From contig CANKBS010000011.1 in the NCBI GenBank assembly GCA_947480015.1, positions 1-64,000 on the forward strand: DNA of 64,000 nucleotides. The letters are read 5' to 3'. Made by a program: the position numbers and the translations under genes. This DNA comes from Sphingobacteriaceae bacterium. Lineage in GTDB: Bacteria; Bacteroidota; Bacteroidia; B-17B0; Aurantibacillaceae. The notes beneath the pieces are model-generated. The model was not told the DNA's origin. It saw only the letters and a program-made list of their open reading frames with translations, and ran no database searches. Positions 1 to 64,000 of the stretch are shown here, one piece after another. Positions within the stretch are counted from its first letter, which is position 1. Each line of letters begins with the position of its first letter.

Positions 1-179
1 ATTATTCCTGGCGAGTTGCTCCTCAGCAGAGCTCGTTTCCGCTTCATCCAGTTCGGCAAATGTAAATGGTATTCAGGATTAAATAAAATGTGTAAACTTG
101 TAACAGGATTATTAATCAAAAAGTGTCAACTAAATTCAGGACGAGACATATTTAAGCGGCGTCTTATTAACCCAACAAC
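1..179. other. Left edge, no gene supported
   Basis: One frame stays open from the window edge to about position 189, but its translation has no recognisable motif and runs into the next gene in another frame. The first 60 bases are richer in GC than the rest and can fold weakly. I see nothing I can name here. Confidence 0.4.
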
Positions 180-938
180 ATGCGATTTATAGTCATATCA
201 ATTATAGTCATGAGTTTATGTAACTGTTCGTTAACTAAACGTCAATACATGAAGGGTTGGCATGTCGAAAATTGGTTTCACAAATCAAGCCATACTTCTG
301 CCAACAAGCTAACACAGTCTGTGAAAACAACAGCGCTAATAAACACCAACAAAAGCGGTTTACAAACAGGCACCAAAGGCGATTTATCTGATCGGCAGAC
401 GGATAAAACTACGGCCTCACTCACTCATGATTTCGGTAAACAAACGAGCCAAGCCATTAAAGCACTTCCTAAAAAACTAAGGACTCTGGGTTCTAATCGC
501 TTTTTTAAGAAAGGCGGGAATAGCTTGAAAAAGGCTGATAAAGGAAATGATCAAGGTGTGTTTCGACTCATCGCAGTCTACTTTCTTTTTATTATCGGAT
601 TAGTTTCCATTTGCCTTATTGCAGTTTCACTAAATAATGCTTGGGGAATTGCAAGCCTATTAGCATTGTTCGGTATATTGACCATTTCGCTTGCCATTGA
701 ACTGAGTTTAAAGTTTATTGACAAAATAAATAATCACAAGTGGCTTGATAAAAAATGGCCATACAGGCTAATTATTTCAATAAGCATCGTTATTCTTTCA
801 TTACTAATCAGTGGAATTATTGGTTTAGTTTTTGCCTTGTTATTAGCGCAACCAAATTTGTTAGCAGTGATTATCATCACCGCAATAGCATTTTTAATTT
901 GTTCAGTAATTTGTTTTAACCTGCTTCTTCCAGATTAA
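180..938 (+). CDS. Putative lipoprotein with multi-pass C-terminal membrane region
   Basis: Function unknown. The first 15-17 residues form a hydrophobic leader ending in cysteines (SLCNCS), consistent with a lipoprotein signal. It is followed by KRQYMKGWHVE; an LTKR.Y..GWHV-like stretch just after the lipid cysteine is common in small Bacteroidota surface lipoproteins (family knowledge, not searched). Residues about 25-125 are polar and rich in Ser, Thr and Lys. From about 128 to the end there are four likely membrane helices (near 130-152, 155-178, 195-222 and 226-250). A lipid anchor together with integral helices is odd. The leader could instead be an uncleaved first helix. It converges on metH, with three bases between the stops. 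Confidence 0.6.
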   Translation: MRFIVISIIVMSLCNCSLTKRQYMKGWHVENWFHKSSHTSANKLTQSVKTTALINTNKSGLQTGTKGDLSDRQTDKTTASLTHDFGKQTSQAIKALPKKLRTLGSNRFFKKGGNSLKKADKGNDQGVFRLIAVYFLFIIGLVSICLIAVSLNNAWGIASLLALFGILTISLAIELSLKFIDKINNHKWLDKKWPYRLIISISIVILSLLISGIIGLVFALLLAQPNLLAVIIITAIAFLICSVICFNLLLPD

Positions 939-941
939 TCA

Positions 942-3900
942 CTAATAAGCCAAGGCCGGGCCAAGCCACTTTTCAACCACATCAAAATCCATGTTTTTGC
1001 GTTTCGCATAATCTTCAACTTGTTCTTTGGTAATTTTGCCAATTCCAAAGTAATGCGAATCGGGGTGAGCCAAGTATAAGCCACTAACAGCTGCCGTTGG
1101 AATCATGGCTAAACTTTCGGTTAATTGCATGCCGGTGTTTTTTTCCACATCCAATAATTTCCATATGGTTAATTTTTCGGTATGATCGGGTTGCGCCGGA
1201 TATCCCGGTGCGGGGCGAATGCCGGCGTATTCTTCTTTAATCAACTCTTCATTACTGAATGTTTCATTTTTTGCATACCCCCAAAATTCACGACGTACTT
1301 TTTTATGCATCAATTCGGCAAAAGCCTCGGCTAATCTATCGGCAAGGGCTTTCAGCATAATGGCACTGTAGTCATCGTGATCTTTTTCAAAACGCGCAAC
1401 ATGCTCATCTATACCAATACCGGTTGTTAAGGCAAAGGCACCAATATAATCCGAAGAGGTTGAAGCGTTTTCCTTTGGCTTTATAAAATCGGCTAAAGCC
1501 GTGTTATATTGTCCGGCTGGTTTTTTAGTTTGTTGACGAATAGAATGAAATACGTGTTTGGTGACATTTCCATTTTCATAAATCACTTCAATATCATCGT
1601 CGTTAACGGTATTGGCAGGGTAAAAACCTATCACCGCTCGGGCAGTCAACCATTTTTCGGCGATTATTTTCTGAAGCATTTCTTGAGCTTCTTTAAACAA
1701 TTTTGTAGCCTCTTCACCACGGGCCGGATCTTTTAAAATCTTTGGGTAAGAGCCTTTTAATTCCCAACTGTGAAAGAAAGGCGTCCAATCGATATAGTCA
1801 GAAATTTCTTTGAGACTGTAATTATCAAAGACGTTGTTGCCAATAAAAGCAGGCTTTGTTATTTCAGTTTTAGCCCAGTCAATTTTAAATTTATTTTGAC
1901 GGGCTTCAGCAACGCTAACAAATTTATTTTGAGACTGCGCGTTTTTATTTTGTTCTCGAAGGCGCTCGTAATCTTTATTTATTTGAGAAAGAAAATCAGC
2001 ACGAAACTCGTTTGAAATTAAACAGGAAGCTACGGGAACCGATTTGCTAGCGTCGTTTACATGCACTACCGGTCCTGAATAATTTTGTGCGATTTTAACC
2101 GCCGTGTGCACTTTAGAGGTGGTAGCACCGCCAATTAATAAAGGAATTTTAAAGCCCTGGCGCTCCATTTCTTTAGCTACATGTACCATCTCGTCTAATG
2201 AAGGAGTGATAAGTCCGCTTAAACCAATAATATCAACATTGTGTTTTTTAGCTTCTTCTAAAATGCGGTCAGCCGATACCATCACACCTAGATCAATGAT
2301 TTCATAATTGTTACAGGCCAAAACCACACCCACAATATTTTTACCTATATCATGCACATCACCTTTAACCGTAGCCATTAAAATTTTTCCGGCATTTTGG
2401 CGCCCATCGCCTACAATGCCCGCTAAACGATTGCTTTCTTTTTCAGCTTGCAAAAAGGGTTCGAGATAGGCAACGGCTTTTTTCATCACACGGGCACTTT
2501 TAACTACCTGAGGTAAAAACATTTTTCCGCTTCCAAAAAGATCTCCGACAATGTTCATCCCATCCATTAACGGACCTTCAATAACATGTAAAGGCCGACC
2601 CAATTCAAGACGCGCCTCTTCGGTATCCACATCAATGTATTCTACCAAACCTTTTACTAAGGCATAGCTCAAACGCTCTTCAACCGTGCCTTTGCGCCAG
2701 GCTTCATCTTTTTCGGTTTTTTCTTTGGTAACACCCTTTAACGATTCGGCGTGTTCCACCAAACGTTCGGTAGCATCATCACGACGGTTTAAAAGCACAT
2801 CTTCAACCAATTCCAATAAGGTTTTATCTATCTCGTCATAAATGACCAGTTGCGATGGATTTACAATGCCCATGTCCATACCCGCTTTTACAGCATGGTA
2901 TAAAAAGGCACTGTGTATGGCTTCGCGTACGTGGTCATTACCTCTGAAAGAGAAAGACACATTACTTACACCTCCGCTAACTTTAGCGTGTGGCAAATGT
3001 TCTTTAATCCATTTGGTAGAATTAAAAAAGTCGAGGGCATTGAGGCGATGCTCTTCCATGCCGGTAGCCACCGGAAAAATATTGGGATCGAAAATAATAT
3101 CCTGAGGCGGGAAATCAACTTTATTAACTAAAATATCATAAGCACGTTTACAGATTATTTTTCTACGTTCAAACGTATCGGCTTGTCCAACTTCGTCGAA
3201 GGCCATCACAATCACTGCTGCACCATATTGTTTTACCTTGTGCGCGTATTCAATAAATTTTTCTTCACCTTCTTTTAAGGAGATTGAATTTACAATGGCT
3301 TTACCTTGCACACATTTTAAACCCGCTTCAATAACCGACCATTTTGAAGAGTCAATCATGATGGGCACTCTTGAAATATCGGGTTCGGAGGCGATGAGGT
3401 TTAAGAAAGTGGTCATTGCTGCTTCGCTATCGAGCATGCCTTCATCCATGTTCACATCAATCACCTGTGCTCCGCCATCTACCTGATCTTTGGCAATAGA
3501 TAAAGCTTCTTCGTAATTGCCTTCATTAATTAAACGCAGAAATTTTTTAGAACCCGTAACATTGGTACGTTCACCAACGTTTAAGAAATTACTTTCCGGA
3601 CGAAGCGTTAAGGGCTCCAACCCACTTAGGTGCATGAGGGTATCTGCAACTGGTCGTTTGCGCGGCTTGGCATCTTTGGCTAATTCGGCAATGCGTTTAA
3701 TGTGTGAGGGTGTGGTGCCGCAGCATCCACCAACAATATTTAAAAACCCTGCTTTTAAAAAGTCTTCAATTTGATGTCCCATTTCATGAGCATCTTGATC
3801 GTATTCACCAAACTGATTGGGTAAACCGGCATTGGGATAAGCGCTCACATAAAAAGGAGCTTTATCTGAAAGCTCTTCCAAGTAAGGACGCATGTCTTTA

Positions 3901-4649
3901 GCGCCCAGTGCGCAATTTAAGCCCACGCTTAGCAAGTCGACATGCGACACTGAATTTAAAAAAGCTTCAGTAGTTTGTCCTGAAAGGGTTCTTCCGGAAG
4001 CATCGGTGATGGTACCCGACACCATAACCGGCATTTTGCGATCTATTTTTTCGCAATAGGTTTGTATGGCGAATAAGGCCGCCTTGGCATTTAGAGTGTC
4101 AAAAATAGTTTCCACTAAAAGCAGATCTACTCCACCATCAATGAGTCCTTTCACCTGTTCGGTATAAGCCGTTACCAGTTCATCAAAAGTAATGGCTCTG
4201 AAACCCGGGTCGTTAACATTGGGAGAGAGCGACAGGGTTCGGTTAGTTGGCCCTAGGGCGCCGGCAACAAATTTTGGAATGGCAGCAAATTCAGGAAACT
4301 CTTTATAAAATTCCTGTACGGCTTCTTTGGCAATTTTAGCCGATTCAAAATTTAATTCATAGGCAAGTGATTGCATTTCGTAATCGGCCATAGCAATGGT
4401 AGTGGCGCTAAACGTATTCGTTTCAATAATATCGGCGCCGGCCTTTAAATATTCCTTATGAATGGTTTTAATAATAACCGGTTGGGTTATCGAAAGCAAA
4501 TCGTTATTGCCCTGAAGGTCTTTAGGCCAGTCAGAGAAACGTTTGCCCCGAAAATCTTTTTCTTCGAGTTTGTATTGTTGAATCATGCTACCCATAGCAC
4601 CATCAATTACCAATACACGTTTTTCAAGTTCTGAATAAATTGAGCTCAT
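942..4649 (-). CDS. metH: Cobalamin-dependent methionine synthase
   Basis: Transfers a methyl group from 5-methyltetrahydrofolate to homocysteine through methylcobalamin, the last step of methionine synthesis, in the cytoplasm. At 1235 residues it matches full-length E. coli-type MetH. The homocysteine domain (about 1-330) carries the zinc cysteines C246, C309 and C310 (GGCCGTTP). The pterin-binding domain follows (about 355-620), starting near [11 protein letters not shown]. Next come the cobalamin cap and B12 domain (about 650-885), with the axial-ligand motif DVHDIG near residue 765 and GGATTS further on. The AdoMet reactivation domain (about 905-1235) has [12 protein letters not shown]. 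All modules look intact. The gene is preceded by a SAM-I riboswitch, so it should be shut off when AdoMet is plentiful. The need for B12 fits the B12-dependent regulator at 10543. Confidence 0.97.
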
Positions 4650-4654
4650 AAATT

Positions 4655-4892
4655 AAAATAAAAATCCCCTCCGGTTTTTGATCGGAAGGGATTAGTTTAT
4701 AGTTGTTTTAAAAAATTGTTACTAATTGTCTCCGACTTATTTTTTCCTGAAATTGTCAGGAACGAATTCCCACCTTCTTTTAAAAATGAAAAATTTAACG
4801 ACAAAAGATTTTTTCAGTGGCCGCCAATTTTAGATTAAAAAAGGGTTGGTAAAGCTTCACAGGGCGTATCCCTCTGCTTTTCTTAATAAGTG
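4655..4892 (-). promoter_or_regulatory. SAM-I (S-box) riboswitch with terminator, upstream of metH
   Basis: On the minus strand the P1 arms ACTTATT (4891-4885) and AATAAGT (4740-4734) pair. Between them are S-box core pieces in order: GAGGG..CGCCC.GTGAAGC (P2 and kink-turn side), ACCAACC, then AAGGTGGGAATTC. A perfect P4 hairpin TTCCTGA/TCAGGAA follows, then GAAAAAATAAG. Downstream, AATCCCTTCCG (4693-4683) pairs over 11 bp with CGGAGGGGATT (4673-4663), followed by a T-rich tract: an intrinsic terminator only about 13 bases before the metH ATG. The P1 3' side and the next bases (GTCGGA) can pair with TCCGAT in the terminator, the usual anti-terminator switch. Assignment is by consensus reading. 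The P2 loop departs from the textbook sequence. Confidence 0.8.
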
Positions 4893-4909
4893 TATAAAAG
4901 AACGGTTAA

Positions 4910-4917
4910 CAAAGATA
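4910..4917 (-). promoter_or_regulatory. Probable -7 element of the metH promoter
   Basis: The minus strand reads TATCTTTG, a perfect TAnnTTTG Bacteroidota -7 element, about 18 bases before the riboswitch P1 helix. No good -33 TTG is seen at the usual distance. Confidence 0.5.
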
Positions 4918-4942
4918 GGACATTTTGTTTAAATTTAGCCTT

Positions 4943-5359
4943 ATGCAAAAAGTAATTTTTATTTTTTTTATGATTTGTTCCTTCGTTTCGTTTTCACAAA
5001 CTGAAGTAGCCAAGGTTTTAGAGAACATGAATGCTCAGGAAAAAGCTTGGAATGAAGGGAATATAGAAGGATTTATGAAGTACTATTGGAGCAACGATAG
5101 TTTAAAATTTATTGGGAAGAGTGGTATTACATATGGATGGCAAAAAACGCTAAACAATTACAAGAAGTCATACCCCACTAAAGCAGAGATGGGAATATTA
5201 ACATTTAGTATAAAGGAAGCAACTTTACTTTCGCCCGAAAGTATATTCCTAATTGGTCAGTGGCAATTAAAAAAGGATAAACCGGCCGGCGGTTATTTTA
5301 CTTTGTTATGGAAAAAAATTAATGGCAATTGGCTGATTGTTGCCGATCATACGAGTTAA
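4943..5359 (+). CDS. Secreted SnoaL/DUF4440-like protein
   Basis: A 138-residue protein starting MQKVIFIFF, with a signal peptide ending near SFSQ. The mature part resembles NTF2-like DUF4440/SnoaL proteins: an N-terminal helix (VLENMNAQEKAWNEGN), a GFM.YYW segment, and a final strand NGNWLIVADHTS, where such proteins typically end in G.W.I...H.S. These folds bind small ligands or act as enzymes, but no substrate can be inferred. An in-frame start 18 bases upstream (4925) would put polar residues before the signal peptide, so 4943 is preferred. It is divergent from metH, and its own TAAATTTA -7-like element lies just before the start. Confidence 0.65.
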   Translation: MQKVIFIFFMICSFVSFSQTEVAKVLENMNAQEKAWNEGNIEGFMKYYWSNDSLKFIGKSGITYGWQKTLNNYKKSYPTKAEMGILTFSIKEATLLSPESIFLIGQWQLKKDKPAGGYFTLLWKKINGNWLIVADHTS

Positions 5360-5455
5360 GTCGTATTTTGAAAAAGCGTAGAATCGGGCCTACGCACTTT
5401 CAATGGACTGGCAGGGCAAGTGAATGCACAAATCAAAGGCGAAAGAATTGAAATT

Positions 5456-5677
5456 ATGGAAAGTATAAAAATCGAGACCGGTCAATACAAACATTACAAA
5501 GGCTCTATATACGAGGTAATTGGCATTGCACACCACAGTGAAAGCATGGAAGAACTAGTAGTTTATAAAGCTACTTATCAGCCCGAAGGGCAAAATTTAT
5601 GGGTTAGGCCCCCGCTTATGTTTAATGAAACACTGCTTGTAAACGGGAAAGAAATAAAACGCTTTACGAAATTGTAA
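5456..5677 (+). CDS. DUF1653 family protein
   Basis: A small protein of 73 residues. It has the pattern of DUF1653 domains: G.YKHYKG..YEV.G.A.HSE..E..VVY...Y, then WVRP..MF.E and a C-terminal phenylalanine-rich end (IKRFTKL). The function of the family is unknown. Members are short cytoplasmic beta-rich proteins. An in-frame start at 5420 would add 12 residues unlike the family, so the ATG at 5456 was chosen. A GCGTAG/CTACGC inverted repeat at about 5376-5396 separates it from the upstream gene. Confidence 0.75.
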   Translation: MESIKIETGQYKHYKGSIYEVIGIAHHSESMEELVVYKATYQPEGQNLWVRPPLMFNETLLVNGKEIKRFTKL

Positions 5678-5816
5678 CTTTTTGCGGGTTCCAAGCGTCT
5701 TATCATTTTGCTGCACACACATGCCCCGAAACCCCTTACGAATGGGGAAATACGAGTTGTTGACACAGGGGATTGCAATTGCTGTTAAAAAACTAAAAAG
5801 ACCTTGATTTAATTAG

Positions 5817-5843
5817 TTGAATTTTACTATTTTACTATCTTTG
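5817..5843 (+). promoter_or_regulatory. Probable promoter of uppS
   Basis: TTG at 5817-5819 and TATCTTTG at 5836-5843, spaced 16 bases, match the Bacteroidota -33/-7 pair (TTG, TAnnTTTG). The start codon is 17 bases further on, so the leader would be about 10 bases. Confidence 0.6.
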
Positions 5844-5860
5844 CCCACCCCATTTAACAC

Positions 5861-6607
5861 ATGGATTTACAAGCATCTATCGACAAAAATAACATTCCAA
5901 AGCACGTAGCCATTATAATGGACGGAAACGGTCGTTGGGCTAAACAGCAAGGAGAAGACCGAATTTTTGGCCATCACGAAGGGGTTAATTCGGTGCGCGA
6001 AATAGTAGAGGCTTGTGGCGAAATTGGCGTAAAATACCTCACCTTGTATGCCTTTAGTACCGAAAACTGGAATCGCCCGAAGGAAGAAGTAGATGGTTTA
6101 ATGGAGTTATTAGTTGCCACCATTAGCATGGAAACGCCCAACTTGCATAAAAAAGGGGTGCGTTTACAGGTTATAGGGGATATTTTGAGTTTGCCGGCAT
6201 CCTGTCAAACCGAATTGCAGGAATCGATTGATCTTACGGCAGGGAATTCAAAAGTGACACTTATTCTTGCCTTGAGTTATTCAAGCAAATGGGAAATTAC
6301 AGAAGCCGTCAAAAAGATTGCTAAACAAGTTGAGGCCGGGGAGTTAAAAAGCGAAAATATACGCGACGATCTTATCCAAAACAATTTGAGTACACATGCC
6401 TATCCCAATCCTGAACTCATGATAAGAACCAGTGGCGAACACCGCATTAGCAATTTTTTGCTTTGGCAGCTGGCATACGCTGAGTTTTATTTTACCGATG
6501 TGTTCTGGCCTGATTTCAGAAAAAACGAATTTTATAAAGCTATCCTATCCTATCAAAATCGCGAACGTCGCTTTGGTAAAACCAGCGAACAAATCAGCAA
6601 TAACTAA
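5861..6607 (+). CDS. uppS: Isoprenyl transferase (undecaprenyl diphosphate synthase)
   Basis: A cis-prenyltransferase that makes the C55 lipid carrier for peptidoglycan and surface polysaccharides. Length of 248 residues is usual. The diphosphate-binding motif MDGNGRWAK with catalytic Asp lies near residue 20. Later motifs include [12 protein letters not shown] and, near the end, [17 protein letters not shown] and E.YFTDV.WPDF. Compared with many family members the third motif reads SGEHRISN rather than SGE.RLSN, a mild change. It is the first gene of a block with bamA (one base gap) and two ompH genes, a common Bacteroidota order. Confidence 0.95.
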
Positions 6608-6608
6608 A

Positions 6609-9209
6609 ATGATCAAGCGGTTCTATAAAATCAGTATTCTTCTGATCATTGCTGTAAATGCCATGGCACAATCAAACGACAGTTTGTTTTTAGAGAATGC
6701 CAAAAACAAAAAAAAATACCGCATTGCAGCGATAAGAATTGATGGCGCTAACAGCACCGACAAAAATGTTATTGCGCTTTTATCAGGTCTCAGCGAAGGG
6801 GATGAGGTGACACTACCAGGCGATAAAGTTACCGATGCCATAAAAAAACTTTGGAAACAAGGGATGTTTGAAGACATTCAGATTAAACAAGAAAAGGTTG
6901 TGGGTAACGACATATTTCTGGTAATTAAGGTCATTGAACGGCCACGGCTTACCAAGTTTGCATTTAAAGGTGACGTGAAAAAAAGTGATGCCGATGAAAT
7001 TCGCGCAAAAATTAGATTGCTGAAAGAACGTGTCGTAACGGACTACATGATTGGCACCATCAAAAATACCGTGCGCGATCATTATAACGAAAAGGGGTAT
7101 TATTTTAATAAAGTTGACATAAGTCAAGTGCGCGATTCAAGCACTAAATCGCCACATACCATTATTACCATTCGTGTTAACAAAGGAAGAAAAGTCAGAA
7201 TTCAGGATGTTAATATAGTGGGTAACACGGTTATTAAAACTTGGAAACTACTTCGCAGCTTGGAAGACAGCAAAGCCTTTCGCTGGTACAACCCTTTTAA
7301 TTCAGGTAAATATTTGGAAGACAACCTAGAAAAAGCTTTACCCGCCATTGCGGCAAAATATAATGCCAAAGGCTATCGCGATGCCAGAGTGGTGCGCGAC
7401 ACGGTGTATTTTGTGAGCGATAACCGCGTAGCCATTGATGTAGTTATTGATGAAGGACATAAATATTATTTTGGAAAATTTAATTGGTTCGGTAACACCA
7501 AGTACCGCAGTGGTCAGCTCGACACTGTATTAAACATTCGTGCCGGTGATGTATACGATCAGAGTAAACTCGAACAAAAATTATTCATGAATCCGAGCGG
7601 TTATGATATTTCGAGTTTGTACCTCGATGATGGTTATTTATTTTTTCAAGTGAATCAACAAGAAAGCAATATCCACAACGATACTATTGACTTTGACATA
7701 AGCATGTATGAAGGCAAACAAGCTACAATTAATAAGGTAACGGTTAAGGGTAACGATAAAACCAACGATCATGTTATTTATCGTGAGATCAGAACGAAGC
7801 CCGGGCAATTATTCCGCCGTTCAGACATTATACGTACCAACCGCGAATTATCACAACTGGGTTATTTTAATCCCGAAAAAATGGATGTTCATCCAACGCC
7901 TAATGCGGCTGACGGAACTGTTGATATTGAATACGTGGTTGAAGAAAAACCTAGTGATCAAATTGAACTAAGCGGTGGCTGGGGCGGAAGGGCTAATTAC
8001 AACACCGGTATTGCCAGCACAACCTCGCGGGGCTTAGGTGTTATTGGAACGCTGGGTGTAACCTTTAATAATTTCTCTACCCGTAACATGTTTAAAAAAT
8101 CGGCCTGGCGCCCGCTTCCTAGTGGCGACGGTCAGCGGTTAAGCATACGCGCTCAAACCAATGGGGCATATTATCAGTCTTATAATTTTTCATTTACCGA
8201 ACCTTGGTTAGGCGGTAAAAAACCAAACTCTTTAACCGTTTCTGCTTTTCACTCGTTATTTAATAATTCGGCTGAAAAAAAATACGTTAATACCGATACC
8301 GGTAGAGTCATTAATCCACTTCGCTCGAGTATGAGTATTTGGGGCGCCTCGGTAGGATTGGGCCGTCGTTTAAAATGGCCTGATAATTATTTTAACATGT
8401 ACGCCCACTTAAGTTACAATCATTACGAATTAATTCAATACCCCTCCTTTGTTTTTAAAACAGGCTTTGCGAATGATCTTAATTTAGGGGTTAACATTTC
8501 ACGTAATTCCGTTGATCAACCGATTTATCCTAAATCGGGTTCAAACTTTGTGTTTAGCGGTCAGTTCACACCTCCATATTCACTCTTCAATAATAAAAGT
8601 TATGTTGGGCTAAGTGATGAACAACGCTACCGTTTTATCGAATATCAGAAGTATAAATTCACCGCCGAATGGTTTACCCAACTTACCAATAAAAAAGCGG
8701 CAGAAGGCACAGAAGCGCGTAATTTAGTGTTGCGCACCAAAGTGGGTTACGGCTTTTTAGCCCCATATAGCAGCCGAACCGGCATTTCGCCATTTGAACG
8801 GTTTTATATGGGAGGAAGCGGGATAAGTGGTTTTCAAAATTTTGTGGCCCGTGAAATTATTGGTCTACGCGGTTATCAAGATAATTCGGTGTCTTCTTCC
8901 GTCGGTGATCCAATTATTGCGCGCTATACCATGGAGCTTCGTTATCCGGTGAGTTTAAATCCTTCGGCGACTATATTTGTTTTGGGTTTTGCTGAAGCCG
9001 GTAATACGTGGGGAAATTTCAAATCGTTTAATCCCTTTCAAGTTAAACGCAGTGCAGGGGTTGGCTTAAGAGTGTTTTTACCCATGTTTGGTTTACTTGG
9101 TGTTGATTATGGTTGGGGCTTCGATCCAATTACAGGCGCGGGTTCCGGCAACGGCAACGGAAAAGGCCAGTTTCACTTTACCATTGGCGGTACCTTAGGG
9201 GAACTATAG
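6609..9209 (+). CDS. bamA: Outer membrane protein assembly factor BamA (Omp85)
   Basis: Central component that folds and inserts beta-barrel proteins into the outer membrane. The start at 6609 (MIKRFYKIS) gives 866 residues with a signal peptide ending near AMAQ. The reading frame is open further upstream into uppS, but that extension has no protein character. POTRA repeats fill about residues 28-400 (repeated patterns such as V.IVGN..., V.VKGN.KT). The barrel (about 450-866) contains the conserved FYMGGSGISGFQ and GLRGY segments, and ends with a beta-signal-like strand (FHFTIGGTLGEL). It is probably co-transcribed with uppS and feeds the same envelope programme as the two Skp-like chaperones downstream. 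Confidence 0.95.
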   Translation: MIKRFYKISILLIIAVNAMAQSNDSLFLENAKNKKKYRIAAIRIDGANSTDKNVIALLSGLSEGDEVTLPGDKVTDAIKKLWKQGMFEDIQIKQEKVVGNDIFLVIKVIERPRLTKFAFKGDVKKSDADEIRAKIRLLKERVVTDYMIGTIKNTVRDHYNEKGYYFNKVDISQVRDSSTKSPHTIITIRVNKGRKVRIQDVNIVGNTVIKTWKLLRSLEDSKAFRWYNPFNSGKYLEDNLEKALPAIAAKYNAKGYRDARVVRDTVYFVSDNRVAIDVVIDEGHKYYFGKFNWFGNTKYRSGQLDTVLNIRAGDVYDQSKLEQKLFMNPSGYDISSLYLDDGYLFFQVNQQESNIHNDTIDFDISMYEGKQATINKVTVKGNDKTNDHVIYREIRTKPGQLFRRSDIIRTNRELSQLGYFNPEKMDVHPTPNAADGTVDIEYVVEEKPSDQIELSGGWGGRANYNTGIASTTSRGLGVIGTLGVTFNNFSTRNMFKKSAWRPLPSGDGQRLSIRAQTNGAYYQSYNFSFTEPWLGGKKPNSLTVSAFHSLFNNSAEKKYVNTDTGRVINPLRSSMSIWGASVGLGRRLKWPDNYFNMYAHLSYNHYELIQYPSFVFKTGFANDLNLGVNISRNSVDQPIYPKSGSNFVFSGQFTPPYSLFNNKSYVGLSDEQRYRFIEYQKYKFTAEWFTQLTNKKAAEGTEARNLVLRTKVGYGFLAPYSSRTGISPFERFYMGGSGISGFQNFVAREIIGLRGYQDNSVSSSVGDPIIARYTMELRYPVSLNPSATIFVLGFAEAGNTWGNFKSFNPFQVKRSAGVGLRVFLPMFGLLGVDYGWGFDPITGAGSGNGNGKGQFHFTIGGTLGEL

Positions 9210-9240
9210 AAAATTTGTTAATTCAGGCATAAATTACAAA

Positions 9241-9258
9241 TTGGCACGTTTTATGATT
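9241..9258 (+). promoter_or_regulatory. Possible sigma-54 promoter of the ompH pair
   Basis: TTGGCACG at 9241-9248 is a perfect -24 box. The expected -12 position reads ATGAT at 9253-9257, so the GG-to-GA spacing is right but the -12 box has two mismatches to TTGC. It lies about 20 bases before the first ompH start. rpoN is present at 28754. Confidence 0.4.
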
Positions 9259-9278
9259 AATTTTAAAAACGAAATAAA

Positions 9279-9806
9279 ATGACACGAAAAATCCTCCTCA
9301 CAACATTCTTGGTTCTTAGCGGACTGTTTGTTTTTTCGCAAAGCGGCGCAGCTAAATTTGGTTATGTTGATACCGATTATATTCTAGGTCAAATACCCGA
9401 ATACAAGGCCGCACAAGCGGAGCTCGACAAAACAAGCATACAGTGGCAAAAAGAAATTGATCTTAAATATACCGAAGTGGATAAATTGTATAAGGCTTAT
9501 CAGGCTGATGCCATTCTGCTTACCGAGGATATGAAAAAGAAACGTGAAAACGAGATTGTGAATAAAGAAAAGGAAGTAAAAGACCTGCAAAAACAACGTT
9601 TTGGTGTAGATGGCGAACTATTTAAAAAACGGCAAGAATTGGTAAAGCCTATACAGGACAAGGTGTACAACGCTATTAAATCGGTAGCCGAAAAAAGTGG
9701 CCTAGGGTTTATATTGGATAAAAGCGGACAGGTTTCTATTCTATATGCTAATGCAAAGTATGACAAAAGTGATGATGTATTAGTATTCCTTGGATATAAA
9801 AAGTAA
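9279..9806 (+). CDS. OmpH/Skp family periplasmic chaperone
   Basis: Skp-like chaperones hold unfolded outer membrane proteins in the periplasm for delivery to BamA. The 175-residue protein has a signal peptide (TTFLVLSGLFVFSQ) and then the typical strand KFGYVDTDYILGQIPEYKAAQAEL. A long charged coiled coil follows (about 50-125), then a closing FILDKSGQVSILYA strand with V.Y at the end. It sits directly after bamA, and is followed 35 bases later by a second family member, as is common in Bacteroidota. Confidence 0.9.
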   Translation: MTRKILLTTFLVLSGLFVFSQSGAAKFGYVDTDYILGQIPEYKAAQAELDKTSIQWQKEIDLKYTEVDKLYKAYQADAILLTEDMKKKRENEIVNKEKEVKDLQKQRFGVDGELFKKRQELVKPIQDKVYNAIKSVAEKSGLGFILDKSGQVSILYANAKYDKSDDVLVFLGYKK

Positions 9807-9841
9807 ATTTAAACCCTTAAATAAACATCGAAAGTAAACAC

Positions 9842-10450
9842 ATGAAGACAACAATGAAAAAAGTGGTATTAACGGTTGCAGCAGTGGCTTGTTTAACCAT
9901 TGCACCGGCTCAAAAAATAGCACACTTAAGTTTTGATTCCTTAATTAGTTTAATGCCAGAAACAAAAACAGCTACCGAAGCTGCACAAAATTTCTTCAAA
10001 GGCTTAGAGCAAGAAAGTATTGCTATGCAATCGGAATTAGAAAGTAAATACAAAGATTATCAGGAAAAGGAACCCGGCATGAGCGAATTGGTAAAGAAAA
10101 GCCAAATGGACGCTTTAACCCAATTACAAACACGCATTCAGGAATTTCAACGTCAAGCCGAACAAGAATACCGTAAAAAACAAGCGGAATTAACTGCGCC
10201 TATTTTTGAAAAGGCTAAAAAAGGTATTGAAGCAGTTGCCAAGGAAGGAAGTTACCGTTATGTGCTCGACACAAGCAATCAAAACACGTCTGTATTATAC
10301 AGCGAAGCATCGGATGACATATTAGCTCTCGTAAAAAAGAAATTAGATTCGATGCCCTTAGCCGTAATACCGGGAACTGCCCCAACACAAAAACCATTAC
10401 CGCCTGCAGGCAATAGACCCCCAACACAAAAGCCAGGCATGCCTAAATAA
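9842..10450 (+). CDS. OmpH/Skp family periplasmic chaperone, second copy
   Basis: Paralogue of the preceding gene. The 202 residues comprise a signal peptide (KKVVLTVAAVACLTIAPAQ), the IAHLSFDSLISLMPETK strand, a coiled coil with many Glu, Gln and Lys (about 60-130), the strand YRYVLDTSNQNTSVLYSE, and a Pro-rich tail (PTQKPLPPAGNRPPTQKPGMPK). The tail is absent from the first copy and may be a flexible extension. A start at the internal ATG at 9854 is equally possible. An intrinsic terminator follows at once, ending this transcription unit. Confidence 0.88.
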   Translation: MKTTMKKVVLTVAAVACLTIAPAQKIAHLSFDSLISLMPETKTATEAAQNFFKGLEQESIAMQSELESKYKDYQEKEPGMSELVKKSQMDALTQLQTRIQEFQRQAEQEYRKKQAELTAPIFEKAKKGIEAVAKEGSYRYVLDTSNQNTSVLYSEASDDILALVKKKLDSMPLAVIPGTAPTQKPLPPAGNRPPTQKPGMPK

Positions 10451-10458
10451 GTATTTTA

Positions 10459-10486
10459 AACCCTCTAAACCATAGAGGGTTTTTTT
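10459..10486 (+). terminator. Intrinsic terminator after the ompH pair
   Basis: AACCCTCTA (10459-10467) pairs with TAGAGGGTT (10473-10481) around a five-base loop and is followed by a run of T. Confidence 0.85.
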
Positions 10487-10496
10487 ATGTAAAGTC

Positions 10497-10504
10497 TTAA
10501 ACAA
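10497..10504. promoter_or_regulatory. Single TTAAACAA box upstream of the CarH-like gene
   Basis: Matches the half-site repeated in the crtD-crtI and crtB control regions. It lies 39 bases before the regulator start and could serve autoregulation. Alone it is weak evidence, because several single copies exist elsewhere in the window by chance. Confidence 0.3.
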
Positions 10505-10542
10505 ACCTGCTTTTTAAATGTTGGTAAGTAAATTTAAATGCA

Positions 10543-11427
10543 ATGGCATCCAAATACACCATAAAAGATCTTGAACGGATTTCGGGCATAAAAGCCCATA
10601 CCTTGCGTATTTGGGAACAGCGTTATGAAATTTTAAACCCAGAGCGCAGTTCAACCAACATCCGCTATTATAATGATTCTGACCTTAAGCGCATTTTAAA
10701 TGTCTCTTTTTTAAATAATAATGGCTATAAGATTTCAAACATTGCAAAACTTAATGATAAAAGCCTACTTGAAGAAGTTGGTAATTTCTTTAATAGTTAC
10801 CGGAAAGAAAGTGATCAGATAGAGAACCTGGTACGTTGTTTAATGGACATGGATGAAGAGCGTTTTGAAAATACGATCACCAATTCCATCGAACATTTTG
10901 GATTTGAAAGCACCATCGAAAACATTATTTTTCCTTTTTTCCGTCATTTAGGAAACATGTGGCAATTGGGCGTTGTTACGCCCGCACAAGAACATTACAT
11001 TTCTAATTTAATACGACAAAAATTAATAGTTGGTATCGATCAATTAAAACCTGACATCAATCCGGCAGCAAAAACCTATTTGTTTTTCTTGCCAAATCTC
11101 GAATTGCATGAAATGGGTTTATTGTACGCCCATTATTTGGTAAAATCACGTGGGCACAAATGTTTGTATTTGGGGCAAAGTGTGCCGCTTGACGATTTGG
11201 CCAATATTACCGAAACGGTTAAACCCGACATTCTGGTTTCTCTTATCACGGCCAGTATGCAGGACACCAGTTTAAATGAGTTTATTCAACGCTGTGATGA
11301 AAAAATACCCGGTCCTGAATTTTTGCTAAGCGGCAGATTAGTGCTTTCGGTTGAAGAGAACTTAAAACTTCCTTCAAGCCGGTTTAAAACCTTTGCCGAT
11401 TTTGAATCCTTCAAAAAAATGATTTAA
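10543..11427 (+). CDS. CarH/LitR-like MerR regulator with B12-binding domain
   Basis: Likely a cobalamin-based light sensor that represses carotenoid genes in the dark. The MerR winged-helix domain (about 4-72) begins YTIKDLERISGIKAHTLRIW. It is followed by a helical cap (about 90-170) holding the CarH signature W-x9-EH: W140, E150, H151. A Rossmann-like B12 domain (about 175-290) carries the lower-ligand motif ExHxxG (E187, H189, G192). In Thermus CarH the residue after that Trp is a His that binds cobalt after illumination; here it is Gln141. The carotenoid cluster starts 2.4 kb downstream. A TTAAACAA half-box at 10497 lies ahead of this gene and matches boxes in the crt control regions. 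Light sensing is inferred from the motifs. Confidence 0.85.
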   Translation: MASKYTIKDLERISGIKAHTLRIWEQRYEILNPERSSTNIRYYNDSDLKRILNVSFLNNNGYKISNIAKLNDKSLLEEVGNFFNSYRKESDQIENLVRCLMDMDEERFENTITNSIEHFGFESTIENIIFPFFRHLGNMWQLGVVTPAQEHYISNLIRQKLIVGIDQLKPDINPAAKTYLFFLPNLELHEMGLLYAHYLVKSRGHKCLYLGQSVPLDDLANITETVKPDILVSLITASMQDTSLNEFIQRCDEKIPGPEFLLSGRLVLSVEENLKLPSSRFKTFADFESFKKMI

Positions 11428-11485
11428 GATCATTTAAGCTTCAAAATTTTTTTCAATCTTTTTTTTTGCCGTAATTTACAGGATT

Positions 11486-12949
11486 ATGCAATCCTTGTTT
11501 ATCTATAATACCTTAACACGTAAAAAAGAAGAGTTTAAAGCCATTAACCCGCCCTTTGCAGGCCTGTATGTGTGTGGTCCCACTGTATACAGCGATGTTC
11601 ATTTAGGAAATTGCCGCACCTTTATCTCTTTTGATCTTATTTACCGTTACCTTTTGCATTTGGGTTACAAGGTGCGTTATGTGCGCAATATTACCGATGC
11701 GGGTCACCTCGAAGGTGATCGTGATGAAGGGGATGATAAATTTGCAAAAAAGGCTAAGCTAGAACAGCTCGAACCGATGGAGATTGTTCAAAAATATACC
11801 GTTGGCTTTCGTGATATTATGCGCGAGTTTAATACCCTTCCGCCAAGCATCGAACCAACGGCTACCGGCCACATTTGCGAGCAGATTGAAATGGTGAAAG
11901 AGATCATTAAAAACGGATTGGCTTATGAAATAAATGGCAATGTTTATTTTGATGTAGAAAAATACAGCAAGGGGTTTAATTACGGGCAATTAACCAACCG
12001 TAAATTAGAAGAGTTGCTGGAAGGCACACGGGAACTGGGCGGACAAGATGAGAAGCGTGGTCGTTTAGACTTTGCTCTTTGGATTAAAGCAAAATCCGAA
12101 ACCATTATGCGCTGGCCATCGCCCTGGGGCTGGGGCTTTCCGGGCTGGCACATCGAATGTTCGGCCATGAGCAGAAAATATTTAGGAGACACTTTTGATA
12201 TTCATGGCGGTGGCATGGATTTACAAGCCACACACCATACCAATGAAATTGCCCAATCGCAAGCCTGTTACCATAAAACTCCGGTAAATTACTGGATGCA
12301 TACGAACATGTTAACGGTTAATGGCGTGCGCATGTCTAAATCGGCCGGCAATGGATTTTTACCGGGCGAATTATTTACAGGCAATCACCCCTTACTCGAA
12401 AAAGGCTATGCGCCAATGGCCGTGCGGTTTTTTATGCTTCAAACACATTACCGCAGCACCCTTGACTTCAGCAACGAGGCCTTACAAGCAAGCGAAAAAG
12501 GATTTGAACGTTTAATGGAAGCGTATAAGACATTACAATCCTTAAAAGCATCTGCCAACTCTTCCGAAAACATTGCGGCTATACAAAGCAAATGCTACGA
12601 GGCCATGAATGATGATTTTAATACCTCTATTTTAATTGCGCATTTATTTGATGCGGTTCGTATAATCAATTCAGCAAACGATGGAAAATTAAACCTTACA
12701 CAAGCTGATATTGATTTACTGAAGATACTGTATAATGATTTTGTGTTTGATGTGCTTGGGTTAAAAGCCGAAAGCGGCAACGAACGTTTGGATACTGCGC
12801 TGCAAAAGGTGATGGACCTCATGCTCGAAATCAGAAGCAAAGCTAAAACAGGCAAAGATTTTAAATTAAGTGATGAAATTCGCGATAAATTAATTGCGGC
12901 TGGCATTCAAATAAAAGACACCAAAGAAGGAACCACCTGGAAAGTATAA
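11486..12949 (+). CDS. cysS: Cysteinyl-tRNA synthetase
   Basis: Class I aminoacyl-tRNA synthetase that charges tRNA-Cys. The 487 residues are typical. Visible are CGPTVYS near residue 28 (zinc Cys), the HIGH-type motif VHLGNCRTF, the second zinc site in GWHIECSAM, HGGGMDLQATHHTNE, and the KMSKS-type motif VRMSKSAGN. A DALR-like helical C-terminus follows. Its stop overlaps the start of the next gene by one base, so the two are probably translationally coupled. Confidence 0.97.
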   Translation: MQSLFIYNTLTRKKEEFKAINPPFAGLYVCGPTVYSDVHLGNCRTFISFDLIYRYLLHLGYKVRYVRNITDAGHLEGDRDEGDDKFAKKAKLEQLEPMEIVQKYTVGFRDIMREFNTLPPSIEPTATGHICEQIEMVKEIIKNGLAYEINGNVYFDVEKYSKGFNYGQLTNRKLEELLEGTRELGGQDEKRGRLDFALWIKAKSETIMRWPSPWGWGFPGWHIECSAMSRKYLGDTFDIHGGGMDLQATHHTNEIAQSQACYHKTPVNYWMHTNMLTVNGVRMSKSAGNGFLPGELFTGNHPLLEKGYAPMAVRFFMLQTHYRSTLDFSNEALQASEKGFERLMEAYKTLQSLKASANSSENIAAIQSKCYEAMNDDFNTSILIAHLFDAVRIINSANDGKLNLTQADIDLLKILYNDFVFDVLGLKAESGNERLDTALQKVMDLMLEIRSKAKTGKDFKLSDEIRDKLIAAGIQIKDTKEGTTWKV

Positions 12950-13797
12950 TGGGTTTTATGAAAAAAATTGGAATAATTGCGGGTGCTGTATTTACAGCCT
13001 TGTTAGTGCTTAACGCCTGTAACAACGATAAAACAGAAAAAACCAGCAAAAACTACCAAGCGCCTAAGCCTGAAAAAGTGACCCCCATAATTAATTACAC
13101 AGTCATCGCAAAACACCCACACGATAGAACACTATATACCGAAGGGTTTTTATTTGAAAAACAACAGTTGTTTGAAAGCACCGGTGCCCCTGAGCATTTA
13201 CCACAAACCTTTTCAGCCTTTGGTACTGTTGACCTTAAAACCGGCAAGTTTGATAAAAAAGTGGAAATTGATAAAAAAGTTTATTTTGGCGAAGGAATTC
13301 TGTTTTTAAAAAATAAAATTTATCAGCTTACCTATCAAAACCAGGTGGGTTTTATTTATGATCCAAAAACATATAATAGTTTGGGGCAATTTGGTTTCAC
13401 TAATAAAGAAGGTTGGGGAATGACTACCGAAGGAGAGCATTTAATTTTTAGTGACGGCACGTGCAATTTAACTTATATGGAGCCCGATAACTTTAAAGTG
13501 GTTAAAACCTTAGCAGTTGTTGAAAACGGTTATGGTTTATACAACCTTAATGAGCTGGAATACATTAAGGGCTATATTTATGCCAATGTTTGGATGACAA
13601 ATCGTATAGTTAAGATAGATCCCAAAACCGGCGAAGTGGTAGGGGAATTAAATCTTGACGCGCTCAACACTGAAACAAAAACGGAAGATCCTAACATTGG
13701 TGAAATGAATGGAATTGCTTACGATTCCATTTCCGATAAAATTCTCATCACAGGTAAATTGTGGCCAAAAATTTATGAGATACAATTTGCCCACTAA
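12949..13797 (+). CDS. Glutaminyl-peptide cyclotransferase (glutamine cyclotransferase) lipoprotein
   Basis: Converts N-terminal glutamine of peptides to pyroglutamate, probably in the periplasm. A lipoprotein signal ends at ALLVLNACNN (lipid cysteine near residue 24). The rest resembles the five-bladed beta-propeller cyclase found in plants and bacteria: PHDRTLYTEGFLF, FGEGILFLKNKIYQLTYQ, KEGWGMTTEG, ISDGT-like FSDGTCNLTYM, LNELEYIKGYIYANVW, and a closing MNGIAYD......LITGKLWPKIYE. The ATG at 12958 is an alternative start. Its end overlaps the convergent crtY stop by four bases. Confidence 0.87.
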   Translation: MGFMKKIGIIAGAVFTALLVLNACNNDKTEKTSKNYQAPKPEKVTPIINYTVIAKHPHDRTLYTEGFLFEKQQLFESTGAPEHLPQTFSAFGTVDLKTGKFDKKVEIDKKVYFGEGILFLKNKIYQLTYQNQVGFIYDPKTYNSLGQFGFTNKEGWGMTTEGEHLIFSDGTCNLTYMEPDNFKVVKTLAVVENGYGLYNLNELEYIKGYIYANVWMTNRIVKIDPKTGEVVGELNLDALNTETKTEDPNIGEMNGIAYDSISDKILITGKLWPKIYEIQFAH

Positions 13798-14942
13798 ATT
13801 AATTTGCGAATGGCCGAAGCCGCAAAAGCACCTATTGGCACCGACCGCATAATTTTCAAATCTTGTTTAATGTTGGATTCTTCATTCAAAAATGCCAGCA
13901 GGTGTTGAAGGTCGTTCTTTTGAAAAAGTGCTGTAAATACTTTTTTGGCCGGTACTGTTTTCTTATTCAACACATCCAATAAAATTTTATCGTAAATTAA
14001 AAAACGTTTTTCGCGTACTGGCATTTTAAATTGTTTCGATCCGTTTTTTAGCTGTTGGATGATGGCTTCGGTATGTTTCTGAATAAAATAAAATGTATAA
14101 CCCGTGCTGGGCTTACTATTGCCCCCGGCTGTACCAATATTGATGACGCGGTCACCATAGGGGTTCGTAAAGTCACCCTCGGTCATCGGTATTTCACCTT
14201 GTTCTGATTCAAGTAGTTTGTAGGAGGCCAGTTTTAAATTACTTGTAAGATACGTGTCGAGCGCCTCATTGTAGGCTGTCGTGCTGATGGCCCGGTTAGA
14301 AAAACCCGTGTACTCAACCAATGCTATTGTTTTTGAAAAGGGAATGACATAAACAAAACGACAATCGTTCTGTTGCTCGGGACTAAAATCCATAAAAACC
14401 GGACAAGCCTCATCAAACACAGGTTCCGGACTTTCTATGAGCCAGCCTTTAAAATGCTGAACATAATTGACCTGATTTTTTTTGACTGAAAGTTTACGGA
14501 AAGCACTGTTAAAAACATATTGCGCTTTGTAAGATTGCGTTGACGTGTTTAATACTGCCCACTCAGATTCTGATTTAAGTGCAAGAATTTCGTCCGTAAT
14601 AAATTCGAATCGCGCATCCTTTTTTAATTCAGTCAAACAGTACTCATAAAAGTCTAGTCCGCGAACCATTACATAGGCGTATGGTTCCAGATCGAAACGT
14701 TTTTCAAAGCCATCTGATTTGAATGAAAAATGCCGCCACTTTTTAAATACGATGGCATCAAACCAATTGGTTTTCTTTTTCGTCCAGAAACACCAAGTGC
14801 GGTCGTTTTTGTTTTTTAAGTCTTTGTCTAATAATAGCACCCGATTAAAAGCCACCCCAGATTCTTTTAACTGCATGGCCAATGACAGGCCTGCGCAGCC
14901 CATGCCGGCAATAATATATTCGTATGTGAGATCTTCTTTCAA
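13794..14942 (-). CDS. crtY: Lycopene cyclase, CrtY/CrtL type
   Basis: Cyclises one or both ends of lycopene to beta-rings. The 382-residue flavoprotein begins with a dinucleotide-binding fold, YIIAGMGCAGLSLAMQL. The cyclase motif follows in DRTWCFW (near residue 48), and then GTAGGNSKPSTGYTFYFIQ near residue 270, which is diagnostic for bacterial lycopene cyclases. It is the last gene of the minus-strand carotenoid operon, 15 bases after crtZ. With CruF and CrtD in the same operon, it probably acts as a monocyclase giving gamma-carotene intermediates, but that is an inference from context. Confidence 0.92.
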   Translation of the reverse strand: MKEDLTYEYIIAGMGCAGLSLAMQLKESGVAFNRVLLLDKDLKNKNDRTWCFWTKKKTNWFDAIVFKKWRHFSFKSDGFEKRFDLEPYAYVMVRGLDFYEYCLTELKKDARFEFITDEILALKSESEWAVLNTSTQSYKAQYVFNSAFRKLSVKKNQVNYVQHFKGWLIESPEPVFDEACPVFMDFSPEQQNDCRFVYVIPFSKTIALVEYTGFSNRAISTTAYNEALDTYLTSNLKLASYKLLESEQGEIPMTEGDFTNPYGDRVINIGTAGGNSKPSTGYTFYFIQKHTEAIIQQLKNGSKQFKMPVREKRFLIYDKILLDVLNKKTVPAKKVFTALFQKNDLQHLLAFLNEESNIKQDLKIMRSVPIGAFAASAIRKLI

Positions 14943-14957
14943 AAATGAGGGAATACC

Positions 14958-15434
14958 TTAATGTGATTTGGCCTGAAGTTTTTTGGCTTCGCTAAAATAT
15001 TTAGGATGAATAAATAACATACCAAAACTTTCTCCGTCATATTTACCAATGCGTTTGTGATGCATTTTATGGGCACGTCGCAAAGCCAACACATATAAGT
15101 TGTTTGATTTACTTAAGAATTTAAAACGTTGGTGAATGATCACATCATGCACTAAAAAGTAAGCAAAACCATACAAGGCAATCCCAAAACCAACCCAGGT
15201 ATACCAGGTATAGCCATTCATCATGCCAAACATAATGCATAACCAGCTTGGGATAGCATACATTAAAAAGAAAAGATCATTGCGTTCAAAAACAGAGTTA
15301 TGATCTTTTTTATGATGATCGGCATGAAAATACCACATGCCGCCATGCATAATAAACTTATGATTGGCCCAGGCCGAAAATTCGGTGAGAATAAAGGTGA
15401 GAAGCACGATGCCAAGATTAATAAGTGTTTGCAT
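14958..15434 (-). CDS. crtZ: Beta-carotene hydroxylase, CrtZ type
   Basis: A membrane non-haem di-iron enzyme that adds 3-hydroxyl groups to beta-rings. The 158 residues contain the histidine boxes HKFIMHG, FHADHHKKDH, HDVIIHQR and HKMHHK. There are four hydrophobic segments. The start overlaps the stop of the preceding cruF-like gene by one base, so the two are likely coupled. In the predicted pathway it hydroxylates the single beta-ring. Confidence 0.93.
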   Translation of the reverse strand: MQTLINLGIVLLTFILTEFSAWANHKFIMHGGMWYFHADHHKKDHNSVFERNDLFFLMYAIPSWLCIMFGMMNGYTWYTWVGFGIALYGFAYFLVHDVIIHQRFKFLSKSNNLYVLALRRAHKMHHKRIGKYDGESFGMLFIHPKYFSEAKKLQAKSH

Positions 15435-16075
15435 TAGTTTTGAAAATTAAAATTAGTAAATAGAAAAAGAAGTCCGAAAAAGAAAAACTGTAAAACCAAA
15501 ATAATGAGTGCGGTGTTTTTATGGCCTTTCAGTAATGTTTTGTAAAAGGTAAATCCAATGAGTGAAGAAATTACAAACCAGGCCATATAGTTTTGTAAGC
15601 CGGCATCACCGCTTTTAAAATACCAGAAATCGAGCTGAGGCGCTATTCGTTCGATGAGAATGTCTAATATCGTTACAAAAGCCGCTGCGGCAAGAATTCT
15701 TTGCCATTTGGTTTCAAAAAACTTAGCGCTCATTACTAGCGAACTACTAATTAGCAAGGCCCAGTTAATAGAAATGGTAAGCGGTACGCCCATTATTTTA
15801 TAGCCAAGGGCTTCGCCATATGAATAGTTGCCAAACACAAAACCAGTTTGAACACCCATCACTTCTATTAAAAAGCCGCTTAAGGCAATGCTGAAAAAAA
15901 CCATCAGATAATTAAGTGTAAAGGGCGACTGACTAAGGAGAAAAACAAAACAGGTTAACAAAAGCGTAAGCGGTGTAAAAGGCGCAAAAAAATCAGGCTT
16001 TAGTAAAAACCCTATGCCTCCCGATACATAAACGAGTATTAAAAAGTAAAGCGCGTATTTTCTTAACTGATTCAA
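15434..16075 (-). CDS. cruF: Carotenoid 1,2-hydratase, CruF-like membrane protein
   Basis: An integral membrane protein of 213 residues with about seven helices, matching the CruF/bisanhydrobacterioruberin hydratase family (DUF422). Shared family signs are the acidic patch LIEVMGVQTGFVFGNYSYG, a following VPLTISINWALLI, and a conserved DILIERIAPQLDFW. The family adds water across the psi-end of lycopene or gamma-carotene to give 1'-hydroxy carotenoids. It lies one base after crtD and overlaps crtZ by one base. The pairing with CrtD supports hydration followed by 3',4'-desaturation. Confidence 0.85.
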   Translation of the reverse strand: MNQLRKYALYFLILVYVSGGIGFLLKPDFFAPFTPLTLLLTCFVFLLSQSPFTLNYLMVFFSIALSGFLIEVMGVQTGFVFGNYSYGEALGYKIMGVPLTISINWALLISSSLVMSAKFFETKWQRILAAAAFVTILDILIERIAPQLDFWYFKSGDAGLQNYMAWFVISSLIGFTFYKTLLKGHKNTALIILVLQFFFFGLLFLFTNFNFQN

Positions 16076-16076
16076 A

Positions 16077-17543
16077 TTAATTTTTGCTTATCATGTTACT
16101 TACAATGTTGGCTCCCATTAAACAAAGCGGAATGCCGCCACCCGGATGCACACTGCCTCCCACAAAATACAAACCTTTGATTCGGCTGTTGAAATTAGCA
16201 TGGCGCAAAAATGCAGCATATTTATTGTTGCTTGAATTACCATAAAGTGACCCTCCCACTGAAGAAGTTTGCAATTCTATACCATAAGGATCAAGAATAG
16301 CTTCTTCTTCAATAAAATCTTCAATGTTGGTATTCAACACACGGTTTATTTTAGCAAACACTTGTTTACGTAAAGTGTCGGCATAACGAATTTTTTCACC
16401 GCTTTTATTATGGGGCACATTTACCATCACAAACCAGTTTTCTGAGTTTTTGGGAGCGTCGTCAGGACAGTACTTTGAAGTGATGTTAATGTAAATGGTC
16501 GGGTCAGAATAAGGTTCATCCGTTTCAAATAAACAACGAAATTCTTCCTGGTAATTTTCAGAAAATAAAATGTTGTGCAAACCAAGTTCTTTAAATTCTT
16601 TTTTTATCCCCAGAAAAAAAACATAAGCACTGCTGGATTTTTCCTGAGCCAGTAATTTTTGAGGACGGAACTCAGGGCCTAATAATTTGTTGTAAACGAC
16701 ATGCATGTCGGCATCACTTACTATATAGTTGGCCGGATAGAAAACAGCTCTGCTCCAGAGCCCTTTAATTTTTTTTCCTTCTAAGTCAATTTTTTCGACG
16801 GGCGAATCGAATTTAAATGAAACGCCAAGTTCCAAAGCAAGCGCCACTAAATGTTCGCTAATTTGATGCATGCCTTTTTTGGGAATAAAAGCACCAAAAC
16901 CAAATTCAAGATGCGGGATAATGTTTAACAAGGCTGGCGCTTTGTATGGGTTAGAGCCATTGTAGGTGGCATAACGATCAAACAACTGAACAGTTTTTTT
17001 GTTTTTAAACCGCTTAGCATTTTGTGCATGCATGTTTTTAAACAAATTTAATCGCGGCGAATGCAAAATCCCTTTAAGTGTTTTTAGATCAAAAAAGTTT
17101 TTTAAAACATGCAGAGAGCGTTTTAAAAAAATATCGGCAGTGGTGTCATAATAAAAAGCACTGGTTTTTAAATGCGCCAAAACATGCTCTTCATCCTCAT
17201 TTAATTTAAGTTTCAGTTCTCTGGCAAATTCTTTTACATCACTTTTTGCTTCAAGCCTTGTTCCATCTTCAAAAAAATAATGGGTAATGGTATCAAGTTT
17301 GGTATACTTAAAAGATAGGTTAGATTCAGCCAAAACGCTTAATTCATCAATGAGTTGAGGCATGGTTAAAAGCGAAGGTCCTTTATCAAAGCGGTACTTT
17401 CCCAAGGTCATTTCCGATAATTTTCCACCGGCATAAGTGTTTTTTTCAAATACAGTAACCAGGTGACCCGCCTTAGCCAAACGGATGGCCGTTGCCAAAC
17501 CGGCTATGCCCGAACCAATGATATGTGTGTGCGTTTTGCTCAG
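16077..17543 (-). CDS. crtD: CrtD-like 1-hydroxycarotenoid 3,4-desaturase
   Basis: A CrtI-family flavoprotein of 488 residues. Features include the FAD motif IIGSGIAGLATAIRLAKAGH, GGKLSE...YRFDKGPSLLTMPQ (the pattern seen in CrtD rather than CrtI), YATYNGSNPYKAPA, and a C-terminal YFVGGSVHPGGGIPLCLMGA. It probably adds a 3',4' double bond to the hydrated end made by CruF. The start is unusual. The nearest usual start codon (TTG at 17498) would cut off the FAD motif, and no ATG, GTG or TTG lies between it and the upstream stop at 17567. A CTG at 17543 gives the natural N-terminus (M)SKTHTHIIGSG, so that was chosen. It is the first gene of the crtD-cruF-crtZ-crtY operon. Confidence 0.85.
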   Translation of the reverse strand: MSKTHTHIIGSGIAGLATAIRLAKAGHLVTVFEKNTYAGGKLSEMTLGKYRFDKGPSLLTMPQLIDELSVLAESNLSFKYTKLDTITHYFFEDGTRLEAKSDVKEFARELKLKLNEDEEHVLAHLKTSAFYYDTTADIFLKRSLHVLKNFFDLKTLKGILHSPRLNLFKNMHAQNAKRFKNKKTVQLFDRYATYNGSNPYKAPALLNIIPHLEFGFGAFIPKKGMHQISEHLVALALELGVSFKFDSPVEKIDLEGKKIKGLWSRAVFYPANYIVSDADMHVVYNKLLGPEFRPQKLLAQEKSSSAYVFFLGIKKEFKELGLHNILFSENYQEEFRCLFETDEPYSDPTIYINITSKYCPDDAPKNSENWFVMVNVPHNKSGEKIRYADTLRKQVFAKINRVLNTNIEDFIEEEAILDPYGIELQTSSVGGSLYGNSSNNKYAAFLRHANFNSRIKGLYFVGGSVHPGGGIPLCLMGANIVSNMISKN

Positions 17544-17544
17544 T

Positions 17545-17597
17545 TTGTTTAATCTTAGTATGCTTTAAACAATTTTTAGGCTTAATTGTTTAAACAA
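17545..17597. promoter_or_regulatory. Divergent carotenoid control region with four TTGTTTAA boxes
   Basis: TTGTTTAA or its complement occurs at 17545-17552, 17565-17572, 17586-17593 and 17590-17597. The last two form a perfect 12-bp palindrome TTGTTTAAACAA. TTTAAACAATT (17564-17574) and AATTGTTTAAA (17584-17594) are also an 11-bp inverted repeat around nine bases. The region separates crtD from crtI and is the best candidate operator for the CarH-like regulator. Which protein binds is inferred. Confidence 0.65.
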
Positions 17598-17600
17598 AAC

Positions 17601-19082
17601 ATGTCACAGAACAAAAAGAATATTGCAATTATAGGTGCAGGTTACAGCGGACTCTCAGCCGCCTGTTATTTAGCAAAATGGGGTTACGAGGTAACGGTTT
17701 ATGAAAAACACGATCAAATAGGGGGCAGGTCGAGAGCTTATACAGAAGATGGATTTGTGTTTGACATGGGTCCGAGTTGGTATTGGATGCCCGATGTATT
17801 TGAGACTTTTTTCGCTGATTTTGGCAAAAAAGTAGCTGATTATTACGAATTAGTGCGATTAAGCCCTTCTTATCGGGTATTTTTTGATGATGATCAGATA
17901 GAGGTGCCGGCCACCATAGAGGAATTATATGCTTTGTTTGAAAAGTTGGAACCAGGCAGCAGTGCAAATTTGAAGCAATTTTTAAAAGAGGCCGAATACA
18001 AATACGAAGTAGGTATTAAAAACTTTGTGTACAAACCCGGCGTTAATTTGTCAGAATTGGCCGATCCTGCGCTGATAGCGGGTGTTTTTAAACTCGATGT
18101 GTTTAAACGCATGAGTAAACATGTGCGTCAGTTATTTAAGAACGAAAAACTCATCCAGATTCTCGAATTCCCGGTATTGTTTTTGGGGGCAATGCCACAA
18201 AACACCCCGGCACTATACAGTTTAATGAATTATGCCGACCTGGTGCTTGGTACCTGGTATCCAAAAGGAGGCATGCAAAAAATAGCCCAGGGCATGTATG
18301 AACTGGCCCTTGAATTGGGTGTAAAATTCGAGACCGGCGTATCCATTTCTAAAATTGTGGTCGAAAATAAATTAGCACATGCTATAGAAGCCGGCATTAA
18401 TTACAATGGTTTTAATGCGCTGATCTCTTCGGCCGATTATCATTTTACTGAACAAACCTTGTTAGAGCCACAGTACCGAAAATACTCTGAAAAGTACTGG
18501 CAGAACCGAAAGATGGCCCCCAGTTGTTTAATCTATTATGTAGGATTGAACCGAACTGTGCCGGGATTACTTCATCACAATTTGTTTTTCGATTCAGATT
18601 TTAAAAAACATGCCGAAGAGATTTATAGCAAACCCGAATGGCCCGAAAATCCGCTTTTTTATGTGTGTTGCCCGAGTAAAACCGACCCAACCGTGGCTCC
18701 GGCGGGACACGAAAACCTTTTTATTTTAATTCCGGTGGCTCCCGATCTGACAGATACGCCAGAAATCAGGGAAAAGTATTTTAAAACGGTGCTAGCGCGC
18801 ATTGCTCAAAAAACCGGGGTGGATATCTCAAAAAACCTGGTTCACTATAAAAGCTATGCACCAAGCAATTTTGTGAGCGATTACAACGCTTTTAAAGGAA
18901 ATGCCTACGGCTTGGCCAATACGCTGATGCAAACAGCCCATTTAAAGCCTTCCATACGCAGTAAAAAGGTTAAAAACCTCTTCTATACCGGGCAATTAAC
19001 GGTACCCGGACCGGGCGTTCCCCCCTCCATTATTTCGGGAAAACTGGTGGCTAAACAAATTTTAAACTATTTTCAAACTTAG
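17601..19082 (+). CDS. crtI: Phytoene desaturase
   Basis: Desaturates phytoene stepwise to lycopene. The 493 residues start with the FAD fold NIAIIGAGYSGLSAACYLA, then GGRSRAYTEDGFVFDMGPSWYWMPDVFE, which is typical of Bacteroidota CrtI. Later motifs are LGTWYPKGGMQKIAQGMYEL, PSCLIYYVGLN, and the C-terminal FYTGQLTVPGPGVPPSIISG. The frame extends five codons upstream to a TTG at 17586, but that stretch lies inside the palindromic control boxes, so the ATG at 17601 is preferred. It is followed 33 bases later by crtB. Confidence 0.95.
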   Translation: MSQNKKNIAIIGAGYSGLSAACYLAKWGYEVTVYEKHDQIGGRSRAYTEDGFVFDMGPSWYWMPDVFETFFADFGKKVADYYELVRLSPSYRVFFDDDQIEVPATIEELYALFEKLEPGSSANLKQFLKEAEYKYEVGIKNFVYKPGVNLSELADPALIAGVFKLDVFKRMSKHVRQLFKNEKLIQILEFPVLFLGAMPQNTPALYSLMNYADLVLGTWYPKGGMQKIAQGMYELALELGVKFETGVSISKIVVENKLAHAIEAGINYNGFNALISSADYHFTEQTLLEPQYRKYSEKYWQNRKMAPSCLIYYVGLNRTVPGLLHHNLFFDSDFKKHAEEIYSKPEWPENPLFYVCCPSKTDPTVAPAGHENLFILIPVAPDLTDTPEIREKYFKTVLARIAQKTGVDISKNLVHYKSYAPSNFVSDYNAFKGNAYGLANTLMQTAHLKPSIRSKKVKNLFYTGQLTVPGPGVPPSIISGKLVAKQILNYFQT

Positions 19083-19115
19083 TTGTTTAACCTTTGACTA
19101 AAAAGGTTAAACAAC
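19082..19115. promoter_or_regulatory. 14-bp perfect inverted repeat before crtB, with two TTGTTTAA boxes
   Basis: GTTGTTTAACCTTT (19082-19095) and AAAGGTTAAACAAC (19102-19115) are exact complements around six bases. Each arm holds one TTGTTTAA-type box (19083-19090, 19107-19114). The right arm ends at the base before the crtB ATG, so the repeat could act as an operator in DNA or as a hairpin that limits crtB translation in RNA. No T-run follows, which argues against a terminator. Confidence 0.7.
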
Positions 19116-19952
19116 ATGAAAAAACTATTTGACAAGGTTTCTGACAGCAGCAGCAAGTTAGTAACGCGCCAATACAGCACCTCCTTTAGCTTGGGCATCC
19201 GTTTTTTGAACAAAAGTTTCCAAAATCCAATTTATGGTATTTATGGCTTTGTAAGGCTGGCCGATGAAATTGTGGATAGTTTCCACGATTATGATAAGGC
19301 GCTTTTGCTTGAAGAATTTAAGCGCGACACCTACTTAAGCATTGAGCGTAAAATTAGTCTTAACCCAATTCTCAACAGTTTTCAAAAAGTGGTTAATGAC
19401 TTTCAAATTGAACCTGAGTTAATTGATGCTTTTTTAAAGAGCATGCAAATGGACCTGGAACAAAAAGAACATTCCCCCGAAAGCTATAAGCAATATATTT
19501 TGGGCAGTGCTGAGGTAGTCGGTCTGATGTGCTTACGCGTTTTTACAGAACAGGATTGTAAATTATTTGATGATTTAAAACCCTATGCCATGGCGCTTGG
19601 TTCAGCCTTTCAGAAAATTAATTTTCTGCGCGATATGAATGCCGATTACTTAGGCATGGGCCGGGTTTATTTTCCTAATTTAAATATGCTGGAATTAAAC
19701 GATTACACCAAATTTGAAATAGAGCAGGATATAGAACTTGATTTTATTAAGGGATTACACGGCATTAAGATGTTGCCCAAAAGATCGCGCTTAGGGGTTT
19801 ACGTAGCCTATATTTATTACCGTTCCCTCTTTAATAAGATCAAAAAATTAGAAGCGCGTCACGTTTTAGAACAACGCATCCGTATTCCGAATCCTCAAAA
19901 AATCGCATTGTTTGCCGGTTCTTATGTGCGAAACAGTTTTAATTTATTGTGA
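19116..19952 (+). CDS. crtB: Phytoene synthase
   Basis: Joins two geranylgeranyl diphosphates to phytoene, the committed step of carotenoid synthesis. The 278 residues contain SKLVTRQYSTSFSLGIRFL, the first Asp-rich motif VRLADEIVDSFHDYD, and the second in FQKINFLRDMNADYLGMGRVYFP. crtE (geranylgeranyl diphosphate synthase) is not in this window. The gene is preceded by a perfect inverted repeat and overlaps the next gene by four bases (GTGA). Confidence 0.95.
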   Translation: MKKLFDKVSDSSSKLVTRQYSTSFSLGIRFLNKSFQNPIYGIYGFVRLADEIVDSFHDYDKALLLEEFKRDTYLSIERKISLNPILNSFQKVVNDFQIEPELIDAFLKSMQMDLEQKEHSPESYKQYILGSAEVVGLMCLRVFTEQDCKLFDDLKPYAMALGSAFQKINFLRDMNADYLGMGRVYFPNLNMLELNDYTKFEIEQDIELDFIKGLHGIKMLPKRSRLGVYVAYIYYRSLFNKIKKLEARHVLEQRIRIPNPQKIALFAGSYVRNSFNLL

Positions 19953-20461
19953 TTAAACTTTGTGTCATACTGAGTGGTTTTCTTTTTATTAATCCGGTTC
20001 CCGAGGATCTTAAAAAAATGCGGGAGCTCTTTTTACTCATTAATAAAAACGAAGCGGCAGTTAACCGTTTAAAAGCGCTTGCCATGCAAAGTAAAGAAGT
20101 GGAAGCAGAACTTAAAACCGCTTACTACGCAGCTTCTGAAATGGCCACCGCTAAATATCTTTTAAGCCCCAGTGCTAAATTAAAAACCTTTAAATCGGGA
20201 AAAAACATCCTTGAACAGTGTATTGAAAAAGACAGTACGAATGCAGAACTACGTTACATACGACTTGCGATTCAAACGAATGCACCTTCGTTTTTAGGTT
20301 ACAACCAATCAGTTCAAGACGATAAATTATTCTTAGTGAATCATTTACCTTCGCTTAAAAAAGCCAATTCAGAGCTTTTTACAGCAATTTACGTTTACTT
20401 GATTTATAGCCGCCAATTAACTGCAGCCGAACAGCAACAACTGAGTAAACAAAGCCTTTAA
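19949..20461 (+). CDS. Unknown secreted protein at the end of the crt operon
   Basis: Not recognised. It starts with GTG overlapping the crtB stop, which suggests translational coupling. The 170 residues begin with a short hydrophobic leader (IKLCVILSGFLFINPV), then consist mostly of helix-forming sequence with TPR-like spacing (AYYAASEMATAKYLLSPSAKL, ILEQCIEKDSTNAELRYIRLA). The two segments around residues 70-120 suggest a small helical repeat domain in the periplasm. Its position suggests a role linked to the pigment, for example in membranes, but nothing in the sequence shows a function. Confidence 0.6.
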   Translation: MIKLCVILSGFLFINPVPEDLKKMRELFLLINKNEAAVNRLKALAMQSKEVEAELKTAYYAASEMATAKYLLSPSAKLKTFKSGKNILEQCIEKDSTNAELRYIRLAIQTNAPSFLGYNQSVQDDKLFLVNHLPSLKKANSELFTAIYVYLIYSRQLTAAEQQQLSKQSL

Positions 20462-20552
20462 AAGGACATAAACGGCTAATCGTTTAAATTATCCACAACC
20501 AGCCATAAAGGTTTCTTAAATCATTATTTTTTTATTTCCTTTATAAAAAATT

Positions 20553-21110
20553 ATGACCCGAAGCTTTCCTATACTCATGCTCAGCCTTAGTCTTAGTCTT
20601 AGCTTGCTAAAATCGCAGGTGACTTTTGTAAAAGGCTATGTAGTGGATGTTAAGGGAGATACATTAAAAGGGGAAGTTAAGCTAAATCCAAAAAAGGAGA
20701 ATGAGGTTTACGTAAAGGTGTTTTTTAAAGATGCCGGTGGTGTTATTAAAACCTATAAACCCAATAAAATAAAAGCATACGGATTTAACGATCTTAACTT
20801 CATTTCCATGGATTCGGAAGGCGAGCCTAGCTTTTACAATGTGCTGGCCCGTGGCGAAATTAATTTTTATAAATTAATGTTTGAGGCATTACGTATGAAT
20901 AAAGCGGTGTTTGAAGCCGAATATTATATTGCACCGCCCGATAATAAAAAACTAAGCATCGTTCGCGAAGGTAAATTCAAAAAACAACTGAGCGATTGGA
21001 TGAAAGATAATCCCGAGTTTCTTGCCGCTTACGAAGATGAAAAAGTTTTCGATGTCGATAAAGCAACAAGCCTAATCAAACAATACAATGCCTGGAAGGC
21101 AAGTCAATAA
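20553..21110 (+). CDS. Unknown secreted protein
   Basis: The 185 residues have a signal peptide built of Leu-Ser repeats (LMLSLSLSLSLLKSQ), encoded by three near-identical CTTAGT hexamers at about 20586-20603. The mature protein starts VTFVKGYVVDVKGDTLKGEVKL, a beta-rich pattern seen in Bacteroidota proteins that begin with a G.v.d..GdTl.G.v segment. It then has a mixed charged region. No catalytic motif is seen. It lies 14 bases before polA and may be co-transcribed. Confidence 0.65.
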   Translation: MTRSFPILMLSLSLSLSLLKSQVTFVKGYVVDVKGDTLKGEVKLNPKKENEVYVKVFFKDAGGVIKTYKPNKIKAYGFNDLNFISMDSEGEPSFYNVLARGEINFYKLMFEALRMNKAVFEAEYYIAPPDNKKLSIVREGKFKKQLSDWMKDNPEFLAAYEDEKVFDVDKATSLIKQYNAWKASQ

Positions 21111-21124
21111 TTCATTATTACCAT

Positions 21125-23962
21125 ATGATCACAAAAGAAACTGAAAAAAAATTATTTTTACTGGATGCCTTTGCACTCATTTACCGTGCTTATTTTGCAT
21201 TTAGCAGCAATCCCCGCATTAACTCCAAAGGCTTTAACACCTCGGCTATTTTTGGGTTTACCAATACCTTGCTCGAAATATTAACCAAAGAAAAACCCTC
21301 GCACATTGCCGTGGTGTTTGATATGGAAGGACCTACCCAACGCCATGTTGAGTTTGAAGCCTACAAAGCCAACCGCGAAGAAATGCCGGAAGACCTGCGA
21401 AAATCTATTCCTCTCATTGTTGACCTCATTAAAGGATTTAACATTGAAGTGTTAGGCCTTGAAGGTTTTGAAGCCGATGACGTAATAGGCACCTTAGCCA
21501 TTAAAGCCGAGAAGGAAGGCTACACCACTTATATGATGACACCTGACAAAGATTACGGTCAGCTGGTTGACGCAAATACTTTTATTTATAAGCCGGCACG
21601 TTTGGGCAATGGGGCCGAAATTCTGGGTCCGGAAGAAATTTGTAAAAAGTGGGAGATCCGCTCGGTGTCAGAACTCATCGACATTCTGGGACTCATGGGC
21701 GATAAGGTGGATAACATTCCCGGCATTCCCGGTGTGGGTGAAAAAACCGCCATTCAACTTATTAAAGATTTTGGTAGCATCGAAAACCTGCTTGAAAACA
21801 CCGATAAACTAAAAGGAAAACTTAAAGAAAAGGTTGAGAACAATAAAGAAATGGCCATACAGTCAAAACGTTTGGCTACCATCATACTCGATTGTCCCAT
21901 CGAACTCGATGAGGTTAAATTAAGAATAAAAGATCCGAATAAACCGGCTTTATTAGAACTATTCAAAGAACTCGAGTTCAGAGCCATTGCTCAAAAAATT
22001 GTTGGGGAAGATATTGGCGGCAAGGAAAAATTACCTACCGAAAAACCCAAAGCAAGTAACGGACAAGGCGATTTATTTGACATGGCCGAAGCACCAACGA
22101 ATCCTTCACCTATGGAATCTTCTGAAGATGCAGCGCCGGTAACAAATTTCAAAACCATTACTGAAGTTGAACATCTTTATACTTTGGTGGATTCGGATGA
22201 AAAAATCAAAGAACTGCTCAAACTGATCTCAGATCACACTGAATTTTGTTTTGATTCAGAAACCACTTCCTTAAATACCATGGAAGCTGAGATCGTTGGT
22301 TTGTCTTTTGCTGTAAGTCCGCATCAGGCATACTATGTGCCGTTTCCACAAGGTCGTGAAGAATCGGAACTCATCATCCAACAGTTTGCTGCACTTTTTT
22401 CTGATGAATCAAAAACACTCATTGGACAAAACATTAAATACGATTATCAGGTTTTAAAAAATTACGGCATCGCCATTAAAAACAAATTATTTGATACCAT
22501 GGTGGCGCATTTTTTAATCATGCCCGACATGCGTCATAACATGGATATTCTGGCACAAACCTATTTAAATTATTCGCCGGTGAGCATCGAAACCCTCATT
22601 GGCAAAAAAGGCAAAGAGCAAGGGAGCATGCGTGATGTAGAGATTGAAAAAATAAAAGAATACGCCGCCGAAGATGCTGATATAACCCTGCAGCTCAAAC
22701 ATAAATTTGAACCCGAACTAAAAGAAAAAGCCCTCGAAAAATTATTCTCCGATGTGGAAGTCCCACTGATAAAAGTTTTAGCTAATATCGAACGCGAAGG
22801 CATTAATCTGGATGTAAGCGCCTTGAACGATTTTTCAGCACAATTACAGGGCGACATCACTTTGGTAGAAAAAGAAATTCAGGATTATGCCGGCACTAAA
22901 TTCAACGTGTCATCACCCAAACAAGTGGGCGAAATATTATTCGACTATTTAAAAATTGTTGAGAAGCCTAAAAAAACAAAAACCGGACAATATGCTACCG
23001 GCGAAGATGTGCTCAGTAAACTGGAAGGCAAGCATCCCATTATTTCAAAAATATTAGATTACCGCGAACTGGTTAAATTAAAAAACACCTATGTCGATAC
23101 CCTTCCCTTGTTGGTGAATAAAACAACGGGACGCATCCACACTTCGTTTAATCAGGTAGTGGCCGTAACCGGGCGTTTAAGCAGTGATAATCCGAACCTT
23201 CAAAACATTCCTATTCGTACTGAGCGCGGACGACAGATTCGTAAAGCTTTTATTCCACGTGATAGTGAACACATTTTACTCAGCGCCGATTATTCACAAA
23301 TTGAATTACGCATCGTTGCCAGTATAAGCGGTGATAAAAACATGTGTGAAGCTTTTCAATTGGGGAAAGACATTCACACGGCCACCGCTGCCAAAGTTTT
23401 TGGTGTTGCTGAAAGTGAAGTCACCAAAGAAATGCGTTACAAAAGCAAAAGTGTGAACTTCGGAATCATTTATGGGCAGGGCGCTTTCGGATTATCAGAA
23501 AATTTAAATATTTCACGTGCCGAAGCCAAAGAACTCATTGATAATTATTTCAGAGAATATTCGGCCATTAAAAATTACATGGATGATACCATTAATTTTG
23601 CCCGCGAAAACGGCTATGTAAAAACACTGTTGGGAAGAAAACGCTGGTTGCGCGATATTACTTCAAACAATGCTACAGTAAGAAATTTTGCAGAGCGTAA
23701 CGCCATTAATGCCCCAATTCAGGGCTCTGCGGCCGACATGATAAAAGTGGCCATGATCAATATTTATAACGAACTGGAGAAACAAAATTTCAAAACCAAA
23801 ATGTTGTTACAAGTGCATGATGAATTGGTATTTGATGTTTACAAACCTGAACTCGAACTGGTTAAACCCATCATCGAAAAAATGATGCGTGAAGCTTTAC
23901 CATTATCGGTGCCGGTTGAGGTTGGTATGGGAAGCGGGGAGAACTGGCTGCTGGCCCATTAA
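21125..23962 (+). CDS. polA: DNA polymerase I
   Basis: Repair and Okazaki-fragment polymerase, 945 residues. The 5'-3' exonuclease domain (about 10-300) has LLDAFALIYRAYFAF and GLEGFEADDVIG. The 3'-5' proofreading domain (about 345-530) keeps its acidic residues (FCFDSETTSL, IKYDYQVL, YAAEDADITL), so proofreading is likely active. The polymerase domain has motif A DYSQIELRI, motif B RYKSKSVNFGIIYGQGAFG and motif C QVHDELVFDV. Motif B has Phe at the position that selects against dideoxynucleotides, as in E. coli. Confidence 0.97.
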   Translation: MITKETEKKLFLLDAFALIYRAYFAFSSNPRINSKGFNTSAIFGFTNTLLEILTKEKPSHIAVVFDMEGPTQRHVEFEAYKANREEMPEDLRKSIPLIVDLIKGFNIEVLGLEGFEADDVIGTLAIKAEKEGYTTYMMTPDKDYGQLVDANTFIYKPARLGNGAEILGPEEICKKWEIRSVSELIDILGLMGDKVDNIPGIPGVGEKTAIQLIKDFGSIENLLENTDKLKGKLKEKVENNKEMAIQSKRLATIILDCPIELDEVKLRIKDPNKPALLELFKELEFRAIAQKIVGEDIGGKEKLPTEKPKASNGQGDLFDMAEAPTNPSPMESSEDAAPVTNFKTITEVEHLYTLVDSDEKIKELLKLISDHTEFCFDSETTSLNTMEAEIVGLSFAVSPHQAYYVPFPQGREESELIIQQFAALFSDESKTLIGQNIKYDYQVLKNYGIAIKNKLFDTMVAHFLIMPDMRHNMDILAQTYLNYSPVSIETLIGKKGKEQGSMRDVEIEKIKEYAAEDADITLQLKHKFEPELKEKALEKLFSDVEVPLIKVLANIEREGINLDVSALNDFSAQLQGDITLVEKEIQDYAGTKFNVSSPKQVGEILFDYLKIVEKPKKTKTGQYATGEDVLSKLEGKHPIISKILDYRELVKLKNTYVDTLPLLVNKTTGRIHTSFNQVVAVTGRLSSDNPNLQNIPIRTERGRQIRKAFIPRDSEHILLSADYSQIELRIVASISGDKNMCEAFQLGKDIHTATAAKVFGVAESEVTKEMRYKSKSVNFGIIYGQGAFGLSENLNISRAEAKELIDNYFREYSAIKNYMDDTINFARENGYVKTLLGRKRWLRDITSNNATVRNFAERNAINAPIQGSAADMIKVAMINIYNELEKQNFKTKMLLQVHDELVFDVYKPELELVKPIIEKMMREALPLSVPVEVGMGSGENWLLAH

Positions 23963-24051
23963 GCTACTAAAACGATTTAATGAAACGTTCTCTTTTTGTT
24001 AAAGCCTTCCTTTTCTCATTTTTCCTAGGTATATTAGTGTAAATAAAAACC

Positions 24052-26241
24052 ATGAGAAAAGTTTTACTTCTAAGCGCACTTTCTTTTTTAATTAGTCACT
24101 CCGTAAAAGCGCAATCAGCAGCCGATGCAGCGGTACAACTCAGTGCCCTTGTTCAGGCCTCGCCGCCTAAAATTACCCTTAACTGGCCCGGTAATGCCAG
24201 TACCACGCAATATCAGGTGTTTCGTAAATTAAAAGATTCTACCAGTTGGGGAAATGCTCTTGCGGTTTTAAATGGCACAACCAATTTGTACGTAGATAAT
24301 ACGGTGAGTATCGACACCTCTTATGAATACCTGGTGCGTCGCTTTGGATCAGGCTATAGCGGCTATGGTTATATTAATTCAGGTATTAAGGTGCGTGAAA
24401 AAGCGTTTCGCGGCAAATTAATTTTGTTGGTTGATAGTACTTTTATTACTTCGCTTTCGGCAGAAATTAAACGCCTCATTGATGATATAGAAGGCGATGG
24501 CTGGCAGGTCATCCGTCATGATGTTAAAAGAACGGGCTCAGTCACACACGTAAAAGATCTAATTGTTACAGATTATTATACAGACACCATTCCACCTAAG
24601 GCTGTTTTTTTATTAGGACATGTTCCGGTGCCCTATAGCGGAAACATTAATCCCGATGGGCATGGTGATCATTTAGGCGCTTGGCCGGCCGATTGTTATT
24701 ATGGTGATGTAGACGGGTCTTGGACCGATATTTTTGTAAATTCCACAACGGCTTCTCCACCACGCACACAAAACATTCCGGGCGATGGTAAATTCGATCA
24801 GAGTATTTTACCTTCCGACATGGAATTACAGGTGGGTCGTGTTGATTTTAATGACATGCCTGCTTTTACCGCTTCAGAGCAACAACTCCTCAAAAATTAT
24901 TTGGACAAAGATCACGACTACCGTAAAAAAATATTCTCTCCTTTAAATCAGGCGGTGATTGATGATAACTTCGGATTCTTTAGCAGTGAGGCTTTTGCAG
25001 CTTCAGGCTTTAAAAATTTCGGTCCGCTAGTTGGTAACACCAATATTAGTTCAGCCGATTATTTTACATCCATGACCTCGGCCTCTTACAAATGGTCATA
25101 CGGTTGCGGTGGCGGCACTTATAATAGCGCAGGAGGAATTGGCACTACGGCTAATTTTGCTGCAGCTAATTTACAAGGGGTGTTTACCATGTTGTTTGGT
25201 TCTTACTTTGGCGACTGGGATACACAAAATAATTTTTTGAAAGCACCTCTAGCTCAAGGTAAAGTTTTAACCAGCGTTTGGTCAGGACGACCACATTATC
25301 AATTCCATCACATGGCCATGGGCGAAAATATTGGTTACGATATTATGCTCACGCAAAATAATCCCGGTGGATTATATTATGGAAGTCCTACATCCATCAG
25401 CGGGCGATGGATTCACAATGCCTTAATGGGCGATCCCACTTTAAGAAACGATGTGGTGGCTCCTGTTTCAAATGTGATCGCTACTAAAAATGGGTATAAT
25501 TGTAACATCTCTTGGTCGGCCTCTACTGAAACGACTTTAATTGGTTATAATATTTACATGAAGAATGATACAAATACGGCTTTCATAAAAATCAATGCCA
25601 GTCCGGTTACCGCCACCACCTTTACCGATTATTGTTTGCCTTACAAAGGCATTTATACCTATATGGTGCGAACTTTAAAATTAGAGCAAAGTCCGAGTGG
25701 CACCTATTATAATTTAAGTGAAGGCATTTCCGATACGGCTTACAACTCATCCAACATCAAAACGCTCTCTGCCTTTAACGCTGCGATAAGCGCCAATCAG
25801 GTAAATCTTAGTAATACTTCTATAAATGCCAACAGCTATAAATGGACATTTGGAAATGGAACGACCAGCACCTTATTAAATCCGACGGTGACTTATACCA
25901 GCAATGGCTCTTACACCATCATGTTGGTGGCTTCTAATGCTTGTTATAACGACACCTCTTACCAATTTGTTACCATTAATGAAGTTGGGATAAAAGAAAG
26001 CACTCTCCTAAGTGTTTTGAATCTCTTTCCTAATCCAAGCCAGGGAAGCAATGTCATTAAAAGCGATCGTGTGCAAACAGCTGATATCAGCATTTATAAC
26101 AATGAAGGACGAAAAGTTTTTGTGAAGAATGATTATCAGTTAAATGAAGAATTAGATTTACACTCTTTGGCTAAAGGACTTTATTTTGTTCAGATAAAAA
26201 CCGGTGATTTAATTCTAAATAAAAAACTGGTGTTAGAGTAA
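24052..26241 (+). CDS. T9SS-secreted C25-peptidase-like protein, catalytic dyad apparently lost
   Basis: The 729 residues comprise a signal peptide (to about 20), a fibronectin-III-like domain (about 35-112), a caspase-like C25 (gingipain-type) region (about 118-470), another FnIII-like domain (about 475-560), a PKD-like domain (about 580-650) and a type A T9SS sorting domain (LFPNPSQG to the end). C25 landmarks include VFLLGHVPVPY, PADCYYGDVDG, LQVGRVDF and a closing ALMGDPTLR. Where active members have a GHG catalytic His, this one reads YGCGGG (C352). Where they have SC.xG, it reads GSYFGDW (Y385). It is therefore probably non-catalytic or altered. This rests on reading by eye. Confidence 0.75.
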   Translation: MRKVLLLSALSFLISHSVKAQSAADAAVQLSALVQASPPKITLNWPGNASTTQYQVFRKLKDSTSWGNALAVLNGTTNLYVDNTVSIDTSYEYLVRRFGSGYSGYGYINSGIKVREKAFRGKLILLVDSTFITSLSAEIKRLIDDIEGDGWQVIRHDVKRTGSVTHVKDLIVTDYYTDTIPPKAVFLLGHVPVPYSGNINPDGHGDHLGAWPADCYYGDVDGSWTDIFVNSTTASPPRTQNIPGDGKFDQSILPSDMELQVGRVDFNDMPAFTASEQQLLKNYLDKDHDYRKKIFSPLNQAVIDDNFGFFSSEAFAASGFKNFGPLVGNTNISSADYFTSMTSASYKWSYGCGGGTYNSAGGIGTTANFAAANLQGVFTMLFGSYFGDWDTQNNFLKAPLAQGKVLTSVWSGRPHYQFHHMAMGENIGYDIMLTQNNPGGLYYGSPTSISGRWIHNALMGDPTLRNDVVAPVSNVIATKNGYNCNISWSASTETTLIGYNIYMKNDTNTAFIKINASPVTATTFTDYCLPYKGIYTYMVRTLKLEQSPSGTYYNLSEGISDTAYNSSNIKTLSAFNAAISANQVNLSNTSINANSYKWTFGNGTTSTLLNPTVTYTSNGSYTIMLVASNACYNDTSYQFVTINEVGIKESTLLSVLNLFPNPSQGSNVIKSDRVQTADISIYNNEGRKVFVKNDYQLNEELDLHSLAKGLYFVQIKTGDLILNKKLVLE

Positions 26242-26355
26242 GGAAATTGTTTTAATTATTCGGTAGTTTAATTTAGTAACACGACCATCAGCATTCTGTA
26301 AAGCTATGTTCGGATAACGCAAGCTAATATTGTGGCTAGAACATCCTCATTTGTT

Positions 26356-26378
26356 CGGCTCCTCCGGAGCCGTTTTTA
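26356..26378 (+). terminator. Probable terminator of the C25-like gene
   Basis: CGGCTCC (26356-26362), loop TCC, GGAGCCG (26366-26372), then five T. It lies 115 bases after the stop and may also be part of the repeat element. Confidence 0.6.
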
Positions 26379-26400
26379 TTCGGGAGTGGAGATTTTTATT

Positions 26401-26442
26401 ATGTTATGTCCCTCCGGGACATTAAATGCTCTAACATAACAT
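26401..26442. repeat. Nested hairpin in the gene-free stretch
   Basis: ATGTTATG (26401-26408) pairs with CATAACAT (26435-26442). It overlaps an inner hairpin ATGTCCC/GGGACAT (26406-26412, 26416-26422) with loop TCC, so the two are partly alternative folds. Confidence 0.55.
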
Positions 26443-26640
26443 TTATAATTTTTTTGAGGCGCATTGAGACTTGAGAAGCCGTTAAGTAAATAGCGCTCAT
26501 GAATTTATTGCGGATAATTCCTCACGAAAACTTTAGTGATAGAATTTGGTAGGATTTCTTTCGGAGTAAAACAATGAAATTCATTTAAAAATTAACTCGC
26601 AGCCAGTTGAATTTTTGATTGTATTTTAAGGTTAAGCAAG

Positions 26641-26703
26641 GGTTCCGGAGGAACCTAACATTTCAGAAATAACAACACAATTAATATTGCCCCAGAGGGG
26701 CAA
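26641..26703. repeat. Pair of short hairpins at the right end of the gene-free stretch
   Basis: GGTTCC-GGA-GGAACC (26641-26655) and TTGCCCC-AGA-GGGGCAA (26687-26703) are perfect stems with three-base loops. Read on the minus strand their loops are TCC and TCT, mirroring the two hairpins at the left end. Confidence 0.55.
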
Positions 26704-26745
26704 AACAATTTTTCGACAGATTACAGGGTGGTTTTTTGCACTAAA

Positions 26746-28650
26746 TTACTCAGCCTTAATAATTCTACTATACCAGATACCCGAAACACCTTTTGCTTTA
26801 ACAAAATAAATACCGGCTTTTAATTGCGCAGTATTTAGTTCATTGCTGCCTGCTTTTAAGGCACTTTCATTTACTATACTGCCATTAAGATCAGTAATAA
26901 TTATAGTACACGCCTCGCTAGCTTCTATTTTTAAAGCATCATTAAATGGATTTGGAAACACCTGTAAACTTAAACCATCAGGACTATGCGCTGCGACACC
27001 TGTACAAGGGCTTACTGTAACAGAAAATGTTTTTGAGAGTGTACAGCCATTATTGGTAGCGGATACCGAATACACAGTATTAGAGGCAGGTGCCAAAGTC
27101 AGGGTGCTTGCTGTAGTATTATTAAACCAGTTGTAAGTGCTGCCGCCGGTTACTGTGTAAGTGTATTTATCACCTTTACAAATGGTTGTAGGGCCTGCAA
27201 TGGCAGGTGTTGGACCAGGTAAGGTGATTGTTACAAATTTCTTAAGTGTATCATTAACGCAAGGGTTTAATAGGACAAGTGAAACCGTAAACATACCTGT
27301 ACTAGAATAAATATGAGATGGATTACTCAGAGTTGAACTGTTTGCGGTTCCAGTTGTAGGATCACCAAAATCCCAGACATAACCATTAGGTGCATATGGT
27401 GTACTGGAACAATTATTGCTAAATGTAGGCGATGGTGGCACTGAAAAAGAAACCTGCTGACATACAACTGTGTTAGTAAAAATTGCAGGAGTAGGTTTGG
27501 TGTAACTGTTAATATAATTGGGGAAATCCAACCCAGGATTATATGTAGTATAACTAATCGCACTTAGAGAGAAATTAATAGCAGAACCACTTGCATTTGG
27601 GTTATTAATGACAGCTAAATTTTGATTAGGACTATTAGTAGTGCTATAATTTACCCAATATATTTTTCCATCAATTGCCCTTTGTAAAGAACCGCCGATT
27701 AGGAATCCAGTAGCTGGCTGTGGTATATTTAGAGAATACTGTGAAGCTATAATTGCTGAATTACTTGGCGCGCAGATGTTCCATTGATACAAATTTTGGT
27801 TTGGTGTGCTAAAACCTGAAACACCAAAAAGTTTTGTGCCGTCAGGTGAAAACTCAACCCCATAAGCACAAAGCGGTGTATTAATAAGTGTAAATGAATT
27901 CGATACCATCCCAGTTACAAAATCGAAATCAAATAGATGAAACCCAAAATTATTGCTAAACGTGGAAGCAGAGTTTATTAATGTTGCCATTGCAAGTTTC
28001 TTGCCATCAGGGGAAACTTTGAGATGACCGACCATAGCACTAAAATCATTAATATTAACGCCACTTGCAGAAACACTTGGGTTTAAATTAAGACTAGAAC
28101 TCGTTAACAAGTACGCTCTAAACTTATTTGTATTAAATTCATGACTAACAATCCAGATATCCTTACCATTACAATGTTGAACAGCTACCTGTTTTTCACA
28201 AGTTGGTGAATAAAGAGTTGCATTTTTAACCGTAACTGAACCTAGTCCAGCTGCTAATGACATATCCACTATTGAATAAGAAGCAAAATTATTAGATGCT
28301 GTTGTAAATATATAGTAAATACCAGTACTCTGAGGTTGCTTAACGATTATACTTGACTGAGTACTTGATATATCTCCAATTAAACCCGAACCATTTGCCA
28401 TTATATTGTGTTGACTGTTTTTTACAGTTATCCCATTCGTATAAAAAAGCAAGTTCCCATTATTGTCAGAAATTGTCGCACAGCCCTCCATAGCAGCAGC
28501 ATTCCCATTTGTTAGAACGGAAGGTGGGTTCGTTGAAAAATCGAGACCGACATTAAAACCAAAATACCATTTGCTGAATTCATTTTGAGAATAAGTGAGG
28601 CTCGAGTAAAAAAGAAAAATGAGGATAAAATATTTTGATAGCCAATTCAT
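26746..28650 (-). CDS. T9SS cargo protein with beta-propeller-like, PKD and Ig-like domains
   Basis: A large secreted protein of 634 residues. The signal peptide ends near SLTYSQ. Residues about 25-385 hold repeated strands like those of surface beta-propeller proteins (KWYFGFNVGLDFST, GHLKVSPDGKKLAMA, GVEFSPDGTKLFGVSG). A PKD domain follows (about 395-475: YVWDFGDPTTGT, NPSHIYSSTGMFTVSL), then an Ig-like domain (about 480-550), and a type A T9SS sorting domain (LQVFPNPFNDALKIEAS to the end). It is probably anchored on the cell surface or released. No enzymatic motif is visible. Confidence 0.85.
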   Translation of the reverse strand: MNWLSKYFILIFLFYSSLTYSQNEFSKWYFGFNVGLDFSTNPPSVLTNGNAAAMEGCATISDNNGNLLFYTNGITVKNSQHNIMANGSGLIGDISSTQSSIIVKQPQSTGIYYIFTTASNNFASYSIVDMSLAAGLGSVTVKNATLYSPTCEKQVAVQHCNGKDIWIVSHEFNTNKFRAYLLTSSSLNLNPSVSASGVNINDFSAMVGHLKVSPDGKKLAMATLINSASTFSNNFGFHLFDFDFVTGMVSNSFTLINTPLCAYGVEFSPDGTKLFGVSGFSTPNQNLYQWNICAPSNSAIIASQYSLNIPQPATGFLIGGSLQRAIDGKIYWVNYSTTNSPNQNLAVINNPNASGSAINFSLSAISYTTYNPGLDFPNYINSYTKPTPAIFTNTVVCQQVSFSVPPSPTFSNNCSSTPYAPNGYVWDFGDPTTGTANSSTLSNPSHIYSSTGMFTVSLVLLNPCVNDTLKKFVTITLPGPTPAIAGPTTICKGDKYTYTVTGGSTYNWFNNTTASTLTLAPASNTVYSVSATNNGCTLSKTFSVTVSPCTGVAAHSPDGLSLQVFPNPFNDALKIEASEACTIIITDLNGSIVNESALKAGSNELNTAQLKAGIYFVKAKGVSGIWYSRIIKAE

Positions 28651-28753
28651 AGAATTTATTTTTTGGGTGATAGATTATTAAGTGAATGTACTAATAAAAT
28701 CAAATGAAATAACCAATACCTTCAAAACCACCACAAAAGTCCCTTTAAAAATT

Positions 28754-30250
28754 CTAAATCTCCCTGCGCATTCGCCCAACTGGGATATCCAGCTGCTCAC
28801 GGTATTTGGCAACGGTACGACGGGCGATGTTATAACCTTTTTCATTCAGTTTAGCGCAAAGTTCGTCGTCGGTAAGCGGATGTTTTTTATCTTCCTTATC
28901 TACGTGTTCTTTTAAAATGTTTTTTATTTCGCGGCTGCTTACTTCTTCACCACTGTCGGTACTCATGCTTTCGCTGAATAAACTTTTGAGTAAAAAGGTG
29001 CCATAAGGTGTTTGCACGTATTTAGAATTGGCCATGCGTGAAATGGTTGACAGATCGAGGTTCACACGGGTGGCAATGTCTTTTAAGATCATGGGTCTTA
29101 GTTTGCTTTCATCACCGGTTGAAAAATACTCGGTTTGGTATTCGAGAATACATTGCATACACAAACTCATGGTGGCATAACGTTGTTGCAAGGCTTCAAT
29201 AAACCAACCGGCACTTTCAATTTTGCTTTTTATAAAACCCGAGGCTTCTTTGCTGCTTTTATCTTTGCTACGTGTATACTCACGTAACATTTCGGTATAG
29301 TCTTTACTTATTTTAAGATCCGGTAAATTTCTACCATTAATACTTAACTCGGGTTTACCATCACTCACACTCACAATAAAATCAGGAATCACTGCTGAAA
29401 AATTACTTTCTTTCGAATCGCTGTTACCCGGACGGGGATTGAGATGCGTGATCTCAGTAATAATATCTTTTAATTCCTCGTTATCAATTTCGAGGCGTTT
29501 TAAAATTTTATCGTAATGTTTTTTAGAAAACTCTTCCATGTGATTTTTGATCACATCCATGGCCAAAACCACTTCTTTGGTTTTTTCAACTTTGCGTTCA
29601 AGCTGAATGAGCAAACATTCCTGCAAATTACGTGCGCCCACACCAGGAGGATCAAAACCCTGAATAATTTTTAAAGCACTTTCAACTTCTTTAAGCGTGG
29701 CGGTAATATTATAATTAAAGGCCAGGTCATCTACAATCAGATCGAGTTCTCGTCTTATGTAACCATCTTCATCCAAACAACCTATGAGGTAGTTGCCAAT
29801 GGTATATTCGGTTTCACTGATGTCTTTTAAGCCGAGTTGCTGCTCCAGCATTTCCTGAAAACCAATGCCTTCCACCACCACAAAGTCGCGGCTTTCTTCA
29901 TCCTGCCCTTTGTTTACAACTTCATATTTATAAGAATCAAGTTCTTCGGCATCCATGTAATCTTCCATTTCCACATCGGAAGCAGAGGTCTTCATTTCTT
30001 CTTCTTTGGCCTCACCGTTATCGTCAAATTCAATCACTTCGCCACTGTCGTCCGAATCTTCGTTGCTGTAAAGATCATCTTCATTGGCTGTGTTATCGAG
30101 GTCTTCTTCTAAGGCGGGGTTGACTTCTAATTCTTCTTTTATTCTATCTTCAAGGGCAAGCGTTGGCAACTGCAACAATTTCATTAATAAAATTTGCTGA
30201 GGCAATAACTTTTGGGAAAGCTTGAGATATTGCGAATGCTTAAGTGCCAT
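28754..30250 (-). CDS. rpoN: RNA polymerase sigma-54 factor
   Basis: Directs polymerase to -24/-12 promoters with the help of AAA+ activators. The 498 residues show the Gln/Leu-rich region I at the N-terminus (LSQKLLPQQILLMKLLQLP), a long acidic region II (about 45-110), the core-binding domain (GFDPPGVGARNLQECLLIQL), the helix-turn-helix (LDLSTISRMANSKYVQTPYG) and the RpoN box ARRTVAKYRE near the C-terminus. It starts two bases after tyrS ends and is therefore probably in one operon with it. A possible target promoter is upstream of the ompH pair at 9241. Confidence 0.96.
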   Translation of the reverse strand: MALKHSQYLKLSQKLLPQQILLMKLLQLPTLALEDRIKEELEVNPALEEDLDNTANEDDLYSNEDSDDSGEVIEFDDNGEAKEEEMKTSASDVEMEDYMDAEELDSYKYEVVNKGQDEESRDFVVVEGIGFQEMLEQQLGLKDISETEYTIGNYLIGCLDEDGYIRRELDLIVDDLAFNYNITATLKEVESALKIIQGFDPPGVGARNLQECLLIQLERKVEKTKEVVLAMDVIKNHMEEFSKKHYDKILKRLEIDNEELKDIITEITHLNPRPGNSDSKESNFSAVIPDFIVSVSDGKPELSINGRNLPDLKISKDYTEMLREYTRSKDKSSKEASGFIKSKIESAGWFIEALQQRYATMSLCMQCILEYQTEYFSTGDESKLRPMILKDIATRVNLDLSTISRMANSKYVQTPYGTFLLKSLFSESMSTDSGEEVSSREIKNILKEHVDKEDKKHPLTDDELCAKLNEKGYNIARRTVAKYREQLDIPVGRMRREI

Positions 30251-30252
30251 AA

Positions 30253-31533
30253 CTACTGTATGCTACAGAGGTAGTAATTTTTTTTACCTCTTTGTAAAAC
30301 CAAATATTTATTATTTATAAGATGCGAGGTCTTTACAATGAGCTCGTGACTTTCTACTTTTTCTTTGTTAATGCTAACACCACCACCCTGAATCATTTTA
30401 CGGGCTTCGCTTTTACTTGGGAACACCGTGGTTTTTTCGGCCAATAATTCCAACACGCCGGTACCTGTTTCCAGTTCGGAGCGTGACACCGAAAATTGTT
30501 GAACGCCGTCGAATACATCTAAAAAGGTTTCTTCATCCAGTTTAGAGAGGTCGCTCATGCTGCCGTTAAATAATACCTGACTGGTTTCCAGCGCCGACAG
30601 ATAATCAGATTCACCGTGCACGTGGCAGGTTAATTCTTTGGCTAAGGTTTTTTGAAGCACCCGTTTACCCGGATCTTTTTCATGTTCAGCGATCAAGGCC
30701 ATGATTTCCTCCTTAGGTAAAAAGGTAAAAACTTTTATCCAGTTAAGGGCATCGGCGTCGCTGGTGTTAATCCAAAACTGGTAAAAGCGGTAAGGCGATG
30801 TTTTTGTTCTGTCTAACCAAACACTACCCCCTTCGGTTTTACCGAATTTAGTACCATCGGCTTTTTTGATCAATTGGGTGGTAATGGCAAAAGCCTCGCC
30901 ACCGGCCTTGCGGCGAATGAGTTCAGTGCCGGAGGTAATATTGCCCCATTGGTCGCTGCCACCCATTTGCAATTTGCAGTTTTTGGTTTCGTATAATTTA
31001 TAAAAATCAAAAGCCTGTAATAACTGATACGAAAATTCGGTAAAACTCATGCCGGTTTCGAGACGGTTTTTTACCGAGTCCTTCGCCATCATGTAACTAA
31101 CGGTCAGGTGTTTGCCGATATCACGAATAAAGGTAAGAAAGGAATAGTCCTTCATCCAATCGTAATTATTAACCAGTACGGCACCCGTTTCAGGATTTGT
31201 AAAATCGAGAAACTTTTCGAGTTGCACTTTAATGCCGGCTACATTTTTGTTCAAGGCTGCTTCATCCAGTAAATTGCGTTCGGCCGATTTTCCGCTGGGG
31301 TCGCCCACCATACCGGTAGCTCCGCCAATTAAAGCAATGGGTTTATGTCCGGCTTTTTGAAAACGCAGTAAAGTGAAAATTTGGGTAAGGTGCCCTATGT
31401 GTAAGGAGTCGGCCGTTGGATCAAAGCCAATATAACCGCTCACGCGTTCCTTTTCAAGTAATTGCTCCGTGCCCGGCATCATGTCCTGCAACAAGCCGCG
31501 CCAACGAAGTTCTTCTACAAAATCAGATTTCAT
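30253..31533 (-). CDS. tyrS: Tyrosyl-tRNA synthetase
   Basis: Class I synthetase charging tRNA-Tyr, 426 residues. It has [16 protein letters not shown] (HIGH motif near residue 45), the tyrosine pocket [13 protein letters not shown] and [11 protein letters not shown], the KMSKS-type motif KFGKTEGG, and a C-terminal S4-like RNA-binding domain (about 355-426: [20 protein letters not shown]). rpoN follows at two bases. Confidence 0.97.
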
Positions 31534-31617
31534 ATGTAGTAAATTTACAAAAATTATGCCATGCTACATCCGGCTAAGGGCCAGAATTGGACAAAAATAT
31601 TTTGTACCTTTATGGGC

Positions 31618-31920
31618 ATGTTTATTTATAATGTTACCGTTAATATTGATGATTCGGCCCATGCGGACTGGGTTAAATGGATGAAAGAAAAGCATATTCC
31701 AGATGTGATGAAAACCGGCTGTTTTGTTGACAGTCAGATGCTAAAAGTTTTGTTTGTGGATGATACCGGACACACCTATTCAACGCAGTATAAATTTTTA
31801 GAGATGCCCGATATTGAAAGGTATCAGAAGGAATTTGCACCTGCTTTGCAAGCCGAGCACAAGGCCATTTTTGGCGAGTCGTATACTGCTTTTCGCACGG
31901 TATTACAATGCATCGATTAA
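31618..31920 (+). CDS. DUF4286 family protein
   Basis: A 100-residue protein of a Bacteroidota-specific family of unknown function. Typical are the opening MFIYNVTVNID, W..WM...HIPDV, F.....L.VLF.D..G.TYS.QY.F and F..SYTAFRTVLQ. The family is small and probably dimeric with an alpha-beta fold. Upstream in-frame ATGs at 31612 and 31561 exist. 31618 matches the family start, and a TACCTTTA -7-like element (31604-31611) sits where it would exclude the longest version. Its last four bases overlap the convergent gene. Confidence 0.8.
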   Translation: MFIYNVTVNIDDSAHADWVKWMKEKHIPDVMKTGCFVDSQMLKVLFVDDTGHTYSTQYKFLEMPDIERYQKEFAPALQAEHKAIFGESYTAFRTVLQCID

Positions 31921-32702
31921 AAAATGAGGATGCCGATTTTAATGTAAGCCGATAAGCCGAAATTAAAATTTCCGAAGGCGTAACCCAAGGTATTTGATCT
32001 CACGTAATAATTATGTTCCATGGCATTTGCCAAGTCCTCGGGTAATACACAGTATTGCGTTAATGCCGAAAGCTTGGCATCTATGACAAGAAACCGTTTA
32101 ATAATGCGTTGGTAACCAATGGAAGGCAATTCGGCGCTGAGTACGGTGGCATTAGCACTTAAACCAGTCATTATAGCCTTACCCATAATGCCGTCGGGAT
32201 CGCCTGCAGAACTTAGGTTTTCTTTATACGAGTAACTGGCATCAAAATTTTCGAAGTTTACTTTTCCGAACCCAAAGAAAAATGAGGTGTAATAACCATA
32301 GGGTGCAGGTATAATACGGTTAAAATAAATTTTGCCTCCAATGCCCATAATTGAACCGAAGGTATGGCCATTTTTAAGCGTGGTGTATTCTTTGTAAGAC
32401 CCATAACCATCGCGCGGTTTCACAAGGCCTGTTTTTCGTTTGACGCCTTTGGAGCCTCTGGTATAATCAAGATTTTCATAAAACACATTGATGGTAAATC
32501 TACGCGACACCGCATATTCCAGGTCAATATTCGAAAAGCCCATACGCATCCCATTCACCAGATTGGTCTTTGCAATAAATTTCTTACCCACATAGCCTGT
32601 TGATTGGGCTTTTTGAAGCTGAGGAAGTACCAATAATAAAATCAAACTTATCTTCAGAGAGATAGCAGACAATTTGTTGCGTATAGCCATTACATTCTTC
32701 AC
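31917..32702 (-). CDS. Putative outer membrane beta-barrel protein
   Basis: The 261 residues have a signal peptide (ISLKISLILLLVLPQLQKAQS), then alternating hydrophobic strands typical of an eight-stranded barrel: GMRMGFSNIDLEYAVSRRF, GSIMGIGGKIYFNR, YYTSFFFGFGKVNF, and the end GNFNFGLSAYIKIGILIF. It resembles DUF3575-like or OmpA-barrel proteins, but the family is not certain. It is the last gene of a four-gene operon, two bases after a lipoprotein gene. It may be the outer membrane partner of the M48 peptidase system. Confidence 0.7.
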   Translation of the reverse strand: MKNVMAIRNKLSAISLKISLILLLVLPQLQKAQSTGYVGKKFIAKTNLVNGMRMGFSNIDLEYAVSRRFTINVFYENLDYTRGSKGVKRKTGLVKPRDGYGSYKEYTTLKNGHTFGSIMGIGGKIYFNRIIPAPYGYYTSFFFGFGKVNFENFDASYSYKENLSSAGDPDGIMGKAIMTGLSANATVLSAELPSIGYQRIIKRFLVIDAKLSALTQYCVLPEDLANAMEHNYYVRSNTLGYAFGNFNFGLSAYIKIGILIF

Positions 32703-32704
32703 GT

Positions 32705-33358
32705 TTACATGTTTAGTTCCTTGTTCAATGCGGCAAAACTATCATATACAACCTGATCACAAATAGCTTGATTAAAGCTGTGGTTAATTGTTTTGCGCTC
32801 ACTATAAACGGTTTCTGACAAATCGGCGTCAATTAATACATGATTAAATGAAAAGGATTCGCTGCTGACACTTATTTTAATAAATGAATAATACTTGGTT
32901 CCAAAGAGTTTGGAATAGTTGTTAAAGTCGTGTGATATTTTCGGCGCATACACATAAATACTTTTGGTTAGTTTGTTTTCCATGCCATTGCCGGTGGAAT
33001 TTAACGACGAATAAGTATCAAAATTCACATCATAAACTTCTTGTCGCAACAAAAGTATTTTATCGTAAAAGGCTGTGTTTGCATTGTTTGTGAGGGTTTG
33101 AAGCTCAAGTTGAATGTGGTTTTTTTTAGCCGAGTGTAAAATAGTTTTTTCAAATCTGCTTAGTTTTTTTTGAAAGGAAACCAGCTCTCTGTTTTGCTCT
33201 TTATTTTGATAAGTAATCAGTGGACTTATGCAAATGATTTTTTGGCCTTTATTTTTTTCATTCACAAAGCCTTCGCTTCTTTGAATGGTCCAGTAGTCGC
33301 TGCAGGCACTACTAAGCAAAACAATTAGGAATAAGGATATAGCAGTTAAGGCTTTCAT
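32705..33358 (-). CDS. Unknown lipoprotein of the M48 operon
   Basis: The 217 residues begin with a clear lipoprotein signal (ISLFLIVLLSSACSDYW, lipid Cys at about 19). The mature protein is polar, with an N-terminal charged helix (ELVSFQKKLSRFEKTILHSAKK) and strand-rich second half. No known domain was recognised. It overlaps the upstream M48 gene by four bases and precedes the barrel gene by two, so these products very likely act together. Confidence 0.65.
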   Translation of the reverse strand: MKALTAISLFLIVLLSSACSDYWTIQRSEGFVNEKNKGQKIICISPLITYQNKEQNRELVSFQKKLSRFEKTILHSAKKNHIQLELQTLTNNANTAFYDKILLLRQEVYDVNFDTYSSLNSTGNGMENKLTKSIYVYAPKISHDFNNYSKLFGTKYYSFIKISVSSESFSFNHVLIDADLSETVYSERKTINHSFNQAICDQVVYDSFAALNKELNM

Positions 33359-34788
33359 TTTAATTTGTTTTTTACAAATGAGCTATAAGCGCCATTTGGA
33401 AATTTAGTTTGATATGATCGGTAAAAATCTACAGCGGCAACTTTGCCTAAATAATTTTCGGTTGATAAAGCCAGATAAAAATCGAGCGCCTCGTTTTCAT
33501 TAAAAGTCTCGTCTTTTGATCTTAAATAGGCGTAGGCCAGAGCTTTGGTATCTTTTAAGCTTATGCGATCGAAGAGGGTATAGAGCGCATAAAAATTTAA
33601 AGTGTTTTGGTTTAGGTCGCCATACAAGATTAAATCGCCCTTACTCAATTCTTTATAATAACTCACCCAATAAAGCGATTTAGCGATGGTGCCAATTAAG
33701 TGATTGTTTTTTGGATAAGTGTTGAGGAGTAAAAGCGAATTAATAATGGCATTCATGTAATCGAGTTCCCTGAGGTTGTTTTCGCAAATCTCAAAACTCA
33801 CAAGGGTTTTGTAATAGCTGTAGTTGACCGGCTTGCGCTGTTTTGCATTTAATCGGATGTTTCTTTCCAACTCCTTAATGGAAGCAATTCTTTTATCTAA
33901 ATCAGGATGCGTTTCATAAAGATCATCAATTTTAGAATCCGCGGTATTTTGAATCCGTGAAATAATATCTTTTTTCGCTTTTTTCAGAACATCTTTCGAA
34001 TGCAGGGTTGTATCGAGACTAAAAAATGAATTATTAAAAGTTTTTTCGATATCAATATCTTCGGAGCTGAGCTTGTCTTTTAGTTTTTCCAAGGCCGTTG
34101 TAGAAGCCTGGATATCAAAACCGGCATTGTTCATGAGCGAGAGGGCATAACCATCGGCTTCCAGTTCTGATTCGCGTGAGAAGCGCAGTTTACGGAAAGT
34201 GCTATTAAAGGAGTTGTTGGTGTTATTTTCTTTTTCATTGATGGCTATGGTCTTCGAAAAATCTTTGATGCTGTGTTGAAGACTATAATGCCCCATTTCA
34301 TGCGCTAGTACAAAGGCAAGTTCTGATTCGTTATCCAACACCTTTAATAAACCAATGTTTACAAAAATTGAACCATCGGCCAAACAAAAGGCATTGGTTG
34401 AATTGTAACGGGTGAGGTATATTTTTATTTGTGATCTTAAGCCGGGTTCAGAAACGAGAAGGGCGCTGGCAAGGCTATCAACATAAAGGCTAAGCGCATT
34501 CGGTAAATAAACTTCACCGGCATCAAAAATTTGTTTTTTTATATAAAAGACTTCGTTGAAATATTTTTTTGCAACTTTTTTATCTAAAACTGAATTGCTG
34601 GCGGCATAGGTTTCGCTGCTGGCAAGAACATCTATCGCATAATCTTTAGGAAACTCCGTGCCGGCAGCAAGGGCCGAATAATTGGTTTCAAACTGAGCAT
34701 TTACATTGCAGGCACAAAACAGGCAGAATAAACACTGAAGGAACAGGATTTTAATTACTGAAGGCGAAGGGCTCGGTGTTTTCATCAT
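33355..34788 (-). CDS. M48 family zinc metallopeptidase
   Basis: Periplasmic peptidase of the BepA/LoiP type. The 477 residues start with a signal peptide ending near CNVNAQ. The zinc motif HEMGH is in LAFVLAHEMGHYSLQH (near residue 165). The third ligand Glu is in SRESELEADGYALSLM, which is the usual M48 arrangement. The C-terminal half (about 310-477) is helical and TPR-like, as in BepA, where it contacts the outer membrane assembly machinery. Its operon neighbours are two lipoproteins and a barrel. This suggests quality control of an envelope complex, an inference. Confidence 0.87.
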   Translation of the reverse strand: MMKTPSPSPSVIKILFLQCLFCLFCACNVNAQFETNYSALAAGTEFPKDYAIDVLASSETYAASNSVLDKKVAKKYFNEVFYIKKQIFDAGEVYLPNALSLYVDSLASALLVSEPGLRSQIKIYLTRYNSTNAFCLADGSIFVNIGLLKVLDNESELAFVLAHEMGHYSLQHSIKDFSKTIAINEKENNTNNSFNSTFRKLRFSRESELEADGYALSLMNNAGFDIQASTTALEKLKDKLSSEDIDIEKTFNNSFFSLDTTLHSKDVLKKAKKDIISRIQNTADSKIDDLYETHPDLDKRIASIKELERNIRLNAKQRKPVNYSYYKTLVSFEICENNLRELDYMNAIINSLLLLNTYPKNNHLIGTIAKSLYWVSYYKELSKGDLILYGDLNQNTLNFYALYTLFDRISLKDTKALAYAYLRSKDETFNENEALDFYLALSTENYLGKVAAVDFYRSYQTKFPNGAYSSFVKNKLK

Positions 34789-35264
34789 CTCAATTCAAAG
34801 GTAACCACCCTATTGGCTTTAAAAATAACAGAATCTACCATAAGCCAAGTGCCATTTTGATCGGTTACGCGCACTTGCATTTTTTTCATTTTGTCTGAAC
34901 CTAAATTTGCAAACAGCACATTCCAGGTTTCTTTTCTATAAAACGAATAATCAGAATTATTTGTAGCAAGGGTAGGTGCGGAGCTCGAATAATACGAAAT
35001 GTAGTTGGTTTGTCCAGCCAATTCACTATTCACATAATAATTCAGCGCTGTTACAGAGCGACTTTTCATGGTATTATAAAAGACCTGATTATACCATCCC
35101 AAACCTTTTGCTTCGTAGGTGCAGCAATGACAATCGATTTTGGCTTTAGGCTCATAGTTGTCGGCGTCGGAATCCATACAACCTCTTTTTGAACAAGAGC
35201 TGAACACCAACAAAAAAAGCACTGACGTGATACGCAATGCTTTATTTAAATGAGAGAAATTCAA
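34785..35264 (-). CDS. Small lipoprotein with Cys-rich calcium-like motif
   Basis: The 159 residues form the first gene of the M48 operon. The lipoprotein signal ends at LLVFSSCSKR. Immediately after comes GCMDSDADNYEPKAKIDCHCC, which resembles the short C.D..A.NYNP.A..D.G.C repeat frequent in Bacteroidota surface proteins. The rest is beta-rich (VTALNYYVNSELAG, VTFELR end) and could be an immunoglobulin-like domain. It overlaps the M48 gene by four bases. Confidence 0.65.
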   Translation of the reverse strand: MNFSHLNKALRITSVLFLLVFSSCSKRGCMDSDADNYEPKAKIDCHCCTYEAKGLGWYNQVFYNTMKSRSVTALNYYVNSELAGQTNYISYYSSSAPTLATNNSDYSFYRKETWNVLFANLGSDKMKKMQVRVTDQNGTWLMVDSVIFKANRVVTFELR

Positions 35265-35291
35265 AATGAAAGAGTTTTAATACTGTTGTAT

Positions 35292-35804
35292 TTAGAAAGT
35301 GCCCATGCAGGCAGCACCTTTCATAAGGGCTTTTTTGCTTTTCTTCACCGTTAAATTCTTTTTATCGAGGTCATAATAACCTTCTTCGGTAATTTTAGGA
35401 ACACGAATTAAAATTAAGGGACTAGCAGCAAATTTACCGAGGTCTTCTTTACTCAAACTAAAGGTGAAATTATAACCGGTGGTAATCCCCATTCCGGCGT
35501 ACATTTTAGGAGATGATTCTTTGTTTGTTTTTAATTTAACTACTTCGCCGTTTTCAAGCTTAAAAAAAACTTCCAAGCCGGCTGAAGCAATGGTATTAAT
35601 GGCTCCGGAGTAATAAAACTGTTTTGTAAGGGTAATGGTACTGTTCTTAATTTCATATTGTAAATTGCCAAAACCATATGGTTCAGCATATAAGAACTCA
35701 ATCTTTTTTTCGTTTGTAATAGGGTCAATAATTTCTTTACATTTTTGTGCGAAAGAAGTAGTAGCAATCATGCAGAGCATGAAAAAGGAGAATAGATGCT
35801 TCAT
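35292..35804 (-). CDS. Unknown secreted protein
   Basis: From the ATG at 35804 the protein has 170 residues, with a signal peptide MKHLFSFFMLCMIATTSFAQ. The frame is open further upstream to 35927, but that part crosses a good promoter and a terminator hairpin, so it is not coding. The mature part is strand-rich and ends with a Lys-rich stretch and CMGTF. No domain was recognised. It lies just upstream of the M48 operon (28 bases) in the same direction and could be part of it. Confidence 0.65.
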   Translation of the reverse strand: MKHLFSFFMLCMIATTSFAQKCKEIIDPITNEKKIEFLYAEPYGFGNLQYEIKNSTITLTKQFYYSGAINTIASAGLEVFFKLENGEVVKLKTNKESSPKMYAGMGITTGYNFTFSLSKEDLGKFAASPLILIRVPKITEEGYYDLDKKNLTVKKSKKALMKGAACMGTF

Positions 35805-35822
35805 AGTGTTTTTTAATTTTGT

Positions 35823-35853
35823 CAAATGTATCAAATAAATGTAATTGCCACAA
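35823..35853 (-). promoter_or_regulatory. Promoter of the secreted protein gene at 35292
   Basis: On the minus strand TTG (35853-35851) and TACATTTG (35830-35823) with 20 bases between fit the Bacteroidota -33/-7 consensus. The start codon is about 18 bases downstream. This may drive the M48 operon too. Confidence 0.65.
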
Positions 35854-35894
35854 TTGAAGCTGACAATTGTTAAAAATTTATGGTAAAAGGGCAC

Positions 35895-35925
35895 AAAAAA
35901 AAGTCGGTAACCAACCGACTTTTTC
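35895..35925 (-). terminator. Terminator of the gene at 35999
   Basis: AAGTCGGT (35901-35908) and ACCGACTT (35914-35921) form a tight hairpin, extended by A-T pairs. The minus strand continues into a run of eight T. The plus strand has five T, so it may work in both directions. Confidence 0.85.
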
Positions 35926-35998
35926 AACCAAAGTAACTAATTGTTTAACCCTTAATTATGACAACTTTGTTACTTATCTCTCTTAACAAGAAACAGTA

Positions 35999-36436
35999 CT
36001 AATTCATTTTAAATGGCGGGATTTTACCATCTTTCATTAATTGAATGCTTTTTCTTTTATGTTCTTCGAAGTTTCCAAATGCAAGCGCGTCCAGCATTTC
36101 TGTACGACTCATATCGGGATTATTAAATTGTTTGCGAATTTCATCCGAACAACGATCCACGTATTTTTCAAATTTTACAGGTGCCCAAACGTATTCCTTT
36201 TTAACCGCATCTTTTTTAAATGCGAATTCTTTTGGAAGAATCCCTTCGATTTTGGATTTAATATCCAAGCCTTCGTAGGTTTTTGGAAGTTGGCGATTGT
36301 CAAACATAAATGGTTTTGATATCATGATCACATGTTTTTTACGTTTAGGGTCAATCATTGAAAGACCTTCTATACGCAAACCCTTTTTTTTGAGGAGACC
36401 GTATTTTGATTCAAAGTGTTTTAGGATTTCGAACAT
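35999..36436 (-). CDS. Conserved hypothetical protein
   Basis: A soluble protein of 145 residues without signal peptide, rich in Lys. Visible features: an N-terminal helix MFEILKHFESKYGLLKKKGLRIEGL, a strand pair with MIDPKRKKHVIMISKPFMFDNR, and a helical C-terminus ending GKIPPFKMN. I do not recognise the family. A pair of direct repeats lies 106-172 bases upstream of its start, and a strong terminator follows the gene, so it is a single-gene unit. Confidence 0.7.
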   Translation of the reverse strand: MFEILKHFESKYGLLKKKGLRIEGLSMIDPKRKKHVIMISKPFMFDNRQLPKTYEGLDIKSKIEGILPKEFAFKKDAVKKEYVWAPVKFEKYVDRCSDEIRKQFNNPDMSRTEMLDALAFGNFEEHKRKSIQLMKDGKIPPFKMN

Positions 36437-36541
36437 GTTAGTTTATTATCGGCACTAAGTTAACCATAAAATTGTTAATAAATAACTTTTAAATGATTTG
36501 CAGCGGTAATTATTTTTAATATTCTTTTGACCGTGTGTGAA

Positions 36542-36608
36542 AGCCGTTTATAAGCGGTTGAAAAGATGTTAACACATTGTAATACAGCCGTTTGAGAAGG
36601 TTGAAAAG
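36542..36608. repeat. Two imperfect direct repeats upstream of the gene at 35999
   Basis: AGCCGTTT-ATAAGC-GGTTGAAAAG (36542-36565) and AGCCGTTT-GAGAA-GGTTGAAAAG (36586-36608) share both flanks with different centres, 44 bases apart. They could be binding sites for a regulator of the minus-strand gene starting at 36436. Confidence 0.5.
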
Positions 36609-36638
36609 TAATTTTTTAATTTAACTTAATTTCGGGAA

Positions 36639-37730
36639 TCAATCCTTTTTGTAAACCAATACGTTAAAAACGTAAGGATTTATTTTTTTGATTTGTTCAG
36701 AACGTTTTAGGCTTTTTAAGCTTGATTTTTTGTTCGATTGGCCTAAAAGCTGCTTTCTGGTGCTGTCAACATCAATGGCATTGATGGATTTAAGGATTTC
36801 GTTGGTCTTAATTGCAAAACCGGTAGCCTCAGCCCCTGAAATTTTACCACGAATAACCCCAATAATGTTACCGTATTCATCCAGTAAAGGTCCGCCACTG
36901 TTACCCGGATTAACGGGAATAGAGATTTGGTACATGCTGGTATCGTTCGAATAGCCACTTAGTGAGCTCAAAGAACCTTCGCCGTACACCACTTCTTTAC
37001 GAGGATAGCCTAAAGTAAAAACTTTTTCACCGATGTCGGTGGTTTTTTCTTTCAAAGCGAAAGGGATTTGCCAGTTTTTACTTACGTCCGAATTTTCAAT
37101 TTTTAATACCGCTAAATCTAGTCTGGCATCTGCAAATATAAGGCTAGCCAAGGTTCTTTCGGTGGTGTTATTTCTCACAAAAATACTATCGGCGCTGTTT
37201 ACCATGTGAAAACTGGTAATGATATATCCTTTGTTGTTAATGGCAAAAGCACTACCCTCTAAGTTAGCAGGGGCATAAACTTTTTTATTACTCATGGTAA
37301 TCCCTTCCACAATGCCGTCGCTTGAAGCTTTTAACTCCATGACAACGCGGTTAAGGTCGGTAATTTTATTGTTTTGTTGTTTGAAGAAATAACCGCCTGT
37401 GCTTAATAACGCTACGGTGCTCAACACCGCAATAACAGCGGTACTTGCCGCAACAGCAAGTGTTCTTCCGTGACGTTTGGCAAAGGTTTCTTCGCGGTAC
37501 ATGGAAATAACCTTTGAATTAATGCCTAATTCCTTTTCGTGAATAGCCTTCAGTTTTTTCTTTAATTCGTTACGGGTAGCGTGCTGAGCTAAGGAGGCAA
37601 TAAGGGTTTTATGTTCCTGGAACGCTTTAGCAAACACCTCATCGTTGCTCAATTGGTTCTCAAAACCTGCTTTATCTTCAGCACTTAAGGTTCCTTTAAT
37701 GTAATTGTCAAATAAATCTATCGGTCTCAT
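36639..37730 (-). CDS. Anti-sigma-like membrane protein fused to an HtrA-like serine protease
   Basis: The 363 residues have three parts. Residues 1-88 are cytoplasmic and look like Bacteroidota anti-sigma N-termini (RPIDLFDNYIKGTLSAEDKAGFENQLSND..., helical, no zinc site). One membrane helix follows (about 90-113). A periplasmic trypsin-like S1C domain covers about 135-315. The catalytic triad appears complete: His in SFHMVNSADS, Asp in DARLDLAVLKIE, Ser in NPGNSGGPLLDEYG. No PDZ domain follows; the Lys-rich tail is short. It lies nine bases after an ECF sigma gene, so it probably holds that sigma factor and senses envelope damage through its own protease domain. The role is inferred. Confidence 0.85.
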   Translation of the reverse strand: MRPIDLFDNYIKGTLSAEDKAGFENQLSNDEVFAKAFQEHKTLIASLAQHATRNELKKKLKAIHEKELGINSKVISMYREETFAKRHGRTLAVAASTAVIAVLSTVALLSTGGYFFKQQNNKITDLNRVVMELKASSDGIVEGITMSNKKVYAPANLEGSAFAINNKGYIITSFHMVNSADSIFVRNNTTERTLASLIFADARLDLAVLKIENSDVSKNWQIPFALKEKTTDIGEKVFTLGYPRKEVVYGEGSLSSLSGYSNDTSMYQISIPVNPGNSGGPLLDEYGNIIGVIRGKISGAEATGFAIKTNEILKSINAIDVDSTRKQLLGQSNKKSSLKSLKRSEQIKKINPYVFNVLVYKKD

Positions 37731-37739
37731 GTCTATCTG

Positions 37740-38324
37740 TTATTTTTCCTGTTCAATACTGTGTGTTTCAAAAAAATATTTCTTTAATCGTTGTAAACAT
37801 TTGTACTTCTGGTTTTTGGCATTGTCGGCGTTGGTATAGCCAAATTTTTCGGCAATCTCATCCATATTTAATTTAGATAAGTAATAGTCCTTAATTAAGG
37901 TAGCACAAGGCTCACCAAGTTCAAGCAAACTTTTATTCATCTTATCCAGATTTTTTTCCTTCTCACTGTGTTCTGCCACATCACCTGTTACATCTGCCAG
38001 TTCGTTCTCGTCATCTTCCTTAAATAAAAATGTTTTACCGTTTTTTTTAAGTTGTTTTAACCACAAACGTTTGGCAACCGAATAAATATAAGTCTGCAGC
38101 TGACAGTTTAAACTAAACTGGGGTTTTTGTGCATTTTCATACAAAACGATCACCGTTTCTTGATAAATGTCCTGAGCCGCTTCCTCGGTACCCGAATTGT
38201 TTACAATAAATTTAAGAACGATGTTATAGTACTTCTTATATAAGGCGCTTAAGATCTCGTTGTTGCCATTGCGCAAACCATCAATAAACTGGTCATCTGT
38301 AAACTGCAATTTGCTTTTAGACAT
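37740..38324 (-). CDS. ECF-type RNA polymerase sigma factor
   Basis: A sigma-70 family extracytoplasmic-function factor of 194 residues. Region 2 (about 15-85) has YKKYYNIVLKFIVNNSGTEEAAQDIYQETVIVLYEN and YSVAKRLWLKQLKK. Region 4 (about 130-190) has CATLIKDYYLSKLNMDEIAEKFGYTNADNAKNQKYKCL, the helix-turn-helix for -35 recognition. It is cotranscribed with the anti-sigma-protease gene. Three GGTAACC-type boxes upstream may be ECF promoter parts. Confidence 0.92.
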   Translation of the reverse strand: MSKSKLQFTDDQFIDGLRNGNNEILSALYKKYYNIVLKFIVNNSGTEEAAQDIYQETVIVLYENAQKPQFSLNCQLQTYIYSVAKRLWLKQLKKNGKTFLFKEDDENELADVTGDVAEHSEKEKNLDKMNKSLLELGEPCATLIKDYYLSKLNMDEIAEKFGYTNADNAKNQKYKCLQRLKKYFFETHSIEQEK

Positions 38325-38629
38325 AAACGCCTTAGTTAGTATTAATACCCGATTTTGATAAAGGTAACCTGTTTTTAAGAAAAAATTGATTTTGAAAATT
38401 TGGATATTAGTTCATTAGGTTTATAATAAGCCAACAAGTAAAAAAACAGCCTTCATAAGGAAAGAAGGATAGTGGGTAACCCGGGAATTAGTGACGAATA
38501 CGAAATTTTATAGCATTGAAAATCAAGGCATTGTAAAATAATACAAAAAACTTGAAATTAATTGGGTTACCATTTTAAGATTTCGGTATAAATGTAAAAT
38601 TAACAACCAATTTAAAAAATTAAACTGAA
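38325..38629. other. 305-bp intergenic region with three GGTAACC boxes
   Basis: Between the ECF operon (leftward) and two lipoprotein genes (rightward). GGTAACC occurs at 38363-38369 and 38475-38481 (inside GGGTAACCC), and its complement GGTTACC at 38565-38571. ECF -35 elements often contain a GTAAC or GAAC core, so these may be recognised by the adjacent sigma factor. No gene is seen. Confidence 0.4.
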
Positions 38630-38863
38630 ATGAAAAAAGTATTATCAATTATCGCAGTAGCTGTTTTAGCTACAACTTTCGTAGCATGTGGACCATCTGC
38701 AGAAGAAAAAGCTAAATTAGAAGAAAGAGCAAAACAAATCCAAGATTCAATTGCTACTTCTATCAGCGAATCAATGCAAACTGCTGAGCCTGCTGATTCA
38801 ACTGCTGCTGCAACTACTGAAACCGTTGCTGCTGCTGCACCTGCTGCTGAAGCTCATAAGTAA
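38630..38863 (+). CDS. Small lipoprotein, first of a duplicated pair
   Basis: The 77 residues have a lipoprotein signal (VLSIIAVAVLATTFVACGP, lipid Cys near 20), then a charged helix SAEEKAKLEERAKQIQDSIATSISESMQ and an Ala/Thr/Pro-rich tail. Only the helix resembles its neighbour at 38965: both have CGP.AE, RAK..QDSIA and SM. Such short helical lipoproteins may line the outer membrane in the manner of Lpp, but that is speculation. A terminator follows at once. Confidence 0.75.
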   Translation: MKKVLSIIAVAVLATTFVACGPSAEEKAKLEERAKQIQDSIATSISESMQTAEPADSTAAATTETVAAAAPAAEAHK

Positions 38864-38887
38864 GAATTTGTGTTTAGTTAGAAGATT

Positions 38888-38935
38888 AGCCTCAAAGCAT
38901 TTTGCTTTGGGGCTTTTCTGTTTTTTGATTAGCTT
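38888..38935 (+). terminator. Terminator between the two small lipoprotein genes
   Basis: AGCCTCAAAGC (38888-38898) pairs with GCTTTGGGGCT (38904-38914) with one T-G wobble, followed by TTTCTG and six T. Confidence 0.85.
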
Positions 38936-38964
38936 TGTTTCTCTATAATTTAAAATTATTTAAA

Positions 38965-39222
38965 ATGAAAAAAATTACTGTTTTTACCGCTTTAAGCTGT
39001 GTTTTATATTTAAGTTCATGTGGCCCTGCTGCCGAAGACCGCAAAGCCATGCACCGCAGAGCAAAAGTTTTTCAGGATTCAATAGCCAATGTGCTTCAAA
39101 CGTCTATGGATGAAGCTGCTGCTCCCGGGCCAAACGCCGCTATTTCGGTGCAGCCGGGTTCTGTGCAGCCCGTTACGCCGGCTACAGCCGCAAATACCGT
39201 AGCACCCAACACTAAAAAATAA
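38965..39222 (+). CDS. Small lipoprotein, second of a duplicated pair
   Basis: The 85 residues start MKKITVFTALSCVLYLSSCGP. An upstream in-frame start at 38935 lies within the terminator of the previous gene and is not used. It shares the CGPAAEDRKAMHRRAKVFQDSIANVLQTSM pattern with the preceding gene, interrupted here by different residues, and has a Pro/Ala/Val-rich tail. Both are paralogues of unknown function. Confidence 0.75.
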   Translation: MKKITVFTALSCVLYLSSCGPAAEDRKAMHRRAKVFQDSIANVLQTSMDEAAAPGPNAAISVQPGSVQPVTPATAANTVAPNTKK

Positions 39223-39253
39223 GAATAAACCTAGTTGTCCTAAAAACCGAACC

Positions 39254-40339
39254 ATGTCAGAAATAACCATTCAAAAAGTACTTGATGCTTTAAAATACGT
39301 AGATGACCCCGATCTTAAAAAAGATTTGGTAACACTCAATATGATCAAAGATGTTGACGTGAACGGAAAAAATATTTCCTTCACCGTTGTGTTAACTACG
39401 CCGGCTTGTCCGATGAAGGACATGATTCAAAACGCTTGCCTCAATGCTATTTTACATTATGTAGATAAAGAAGCCAAGGTGAAAATCACTATGAGCTCGA
39501 ATGTGACAAGTAATAAAGAAAAAGATGAAACGACCCTGCGTGATGTGCGTAATATTATTGCGGTTGCCAGTGGTAAGGGTGGGGTTGGAAAAAGCACCAT
39601 AGCCGCTAATTTAGCAGTGGGTTTGGCTAAACAGGGCGCTAAAGTGGGTTTAATTGATGCCGATATTTACGGACCGTCGCAACACATTATGTTTGGGGTG
39701 CAGATGGAAAATCCGGGTTCGGCTGAAGTTGACGGACAGAAAAAAATGCTGCCCATTGTGAGTCACGGAATCAAATTAATTTCAATTGGTTTTTTAGCGG
39801 GACCAAATCAGGTGATTGCGCTACGCGGACCTATGGCTACCAAAGCACTCATGCAATTGTTTCACGAAACAGCTTGGGGTGAATTGGATTATTTAATTGT
39901 TGATCTTCCTCCCGGAACCGGTGATATTCAAATTAGTTTATGTAGTCAGATACCTGTTACCGGTGCTGTGGTTGTTTGTACGCCACAGGATGTGGCCATT
40001 GCCGATGCCAGAAAAGGCATTGCCTTGTTTCAATTACCACAAGTTAACGTACCGGTATTAGGGTTGATAGAGAACATGGCTTGGTTTACACCGGCTGAGT
40101 TACCTGAAAACAAATATTATATATTCGGTCAGGATGGTATGAAACATCTGGCTGAAGAAATGAATCTGCCTTTGATCGCACAAATTCCTTTGGTGCAAAG
40201 TGTGCGCGAAGCTTCTGATGCGGGCCGTCCGGCTGTGATGCAGGATAATACCCCACAAGCATTAGCCTTTATGGAAATGGCTCAGAATGTAGCCCAACAG
40301 GTTTCCATCAGAAACGTTGAAGCCGTTGAAACGGTTTAG
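39254..40339 (+). CDS. mrp: Mrp/NBP35-family iron-sulfur carrier ATPase
   Basis: A scaffold or carrier ATPase for Fe-S cluster delivery. The N-terminal DUF59/MIP18-like domain (about 1-90) has TLNMIKDVDVNGKNISFTVVLTTPACPMKD. The MinD-like ATPase domain follows with the deviant Walker A SGKGGVGKSTIAANLAVGLA, IDADIYGPS and DYLIVDLPPGTGDIQ. The 361-residue length is typical of this fused form. An intrinsic terminator lies downstream. Confidence 0.94.
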   Translation: MSEITIQKVLDALKYVDDPDLKKDLVTLNMIKDVDVNGKNISFTVVLTTPACPMKDMIQNACLNAILHYVDKEAKVKITMSSNVTSNKEKDETTLRDVRNIIAVASGKGGVGKSTIAANLAVGLAKQGAKVGLIDADIYGPSQHIMFGVQMENPGSAEVDGQKKMLPIVSHGIKLISIGFLAGPNQVIALRGPMATKALMQLFHETAWGELDYLIVDLPPGTGDIQISLCSQIPVTGAVVVCTPQDVAIADARKGIALFQLPQVNVPVLGLIENMAWFTPAELPENKYYIFGQDGMKHLAEEMNLPLIAQIPLVQSVREASDAGRPAVMQDNTPQALAFMEMAQNVAQQVSIRNVEAVETV

Positions 40340-40362
40340 AACTTAAATTTATAATAAAATTA

Positions 40363-40398
40363 AAAGGGCATTTACTCCAAAGTAAACGCCCTTTTTTT
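40363..40398 (+). terminator. Terminator of the mrp gene
   Basis: AAGGGCATTTACT (40364-40376) pairs with AGTAAACGCCCTT (40381-40393) with one A-C mismatch and is followed by T residues. The minus strand ends in AAAATTTTA-rich sequence, so it may also serve the gene at 40417. Confidence 0.85.
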
Positions 40399-40416
40399 AT
40401 TAAAATGAATTGGATG

Positions 40417-41361
40417 TTATTTTTTCAAATTCGCAAGCATGTTCTCAACCAGTTTGGGCAGATCGTATTTGATCTTCCAGCCCCAGTCGTTACGCGCGTT
40501 TTCGTCGTTGATGCTTTTTGGCCAACTGTCGGCAATGGCCTGGCGGAAATCGGGATTATAGCTGATGCTAAAATCGGGTAGGTGTTTTTTAATTTCGTTG
40601 GTTATCTCTTTTGGAGAAAAACTTATGCCTGATAAGTTATAAGAACCTCTTATTTTAATGCTATCAGCCGGAGCCTGCATGATCTCGATGGTAGCGCGAA
40701 TGGCGTCTTCCATGTGCATCATAGGTAAGGCGGTGTTTTCACTTAAAAAACATTCGTACTCGTTGCTTTTTAACGCTTCGTGAAAAATATGAACCGCGTA
40801 ATCGGTGGTGCCTCCACCCGGAGCGCTTTTCCAGCCAATGAGTCCGGGGTAACGCAAGCTTCTTACATCAACCCCAAACTTTTTAAAATACCACTCGCAC
40901 CATCTTTCACCGGCTTGTTTGCTGATGCCATAAATGGTAGAAGGCTCCATAACCGTGTATTGAGGCGTATTTTGCTGTGGGGTAGTTGGACCAAAAACGG
41001 CAATGGAGCTAGGCCAGTAAATTTGACGAATGTGTTTTTCTTTGGCTAAATCAAGTACATGAAACAAACTTTCCATGTTTAATTTCCAGGCAAACATGGG
41101 GTTTTGTTCACCGGTAGCCGAAAGCATGGCTGCCAAATGATATACCTGAGTGAAGCCGTGTTTTTTTACTAAATCAAAAAGGGCAGTTTTATCAAGCGCA
41201 TCTAATCTTTCAAAGGTGTTTTTTGTAAAGGCTCCGCTTTCTTTTAAATCGGAAGGAATGACATTTTCATGGCCGTAAAGGGCCGATAACGTTTCTGTTA
41301 ATTCAACGCCAATTTGCCCTCCGGCCCCTATAATGAGTACTTTTTCCTTTGTGTGTGCCAT
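40417..41361 (-). CDS. tdh: L-threonine 3-dehydrogenase, SDR type
   Basis: Oxidises L-threonine to 2-amino-3-oxobutyrate using NAD. The 314 residues match the short-chain (UDP-galactose-epimerase-like) TDH: the NAD motif VLIIGAGGQIGVEL, YHLAAMLSATGEQNP, the catalytic segment SSIAVFG..., YGISKQAGERWCEWYF (Tyr and Lys), RYPGLIGWKSAPGGGTTDYAV, and SWPKSINDENARNDWGW at the C-terminus. The last two are diagnostic for this enzyme. Confidence 0.92.
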   Translation of the reverse strand: MAHTKEKVLIIGAGGQIGVELTETLSALYGHENVIPSDLKESGAFTKNTFERLDALDKTALFDLVKKHGFTQVYHLAAMLSATGEQNPMFAWKLNMESLFHVLDLAKEKHIRQIYWPSSIAVFGPTTPQQNTPQYTVMEPSTIYGISKQAGERWCEWYFKKFGVDVRSLRYPGLIGWKSAPGGGTTDYAVHIFHEALKSNEYECFLSENTALPMMHMEDAIRATIEIMQAPADSIKIRGSYNLSGISFSPKEITNEIKKHLPDFSISYNPDFRQAIADSWPKSINDENARNDWGWKIKYDLPKLVENMLANLKK

Positions 41362-41391
41362 GGTAATTTCGCTAATTCCTTTTACAATTTG

Positions 41392-41399
41392 TATCTTTG
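41392..41399 (+). promoter_or_regulatory. -7 element before the small gene at 41453
   Basis: A perfect TATCTTTG lies 54 bases before the start of the small gene. No -33 TTG is seen at the usual distance. Confidence 0.45.
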
Positions 41400-41452
41400 C
41401 AAACGTAATTAAAAATGCGCTGATTTAAAAGAGTGTTTTCATAGTAAAAATT

Positions 41453-41647
41453 ATGAAGTTAGACAGAACCGCACATAATGCTTATCATTTTAGAGATCAG
41501 CCATCTGAAGGTGAGAATTATAAGAACCTCTCATTAATTGAGTTGTGCGAGGTTTTTAATTATTTGCAAAGTGTTGCTTTTAATTTTAAGTTGAATGAAT
41601 ATCCAAGGATGGACAAAACAATTCATTCCGCAAGAAAAACCGGCTAA
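41453..41647 (+). CDS. Small protein, likely partner of a lost nucleotidyltransferase
   Basis: The 64 residues are MKLDRTAHNAYHFRDQPSEG..., then LSLIELCEVFNYLQSVAFNF and PRMDKTIHSARKTG. From memory, small Bacteroidota proteins of this shape (M..D+T..., then Y..ERL....YL...A..., ending RMD+..F.ARK) sit directly before a nucleotidyltransferase gene. Here the downstream gene is reduced to a 20-codon remnant, so this one may be an orphan. Family name and role (possible antitoxin or adaptor) are uncertain. Confidence 0.5.
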   Translation: MKLDRTAHNAYHFRDQPSEGENYKNLSLIELCEVFNYLQSVAFNFKLNEYPRMDKTIHSARKTG

Positions 41648-41705
41648 TATTTTTAATAGAAACATTAAGGAATTTCTAAGTGCTTTAGAAAGTTTACCGC
41701 AATAA
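41646..41705 (+). pseudogene. Remnant of a nucleotidyltransferase N-terminus
   Basis: In the +3 frame the bases after the small gene encode NIFNRNIKEFLSALESLPQ and then a stop. The opening resembles the start of Bacteroidota nucleotidyltransferases of the MNIFN...EF..ALN... type that normally continue with a VGG motif. The ATG is missing and the rest of the gene is absent. The fragment is short, so chance similarity is possible. Confidence 0.35.
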
Positions 41706-41739
41706 AATTGAGAGTATAACCTGCAATTATACATTGATT

Positions 41740-42804
41740 ATGGCATTATTGATTAATAAAACAGACAAAAACGTTCTGAAGCAACGTTTAAAAGAAGAGA
41801 ACATTCAGCGTAAAACCATTTCGTTTTACCGTTATGTAAACATTCCAAATCCGAAAGAGTTACGCGACGAATTGTTTAAAGCTTGGAGTGGTTTTAATTG
41901 TTTTGGTCGTATTTATTTAGCCGAAGAAGGCATTAATGCACAAATGAATGTGCCCGAAAGTGCCTGGGATGATTTTCTAAAACAACTTCATGCTATTCCT
42001 TATTTTGCCGGAGTGCCCATTAAACACGCAGTGGATGGGAACGGCAAATCGTTTTATAAACTTATTATCAAAGTCAGAACCAAAATTGTTTCGGATGGCA
42101 TTAACGATGAACGTTTTGATCCCTCTAATACGGGAAGATATTTAAATGCGGCCGAATTTAATAAAGTCATTGAAGATGAAAACACCATTGTAGTGGATAT
42201 GCGCAACCATTATGAAAGTGAAGTGGGACGCTTTGACCGTGCTTTTTGTCCGGATGCCGACACCTTTCGTGAAGAGTTACCTTTGGTGATAGATCATTTA
42301 AAAGGTCAAGAAGATAAAAAGATTTTGATGTATTGCACCGGTGGGATACGCTGTGAGAAGGCCAGCGCCTATTTTAAACACAAGGGTTTTAACGATGTGA
42401 ACCATTTGCAGGGTGGAATTATTCAGTATGCAAAGGAGATCAAAGAACAGAACCTGGAAAGTAAATTCAAGGGCATTAATTTTGTGTTTGATGAGCGAAT
42501 CGGCGAACGCATTACTTCCGACATCTTATCCGAATGTCACCAATGCGGTAAGGCTTGCGACACGCATGTGAATTGCAAAAACGACGATTGTCATTTGTTG
42601 TTTATTCAATGTGCCGACTGTGCCGAAAAAATGCAAGGCTGTTGCACGCCGGAGTGTATGCACATTGCAGCTTTACCTATTGAAGAACAACGCGAATTAA
42701 GAAAAGGTCGGGTAAAAAACGGTCCCGAGTGTTTATCGGTATATAAAAGTCGGTTGCGACCAAATTTAAAGGATGTATTAAAAAATAACTTATCTTTAAA
42801 ATAA
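41740..42804 (+). CDS. trhO: tRNA uridine(34) hydroxylase, TrhO (rhodanese-like)
   Basis: Installs the 5-hydroxyl on wobble uridine of some tRNAs. The 354 residues start MALLINKTDKNVLKQRL. The N-terminal ferredoxin-like domain has FNCFGRIYLAEEGINAQMNVP. A rhodanese domain follows, with the active Cys in ILMYCTGGIRCEKASAYFKHKGF, and a C-terminal Cys-rich zinc segment (CHQCGKACDTHVNC..., CADCAEKMQGCC). These features define the YceA/TrhO family. An in-frame TTG at 41734 is less likely. The next gene starts eight bases later. Confidence 0.93.
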   Translation: MALLINKTDKNVLKQRLKEENIQRKTISFYRYVNIPNPKELRDELFKAWSGFNCFGRIYLAEEGINAQMNVPESAWDDFLKQLHAIPYFAGVPIKHAVDGNGKSFYKLIIKVRTKIVSDGINDERFDPSNTGRYLNAAEFNKVIEDENTIVVDMRNHYESEVGRFDRAFCPDADTFREELPLVIDHLKGQEDKKILMYCTGGIRCEKASAYFKHKGFNDVNHLQGGIIQYAKEIKEQNLESKFKGINFVFDERIGERITSDILSECHQCGKACDTHVNCKNDDCHLLFIQCADCAEKMQGCCTPECMHIAALPIEEQRELRKGRVKNGPECLSVYKSRLRPNLKDVLKNNLSLK

Positions 42805-42812
42805 AAATCATT

Positions 42813-43355
42813 ATGAAAAAAACAGCGATCCTGTTATTATGTTCAGTTTTAATACTTGGCATTAGCTCATGCACTAAAACCAAACAGGCGGTAGATGAAT
42901 TAACCGAGTTTGACATTAATTATACCACTAATTTAAACATACCTTCCACTAGTTTCACCACGGTTACTACACCTGTAGACATTAGCACGCCAAATATTCC
43001 AACAGCCTCTTCATCGCGATTTACCAGTGAGAAAACCACGCAAGATTTGGTAAGTGAGATTAAAATGACCAAGTTTAATATTTCAACGACTGGCACCAAC
43101 CTCGATTTTTTAAAATCGGTTTCTATATATATTAAAGCAGATGCCCAAAGCGAATTACTGGTAGCCACTAAAAGCAATATACCTGCGGGCATAACCGCAA
43201 CCACAGCCGACTTAAAAAATGTAAACATTAAGGAATATATTTTTAAAGATAACATTCAGTTCAGGGTAAGTTTTCTTTTTCAAACCGGTTCAGCCGGTAC
43301 TCAGAATTTGAAACTCGACCAAACTGTGCACGTGAAAGCTACCATTCTGAAATAA
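42813..43355 (+). CDS. Unknown lipoprotein
   Basis: The 180 residues have a lipoprotein signal (ILLLCSVLILGISSCTKTKQAV, Cys near 21). The mature chain is Thr/Ser-rich and mostly beta (FDINYTTNLNIPSTSFTTVTTPVDI, ISTTGTNLDFLKSVSIYIKAD, FRVSFLFQTG). It looks like a small surface domain of immunoglobulin-like type. Eight-base gaps on both sides put it in one unit with trhO and hmgA, without a functional link that I can see. Confidence 0.65.
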   Translation: MKKTAILLLCSVLILGISSCTKTKQAVDELTEFDINYTTNLNIPSTSFTTVTTPVDISTPNIPTASSSRFTSEKTTQDLVSEIKMTKFNISTTGTNLDFLKSVSIYIKADAQSELLVATKSNIPAGITATTADLKNVNIKEYIFKDNIQFRVSFLFQTGSAGTQNLKLDQTVHVKATILK

Positions 43356-43363
43356 TTTTAACC

Positions 43364-44521
43364 ATGCCTATTTATCAAAAACTGGGAGAGATTCCGCCGA
43401 AGCGACATACCGTTTTTAAAAACAAAAACGGCAACCATTATTATGAGCAATTATTCGGAACAGAAGGATTTAGCGGAATGGATTCACTCTTATACCATAC
43501 GCACCGTCCAACTCAAGTAAAAGAAATATTGCGCAGTTATTCGGTGGAGCCAAAAATTGCCATCAACAAAAACATCAAAGCCCTTTTATTAAAAGGTTTC
43601 GAACTAAAACCAACAGCCGATTATTTAGAAAGTCGTAAAACGCTTTTAATTAATTCGGATTGTGCCATTGGTTTAGCGGCTCCTACAAGAAGTCAGACGG
43701 AATATTTTTATAAGAACGCCGATGCCGATGAGATGCTTTTCATTCATAGAGGAAAAGGCGTTTTAAAAACCTTTATGGGTAACATTCCTTTTGAGTACGG
43801 CGATTATTTAATCATTCCGCGAGGGATGATTTATCAGATGCATTTTGAAACTAGCGATAACCGTTTGTTGTTTTGCGAAAGTCATGCCCCTTACTACACG
43901 CCTAAGCGTTATAAAAATTCGCAAGGGCAGTTATTAGAACATTCACCATTTTGTGAACGCGATTATAAATTGCCTATGCAGTTGGAAACGCATGATGAAA
44001 AAGGTGATTTTTTAATGAAGATTAAAAAGGAAGGCATGATGCATGAACTGGTGTTTGCCACGCATCCCTTTGATGTAGTGGGCTGGGATGGTTATAATTT
44101 TCCTTGGGGCTTCTCCATTCATAATTTTGAACCTATTACCGGCCGCTTGCATCAACCGCCACCGGTGCACCAAACGTTTGAAACGTCTACATTTGTGGTT
44201 TGCAGTTTTTGCCCACGTTTATACGATTACCATCCATTATCTATACCGGCACCTTACAATCATAGCAATATAGATAGCGATGAGGTATTGTATTACGTAG
44301 ATGGGGATTTCATGAGCCGTAATAATATTGAACAAGGGCATATTACCTTACATCCTAAGGGCATTCCACACGGACCCGCACCAGGAGCGATGGAGCGTAG
44401 CATTGGTAAAACCGATACGCAAGAACTTGCTGTGATGATAGACACCTTTAAACCTTTGATGGTAACCGAAGATGCCATGGCTATTGATGACGGTAAGTAT
44501 TACAAAAGTTGGGTAGAGTAA
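43364..44521 (+). CDS. hmgA: Homogentisate 1,2-dioxygenase
   Basis: Opens the ring of homogentisate in tyrosine and phenylalanine breakdown, using non-haem iron. The 385 residues form a cupin fold. Visible motifs are YHTHRPTQV, the central iron region MLFIHRGKGVLKTFMGNIPFEYGDYLIIPRG (broken here for description), VCSFCPRLYDYHP, HSNIDSDEVLYYVDGDF and HPKGIPHGPAPGAMERSIG. The family usually lies with other tyrosine catabolism genes, but none adjoins it here. Confidence 0.9.
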   Translation: MPIYQKLGEIPPKRHTVFKNKNGNHYYEQLFGTEGFSGMDSLLYHTHRPTQVKEILRSYSVEPKIAINKNIKALLLKGFELKPTADYLESRKTLLINSDCAIGLAAPTRSQTEYFYKNADADEMLFIHRGKGVLKTFMGNIPFEYGDYLIIPRGMIYQMHFETSDNRLLFCESHAPYYTPKRYKNSQGQLLEHSPFCERDYKLPMQLETHDEKGDFLMKIKKEGMMHELVFATHPFDVVGWDGYNFPWGFSIHNFEPITGRLHQPPPVHQTFETSTFVVCSFCPRLYDYHPLSIPAPYNHSNIDSDEVLYYVDGDFMSRNNIEQGHITLHPKGIPHGPAPGAMERSIGKTDTQELAVMIDTFKPLMVTEDAMAIDDGKYYKSWVE

Positions 44522-44576
44522 AAAGGCTCTATTGCGTGTATGTATGAATCATACAAATGGGTTATTTAATTCATTT

Positions 44577-45548
44577 TTAGTAACCCAACACCGCACGCAC
44601 CTGCTTCAATTTTTCATCAGCAAGTTTATTTGCTTTACTTTCGCCAATAGCTAATTCCTTTTCAAGTAAATGAGGGCTTGCCATTAAATGGGTAAAAGCT
44701 AGACGCTGTTCTTTATATTTATCGAGAATCAATTCGAATAAAGCCGTTTTAGCATGTCCATAACCAAAGCCACCTTTTAAATAATTTTGGCGCATGGCTT
44801 CAGTTTGTTCACTTGTAGCCAGTAGTTCGTATAATTTAAACGTATTGTCGGTAGCCGGATCTTTAGGGTCTTCGAGCGATTTGCTGTCACTCACAATACT
44901 CATCACCACTTTTTTTAATTCCTTTTCAGGCAAAAAAACATTAATAAAATTATTATACGACTTACTCATTTTTTGTCCGTCAATACCGGGCACAATCATT
45001 ACCCTAGAATCGGTTAAGGCTACTGGAACCACTAAAATTTCTTTGCCTATTTTATGATTAAAAGACTTGGCAATATCGGCAGCCATTTCCAAATGCTGCA
45101 TCTGGTCTTTACCCACGGGCACAAATTCGGCATCATACAATAAAATATCGGCCGCCATTAACACCGGATAAGTGAACAGTCCGGCATTTACCTCGCTGAG
45201 GCGTTCGCTTTTATCTTTAAACGAATGCGCATTGGCTAACATGGGGAAAGGCGTAAAACAATTTAAGTACCAGGTTAATTCGCTTACCTGGGGCACACGA
45301 CTTTGGCGGTAAAACAAGGTACGCAAAGGATCCAGACCAAATGCTAACCAAGTAGCCGCAACGGCCCGTGTACTTGCTTTAATGAATTCAGGATCTTTTT
45401 GGCTGATAAGGGTATGCATATCGGCAATAAAAAATAAACTTTCGTTTTCTTTCTTTTTGCTTAATGCGATGGCAGGGATAATAGCACCTAAGAGGTTACC
45501 CAGGTGTGGAACATTGGTGCTTTGGATTCCGGTTAAAATTCTTGACAT
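44577..45548 (-). CDS. trpS: Tryptophanyl-tRNA synthetase
   Basis: Class I synthetase charging tRNA-Trp, 323 residues. It has TGIQSTNVPHLGNLLGAI (HIGH-type), the tryptophan pocket FFIADMHTLISQKDPE, DILLYDAEFVPVGKDQMQHLE, and KMSKS in IDGQKMSKSYNN. It follows the COG2509 flavoprotein gene after 27 bases and is probably cotranscribed. Confidence 0.97.
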   Translation of the reverse strand: MSRILTGIQSTNVPHLGNLLGAIIPAIALSKKKENESLFFIADMHTLISQKDPEFIKASTRAVAATWLAFGLDPLRTLFYRQSRVPQVSELTWYLNCFTPFPMLANAHSFKDKSERLSEVNAGLFTYPVLMAADILLYDAEFVPVGKDQMQHLEMAADIAKSFNHKIGKEILVVPVALTDSRVMIVPGIDGQKMSKSYNNFINVFLPEKELKKVVMSIVSDSKSLEDPKDPATDNTFKLYELLATSEQTEAMRQNYLKGGFGYGHAKTALFELILDKYKEQRLAFTHLMASPHLLEKELAIGESKANKLADEKLKQVRAVLGY

Positions 45549-45575
45549 AATATTACGGACACAAATGTAGTATTT

Positions 45576-47150
45576 TTAATAACTTAATTTATCAGCACAA
45601 CGTTCCCCGTCCATTGCAGCACTCACTATACCTCCGGCATAACCGGCTCCTTCACCACAAGGGAAAAGATTTTTTAACTGCGGATGATGTAAAGCGTCTT
45701 TATCGCGTGGAATTCGCACGGGTGTTGAGGTGCGCGATTCAACCCCAACAATAACGGCTTCGTTGGTGAGGTAGCCGCGCATTTTTCCACCAAAAGCTTT
45801 AAAGCCTTCTTTTAAAGCCGGACCAATTAATTTGCCCAAAACCTGTTGCATATCGGCACTTTTTAATCCCGGTTGATAGCTGCAATCGGGTAAGGAGCTG
45901 CTGAATTTTCCATTGGTAAAATCGAGCAAACGCTGTGCCGGTGCGGTTTGTGTTTTGCCACCAAACACCCAGGCCGTTTGTTCCATTTGTTTTTGAAATT
46001 CTAAACCGGCTAATGGTCCGAATTGTTTGTAGGCTTCAAAGTCTTTTAATTCCAAGCCTACTACAATACCGCTGTTGGCATAGTGGTTGTTACGTTTACT
46101 CGGACTCCAGCCATTGGTCACAATTTCTTCTTGTGCCGTGGCGCAAGGCGCAATAATACCGCCGGGACACATGCAGAAAGAATATACGCCTCGCCCGTTT
46201 ACCTGATGCACCATGCTATAGCTGGCGGCAGGTAAATAGGCGCGTTTGGCCACAACTTCTTCTAAACTCGAACAATGGTATTGAATACTGTCGACCAGCG
46301 ATTGCGGATGCTCGGCTCTCACGCCAAGAGCAAAGGGTTTGGCTTCGAGTAAAATGTGTTTGTTGTTTAATAACTCGTAAATGTCGCGCGCCGAGTGGCC
46401 TGTAGCCAGAATTAAATTCTGAATGGGGATTTCATTTTCGCCTTGCTCCGATTGAATAAGCAAACTTTTTATGTGATCGTTCTCTTGTTTAAAATCAATG
46501 AGCTTAGAATTAAAGAATACCTCGCCCCCGTGTTTTAAAATGGTTTCGCGAATGAACTGAATGAGTTGCGGTAATTTATTGGTTCCAATGTGAGGGTGGG
46601 CTTCAACTAATATGTCAGGACTGGCACCATGGTTTACAAAAGTGTGAAGGATCTTATCAATATCGCCGCGTTTATTGGAGCGCGTATAAAGTTTACCGTC
46701 GCTATAAGTTCCGGCACCACCTTCGCCAAAACAATAATTGCTTTCGGGGTTCACGTGTTGTTCTTTGTTAATGGCCGCCAGATCGCGACGACGGGCTTTT
46801 ACATCTTTACCGCGTTCGATGATAATGGGTTTAATACCAAGTTCTAAACAACGCAGGGCCGCAAATAAACCAGCAGGACCAGCACCAATAATGTGACATG
46901 TTTTTTTAGAATGTGATACATCCTGGTACACAAACTCCATTTTTTCGGAAGGAATTTCTTCGTCAACAGCCGCTAAAACAGTTAGGTTAATGCGGATCTT
47001 ACGGCCGCGGGCATCGATGCTGCGTTTTAATACTTTGATATTTAAAACCGAATCGGGTTTTAAGGAAAGTTGTTGTTTTACTTCTTCCTTAAGCAAAAGC
47101 TCATTGAGAGCGGTTTCGGGACTTAGTTGTAATTGTAGTTTAGTTTGCAT
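45576..47150 (-). CDS. FAD-dependent oxidoreductase of the COG2509 family
   Basis: The 524-residue protein has an N-terminal domain (about 1-85, LKRSIDARGRKIRINL) and then the Rossmann motif CHIIGAGPAGLFAALRCLELG, followed by ERG and the family signature NYCFGEGGAGTYSDGKLYTRSNKRG. ATGHSARDIYELL comes next, and a second motif FCMCPGGIIAPCAT. The C-terminus has GEGAGYAGGIVSAAMDGERCAD. The function of the family is not established; it is a flavoprotein dehydrogenase. Residues 15-45 lack obvious hydrophobic character, so it is cytoplasmic. Confidence 0.88.
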   Translation of the reverse strand: MQTKLQLQLSPETALNELLLKEEVKQQLSLKPDSVLNIKVLKRSIDARGRKIRINLTVLAAVDEEIPSEKMEFVYQDVSHSKKTCHIIGAGPAGLFAALRCLELGIKPIIIERGKDVKARRRDLAAINKEQHVNPESNYCFGEGGAGTYSDGKLYTRSNKRGDIDKILHTFVNHGASPDILVEAHPHIGTNKLPQLIQFIRETILKHGGEVFFNSKLIDFKQENDHIKSLLIQSEQGENEIPIQNLILATGHSARDIYELLNNKHILLEAKPFALGVRAEHPQSLVDSIQYHCSSLEEVVAKRAYLPAASYSMVHQVNGRGVYSFCMCPGGIIAPCATAQEEIVTNGWSPSKRNNHYANSGIVVGLELKDFEAYKQFGPLAGLEFQKQMEQTAWVFGGKTQTAPAQRLLDFTNGKFSSSLPDCSYQPGLKSADMQQVLGKLIGPALKEGFKAFGGKMRGYLTNEAVIVGVESRTSTPVRIPRDKDALHHPQLKNLFPCGEGAGYAGGIVSAAMDGERCADKLSY

Positions 47151-47240
47151 GATTGAGGTGGAAGATTTTTATTCTTCATTTTCCAGATGCAAAGTTGGGT
47201 AATTTTTAGCAGTTAAAATAATGGGAAAGTAAAAGAAGCC

Positions 47241-47999
47241 TTAACCCTCGAAGGTGATGCTGAATACCACCATGCGTGATCGGATCTTATCGATACTATT
47301 GGTAAACACTGAGTTTTCGGGCTTGAGCAGGTTTTTGGTGCCTATGAGTAATTTTAATTCGAAACCCAGTTTAAAGTATTGTAAATAAAAATCGGTACCG
47401 GCACCAGCACTGTAGAAAAAATCGTCGCGGGTTAATTTTACATTGTCGTCGAGTTGATTGGGGCCGCCGGTTGAGGCCGTGCCGGCCTTTTTACGGGCCG
47501 AGAGATCGAGTGAATAACCGCCTCCACCAATCACATAGGCCGAAAAATTACCCAGGCGCTTGGATTGAATTTTCATTTCCATGGGGAAAACAAGAAACAC
47601 CGATTCAACTGTTTTTTGAAAGATTTTAAAACTATCGAGGTCGGAGGTGGCCAGGTTGTACTCTATTTTACGGGTACCGAAACTGATGTTGGGGGTAAAG
47701 CGAAGTCTCACATATTCAGCCAAGCGGGCATCGGCAACCAGGCCAATGGCGAAACCTTTTTTAGGCACCGAATAAATGGTTTGAACACGGTAGCGCGAGT
47801 TATCGATTACCGTATCGGGAAAGAGCGAATTGGGGACAGGATTGAGGCGGAAATCGGTTTGATTGCCGGCCACTGTAAAGCCAAAATGTATTTTTTGTTT
47901 GTAAAACCTGGGCAAATGCACACCGTATCCATCACTTTCTTGTGAGAAAACAAGAGCAGAAATTAAAAGGGAAACCAGTATTAAAACAAATCTTTTCAG
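47241..47999 (-). CDS. PorT-like outer membrane beta-barrel protein
   Basis: A barrel of the PorT/outer membrane porin family found with the type IX secretion system. From a CTG at 47999 the product is 252 residues with a perfect signal peptide, (M)KRFVLILVSLLISALVFSQ. No ATG, GTG or TTG in this frame keeps that peptide; the first usual start is a GTG at 47921, which falls after it. Strands include KIHFGFTVAGNQTDFRLN, YVRLRFTPNISFGTRKIEYNL, YFKLGFELKLLIG and the closing RMVVFSITFEG. Fixed PorT features (FLVFPMEMKIQ, GGGYSLDL) are present. PorT itself is essential for T9SS in some species, but this may be a relative rather than PorT. Confidence 0.75.
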   Translation of the reverse strand: MKRFVLILVSLLISALVFSQESDGYGVHLPRFYKQKIHFGFTVAGNQTDFRLNPVPNSLFPDTVIDNSRYRVQTIYSVPKKGFAIGLVADARLAEYVRLRFTPNISFGTRKIEYNLATSDLDSFKIFQKTVESVFLVFPMEMKIQSKRLGNFSAYVIGGGGYSLDLSARKKAGTASTGGPNQLDDNVKLTRDDFFYSAGAGTDFYLQYFKLGFELKLLIGTKNLLKPENSVFTNSIDKIRSRMVVFSITFEG

Positions 48000-48088
48000 A
48001 GAAAATATAACGTTTTTTAATGCACGAAATTGTGTAAAGTTATTGATTTTGTTGAGTTTTATAATGTCTGATTACTAATAAAAAAGCA

Positions 48089-48096
48089 TAAATTTG
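48089..48096 (+). promoter_or_regulatory. -7 element of panD, giving a nearly leaderless mRNA
   Basis: TAAATTTG at 48089-48096 is a perfect TAnnTTTG and ends eight bases before the panD ATG, so transcription would start within a few bases of the start codon. No -33 TTG is seen at the usual distance. Confidence 0.45.
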
Positions 48097-48103
48097 TAGC
48101 CTT

Positions 48104-48454
48104 ATGGAAATTCAGGTATTGAAATCTAAATTGCACTGTGTAACGGTTACGCAGGCTGAATTAGATTATATAGGCAGTATCACCATTGACGAAGATCTCA
48201 TGGAGGCAGCCAATTTAATTGAGAACGAACAGGTACATGTTTTAGATAAAAATAACGGCGAACGTTTTATAACCTATGTGTTAAAGGGCGAACGTGGCAG
48301 TGGGGTTATTTGTTTAAACGGTCCGGCTGCGTTGCGTGTAAAATTAGGCGATGTGGTGATTGTGATCTCATATGCTTCTATGGACTTTGAAAAAGCAAAA
48401 ACCTTTGTTCCCTGGGTGGTTTTTCCCGATACGGCTAGCAATAAATTGAAATAA
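48104..48454 (+). CDS. panD: Aspartate 1-decarboxylase
   Basis: Makes beta-alanine for pantothenate and coenzyme A. The 116-residue proenzyme cleaves itself between G24 and S25 (YIGSITID) to form the pyruvoyl cofactor. Other conserved parts are [35 protein letters not shown] and [11 protein letters not shown]. It lies two bases before a membrane protein gene. Confidence 0.95.
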
Positions 48455-48455
48455 G

Positions 48456-49481
48456 ATGAGCACAAAAAACACCAAATCAATTATACAATTTGTTGTTTTA
48501 TTAAGCATTGGCTTATTACTCGTATGGCTCTCTTTAAGGCAAGTTGCGCCGGTAAAAGATCAGATTATGGATGCTTTTGCCAATGCCAATTATTTTTGGG
48601 TCATCATTTCACTATTAATTTCATTTTTAAGTCATTTTTTAAGAGCTTATCGCTGGAATTATTTACTGGCACCAGTGGCGCATAAAACAAATTTATTAAA
48701 TGCTACCTGTCATGTGTTGGTTGGATATATGGCCAATTACGGCATTCCCCGCATGGGTGAAGTCACCCGTTGCACACTTGCCGCTAAGTATGATAAAGTT
48801 CCTTTTGAAGTGGCTTTTGGTACGGTAATAACGGAGCGTATTATTGATTTTATTTTATTTCTGGTTATCTTTTTATTAACCCTTGCTCTGCAATTCACCG
48901 AACTTATCGGCTTAGCAAACAAGTACGCGTTTGATGGTTTAAGAACCAGGCTAGCCGGCATTAGTGAGAGCCCATTAAACATGATTATTTTAGTGGTACT
49001 TATTATTGGATGTATTGTTTTGATTTACGGGATGCGAAAAAAATTCGCCTCCTTATTAAAAGGCAAACTTGGCGGCATTATTAAGGGGATGGGACAAGGC
49101 ATTGGTTCTATTCGCAACATGGAAAAACCTTTTCAGTTTGTTGCCTTGAGTCTGGGTATTTGGGCCTGTTATTTTTACTCCCTTTACTTTTGTTTTTTTG
49201 CATTAAGTGGTACTAGTCATTTGGGTCAAAGAGAATGTTTGACCTTATTGTTGTTTGGCACCTTTGGGGTGATGTTTTCGCCCGGTGGATTAGGGGCTTA
49301 TCCTTTTATTGTGGGCGGTATTTTATTAAGCACCTTTCATGTTGATCAGGTATCGTCGTTTGCGCTGCCCTGGTTATCATGGACCAGTCAGTTTATTCTG
49401 ATCATGATTTTTGGTATGTTGAGTTTAATTATTCTGCCCTTGTATAACCGCAAAAAACATGTCGTTTCATCAACAACTTAA
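48456..49481 (+). CDS. Flippase-like (LPG synthase TM/YbhN-family) membrane protein
   Basis: The 341 residues have about eight to nine membrane helices: IIQFVVLLSIGLLLVWLSLR first, then FWVIISLLISFLSHFLRAYRW, and so on. The family signature is W..LL.P..., GYMANYGIPRMGEVTRCTLA, and TVITERIIDFILFLV. These proteins may transport or flip lipid-linked substrates, but the substrate is not known. The gene overlaps the next one by 23 bases. Confidence 0.82.
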   Translation: MSTKNTKSIIQFVVLLSIGLLLVWLSLRQVAPVKDQIMDAFANANYFWVIISLLISFLSHFLRAYRWNYLLAPVAHKTNLLNATCHVLVGYMANYGIPRMGEVTRCTLAAKYDKVPFEVAFGTVITERIIDFILFLVIFLLTLALQFTELIGLANKYAFDGLRTRLAGISESPLNMIILVVLIIGCIVLIYGMRKKFASLLKGKLGGIIKGMGQGIGSIRNMEKPFQFVALSLGIWACYFYSLYFCFFALSGTSHLGQRECLTLLLFGTFGVMFSPGGLGAYPFIVGGILLSTFHVDQVSSFALPWLSWTSQFILIMIFGMLSLIILPLYNRKKHVVSSTT

Positions 49482-49950
49482 ACATAAGATCATTTCTAAG
49501 GACGAGGCTTTAAAAAAAACAGAAGCTTTGAAGAAGGAAAATAAACGCATGGTGTTTACCAATGGTTGTTTTGATATTCTGCATCCCGGTCATGTTGATT
49601 ATTTGAGCCAGGCCCGCGATTTAGGCGATTTTATGGTGTTGGGATTAAACACCGACCATTCGGTTCGTTTATTGAATAAAGCTCCCAATCGCCCTATTAA
49701 TAATGAGTTGACGCGGGCCACCGTTTTAGCCGGATTAGCCTGTATTGATGCCATTGTGTTTTTTGATGAAGCCACACCCCTGGAATTGATCAGCTATTTA
49801 AAACCGAATGTACTGGTAAAAGGCAATGATTATAAAGTGGAACAAATTGTAGGTTATGAGGTGGTAAAAGCCAATGGAGGCGAAATAATCACCATTCCTT
49901 TGCTGGAGGGATTTTCTACCACCGCATTGATCAAAAAAATTCTCGCTTAA
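49459..49950 (+). CDS. rfaE2: RfaE2-type nucleotidyltransferase (D-glycero-beta-D-manno-heptose 1-phosphate adenylyltransferase)
   Basis: Activates heptose for lipopolysaccharide core. The 163 residues have the HxGH nucleotidyltransferase motif in FTNGCFDILHPGHVDYLSQA, then LGLNTDHSVRLLNK....RP, VFFDEATPLELISYLKPNVLVKG, and GEIITIPLLEGFSTTALIKKI with the ISTT-type C-terminal motif. It lacks the kinase half of fused HldE, as in many Bacteroidota. It ends four bases before the convergent lptD stop. Confidence 0.88.
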   Translation: MSFHQQLKHKIISKDEALKKTEALKKENKRMVFTNGCFDILHPGHVDYLSQARDLGDFMVLGLNTDHSVRLLNKAPNRPINNELTRATVLAGLACIDAIVFFDEATPLELISYLKPNVLVKGNDYKVEQIVGYEVVKANGGEIITIPLLEGFSTTALIKKILA

Positions 49951-49954
49951 TTTT

Positions 49955-52654
49955 TTACAGGAAGTTATTATCGTAGAAATTTCGTTGGCGTGGAATTTTG
50001 AATTCGCTAAACATCGATGATTTTAAGTTAAGTGTAATGTTGTAGCTTTTGGCAATACCAAAAGGCACCCAACGGATACTGGCTTGCCAGCATTTAAGAT
50101 CGCGCACCACGCTTATAGCAGTGGTGGTTAATTTTTGATGGTTCACATCAATACCGCTGCTAATTCCTACTTTCCAAAACTTGGTTGGAAGAATATCGGC
50201 ATTAAATCGTAAGCTGTGAGTGGGTTGCAGCCTTTGATTGTTAGGGTTGGTGAGATCAAGGGTATAATAAACACTTAAGTTCCAGGCTAATTTTTCATCG
50301 GGATTTAAATCACTCATGGTGCCGCTTTCAGCGCCATTCGACATTTTGGGGGCTTCGCGACTTTTTTGTAAGGCAGCCAACATATTACTGCCAATGGTGG
50401 TATTCACCTGAAAGCTTGCATTGGTAAGTCTTGCCAGAGGACCGCCATTTTCATAGGAGTACTTACTTACCGTTGTATGACTGGTTTGATTGTAAACATA
50501 AGGATTAAAGGTGCTGTTGGCGTTCACATCAAAGTACTTAAACAGTTTGGTTCTTGCGGTGGCTGAGATATTGCTCATTCTAAAACTATCTGCAGCAAAA
50601 TTATAACTACCACTTAAACCTAAATTTTGAATAAGGGCTACTTTTTTGTAGGTGACACCAGTATCGGTTTTATGTTTAAACTTCCCTTCCACGTTATTGT
50701 TTAGTGCAAGGCTTAGCATGTTTTGTTTCCCCGGAGTAGGTCCGCCAAAAATACTTTTTTCAAAGGTCGAGTAGCGCAAGGTGTGTCCAATGGTATCGGT
50801 TTGCACGGTTTTCCAAAAGCCATATTTAGGAGCGCCAAAGTCGGGGCGATAGCTATAGGTTAAAGTGGGAATGAGTAAGTGGCGGATTCTTTGCACCCTT
50901 CCTTTTTTGAACGAGTAGTCAAAATAAATTTGTGTATTAAAGGCGGTTGAAAAGGTAGCATCATAACCGTGCGCCAATTGATTTACTTGATTGTTTTTTA
51001 CACGATGCACAAGGCTGTCTTTACTGTACGTGTTTTCTTTGATGTACGTGGAGTCGCCGATTCTTACCGTATCTCTGCGTTTGTATAGCTCTTGAACGAT
51101 GTCGGAATAGTATTCTTTTTCAATACTTTTAGTGTATAAGTACGAAGTGAATTTTACCTGCGGTGTTGCGGTGATGTATTTAAATATATTAAAGTTGGTT
51201 GAAATGGGAACCGATTGGCGAATGCCGTAATGCAAACTATCGAGTGGTCTGCCTTTAAAGATGGTAGAGTCCTTACCGGTTAAGGTATTCTGGGCCTCGA
51301 GCAAATAACTCATACCAATTTTATCCAACACATTTTGTTTTACAGCGTTTTCACGTTTGAAAGGAAAAAAACGATTCACATTAAATGTCAATGAAGGAAA
51401 TGTAATGTTGGTTTGTTGTGTTTGTGTGTTTTGACTGTGTGTGGCGTTTAAACTCAAAGAGCTGAGCTTATAGGTTTTTGTAAAATTAATGTTCGATAAA
51501 AAAGTGCTTTGTAAGAGTTGACCGGTATTAACCGAAGTTAAACGATTATAATTTTGATTGTTCTTATAATTCACATTGGCATTAAAACGTATGCTGGGAT
51601 TACTTTTATTATCCTGATTGTGGGTCCAGCCAATTTGATAGGATTTATTTTTTTGTAAACTTTTTGGGATGTCTTTATCGCCGGTGGTAATCTGACTCAT
51701 GCCCAGCGTGAGCATGCCCGATGCCTTGTAAAGCACATTATAACTGTTGGTGGTGGTAAGCGCGTAACTCCCGTTCGAATAAATGTCGCCACGAATAATC
51801 ATGTCGGTTTTATCGTTAATGCCCCAGTAAAAACCACCCTGTCGCAGGCTATAACCCAAACCGGGAGAATTACCATAGGTAGGTAATAAAATACCGCTGT
51901 GTTGTTTCTTCGTGTTAGGAAAATATCCGAAGGGGAGTCCGATGGGTGTCGGTACCCCACCAATTTCGAGGTACATGGGACCGGTAACAATTTTATCGTT
52001 TGGAATGACCTTGGCTTTGGTGGCTCTGAAAACCGTGCGCGAATCGGCCTGATTGCAGAGTACACATTTCATGTTTTTAAAATAAGTAATGTTGGTGCCG
52101 TCTTTTTTGATCTCGCTCCCAAACACCAGCAATTCGCCTTGTTTGGTCCAGGCATTGTAAATCTTGCCCTTTTTGGTCTTTAAATTGTATTTAATAGTAT
52201 CGGCACTCATTTCCTGACCTTCGTCGTTAAAGGTGGGCAGGCCCTGGGGTTTACCCAGACTATCTTTTTTGCCATAGGCTTTTACCAAGCTTTTGAAGTA
52301 GTCAATTTCGATGTATTCGGCCGACATGTTCATGCTTCCGAACACAACTTTTGACTTACCGTATAATAAGGCTCTTCCCTTTTGGGGCATGGCTACCACG
52401 CTGTCGTCAGCCGAATAAGTTACGGCTTCATCAATGCTTTCTTCGGTGCCATCGCTCATGTTTAGCGAATCAACCGTGGAAGTAGATTTTGCCTGCAGCG
52501 AATCGGGCAATGAGGCTTCTTTGCTTGTGAGGCTATCGATCTTAACCTTTTTTAAGGTATCTAAAGGCTGGGTTTGCGCGTTTATAGGGTGTGTCCCCAA
52601 AGATATTAACAGGAATAGGAAGAAAACTACTTTATTATGTGGGGATAACATCAA
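49955..52654 (-). CDS. lptD: LptD-like LPS assembly protein
   Basis: Outer membrane barrel that inserts lipopolysaccharide. The 899 residues start with a signal peptide (FLFLLISLGTHPINAQT). A Ser/Asp-rich segment follows (about 30-80). The N-terminal OstA-like region has KVVFGSMNMSAEYIEIDYFKSLV, AYGKKDSLGKPQGLPTFNDEGQEMSADTI and KGKIYNAWTKQGELLVFG. The barrel (about 250-899) opens with PTPIGLPFGYFPNTKKQHSGILLPTYG, the family hallmark. A CVLCNQADSR segment holds a possible disulfide pair. It is divergent from the amidase gene. Confidence 0.9.
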   Translation of the reverse strand: MMLSPHNKVVFFLFLLISLGTHPINAQTQPLDTLKKVKIDSLTSKEASLPDSLQAKSTSTVDSLNMSDGTEESIDEAVTYSADDSVVAMPQKGRALLYGKSKVVFGSMNMSAEYIEIDYFKSLVKAYGKKDSLGKPQGLPTFNDEGQEMSADTIKYNLKTKKGKIYNAWTKQGELLVFGSEIKKDGTNITYFKNMKCVLCNQADSRTVFRATKAKVIPNDKIVTGPMYLEIGGVPTPIGLPFGYFPNTKKQHSGILLPTYGNSPGLGYSLRQGGFYWGINDKTDMIIRGDIYSNGSYALTTTNSYNVLYKASGMLTLGMSQITTGDKDIPKSLQKNKSYQIGWTHNQDNKSNPSIRFNANVNYKNNQNYNRLTSVNTGQLLQSTFLSNINFTKTYKLSSLSLNATHSQNTQTQQTNITFPSLTFNVNRFFPFKRENAVKQNVLDKIGMSYLLEAQNTLTGKDSTIFKGRPLDSLHYGIRQSVPISTNFNIFKYITATPQVKFTSYLYTKSIEKEYYSDIVQELYKRRDTVRIGDSTYIKENTYSKDSLVHRVKNNQVNQLAHGYDATFSTAFNTQIYFDYSFKKGRVQRIRHLLIPTLTYSYRPDFGAPKYGFWKTVQTDTIGHTLRYSTFEKSIFGGPTPGKQNMLSLALNNNVEGKFKHKTDTGVTYKKVALIQNLGLSGSYNFAADSFRMSNISATARTKLFKYFDVNANSTFNPYVYNQTSHTTVSKYSYENGGPLARLTNASFQVNTTIGSNMLAALQKSREAPKMSNGAESGTMSDLNPDEKLAWNLSVYYTLDLTNPNNQRLQPTHSLRFNADILPTKFWKVGISSGIDVNHQKLTTTAISVVRDLKCWQASIRWVPFGIAKSYNITLNLKSSMFSEFKIPRQRNFYDNNFL

Positions 52655-52737
52655 GCCGAATCAAATACTTTTATTCAACTGTTAAAAAGATAATACTGGA
52701 AAACCGGTTTAAGAGCATTTTTGTGATAGCTAGCACA

Positions 52738-52771
52738 CAAAGCTACAATACTTTAACGTATTGCATAGCAA
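52738..52771 (-). promoter_or_regulatory. Probable promoter of lptD
   Basis: On the minus strand TTG (52771-52769) and TAGCTTTG (52745-52738), 23 bases apart, fit the Bacteroidota consensus. The start codon is about 84 bases downstream. Confidence 0.5.
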
Positions 52772-52784
52772 TTTATTAGAAGAG

Positions 52785-54380
52785 ATGGTTAAAAAATTAC
52801 AATATTTAGTTGTATTACTTGCGCTCGTATGGGCCTTTGCAGGCTTTACTTCAGACAAGAAAGGCGGCGGCAACACCATTAAGATCATTGTGATCGATGC
52901 GGGCCATGGGGGAAAAGACCCCGGTTGTTTAGGGGTATCGCACAAAGAAAAGGAAGTGTCGTTGGCGGTTGCACTTAAACTCGGAAAATATCTGGAAGAA
53001 AACCTAAAGGATGTTAAGGTAATTTACACCCGCACCACCGATGTGTTTGTAGAACTCGAAGACCGGGCGCAAATTGCCAATAAAGCCAAGGCCGATCTGT
53101 TTATTTCCATTCATTGCAATGCCGCCGGCAAAGCCGTGATGATCAAAGATGCGAAGACCGGTAAAAAAAGACCCAAGACCTTCAGAAATAAAAAAGGAAA
53201 ACTGGTGGTAGTGGAGCGTCCAAACCCCGCGCCTTTTGGTACCGAGACTTACGTGATGGGGATGAAAAATGAAGAAGGCAAAATGAAAGTAGCCACCCGT
53301 GAGAACTCGGCTATTTTTTATGAGGACGATTACGAAAAAAAATACGGAGGTTTTGATCCCGAGAGTGAAGAGAGTTATATCATCATGAGTAATTACACAT
53401 CGGCTTATGTGATTCAGAGTGCTAGTCTGGCCATGAAAATTCAGGATGAGTATGTTAAAAAGGCTGGACGTATTGATAAAGGAGTTCACCGTCAGAGTAT
53501 TTGGGTCTTGTGGCGCACAGCCATGCCGAGTATATTAACAGAAATCGGTTATTTAACCAATCCATTAGAGGAAGAATTTTTAGGAAGCAGTAAGGGGCAG
53601 GAATATGTGGCCAAGGCCATGTTCAGAGGTTTGCGCAAGTATAAGGATGAGGTGGAAGGCAATAAAAAAGAATACAACGATGAATTTGAAAATCAGGCGC
53701 CGATTGAAAATGAAAACGTGAAAGCAGGGAATATGCCGGGACAAAAGAAAACAGCGGATGATGAGGACGATGAGAATAATGAAGTTACTAAGGTGCAGGA
53801 TGAAGAATTAAAACAAGAAGTAACAGAACTTACGAAAAAGGAAAGTTTAGGCAGTTTGCAAAGTACCAGCACCATAGCAGCGCCGGAAAAGAAGGAAGAG
53901 AAAAAAGAAGCAGTGGATGATGATAAGCACGCGGATATTGACCTAAAAAAAGTAGATAGCACGAAGGCAATGCCTGTTAAAGAAGACACCGATTTAACAG
54001 CAAAGGATATTGCAAAGAACTTTAAAAAGGAAAGCACGGCGGTTAAAACCAAAACAGTGGCTGCTGTTGAAGCTCCCCTGCCGGATGTAAAGAAGAAAGT
54101 AGAGAGCAAAAAAGAAATCGTGTTTTTTAAAGTACAGTTTGCCACGAGTGATATAGCTTTGAATTTAAAACAGGAAAAATTTGCTTCACTAAGTGATGTT
54201 GATTTTTACAAAGTAAACAATGTGTTGAAATATACCTCCGGAAAATTTGTGAATGTAAAAGATGCGGTGGCCCATCAAAGCAGTTTGAGAGAAAAGGGAT
54301 TTAAAGACTGTTTTATAATAGCGATGAAGAATGGGGAGAGAATGGATCTGGCGGAGGCAAAGAGGATAACTGGGCAGTAA
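52785..54380 (+). CDS. N-acetylmuramoyl-L-alanine amidase with SPOR-like C-terminus
   Basis: Cuts the amide bond between muramic acid and stem peptides in peptidoglycan. The start MVKKLQYLVVLLALVWAFAGF (52785) gives 531 residues; a TTG 24 bases upstream is less likely. The amidase_3 domain (about 33-275) has VIDAGHGGKDPGCLG (zinc His), DRAQIANKAKADLFISIHCNA (His), and TEIGYLTNPLEEEFL (Glu). It contains an inserted segment near 115-155 with RPNPAPFGTETYVMGM. A long Lys/Glu/Asp-rich linker follows (about 285-440), then a SPOR-like domain (about 450-531: VFFKVQFATSDIALNLKQ) that may bind denuded glycan at division sites. Confidence 0.92.
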   Translation: MVKKLQYLVVLLALVWAFAGFTSDKKGGGNTIKIIVIDAGHGGKDPGCLGVSHKEKEVSLAVALKLGKYLEENLKDVKVIYTRTTDVFVELEDRAQIANKAKADLFISIHCNAAGKAVMIKDAKTGKKRPKTFRNKKGKLVVVERPNPAPFGTETYVMGMKNEEGKMKVATRENSAIFYEDDYEKKYGGFDPESEESYIIMSNYTSAYVIQSASLAMKIQDEYVKKAGRIDKGVHRQSIWVLWRTAMPSILTEIGYLTNPLEEEFLGSSKGQEYVAKAMFRGLRKYKDEVEGNKKEYNDEFENQAPIENENVKAGNMPGQKKTADDEDDENNEVTKVQDEELKQEVTELTKKESLGSLQSTSTIAAPEKKEEKKEAVDDDKHADIDLKKVDSTKAMPVKEDTDLTAKDIAKNFKKESTAVKTKTVAAVEAPLPDVKKKVESKKEIVFFKVQFATSDIALNLKQEKFASLSDVDFYKVNNVLKYTSGKFVNVKDAVAHQSSLREKGFKDCFIIAMKNGERMDLAEAKRITGQ

Positions 54381-54423
54381 GTTAATTCTAAGTGGTCAAG
54401 CTTCAAAAAGTCAATTTAGTTTT

Positions 54424-54530
54424 TTTATTTGGGCGCCCGGGCGGGCCACTACGGGCTCGGCTAGCGCCTCGGTTTCCGCCGAGAAGGCGGAGAACCAAGC
54501 CCTACGTGTCCCTGGCGCTTACTGAATTTT
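54424..54530. repeat. GC-rich structured intergenic element
   Basis: A GC-rich island in an AT-rich surround. It begins TTTGGGCGCCC. Nested arms can pair into one long hairpin: CAC and GTG outside, GGGCT (about 54453) with AGCCC (about 54498), GGTT with AACC, and CCGCC (54476-54480) with GGCGG (54486-54490). GGGCGCC also occurs at the edge of the element at 57121-57410. Interspersed GGGCG-type elements of this kind recur in Bacteroidota genomes as far as I recall. Confidence 0.6.
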
Positions 54531-54691
54531 AAACAAACGTTTAATTCATTTATTTTTGGTTTTATTTTTGGAAGTAGTACGATTCTTCCATAAGTATTTT
54601 CGAAATATAAGCGTCTATAATGCTCAGTTTTATTTATTGAACTAAAAGACTAAATCTTTCCCAGTCAGGCATATTTTTTGAGTTGTAGCGC

Positions 54692-54727
54692 AAAAAAAAT
54701 CGGTTAGCGTTTATCACACTAACCGAT
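54692..54727 (-). terminator. Terminator of the S46 peptidase gene
   Basis: ATCGGTTAG (54699-54707) and CTAACCGAT (54719-54727) pair. On the minus strand the hairpin is followed by eight T. Confidence 0.88.
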
Positions 54728-54749
54728 CAAGAATAAAAAACTAAATTAT

Positions 54750-56891
54750 TTATTTAGAAAGCACTAATTCATCGATGATGTTTTTAGCACCGCCTAATTT
54801 ATCTACAACAAATAATAAGTAACGCACATCTAAACAAATGGTGCGGTTTAATTCGCCGTCAAATGCTATTTTGTGACTCAGGGCTTCGTAGTTACCATCA
54901 AAAGCTAAACCAATTAATTCGCCTTTTGCGTTTAATACCGGAGAACCCGAGTTACCACCGGTGATGTCGTTGGTAGTGATAAATGACACCACTACATCGT
55001 TGGTTTTTTTATCGATGTATTGTCCATAATCTTTGTTATTAATAAGCTCAATTAATTTTGCAGGCGCATCAAATTCATAATCACCCGGTTTGTATTTTTC
55101 CATTACACCGCTTAGCGTACACACTTCTTTGTAGTGAACGGCATCGCGTGGGTTGTATGATTTTACATTACCATAAGATAAACGCATGGTAAAGTTAGCA
55201 TCCGGGTATAAAGCCTGTCCTTTTTTCATTTCCAACACACCTTTTAAGTATTTATTATTAAGGGCATAAGTAGTGGCAATAAAATCGGTATAATATTTAT
55301 TGTATTTGCTTTTGAAATTGCTGCTAAATGCCAAGGCAGTAGCAAAGGCAGGATCTTTGTGTAACAGGGCCGTATCGGGTTTAGCGATAAAACTTTCCCA
55401 TTTGGCTGCGTTAAAAAACATGCAATTGGCAAACACATCGTTTGCGAATTTTTGGTAAGTCTCGTCTTTACTTAAATCGCCATAGTTAGCTTTTAAAGTA
55501 TTAAAGAAGGCCTCAGGTTGTTGATTGGCATCTACATCATCGTGATACATTTTTAATACGAGTGCTAAAATGTTTTTATCGGAGGTTACATTCTCCCCTT
55601 TAAAAAAGTTATCGTATGCTGTTTTAACTGAGGTAGGATTTTTTTCAAAAGCACCGGCATCTTCCATCATTTTTAAACTGGCGCAAAAGCCCAGTAATGG
55701 TGAGCCAAGGATACCTTCGTTCAAATACATGCGTCCTTTTGCATAAGGTCTCCAGGCATCGTAAGCGCTTTTAACATTGGGGAATAAATTATCGTATTCC
55801 GATTTACCTTTAGCCCAGGCTTCAAAGGCAGCTTCTTCTTTTTCTTTTAAAGCAACCACATTATGTTTTACCAATTGTTTGCTTTCACCGTCAAAAAATT
55901 TCCAGTAGTTAGCAATACCGGCATAAGAACTGGCTAATTGAATTTTAATGGCCGGATCTTTGATCATCTCAGTATGCATGGCTTTTAAACGAACGTCGCG
56001 TAAATTAACCAGACTCGGATTATCAATGTCTACTTTTAATTTAATACCATATGAAGTCTCGTAACGGTTGGTACCACCCGGGTAACCGTAAATCATGGCA
56101 TAATCACCGTCGTTAACCCCTTTAATAGAAACCGGTAAAAAATGTTTAGGCGCATAAGGCACATTTTCGGCTTTGTAATCGGTAGAAGGTTTTCCATCGG
56201 CAGCCATGTATACGCGGAAGATAGAGAAATCGCCGGTATGACGCGGCCATTCCCAGTTGTCGGTATCACCGCCAAATTTTCCAATGCTTTCAGGAGGTGC
56301 ACCCACTAAACGCACATCTTTGTAACGCACATAAGTAAATTGTAAAAACTGATTGCCTTTAAAAAAGCTGGCAATACGTACTTCGTTGCCGGTTCCTTCA
56401 GAAGCCTTGGCAGACATGGCAGTTAAGATGCCCGGTAATTTTGAGGTGATCTCGTTTGGTTTCACGTCTTTTAAACGCGCCAATACCGAGTCGCTCACAT
56501 CTTCAATTTTAGATAAGAACTGAACACTTAAACCCGGACAAACAATTTCTTCTTTTTTAGTTTTGGCCCAAAAGCCATCGCGTAAATAATTATGATCAAC
56601 TGTTGAAGAGCTTGCTATGTTTGAATAACCACAGTGGTGATTGGTAAATAATAAACCTTCTTTGCTCACTACTTCGGCCGTACAGCCTCCGCCAAAAATA
56701 ACAATAGCATCTTTTATGCTGCTTTTGTTCATGCTGTAAAGTTGTTCTTTACTCAGCTTTAAACCTCTTTTAACCATGTCGGCATAGGTTTTTTCGCCAA
56801 TGAGTTGAACCAGCCACATGCCTTCGTCGGCTTTTACGTGGATGGAGTTGATGGTAAGTGCAAAAATTAATGCAAATGTTATTTTTTTCAT
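54750..56891 (-). CDS. S46 family dipeptidyl peptidase (DPP7/DPP11 type)
   Basis: Periplasmic serine peptidase that removes dipeptides from peptide N-termini, allowing growth on peptides. The 713 residues begin with a signal peptide (MKKITFALIFALTINSIHVKADEGMW, cut before DEGMW). The catalytic His is in LFTNHHCGYSNI, the Asp in the GDTDNWEWPRHTGDF segment, and the Ser in GGNSGSPVLNAKGELIGL. The specificity pocket reads LAFDGNYEAL: Gly at this place is typical of DPP7 (hydrophobic P1) whereas DPP11 has Arg, so DPP7-like specificity is inferred. Asn and Tyr replace the more usual Asn-Trp. Confidence 0.92.
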   Translation of the reverse strand: MKKITFALIFALTINSIHVKADEGMWLVQLIGEKTYADMVKRGLKLSKEQLYSMNKSSIKDAIVIFGGGCTAEVVSKEGLLFTNHHCGYSNIASSSTVDHNYLRDGFWAKTKKEEIVCPGLSVQFLSKIEDVSDSVLARLKDVKPNEITSKLPGILTAMSAKASEGTGNEVRIASFFKGNQFLQFTYVRYKDVRLVGAPPESIGKFGGDTDNWEWPRHTGDFSIFRVYMAADGKPSTDYKAENVPYAPKHFLPVSIKGVNDGDYAMIYGYPGGTNRYETSYGIKLKVDIDNPSLVNLRDVRLKAMHTEMIKDPAIKIQLASSYAGIANYWKFFDGESKQLVKHNVVALKEKEEAAFEAWAKGKSEYDNLFPNVKSAYDAWRPYAKGRMYLNEGILGSPLLGFCASLKMMEDAGAFEKNPTSVKTAYDNFFKGENVTSDKNILALVLKMYHDDVDANQQPEAFFNTLKANYGDLSKDETYQKFANDVFANCMFFNAAKWESFIAKPDTALLHKDPAFATALAFSSNFKSKYNKYYTDFIATTYALNNKYLKGVLEMKKGQALYPDANFTMRLSYGNVKSYNPRDAVHYKEVCTLSGVMEKYKPGDYEFDAPAKLIELINNKDYGQYIDKKTNDVVVSFITTNDITGGNSGSPVLNAKGELIGLAFDGNYEALSHKIAFDGELNRTICLDVRYLLFVVDKLGGAKNIIDELVLSK

Positions 56892-56990
56892 GAATTATTT
56901 ATTTGAGATGCAAAAATAGCATTGAATTTGAAATAATACCATGATTTGGCAGAATACAGGCTATAAATGAGAGAAAAGATGGGTTTATCC

Positions 56991-57014
56991 TTCGATCCTT
57001 CGACAAGCTCAGGA
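56991..57014 (+). repeat. TTCGACAAGCTCAGGA-type interspersed repeat copy
   Basis: CTTCGATCCTTCGACAAGCTCAGGA-like sequence. The same leader and core recur at 57493-57516, so these are two copies of one short repeat that also seeds the tandem array. Confidence 0.7.
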
Positions 57015-57120
57015 TAAACATGCTCAGGACAAACAGGCTCTTCAAGTCAGTTACAAGAGCACTAGGAATAATTGAGGAGTTGAAATCCAAATTCAATTCA
57101 CTCATTTTCATAGTTAAATG

Positions 57121-57410
57121 CCGAATACCGCGCCACTGACCGCAGCGACATCCCCGTGCAGACCTGGCTTAGAGCGGGTTTTGGGCAGGGCAAAAGTTTT
57201 GTAAACTTTTGAGCCGGCTGGTGCGTGGCTTTGATCCTTAGGGCAAAGACCCCGCAGCAAACTACCCGATCTTAGCCAGGGCAAGCGGGATACAGCAGGG
57301 CAAAAGGCTTGTAGCCTTTTGAGCCGGATTGTATGTTAGCAGGGCCGCCTGAAGCAAAAAGGCTAACCAAAATAAACAAAGCCTTTTTGCTTCAGGGGAG
57401 GCGCCCAAAA
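57121..57410. repeat. Structured intergenic element with duplicated hairpins
   Basis: Two related units of about 110 bp follow each other: each has CCGCAGC, then CCCG, CTTAG, CGGG, GCAGGGCAAAAG, a stem-loop, CTTTTGAGCCGG. Hairpin A is CAAAAGTTT-TGT-AAACTTTTG (57191-57211); hairpin B is CAAAAGGCT-TGT-AGCCTTTTG (57301-57321). Both arms differ together, so pairing is kept. A third hairpin (57348-57364 with 57380-57396) has a 17-bp perfect stem, CCTGAAGCAAAAAGGCT and its complement. The right end reads GAGGCGCCC. Confidence 0.75.
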
Positions 57411-57479
57411 ATTAAAAAAACCACTAAAAGTATTCATGATTTTTGTGATTCCACAGTCCTTTCCGAATGATCACAAGCT

Positions 57480-57656
57480 TAGAATGACATGCTTCGATCC
57501 TTCGACAAGCTCAGGACGAACAAGCTCAGCATGACATGCTTCGACAAGCTCAGCATGACATGCTTCGACAGGCTCAGCATGACATGCTTCGACAGGCTCA
57601 GCATGACATGCTTCGACAAGCTCAGCATGACATGCTTCGACAGGCTCAGCATGACA
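57480..57656. repeat. 24-bp tandem repeat array
   Basis: Five full units of 24 bp from 57528 to 57647, each AGCATGACATGCTTCGACA-R-GCTC, where R is A, G, G, A, G in order, plus partial units on both sides. It is built from the TTCGACAAGCTCAG interspersed repeat. There are no unique spacers, so it is not CRISPR. It ends 13 bases before the hemN stop. Confidence 0.85.
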
Positions 57657-57668
57657 CATTAGGAAAGG

Positions 57669-59021
57669 TTATACCGTGGTACTAAAACTAGGCTGGGTAG
57701 AAGTCTTGGCCCAGTAATGTGCATCAAAACACAAACAAATGTTCCTTAAAAAAGCACGACCCGTTTCGGTCACGATCAGTTTATCGGGATGTAATTCAAT
57801 GAGTTTGTCTTTTTGTAATTCTTCGCAGCGTTGTAAACCCTTGCTTTTGGCTTCGTAATTGATTTGATCGCCTTGCCAGCTGGTTTCACCCTGACACATG
57901 ATGTTGAGGATGTGTTTACGAATTACCAGATCTTCTTCCGTTAAAACATGGCCTTTAAAAATGGGGAATTTACCTTCGTTCACGGCATCCTGATAGGCTT
58001 CAACGGTTTTAATGTTCTGAGCAAAACTGTTCCAGGTGTCGCTGATAGAGGAGCAACCAAGGCTTACCATTAATTCGGTATAACCACTGGTATAACCCAT
58101 AAAATTGCGGTGCAGGTTTTTATTTTTTAAGGCTTCAAATAAGGAATCACTTTTTAAGGCGAAGTGATCCATACCAATATCTTCGTAGCCATGCTCTTTA
58201 AAAAGATCGAGACCTTTTTCGTAAAGCCTGCGTTTTTCTACATCCACCGGCAAATCTTTTTCGGTGAATTTACGCTGTCCGGGCTTTATCCAGGGCACAT
58301 GGGCATATGAATAAAAGGCAATGCGATCGGGTTTTAGTTCGATCACTTTATTAATGGTATCGGTAATGGTTTCGAGTTTTTGAAAAGGGAGTCCGTATAC
58401 CAGATCAAAATTAATGGAGGTATATCCAATTTCTCTGGCGGCTTTAACCACGGTTTGCACTTCTTCAAAGCTCTGGTAGCGGTTTATGACGTCTTGTACA
58501 ATAGGATCAAAATCCTGAATACCAAAACTCACGCGTTTAAAACCCAGATCAAACAAGGTTTTTAAATGTTCGCGGGTGGTGTTGGAGGGATGACCTTCAA
58601 AACTAAAGTCGGCCTGATCGCTGATCACCGCTGTATCGAGAATGCCTTTGAGTAAACGCTGTAAATTTTCGGGAGCAAAAAAAGTAGGTGTACCTCCGCC
58701 CAAATGAATTTCTTTTAATTTGGGTTTCTCATCAAACAAGGCCAGATAAAGGTTCCATTCTTTTAAAATACTTTCGAGGTAGGGCACTTCTACCTTGTGA
58801 TTCACAGTAATGCGGGTATTACAGGCGCAATAAGTACATAAACTTTCGCAAAAAGGTAAATGAATATAGAGGCTGATACCGTTTTTAGAATTGGTTTTTT
58901 TAAAACTCGTGCTCACCAGGTCTTTCCATTGTTCCTGAGTTGGCGTGCTGTTCCATGCCGGTACGGTGGGGTAACTGGTGTAACGGGGGGCCGCTACATT
59001 ATATTTGCTTATGAGGTTCAT
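57669..59021 (-). CDS. hemN: Oxygen-independent coproporphyrinogen III oxidase
   Basis: A radical SAM enzyme of haem synthesis that works without oxygen. The 450 residues have the cluster motif CESLCTYCACNT (CxxxCxxC plus the extra Cys typical of HemN), the GGGTPTFF motif, then FEGHPSNTT, and the HemN-specific KGLQRCEELQ and LITVTETG-like C-terminal region. It is the last gene in the cbb3 operon and overlaps the PLP decarboxylase gene by four bases. A link with microaerobic cbb3 oxidase assembly, which needs haem, makes sense. Confidence 0.93.
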   Translation of the reverse strand: MNLISKYNVAAPRYTSYPTVPAWNSTPTQEQWKDLVSTSFKKTNSKNGISLYIHLPFCESLCTYCACNTRITVNHKVEVPYLESILKEWNLYLALFDEKPKLKEIHLGGGTPTFFAPENLQRLLKGILDTAVISDQADFSFEGHPSNTTREHLKTLFDLGFKRVSFGIQDFDPIVQDVINRYQSFEEVQTVVKAAREIGYTSINFDLVYGLPFQKLETITDTINKVIELKPDRIAFYSYAHVPWIKPGQRKFTEKDLPVDVEKRRLYEKGLDLFKEHGYEDIGMDHFALKSDSLFEALKNKNLHRNFMGYTSGYTELMVSLGCSSISDTWNSFAQNIKTVEAYQDAVNEGKFPIFKGHVLTEEDLVIRKHILNIMCQGETSWQGDQINYEAKSKGLQRCEELQKDKLIELHPDKLIVTETGRAFLRNICLCFDAHYWAKTSTQPSFSTTV

Positions 59022-60268
59022 GGCTGAATGCGTTTATATAAAAGTTCGTTCGATAAGAGGTTCATAAAGTTATCGATTATCCCCGGTTTTACATGCGGCA
59101 TCATCACAATTTTATACCATTCTGGGTTTTCGTGGTTATCGGGCACCAGCATAAACTGTTTGGCAAGAGATGCAGAAATATACTGACTTTTAATGGCAAC
59201 AATATTTACATAAGGGTTATGAAAGTATTCAACACCCATATCATCAAGGCCATTGCAGATACTGGCGGTTCGATCGAGCAATTGATTCATTTTTACTGAC
59301 CAGCCCACTGAACCATGGTTATGCAGGATCATCCACACGCAACCGGCGTTGGCACCCGAGCGACTGCCGCAGAGGGTAAAATCTTTTCCCTGCACATAAG
59401 ACGCTTCTTCGGTACAAACATATTGCATCAGTTCTTTTCGAATTAAAAAAATACCGGTGCCGTAGGGGGACTGCAGCATTTTATGTCCGTCGATAGTAAT
59501 AGAACTTACATGCGGGTTTTTAAAATTGTGAATGCTGTCGGCATTGGTGAAAGGATAAATAAAACCTCCAAAAGCCGCATCCACATGGAGCTTGTAGTGA
59601 ATGTTGAGTAAGTGCAACAGGTTAGTGATCTTATTTATATCATCTACACTTCCAAACATGGTGGTAGATAAATTAATGTTAACGATAAAATATTTTTTAC
59701 CGGATGCAATTTGTGCCAGTAATTTTTTTTCGAGGTCAGAAATATTTACACTGCGATCGTTTTCGTTTACTGAAAAAACGAGGGAGTCGAGTCCTAATAA
59801 ATTAGCCGCTTTCGGCAAAGAATAATGGGAGTCTTGCGAATAAATGAGTGCAATTTCGTTGGTGTTGGCACCGAATTCGTTGTTGAAATAATTGCGGTAA
59901 ATCCAGCAGGCTTCGATGTTGGCTTCGGTGCCGCCGGAAGCCACGTAACCGTCGTAAGAGTGGGGGTTGGCGCCAAAAATTTCTTCGGCACAAATCCGGA
60001 TCAGATCTTTTTCAATTTCTTGCGTACCGTTAAAAATCGGTTCTTTTTCTCCGCCTAAGGTGTGACAACCAATGTGGTTGGGATTGGCAATGAGCATGGA
60101 TAAAAAGGGAGCGTCTTTTAAAAAAGGCGCATCGTCGTAAAAAATATCGGTATCTAAAAATGAAGCGGGGACCCCAAGAATATTTTCGCTGCGGTAATTT
60201 AAATTTTTGCTGAGGGCCTCAAAAATTTTAAGTTTTATTTTTTGTGTGCTGAGCTTGGGCCAATGCAT
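59018..60268 (-). CDS. PLP-dependent group II decarboxylase-like protein
   Basis: Fold-type I PLP enzyme of the aromatic/histidine/glutamate decarboxylase family. The 416 residues have YVASGGTEANIEACW, HYSLPKAANLLGL, the Asp that holds the pyridine nitrogen in HVDAAFGGFIYPF, and the Schiff-base Lys in SITIDGHKMLQSPYGTGIF. It resembles histidine decarboxylase-like enzymes in length and layout, but the substrate is not shown by the sequence. It overlaps the SafE-like gene by 34 bases and hemN by four. Its place in a haem and cytochrome oxidase operon is unexpected. Confidence 0.82.
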   Translation of the reverse strand: MHWPKLSTQKIKLKIFEALSKNLNYRSENILGVPASFLDTDIFYDDAPFLKDAPFLSMLIANPNHIGCHTLGGEKEPIFNGTQEIEKDLIRICAEEIFGANPHSYDGYVASGGTEANIEACWIYRNYFNNEFGANTNEIALIYSQDSHYSLPKAANLLGLDSLVFSVNENDRSVNISDLEKKLLAQIASGKKYFIVNINLSTTMFGSVDDINKITNLLHLLNIHYKLHVDAAFGGFIYPFTNADSIHNFKNPHVSSITIDGHKMLQSPYGTGIFLIRKELMQYVCTEEASYVQGKDFTLCGSRSGANAGCVWMILHNHGSVGWSVKMNQLLDRTASICNGLDDMGVEYFHNPYVNIVAIKSQYISASLAKQFMLVPDNHENPEWYKIVMMPHVKPGIIDNFMNLLSNELLYKRIQP

Positions 60269-60999
60269 TTGATGATGGTTTTAGGGCCAACGCTTCCTAC
60301 CGAAGTGTGGCAGGCAATAGCATCGGGATTTTCAATGGAAGGACTGATATATGGAATACCCAGACTGAGACCTCTTAAGATCAACATGACTGCGGTAAGC
60401 GTTACAATTACGGGTACAGTTTTTCTGATGCGGTTGCGTGCGTCGACACTGATAAAGCCTCCGGCAAGCGGCAGGGCCAGCATTACGGGCACAGTACCAA
60501 ATCCAAAAACAGCCATAAACAAAGCGCCTTCTAAAGCGTTGCCGGTTGACATGGCGCCTGCAAGGCCCATGTATACGAGTCCGCAAGGCAACAAACCATT
60601 TAAGAGACCAATTAAAAAAAGCGGACCATGACCATTTTTCAAAAACAGTTTTCCGAATTCGTTTTTAATATCGGCGAAGAAACCAAAAATGCCCGATCCA
60701 ACGGAATTGTTTTTATAATTAGAAGGCAGAAAAACCATGAGGAGTAAAAGCAAACCCAATACAATGGAAAGAGCTTGCTGGTAGCCCGCTAATACCACGG
60801 TTTGGCCAATGAGTCCGGCCAATAAACCAAAAATGGAATAGGTAAGCATGCGTCCTATATTGTAGGAAAGCACGAGCATGGTTTTTTTAAAGGGAGGAGC
60901 GGAGTGAACCGGCAGGGCAAGAGCAATGGGTCCGCACATGCCTACGCAGTGAAAACTTCCGAGGAAGCCGAGGGTTATAGCAGCCAGTAAAAAACTCAT
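60235..60999 (-). CDS. SafE/TauE-like membrane protein linked to cbb3 oxidase assembly
   Basis: The 254 residues have about six membrane helices. It starts FLLAAITLGFLGSFHCVGMCGPIALALPV, with the CVGMCGP motif typical of DsbD/CcdA-like and SafE-family proteins. The LINGLLPCGLVYMGLAGAM segment later is also characteristic. Its C-terminus is Ser/Cys-containing (AIACHTSVGSV). Family members next to ccoG and fixH are commonly annotated as sulfite exporter TauE/SafE and may take part in copper or thiol handling for cbb3. The gene overlaps fixH by one base. Confidence 0.82.
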   Translation of the reverse strand: MSFLLAAITLGFLGSFHCVGMCGPIALALPVHSAPPFKKTMLVLSYNIGRMLTYSIFGLLAGLIGQTVVLAGYQQALSIVLGLLLLLMVFLPSNYKNNSVGSGIFGFFADIKNEFGKLFLKNGHGPLFLIGLLNGLLPCGLVYMGLAGAMSTGNALEGALFMAVFGFGTVPVMLALPLAGGFISVDARNRIRKTVPVIVTLTAVMLILRGLSLGIPYISPSIENPDAIACHTSVGSVGPKTIIKCIGPSSAHKK

Positions 61000-61436
61000 T
61001 AGTTAAAAAATACAACATCCTCTTTATAATAGTGTTTGCCGTTCGAACTGAATGACACTTTCATTTTATAAACACCTTTAATAAAAGCGGCATCTTTTAA
61101 AACCTGTTTGCCGTTGGCATCGGGTTTAAGTTGGATGCTGCGATCGGCGCCAGAATCGGAGGGTCTGAAAAAATAAGCTTCTCCTTTAAAATCGGAACCA
61201 ATTAACTCAACAGGGATACTGAGTTCAACGGAGCGTCCCGAAACCACGTGTTGGATGGCAGTACCGAGTTCGTTGGCGTTTTTAGTGGCGTCGATCTGGC
61301 CCTGGTAATTTATTTCTTTCGCGTAATAATCTTTTGATTCGAGATCCACTTTTTGACCCAGGCAGGTAAAAACAAGGATCATGATGAGGGCTACAAAGCC
61401 CACATATACAAACGCTATACGAATTCCCCAGTTCAT
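60999..61436 (-). CDS. fixH: FixH-family protein
   Basis: Needed for cbb3 oxidase assembly, possibly in copper handling. The 145 residues have one N-terminal membrane helix (IRIAFVYVGFVALIMILVFTCLG), then DYYAKEINYQGQIDATKNA, the family pattern near the membrane. The rest is a periplasmic beta domain (ELSIPVEL, GEAYFFRPSDSGADRS, GVYKMKVSFS). It lies 10 bases after ccoG and overlaps the SafE-like gene by one base. Confidence 0.85.
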   Translation of the reverse strand: MNWGIRIAFVYVGFVALIMILVFTCLGQKVDLESKDYYAKEINYQGQIDATKNANELGTAIQHVVSGRSVELSIPVELIGSDFKGEAYFFRPSDSGADRSIQLKPDANGKQVLKDAAFIKGVYKMKVSFSSNGKHYYKEDVVFFN

Positions 61437-61446
61437 GCTTTATTTA

Positions 61447-62853
61447 TTAGTTGTTAACGGGACCCAAAAAGTTTGTCTTGAGGGTCTTAATTTTTTTATT
61501 ATGGGTATATACTCCGATAACTAATTTAGTTTTTCGGGATTTAATATCCGCCTTATTTAAATATACAAAAAATTCACCCTGTGAAATATCTTCTTTTTTA
61601 ACACCTAAACTTTTTCCGATCACTTCAATGCGGGCATCCATGTTTTCGATTTTAAGATCAACAGGCATACTATCGCGGGTTTTGTTGACAAGTTTAATGG
61701 TGTATAAATTACTGATTTGATTATTGGGTTGTTGTTGGTACAGCATCCCTTTAGCGCGGAGCACTGTGGCGTCGTAATCGGCACGGGTAGAAAGCAAGAA
61801 AACTTCAAGGCTTATTAAGAATAGTAAAACCACACTATAAGCTTTCATTCTTGTGGTAAAACCTAATCTTTTTTTCTCGGCAATACCTCTTTCCGAATCA
61901 AATCGAATTAAGCCTAAAGGGCGCTTTACGCTATCCATCATTTGATCGCAGGCATCGATGCAGGCTGTGCAGTTAACACACTCAAGTTGGGTTCCGTTAC
62001 GGATATCGATTCCGGTTGGACAAACTTTTACACACAAACCACAATCGATACAATCACCTTTTTCGGGCGTGGCTGTTTTACTGAATTTAGCTCTGGGTTC
62101 TCCGCGTATATAATCATAGGCTACCACAATGGTTTCTTTATCGAGCAATACACCTTGCATACGGCCGTATGGGCAAACGATTAAACAAACCTGTTCGCGG
62201 AACCAGGAATAAACAAAAAAGAAAACGGAAGTGAAAATGAGTAATGATGTGAGCGTACCACTACTTTGAGCAAGTGGATCAGTGGCTAATTTAATCACTT
62301 CATCGGCACCTATGATGTAAGATAAGAAGGTGTTAGCAATTAGAAAGGAAAGCGCAAAAAAGAGAACAAATTTGGTAGCTTTTTTAAAAATTTTTTCCGG
62401 GGTCCAGGCTGCTTTTTTCAGGGCACGTTGGTAGTTGGCATCGCCTTCAATCCAATACTCAATCTTACGAAAGAGCAATTCCATAAAAATAGTTTGGGGG
62501 CAGGCCCAGCCGCAAAAAACGCGACCGAAAATAACCGTGAATAGAGCGATAAAAACAATAAAGGTGAGTAAGCCTAAACCAAAAATAAAAAAGTCCTGGG
62601 GCCAGAAAATCATGCCAAACAGAATGAACTTACGTTCGAGTACATTGATGAGAAATAAAGGCTCCCCATTTAATTTAATAAAGGGGAGCCCAAAAAAAAC
62701 CACTAAATAAGCCCAGCTGAGGTAAGTACGTAAATTGTATAAGCGTCCACTTGGTTTTGTTGGAAAGACCCAGGCTCTCTTTCCTTCTTTATCTATCGTT
62801 GCAATTGAATCCCTGAAACTTTCCTTGTTTTGTTCGTTCTTGAAAGTGGACAT
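61447..62853 (-). CDS. ccoG: Cytochrome c oxidase accessory protein CcoG (FixG)
   Basis: Polyferredoxin membrane protein for cbb3 oxidase biogenesis; family members reduce Cu(II). The 468 residues have membrane helices at about 40-60, 85-110, 160-180, 200-215 and 340-360. The iron-sulfur motifs are CIDCGLCVKVCP and CVNCTACIDAC (near residues 265-310), with GRVFCGWACPQTIFME earlier. A C-terminal Ig-like domain (about 370-468) fits FixG. It starts seven bases after ccoP ends. Confidence 0.94.
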   Translation of the reverse strand: MSTFKNEQNKESFRDSIATIDKEGKRAWVFPTKPSGRLYNLRTYLSWAYLVVFFGLPFIKLNGEPLFLINVLERKFILFGMIFWPQDFFIFGLGLLTFIVFIALFTVIFGRVFCGWACPQTIFMELLFRKIEYWIEGDANYQRALKKAAWTPEKIFKKATKFVLFFALSFLIANTFLSYIIGADEVIKLATDPLAQSSGTLTSLLIFTSVFFFVYSWFREQVCLIVCPYGRMQGVLLDKETIVVAYDYIRGEPRAKFSKTATPEKGDCIDCGLCVKVCPTGIDIRNGTQLECVNCTACIDACDQMMDSVKRPLGLIRFDSERGIAEKKRLGFTTRMKAYSVVLLFLISLEVFLLSTRADYDATVLRAKGMLYQQQPNNQISNLYTIKLVNKTRDSMPVDLKIENMDARIEVIGKSLGVKKEDISQGEFFVYLNKADIKSRKTKLVIGVYTHNKKIKTLKTNFLGPVNN

Positions 62854-62860
62854 TTTAGTA

Positions 62861-64000
62861 CTATTTTATTTTCTTATTTATAGTGTCGGCTGTAGCTTGG
62901 ACTTTTAAGCTGTCGGCATGAACAGCGCTAGAGTCACCAGCTGCATTAGCAATTGGCTCAACATACAAATCACCTTGTTTGTCTTTTGGTTTAGGCGGGT
63001 TGGTACCTTTTAAATTTCTGATAAAAGTGGCTAGCTGTGAAATTTGCATGGCAGAGAAATCATCTTTCCACGATTTCATCCCTTTATCAGGCCAGCCGTA
63101 TTTGATGGTTTTAAAGATATCTTTAACACCACCTGAATGTATCCAATAGTCGTCGGTTAAGTTTGGACCAACGGTGCCTTCGCCAAATTTACCATGGCAA
63201 GGCGAGCAATTGGTAATGAATAAATCTTTACCGGCAGCTAGATCTGCGGGGTCGGTCAATTGTTTCACTGTGCTTTCATCTACATTATTGGCAGAGGTTT
63301 TCATAAACTCAGCAATATCGGCTTCTGCTTTTTTCATCGCAATTTTATATTCTTCGCCTTGCAGAGGAGCTGTTTTGAAAATGTGATAATTAAATAAGTA
63401 AATCACACCAACAATGATGGTAAGGTAGAAACCGTATTTCCACCAAGGTGGTAAATCATTGTCTAACTCTTTAATGCCATCGTAATCGTGGTCCATTAAA
63501 ATACTGTCTTCGTTTTCGAGTTCAACCGCACCACCGAGGATATCCAGAATGGTTTTTTCTTTCGGACGGTTAAGAGCAGCGCCGGAAGCAATTTCTTCGG
63601 TTTTTAGCAGATAACGGATGGTGTGAATGATCAGGTAAATAACGATCAATTCTAAGAAAATGATGGTTAGCATTAAATAAAATGTAAACTGATCGAGTCC
63701 GCCTATGCGGCCATCATCTTTAACCAGTGGTGCAACTTTATTTTGAGCAAAGGTAGCCAGGGAACTCAGCATAAAAAACGCAAGTACAACAGCACTGTTC
63801 ATGCCGCCTGATTTTGATTTATCAGCTTTGTTTTTCAAAATAGTGCTAAGCATTTCTGAACGCGAAATGTTTTTTAATACATTACTTAACGTAGCAACCA
63901 AGATCAATAGTATGATAATGGTTACCAATAAAGTATTAAAAAGTGCATTAGAAAAATAGGAGCTTGTAGCTGCCACATTTTCTTGCGCCAGGGAAACAAC
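62861..64000 (-). CDS. ccoP: cbb3 oxidase subunit CcoP-like, N-terminus cut by window edge
   Basis: Membrane-bound c-type cytochrome subunit that passes electrons to cbb3 oxidase. The frame stays open to the window end; the nearest usual start (GTG at 63976) lies after VSLAQE, which looks like a signal peptide end, so the true start is outside the window. In what is visible: hydrophobic helices near the N-terminus, the CcoP N-terminal domain (LMDHDYDGIKELDNDLPPWWKYGF), then a cytochrome c domain with one haem site CSPCHG and a later Met in KGMKSWKDDF. Standard CcoP has two haems; here only one is seen. A Lys/Ala-rich tail ends the protein. Confidence 0.88.
   Translation of the reverse strand, partial: VVSLAQENVAATSSYFSNALFNTLLVTIIILLILVATLSNVLKNISRSEMLSTILKNKADKSKSGGMNSAVVLAFFMLSSLATFAQNKVAPLVKDDGRIGGLDQFTFYLMLTIIFLELIVIYLIIHTIRYLLKTEEIASGAALNRPKEKTILDILGGAVELENEDSILMDHDYDGIKELDNDLPPWWKYGFYLTIIVGVIYLFNYHIFKTAPLQGEEYKIAMKKAEADIAEFMKTSANNVDESTVKQLTDPADLAAGKDLFITNCSPCHGKFGEGTVGPNLTDDYWIHSGGVKDIFKTIKYGWPDKGMKSWKDDFSAMQISQLATFIRNLKGTNPPKPKDKQGDLYVEPIANAAGDSSAVHADSLKVQATADTINKKIK

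Follow-up and report, generated by a model that had tools for sequence, protein, structure and literature searches.

Spaced inverted TGTTTA boxes as probable operators of a CarH-like MerR-B12 regulator in Bacteroidota

CarH, as known from Thermus thermophilus and Bacillus megaterium, combines a MerR DNA-binding domain with a B12-binding four-helix cap and a Rossmann domain, the cap carrying Trp, Glu and His residues and a further histidine acting as the lower ligand. According to the accessible part of PMC9304148, the protein contacts DNA at the sequence TnnACA; there, and in that of PMC8156234, the operators are described as three to four tandem 11-bp direct repeats. The roles of Trp131, Glu141 and His177 in Thermus CarH are dealt with in the accessible part of PMC10442372, according to which His132 is needed for most of the release of the tetramer after light; the same text cites an earlier report in which the H132A protein still came apart in light.

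Two further systems bear comparison with the operator described below. The CarA-CarH operators of Myxococcus and Cystobacter resemble it in being plastic and in lying at the crt promoter, with inverted repeats in some Myxococcus, whereas they are described as 11-bp repeats with TnnACA, and the accessible part of PMC9304148 mentions neither the box nor the 24-bp spacing found here. In Pseudomonas, the class II LitR proteins PplR1 and PmlR2 use paired TGTnnA half-sites, and the light-inducible genes encode photolyase, FolE, cryptochrome-like and short-chain dehydrogenase proteins (PMC9758184, accessible part). No description of the operator itself was found in the open-licence PMC literature that was searched, and the accessible parts of PMC11796333, PMC9478572 and PMC9723704 do not describe it.

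The window, a 64-kb stretch of a 3.77-Mb source genome, contains at 10543..11427 (+ strand) the gene for a CarH/LitR-like MerR-B12 regulator. Its product has an N-terminal MerR DNA-binding domain (Pfam MerR_1, 2.9e-17) and a B12-binding four-helix cap (B12-binding_2, 1.2e-8), while no Pfam match to its Rossmann domain reached the cut-off. The W-x9-EH motif of the cap and the ExH motif of the lower ligand are both present, so that in domains, cap residues and lower-ligand histidine the protein is like the Thermus and Bacillus CarH described in the sources above. By alignment, W140, E150, H151 and H189 are the counterparts of Trp131, Glu141, His142 and His177 of Thermus CarH, and these residues of the cobalamin site are invariant among the relatives compared (38/38 and 22/22). 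Unlike the Thermus protein, however, the regulator has Gln in place of His132, and His occurs there in 0/38 and 1/22 relatives. CarH is the best-scoring NCBIfam model for the protein, yet the score of 101 bits is below the 400-bit cut-off of that equivalog. The closest solved relatives of the regulator are Thermus CarH/LitR, and its AlphaFold model (pLDDT 89.5) was compared with solved structures by Foldseek. Against DNA-bound CarH (5c8e) Z is 18.9 with 268 aligned residues and an rmsd of 12.3, and the domains are therefore taken to be set differently in the model; for the Thermus CarH B12 domain by itself Z is about 18, with some 195 residues aligned at an rmsd of 2.4-2.5. Over the structural alignment the protein is 23-24% identical to full-length Thermus CarH. 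As judged from its sequence, the regulator is a member of a divergent CarH-like group.

The carotenoid genes lie in the same window. crtI (phytoene desaturase; 17601..19082, +; CrtID equivalog above cut-off) is followed by crtB (phytoene synthase; 19116..19952, +), and crtD (1-hydroxycarotenoid 3,4-desaturase; 16077..17543, -; CrtD equivalog above cut-off) is divergent from crtI. Downstream of crtD are genes for a CruF-like carotenoid biosynthesis membrane protein (15434..16075, -), a fatty acid hydroxylase family protein (14958..15434, -), which we take to be CrtZ-like, and a lycopene cyclase family protein (13794..14942, -). In crtD there is no in-frame ATG, GTG or TTG ahead of the conserved N-terminal FAD motif, and the first listed start, TTG 17498, would truncate that motif. 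CTG 17543 or an ATA may serve instead; by eye, the same place is ATG in one relative (G005) and ATA in another (G004).

The box TTGTTTAA occurs between crtD and crtI at 17545(+), 17565(-), 17586(+) and 17590(-), at crtB at 19083(+) and 19107(-), and at 10497(-) upstream of the regulator gene. The preliminary description had reported four copies within 53 bases, two by crtB and a half-box at 10497, and all these coordinates are right. The palindrome that it had noted within the cluster is also real, the last pair forming the 12-bp TTGTTTAAACAA at 17586-17597, but its two copies overlap, and the cluster (17545..17597) therefore amounts to three independent sites and not four. The half-sites are laid out as TGTTTA-20-TAAACA-21-TGTTTA. 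An expectation of about six copies in the window, as first estimated, is correct for base composition (5.9) but not for a dinucleotide model (~12.3); 23 are present. Clustering was likewise said to be unlikely by chance, and simulation bears this out: of 300 windows generated by a Markov model, not one contained so much as three copies in a span of 53 bp. Taken by itself, the 8-mer shows no enrichment across the whole source genome (749 copies against 793 of the reversed control), which rules the box out as a general genome signal. What is unusual is the clustering of the box and not the frequency of the 8-mer.

The unit of the proposed operator is TGTTTA, arranged as inverted pairs with a 24-bp spacing, TTGTTTAA-N16-TTAAACAA, or, at crtD/crtI, as an everted pair with a 21-bp spacing; the spaced pair counts for more than the short palindrome. 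The half-site includes TGTnnA/TnnACA, and in this TnnACA-type half-site, in its crt targets and in an operator that overlaps promoter elements the system is like that of Thermus and Bacillus CarH, as far as the sources consulted describe it. In geometry it is unlike those tandem 11-bp repeats: TnnACA occurred at +11 and -11 in 1 and 0, respectively, of 246 half-sites of 24-bp pairs, although TGTTTA repeats at 11 bp are present in three genomes (G012, G033 and G038). Exactly two copies of the 32-bp operator exist in the source genome. One, at 19083..19114, takes up the space that separates the crtI stop (19082) from the crtB ATG (19116); the other is at C4:29411-29442, upstream of an extracytoplasmic function (ECF) sigma gene. 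The only perfect operators of this genome thus mark phytoene synthase and a sigma-photolyase operon. With spacers of 0-24 there are five TTGTTTAA/TTAAACAA pairs against two in the control, two of the five being in the crt cluster. The remaining close inverted pairs are at C1:162417-162437 (spacer 5), upstream of a gene with a secreted look, and at C18:26293-26328 (spacer 20).

Looser forms of the pattern are not enriched in the source genome, whether three mismatches are allowed (225 against 215), TGTTTA-N(6-20)-TAAACA is counted at any spacing (23 against 40), the pattern is everted with spacers of 12-18 (15 against 12) or the N18 pair is reduced to its 6-bp arms (2 against 5). It is therefore the relatives, and the kinds of gene targeted, that carry the case. 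For these comparisons a MerR-B12 gene was scored as present at E <1e-30. Among 42 genomes with the gene TGTTTA-N18-TAAACA was found 156 times against 58 in the control, compared with 18 against 24 in 18 genomes that lack it (Fisher p ~2e-4; p 0.04 within the genus alone). Across 295 genomes of the class, 112 contain the exact 32-bp operator, with 169 matches against 5 in the control; one copy is in G035, a genome without a MerR-B12 gene. Inverted 24-bp pairs often recur 42-44 bp away.

It could be argued that AT-rich words have clustered by chance, or that the repeats are RNA hairpins or terminators: the genome is AT-rich, the box alone is unenriched and at crtB the inverted repeat is longer and almost perfect. 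However, such clusters are missing from the simulated windows, the operator outnumbers its control so greatly across the class, and the conservation of spacing contradicts this explanation. Moreover, in 125 operators the spacer bases pair no more than expected, which rules out an RNA hairpin. The chance that either account is correct appears negligible.

The preliminary description had proposed an absence of boxes upstream of crt genes in relatives as evidence against its reading; instead, a box is present before crtI in 26 of the 27 genus genomes that have both crtI and a MerR-B12 gene (the source genome and 26 others, G023 and G031 having been left out because they have no full crtI match). 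In this set, none of the other 2080 hexamers compared is as enriched as the top-ranking TAAACA/TGTTTA over the 150 bases that precede crtI (61 against 10.4 expected; rank 1 of 2080). The exception, G019, has no box in these 150 bases, though boxes precede its sigma gene. The commonest spacings of the pairs are convergent 24 and everted 21 (11 pairs each); among everted spacings of 5-40 that of 21 stands alone, and at most eight other convergent spacings occur, each once or twice. Of the 11 relatives with this crtD-crtI cluster type, 8 have a box no more than 75 bp from crtB, not always as a pair.

Controls that have crtI and no MerR-B12 gene are few, namely four genomes (G015, G035, G044 and G057), and none of them has a box in the 150 bases before crtI. 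In three of these (G015, G035 and G057) crtI directly follows another gene and the 150 bases are coding, so that a count of zero is a weaker control there. In the 200 bases before the whole crtI-containing unit there is no box in G015 or G035 and one single box in G057, and the crtI loci of the four genomes contain no 24-bp pair. A MarR-family gene, above cut-off, precedes crtI in G015 (L090 5791-6474) and G035 (L087 5511-6164), and not in G057; in the first two an exchange of the carotenoid regulator is possible, to judge by gene order. In nine genomes of other families, most of them with a MerR-B12 gene, the box is not enriched before crtI (2 against 1.2; rank 375), nor is it in a set of named GTDB loci (2 against 4.2; rank 1699). 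This named set consists of the best 80 MerR-B12 loci that match the pattern KAHT[LI]RIW, which fixes part of the recognition region and makes invariance there uninformative. It overlaps with the genome set (e.g. L136/G031, L137/G019 and L204/G039) and includes several near relatives within Algoriphagus, and with so many related loci the counts are not independent. In addition, one genome (G032) is 60% complete and its absences are weak.

The second perfect operator of the source genome lies 37 bases before the ECF sigma gene (C4:28867-29373), whose start is taken as the Met common to relatives; the longest open reading frame extends further, across the operator. The product has Sigma70 regions 2 and 4, a DNA photolyase gene follows after 8 bases on the same strand, and the divergent neighbour encodes a class II (D/K/N) tRNA synthetase. 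At E up to 1e-20, the sigma gene was found in 37 of 41 relatives with a MerR-B12 gene and in none of 18 without one; this holds within the genus (24/28 against 0/8) and in other families (13/13 against 0/10). Boxes precede the sigma gene in all 25 genus genomes, the source included, with two or more in 24, and the photolyase gene adjoins it at 23 of these 25 loci. Boxes also precede it in all 13 genomes of other families, three of which (G038, G045 and G058) have no exact 24/25-bp pair. Among the best 80 named merR loci, 48 have a same-strand sigma match of >36% identity, and boxes are found before the sigma gene in all 48 (136 against 21.6 expected; rank 1). At 41 of these loci there are at least two boxes, and 46 pairs have a spacing of exactly 24 bp. 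The named loci span Algoriphagus, Roseivirga, Pontibacter, Rufibacter and many Bacteroidales MAGs.

So tight a link between the sigma gene and the boxes, together with the position of the sigma gene directly upstream of crtI in several families, including several of the nine other-family genomes above, would also be seen if the co-conserved ECF sigma factor recognised the boxes as promoter elements and drove its own gene and the crt genes from them. Nevertheless, four genomes with a MerR-B12 gene and no sigma match at E 1e-20 (G002, G010, G016 and G022) keep their crtI boxes, and on this ground the sigma factor was rejected as the binder. Promoters read by sigma factors have, moreover, a direction, whereas the element is an inverted repeat. 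Some of the pairs also enclose a -7 box of the housekeeping type, TAnnTTTG (the motif being taken from the accessible part of PMC9723704), of which 34 occurrences were found in 147 distinct pairs when both strands were searched, starting at offsets 4, 7-8 and 14-15 within the pairs that have one. By eye, the window's own operators contain no perfect TAnnTTTG. As far as sequence can tell, the placement of the -7 box inside the pairs is as expected of a repressor site, and a promoter read by the ECF sigma factor is a very improbable account of the boxes.

Boxes are also found at the regulator gene itself. Among genus genomes, the source included, 11 of 15 have a box within 75 bp upstream of orthologous merR, and in 8 of those 11 TAAACA is at -41 to -47; in some relatives the box adjoins, by eye, the terminator of the preceding gene. 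The copy in the window (10497..10504, -) is a half-box, and weak autoregulation of the CarH-like gene is possible. In the best 80 named loci the box ranks first upstream of merR (64 against 18.6; 44/80). It is not enriched there in the 27 named loci with crt genes close by (7 against 4.3; rank 255), in most of which cruF- or fah-like genes immediately precede merR. In G033 (L061, L100) a crtD-crtI cluster of the same type is accompanied by a merR that sits on a separate contig and belongs to the other subgroup, and the 170 bases ahead of this merR contain five boxes; the boxes are the same and the regulator subgroup is different. A further observation concerns a Chryseobacterium-labelled MAG, in which L191 (7960 and 8914) carries merR-crtI-crtB with pairs upstream of merR (25 bp) and of crtI (24 bp).

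Other boxes lie beside genes with functions in light and UV protection, and the predicted regulon takes in more than crt. Where merR adjoins crtI in genus relatives, a perfect pair separates a PTPS/GTP cyclohydrolase I/DUF2452/merR unit from one of DUF2805, SDR, flavin reductase and TspO (L299). In G030 (L289) the pair heads a unit encoding DUF2805, photolyase, TspO and DUF2071 proteins, and in G034 (L291) it lies about 400 bases before a photolyase-DUF2071 stretch. Further N18 matches (e.g. L293 and L295) have neighbours without an evident link to light. Photolyase, FolE and short-chain dehydrogenase-type genes beside the boxes recall the Pseudomonas LitR regulon, and the half-sites are paired in both. 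The Pseudomonas site is TGTACA-N12-TGTACA (18 bp), compared with TGTTTA-N18-TAAACA (24 bp) here, and PmlR2 answers to a LOV protein, whereas here the residues of the cobalamin site are kept and an ECF sigma gene is a main predicted target. Of the known systems compared, the class II LitR site, as described in the accessible part of PMC9758184, is the nearest in form and in regulon.

Co-occurrence does not point to one gene alone, and another transcription factor conserved in the same genomes might bind the boxes in place of the MerR-B12 protein; an AraC-family gene is indeed near the operator in G030, genes having been listed at few loci. The half-site, however, fits that of CarH/LitR, merR itself is often preceded by boxes, the operator is common to two merR subgroups, and LitR is known to have targets of this type, as far as the accessible sources go. 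A different binder is accordingly judged distinctly unlikely.

Two loci from Bacteroidales MAGs, L148 and L212, carry GTP cyclohydrolase I, with or without PTPS, behind merR and the ECF sigma gene, and their flanks contain no match to crtI or crtB. The module is CarH-like and belongs to a lineage in which anaerobes are numerous. Such loci would suit a MerR-B12 protein that binds the boxes and senses the level of adenosylcobalamin or redox state instead of light, at least where His132 or carotenoid genes are missing; so would the absence of His132, given its part in the release of the Thermus tetramer. Against this, photolyase and carotenoid genes recur among the targets, and the earlier report cited in PMC10442372 had the H132A protein still coming apart in light. 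This alternative, which has the same binder as the light-responsive reading and overlaps with it in probability, seems unlikely.

The boxes are thus probably operator half-sites of the CarH/LitR-type MerR-B12 regulator at 10543-11427, serving a predicted light-stress regulon: in many Bacteroidota they recur by carotenoid, DNA-repair and sigma-factor genes alongside the gene for a putative B12 light sensor, and would be that sensor's switches. In the dark, a B12-loaded oligomer would sit on inverted TTGTTTAA pairs (24 bp) or everted pairs (21 bp), covering the crtDI and crtB promoters and the ECF sigma-photolyase operon and keeping them silent; on illumination the Co-C bond would be cleaved, and the regulator would leave its operators. 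From the box, its spacing, the target genes, the co-occurrence with the regulator and the conservation of the cobalamin site, all of them observed, we infer that the regulator binds the box and represses under the control of adenosylcobalamin and light. The light-responsive operator of the preliminary description is upheld by the crt boxes, the sigma-photolyase, FolE and TspO targets and the co-occurrence with MerR-B12 genes, while its unit is the spaced pair and not the 12-bp palindrome. Comparison of genomes also supports a wider proposal, with a regulon extending beyond crt, an ECF sigma tier and a geometry unlike that of known CarH operators.

These results define a candidate operator and regulon that can be searched for wherever Bacteroidota respond to light, and the phylum gains a candidate system of light-controlled promoters. 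In Chryseobacterium lacus, carotenoids are induced by light; the accessible part of a 2020 paper (PMC7064467) reports no car/lit genes and suggests a new light regulator. With merR-crtI-crtB and boxes in the Chryseobacterium-labelled MAG, that question is directly testable. A natural group of CarH proteins without His132 would also be useful for learning how light releases CarH. More tentatively, and as a possibility that falls somewhat short of likely, Bacteroidota may own a widespread CarH branch in which a His132-free B12 photoreceptor acts at spaced inverted TGTTTA sites to give two tiers of light protection, one directly through crt, photolyase and pterin genes and the other through the ECF sigma factor, the most conserved target and one found only in genomes with a MerR-B12 gene. 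If this is true, the missing His132 ligand would imply a release chemistry unlike that of Thermus CarH.
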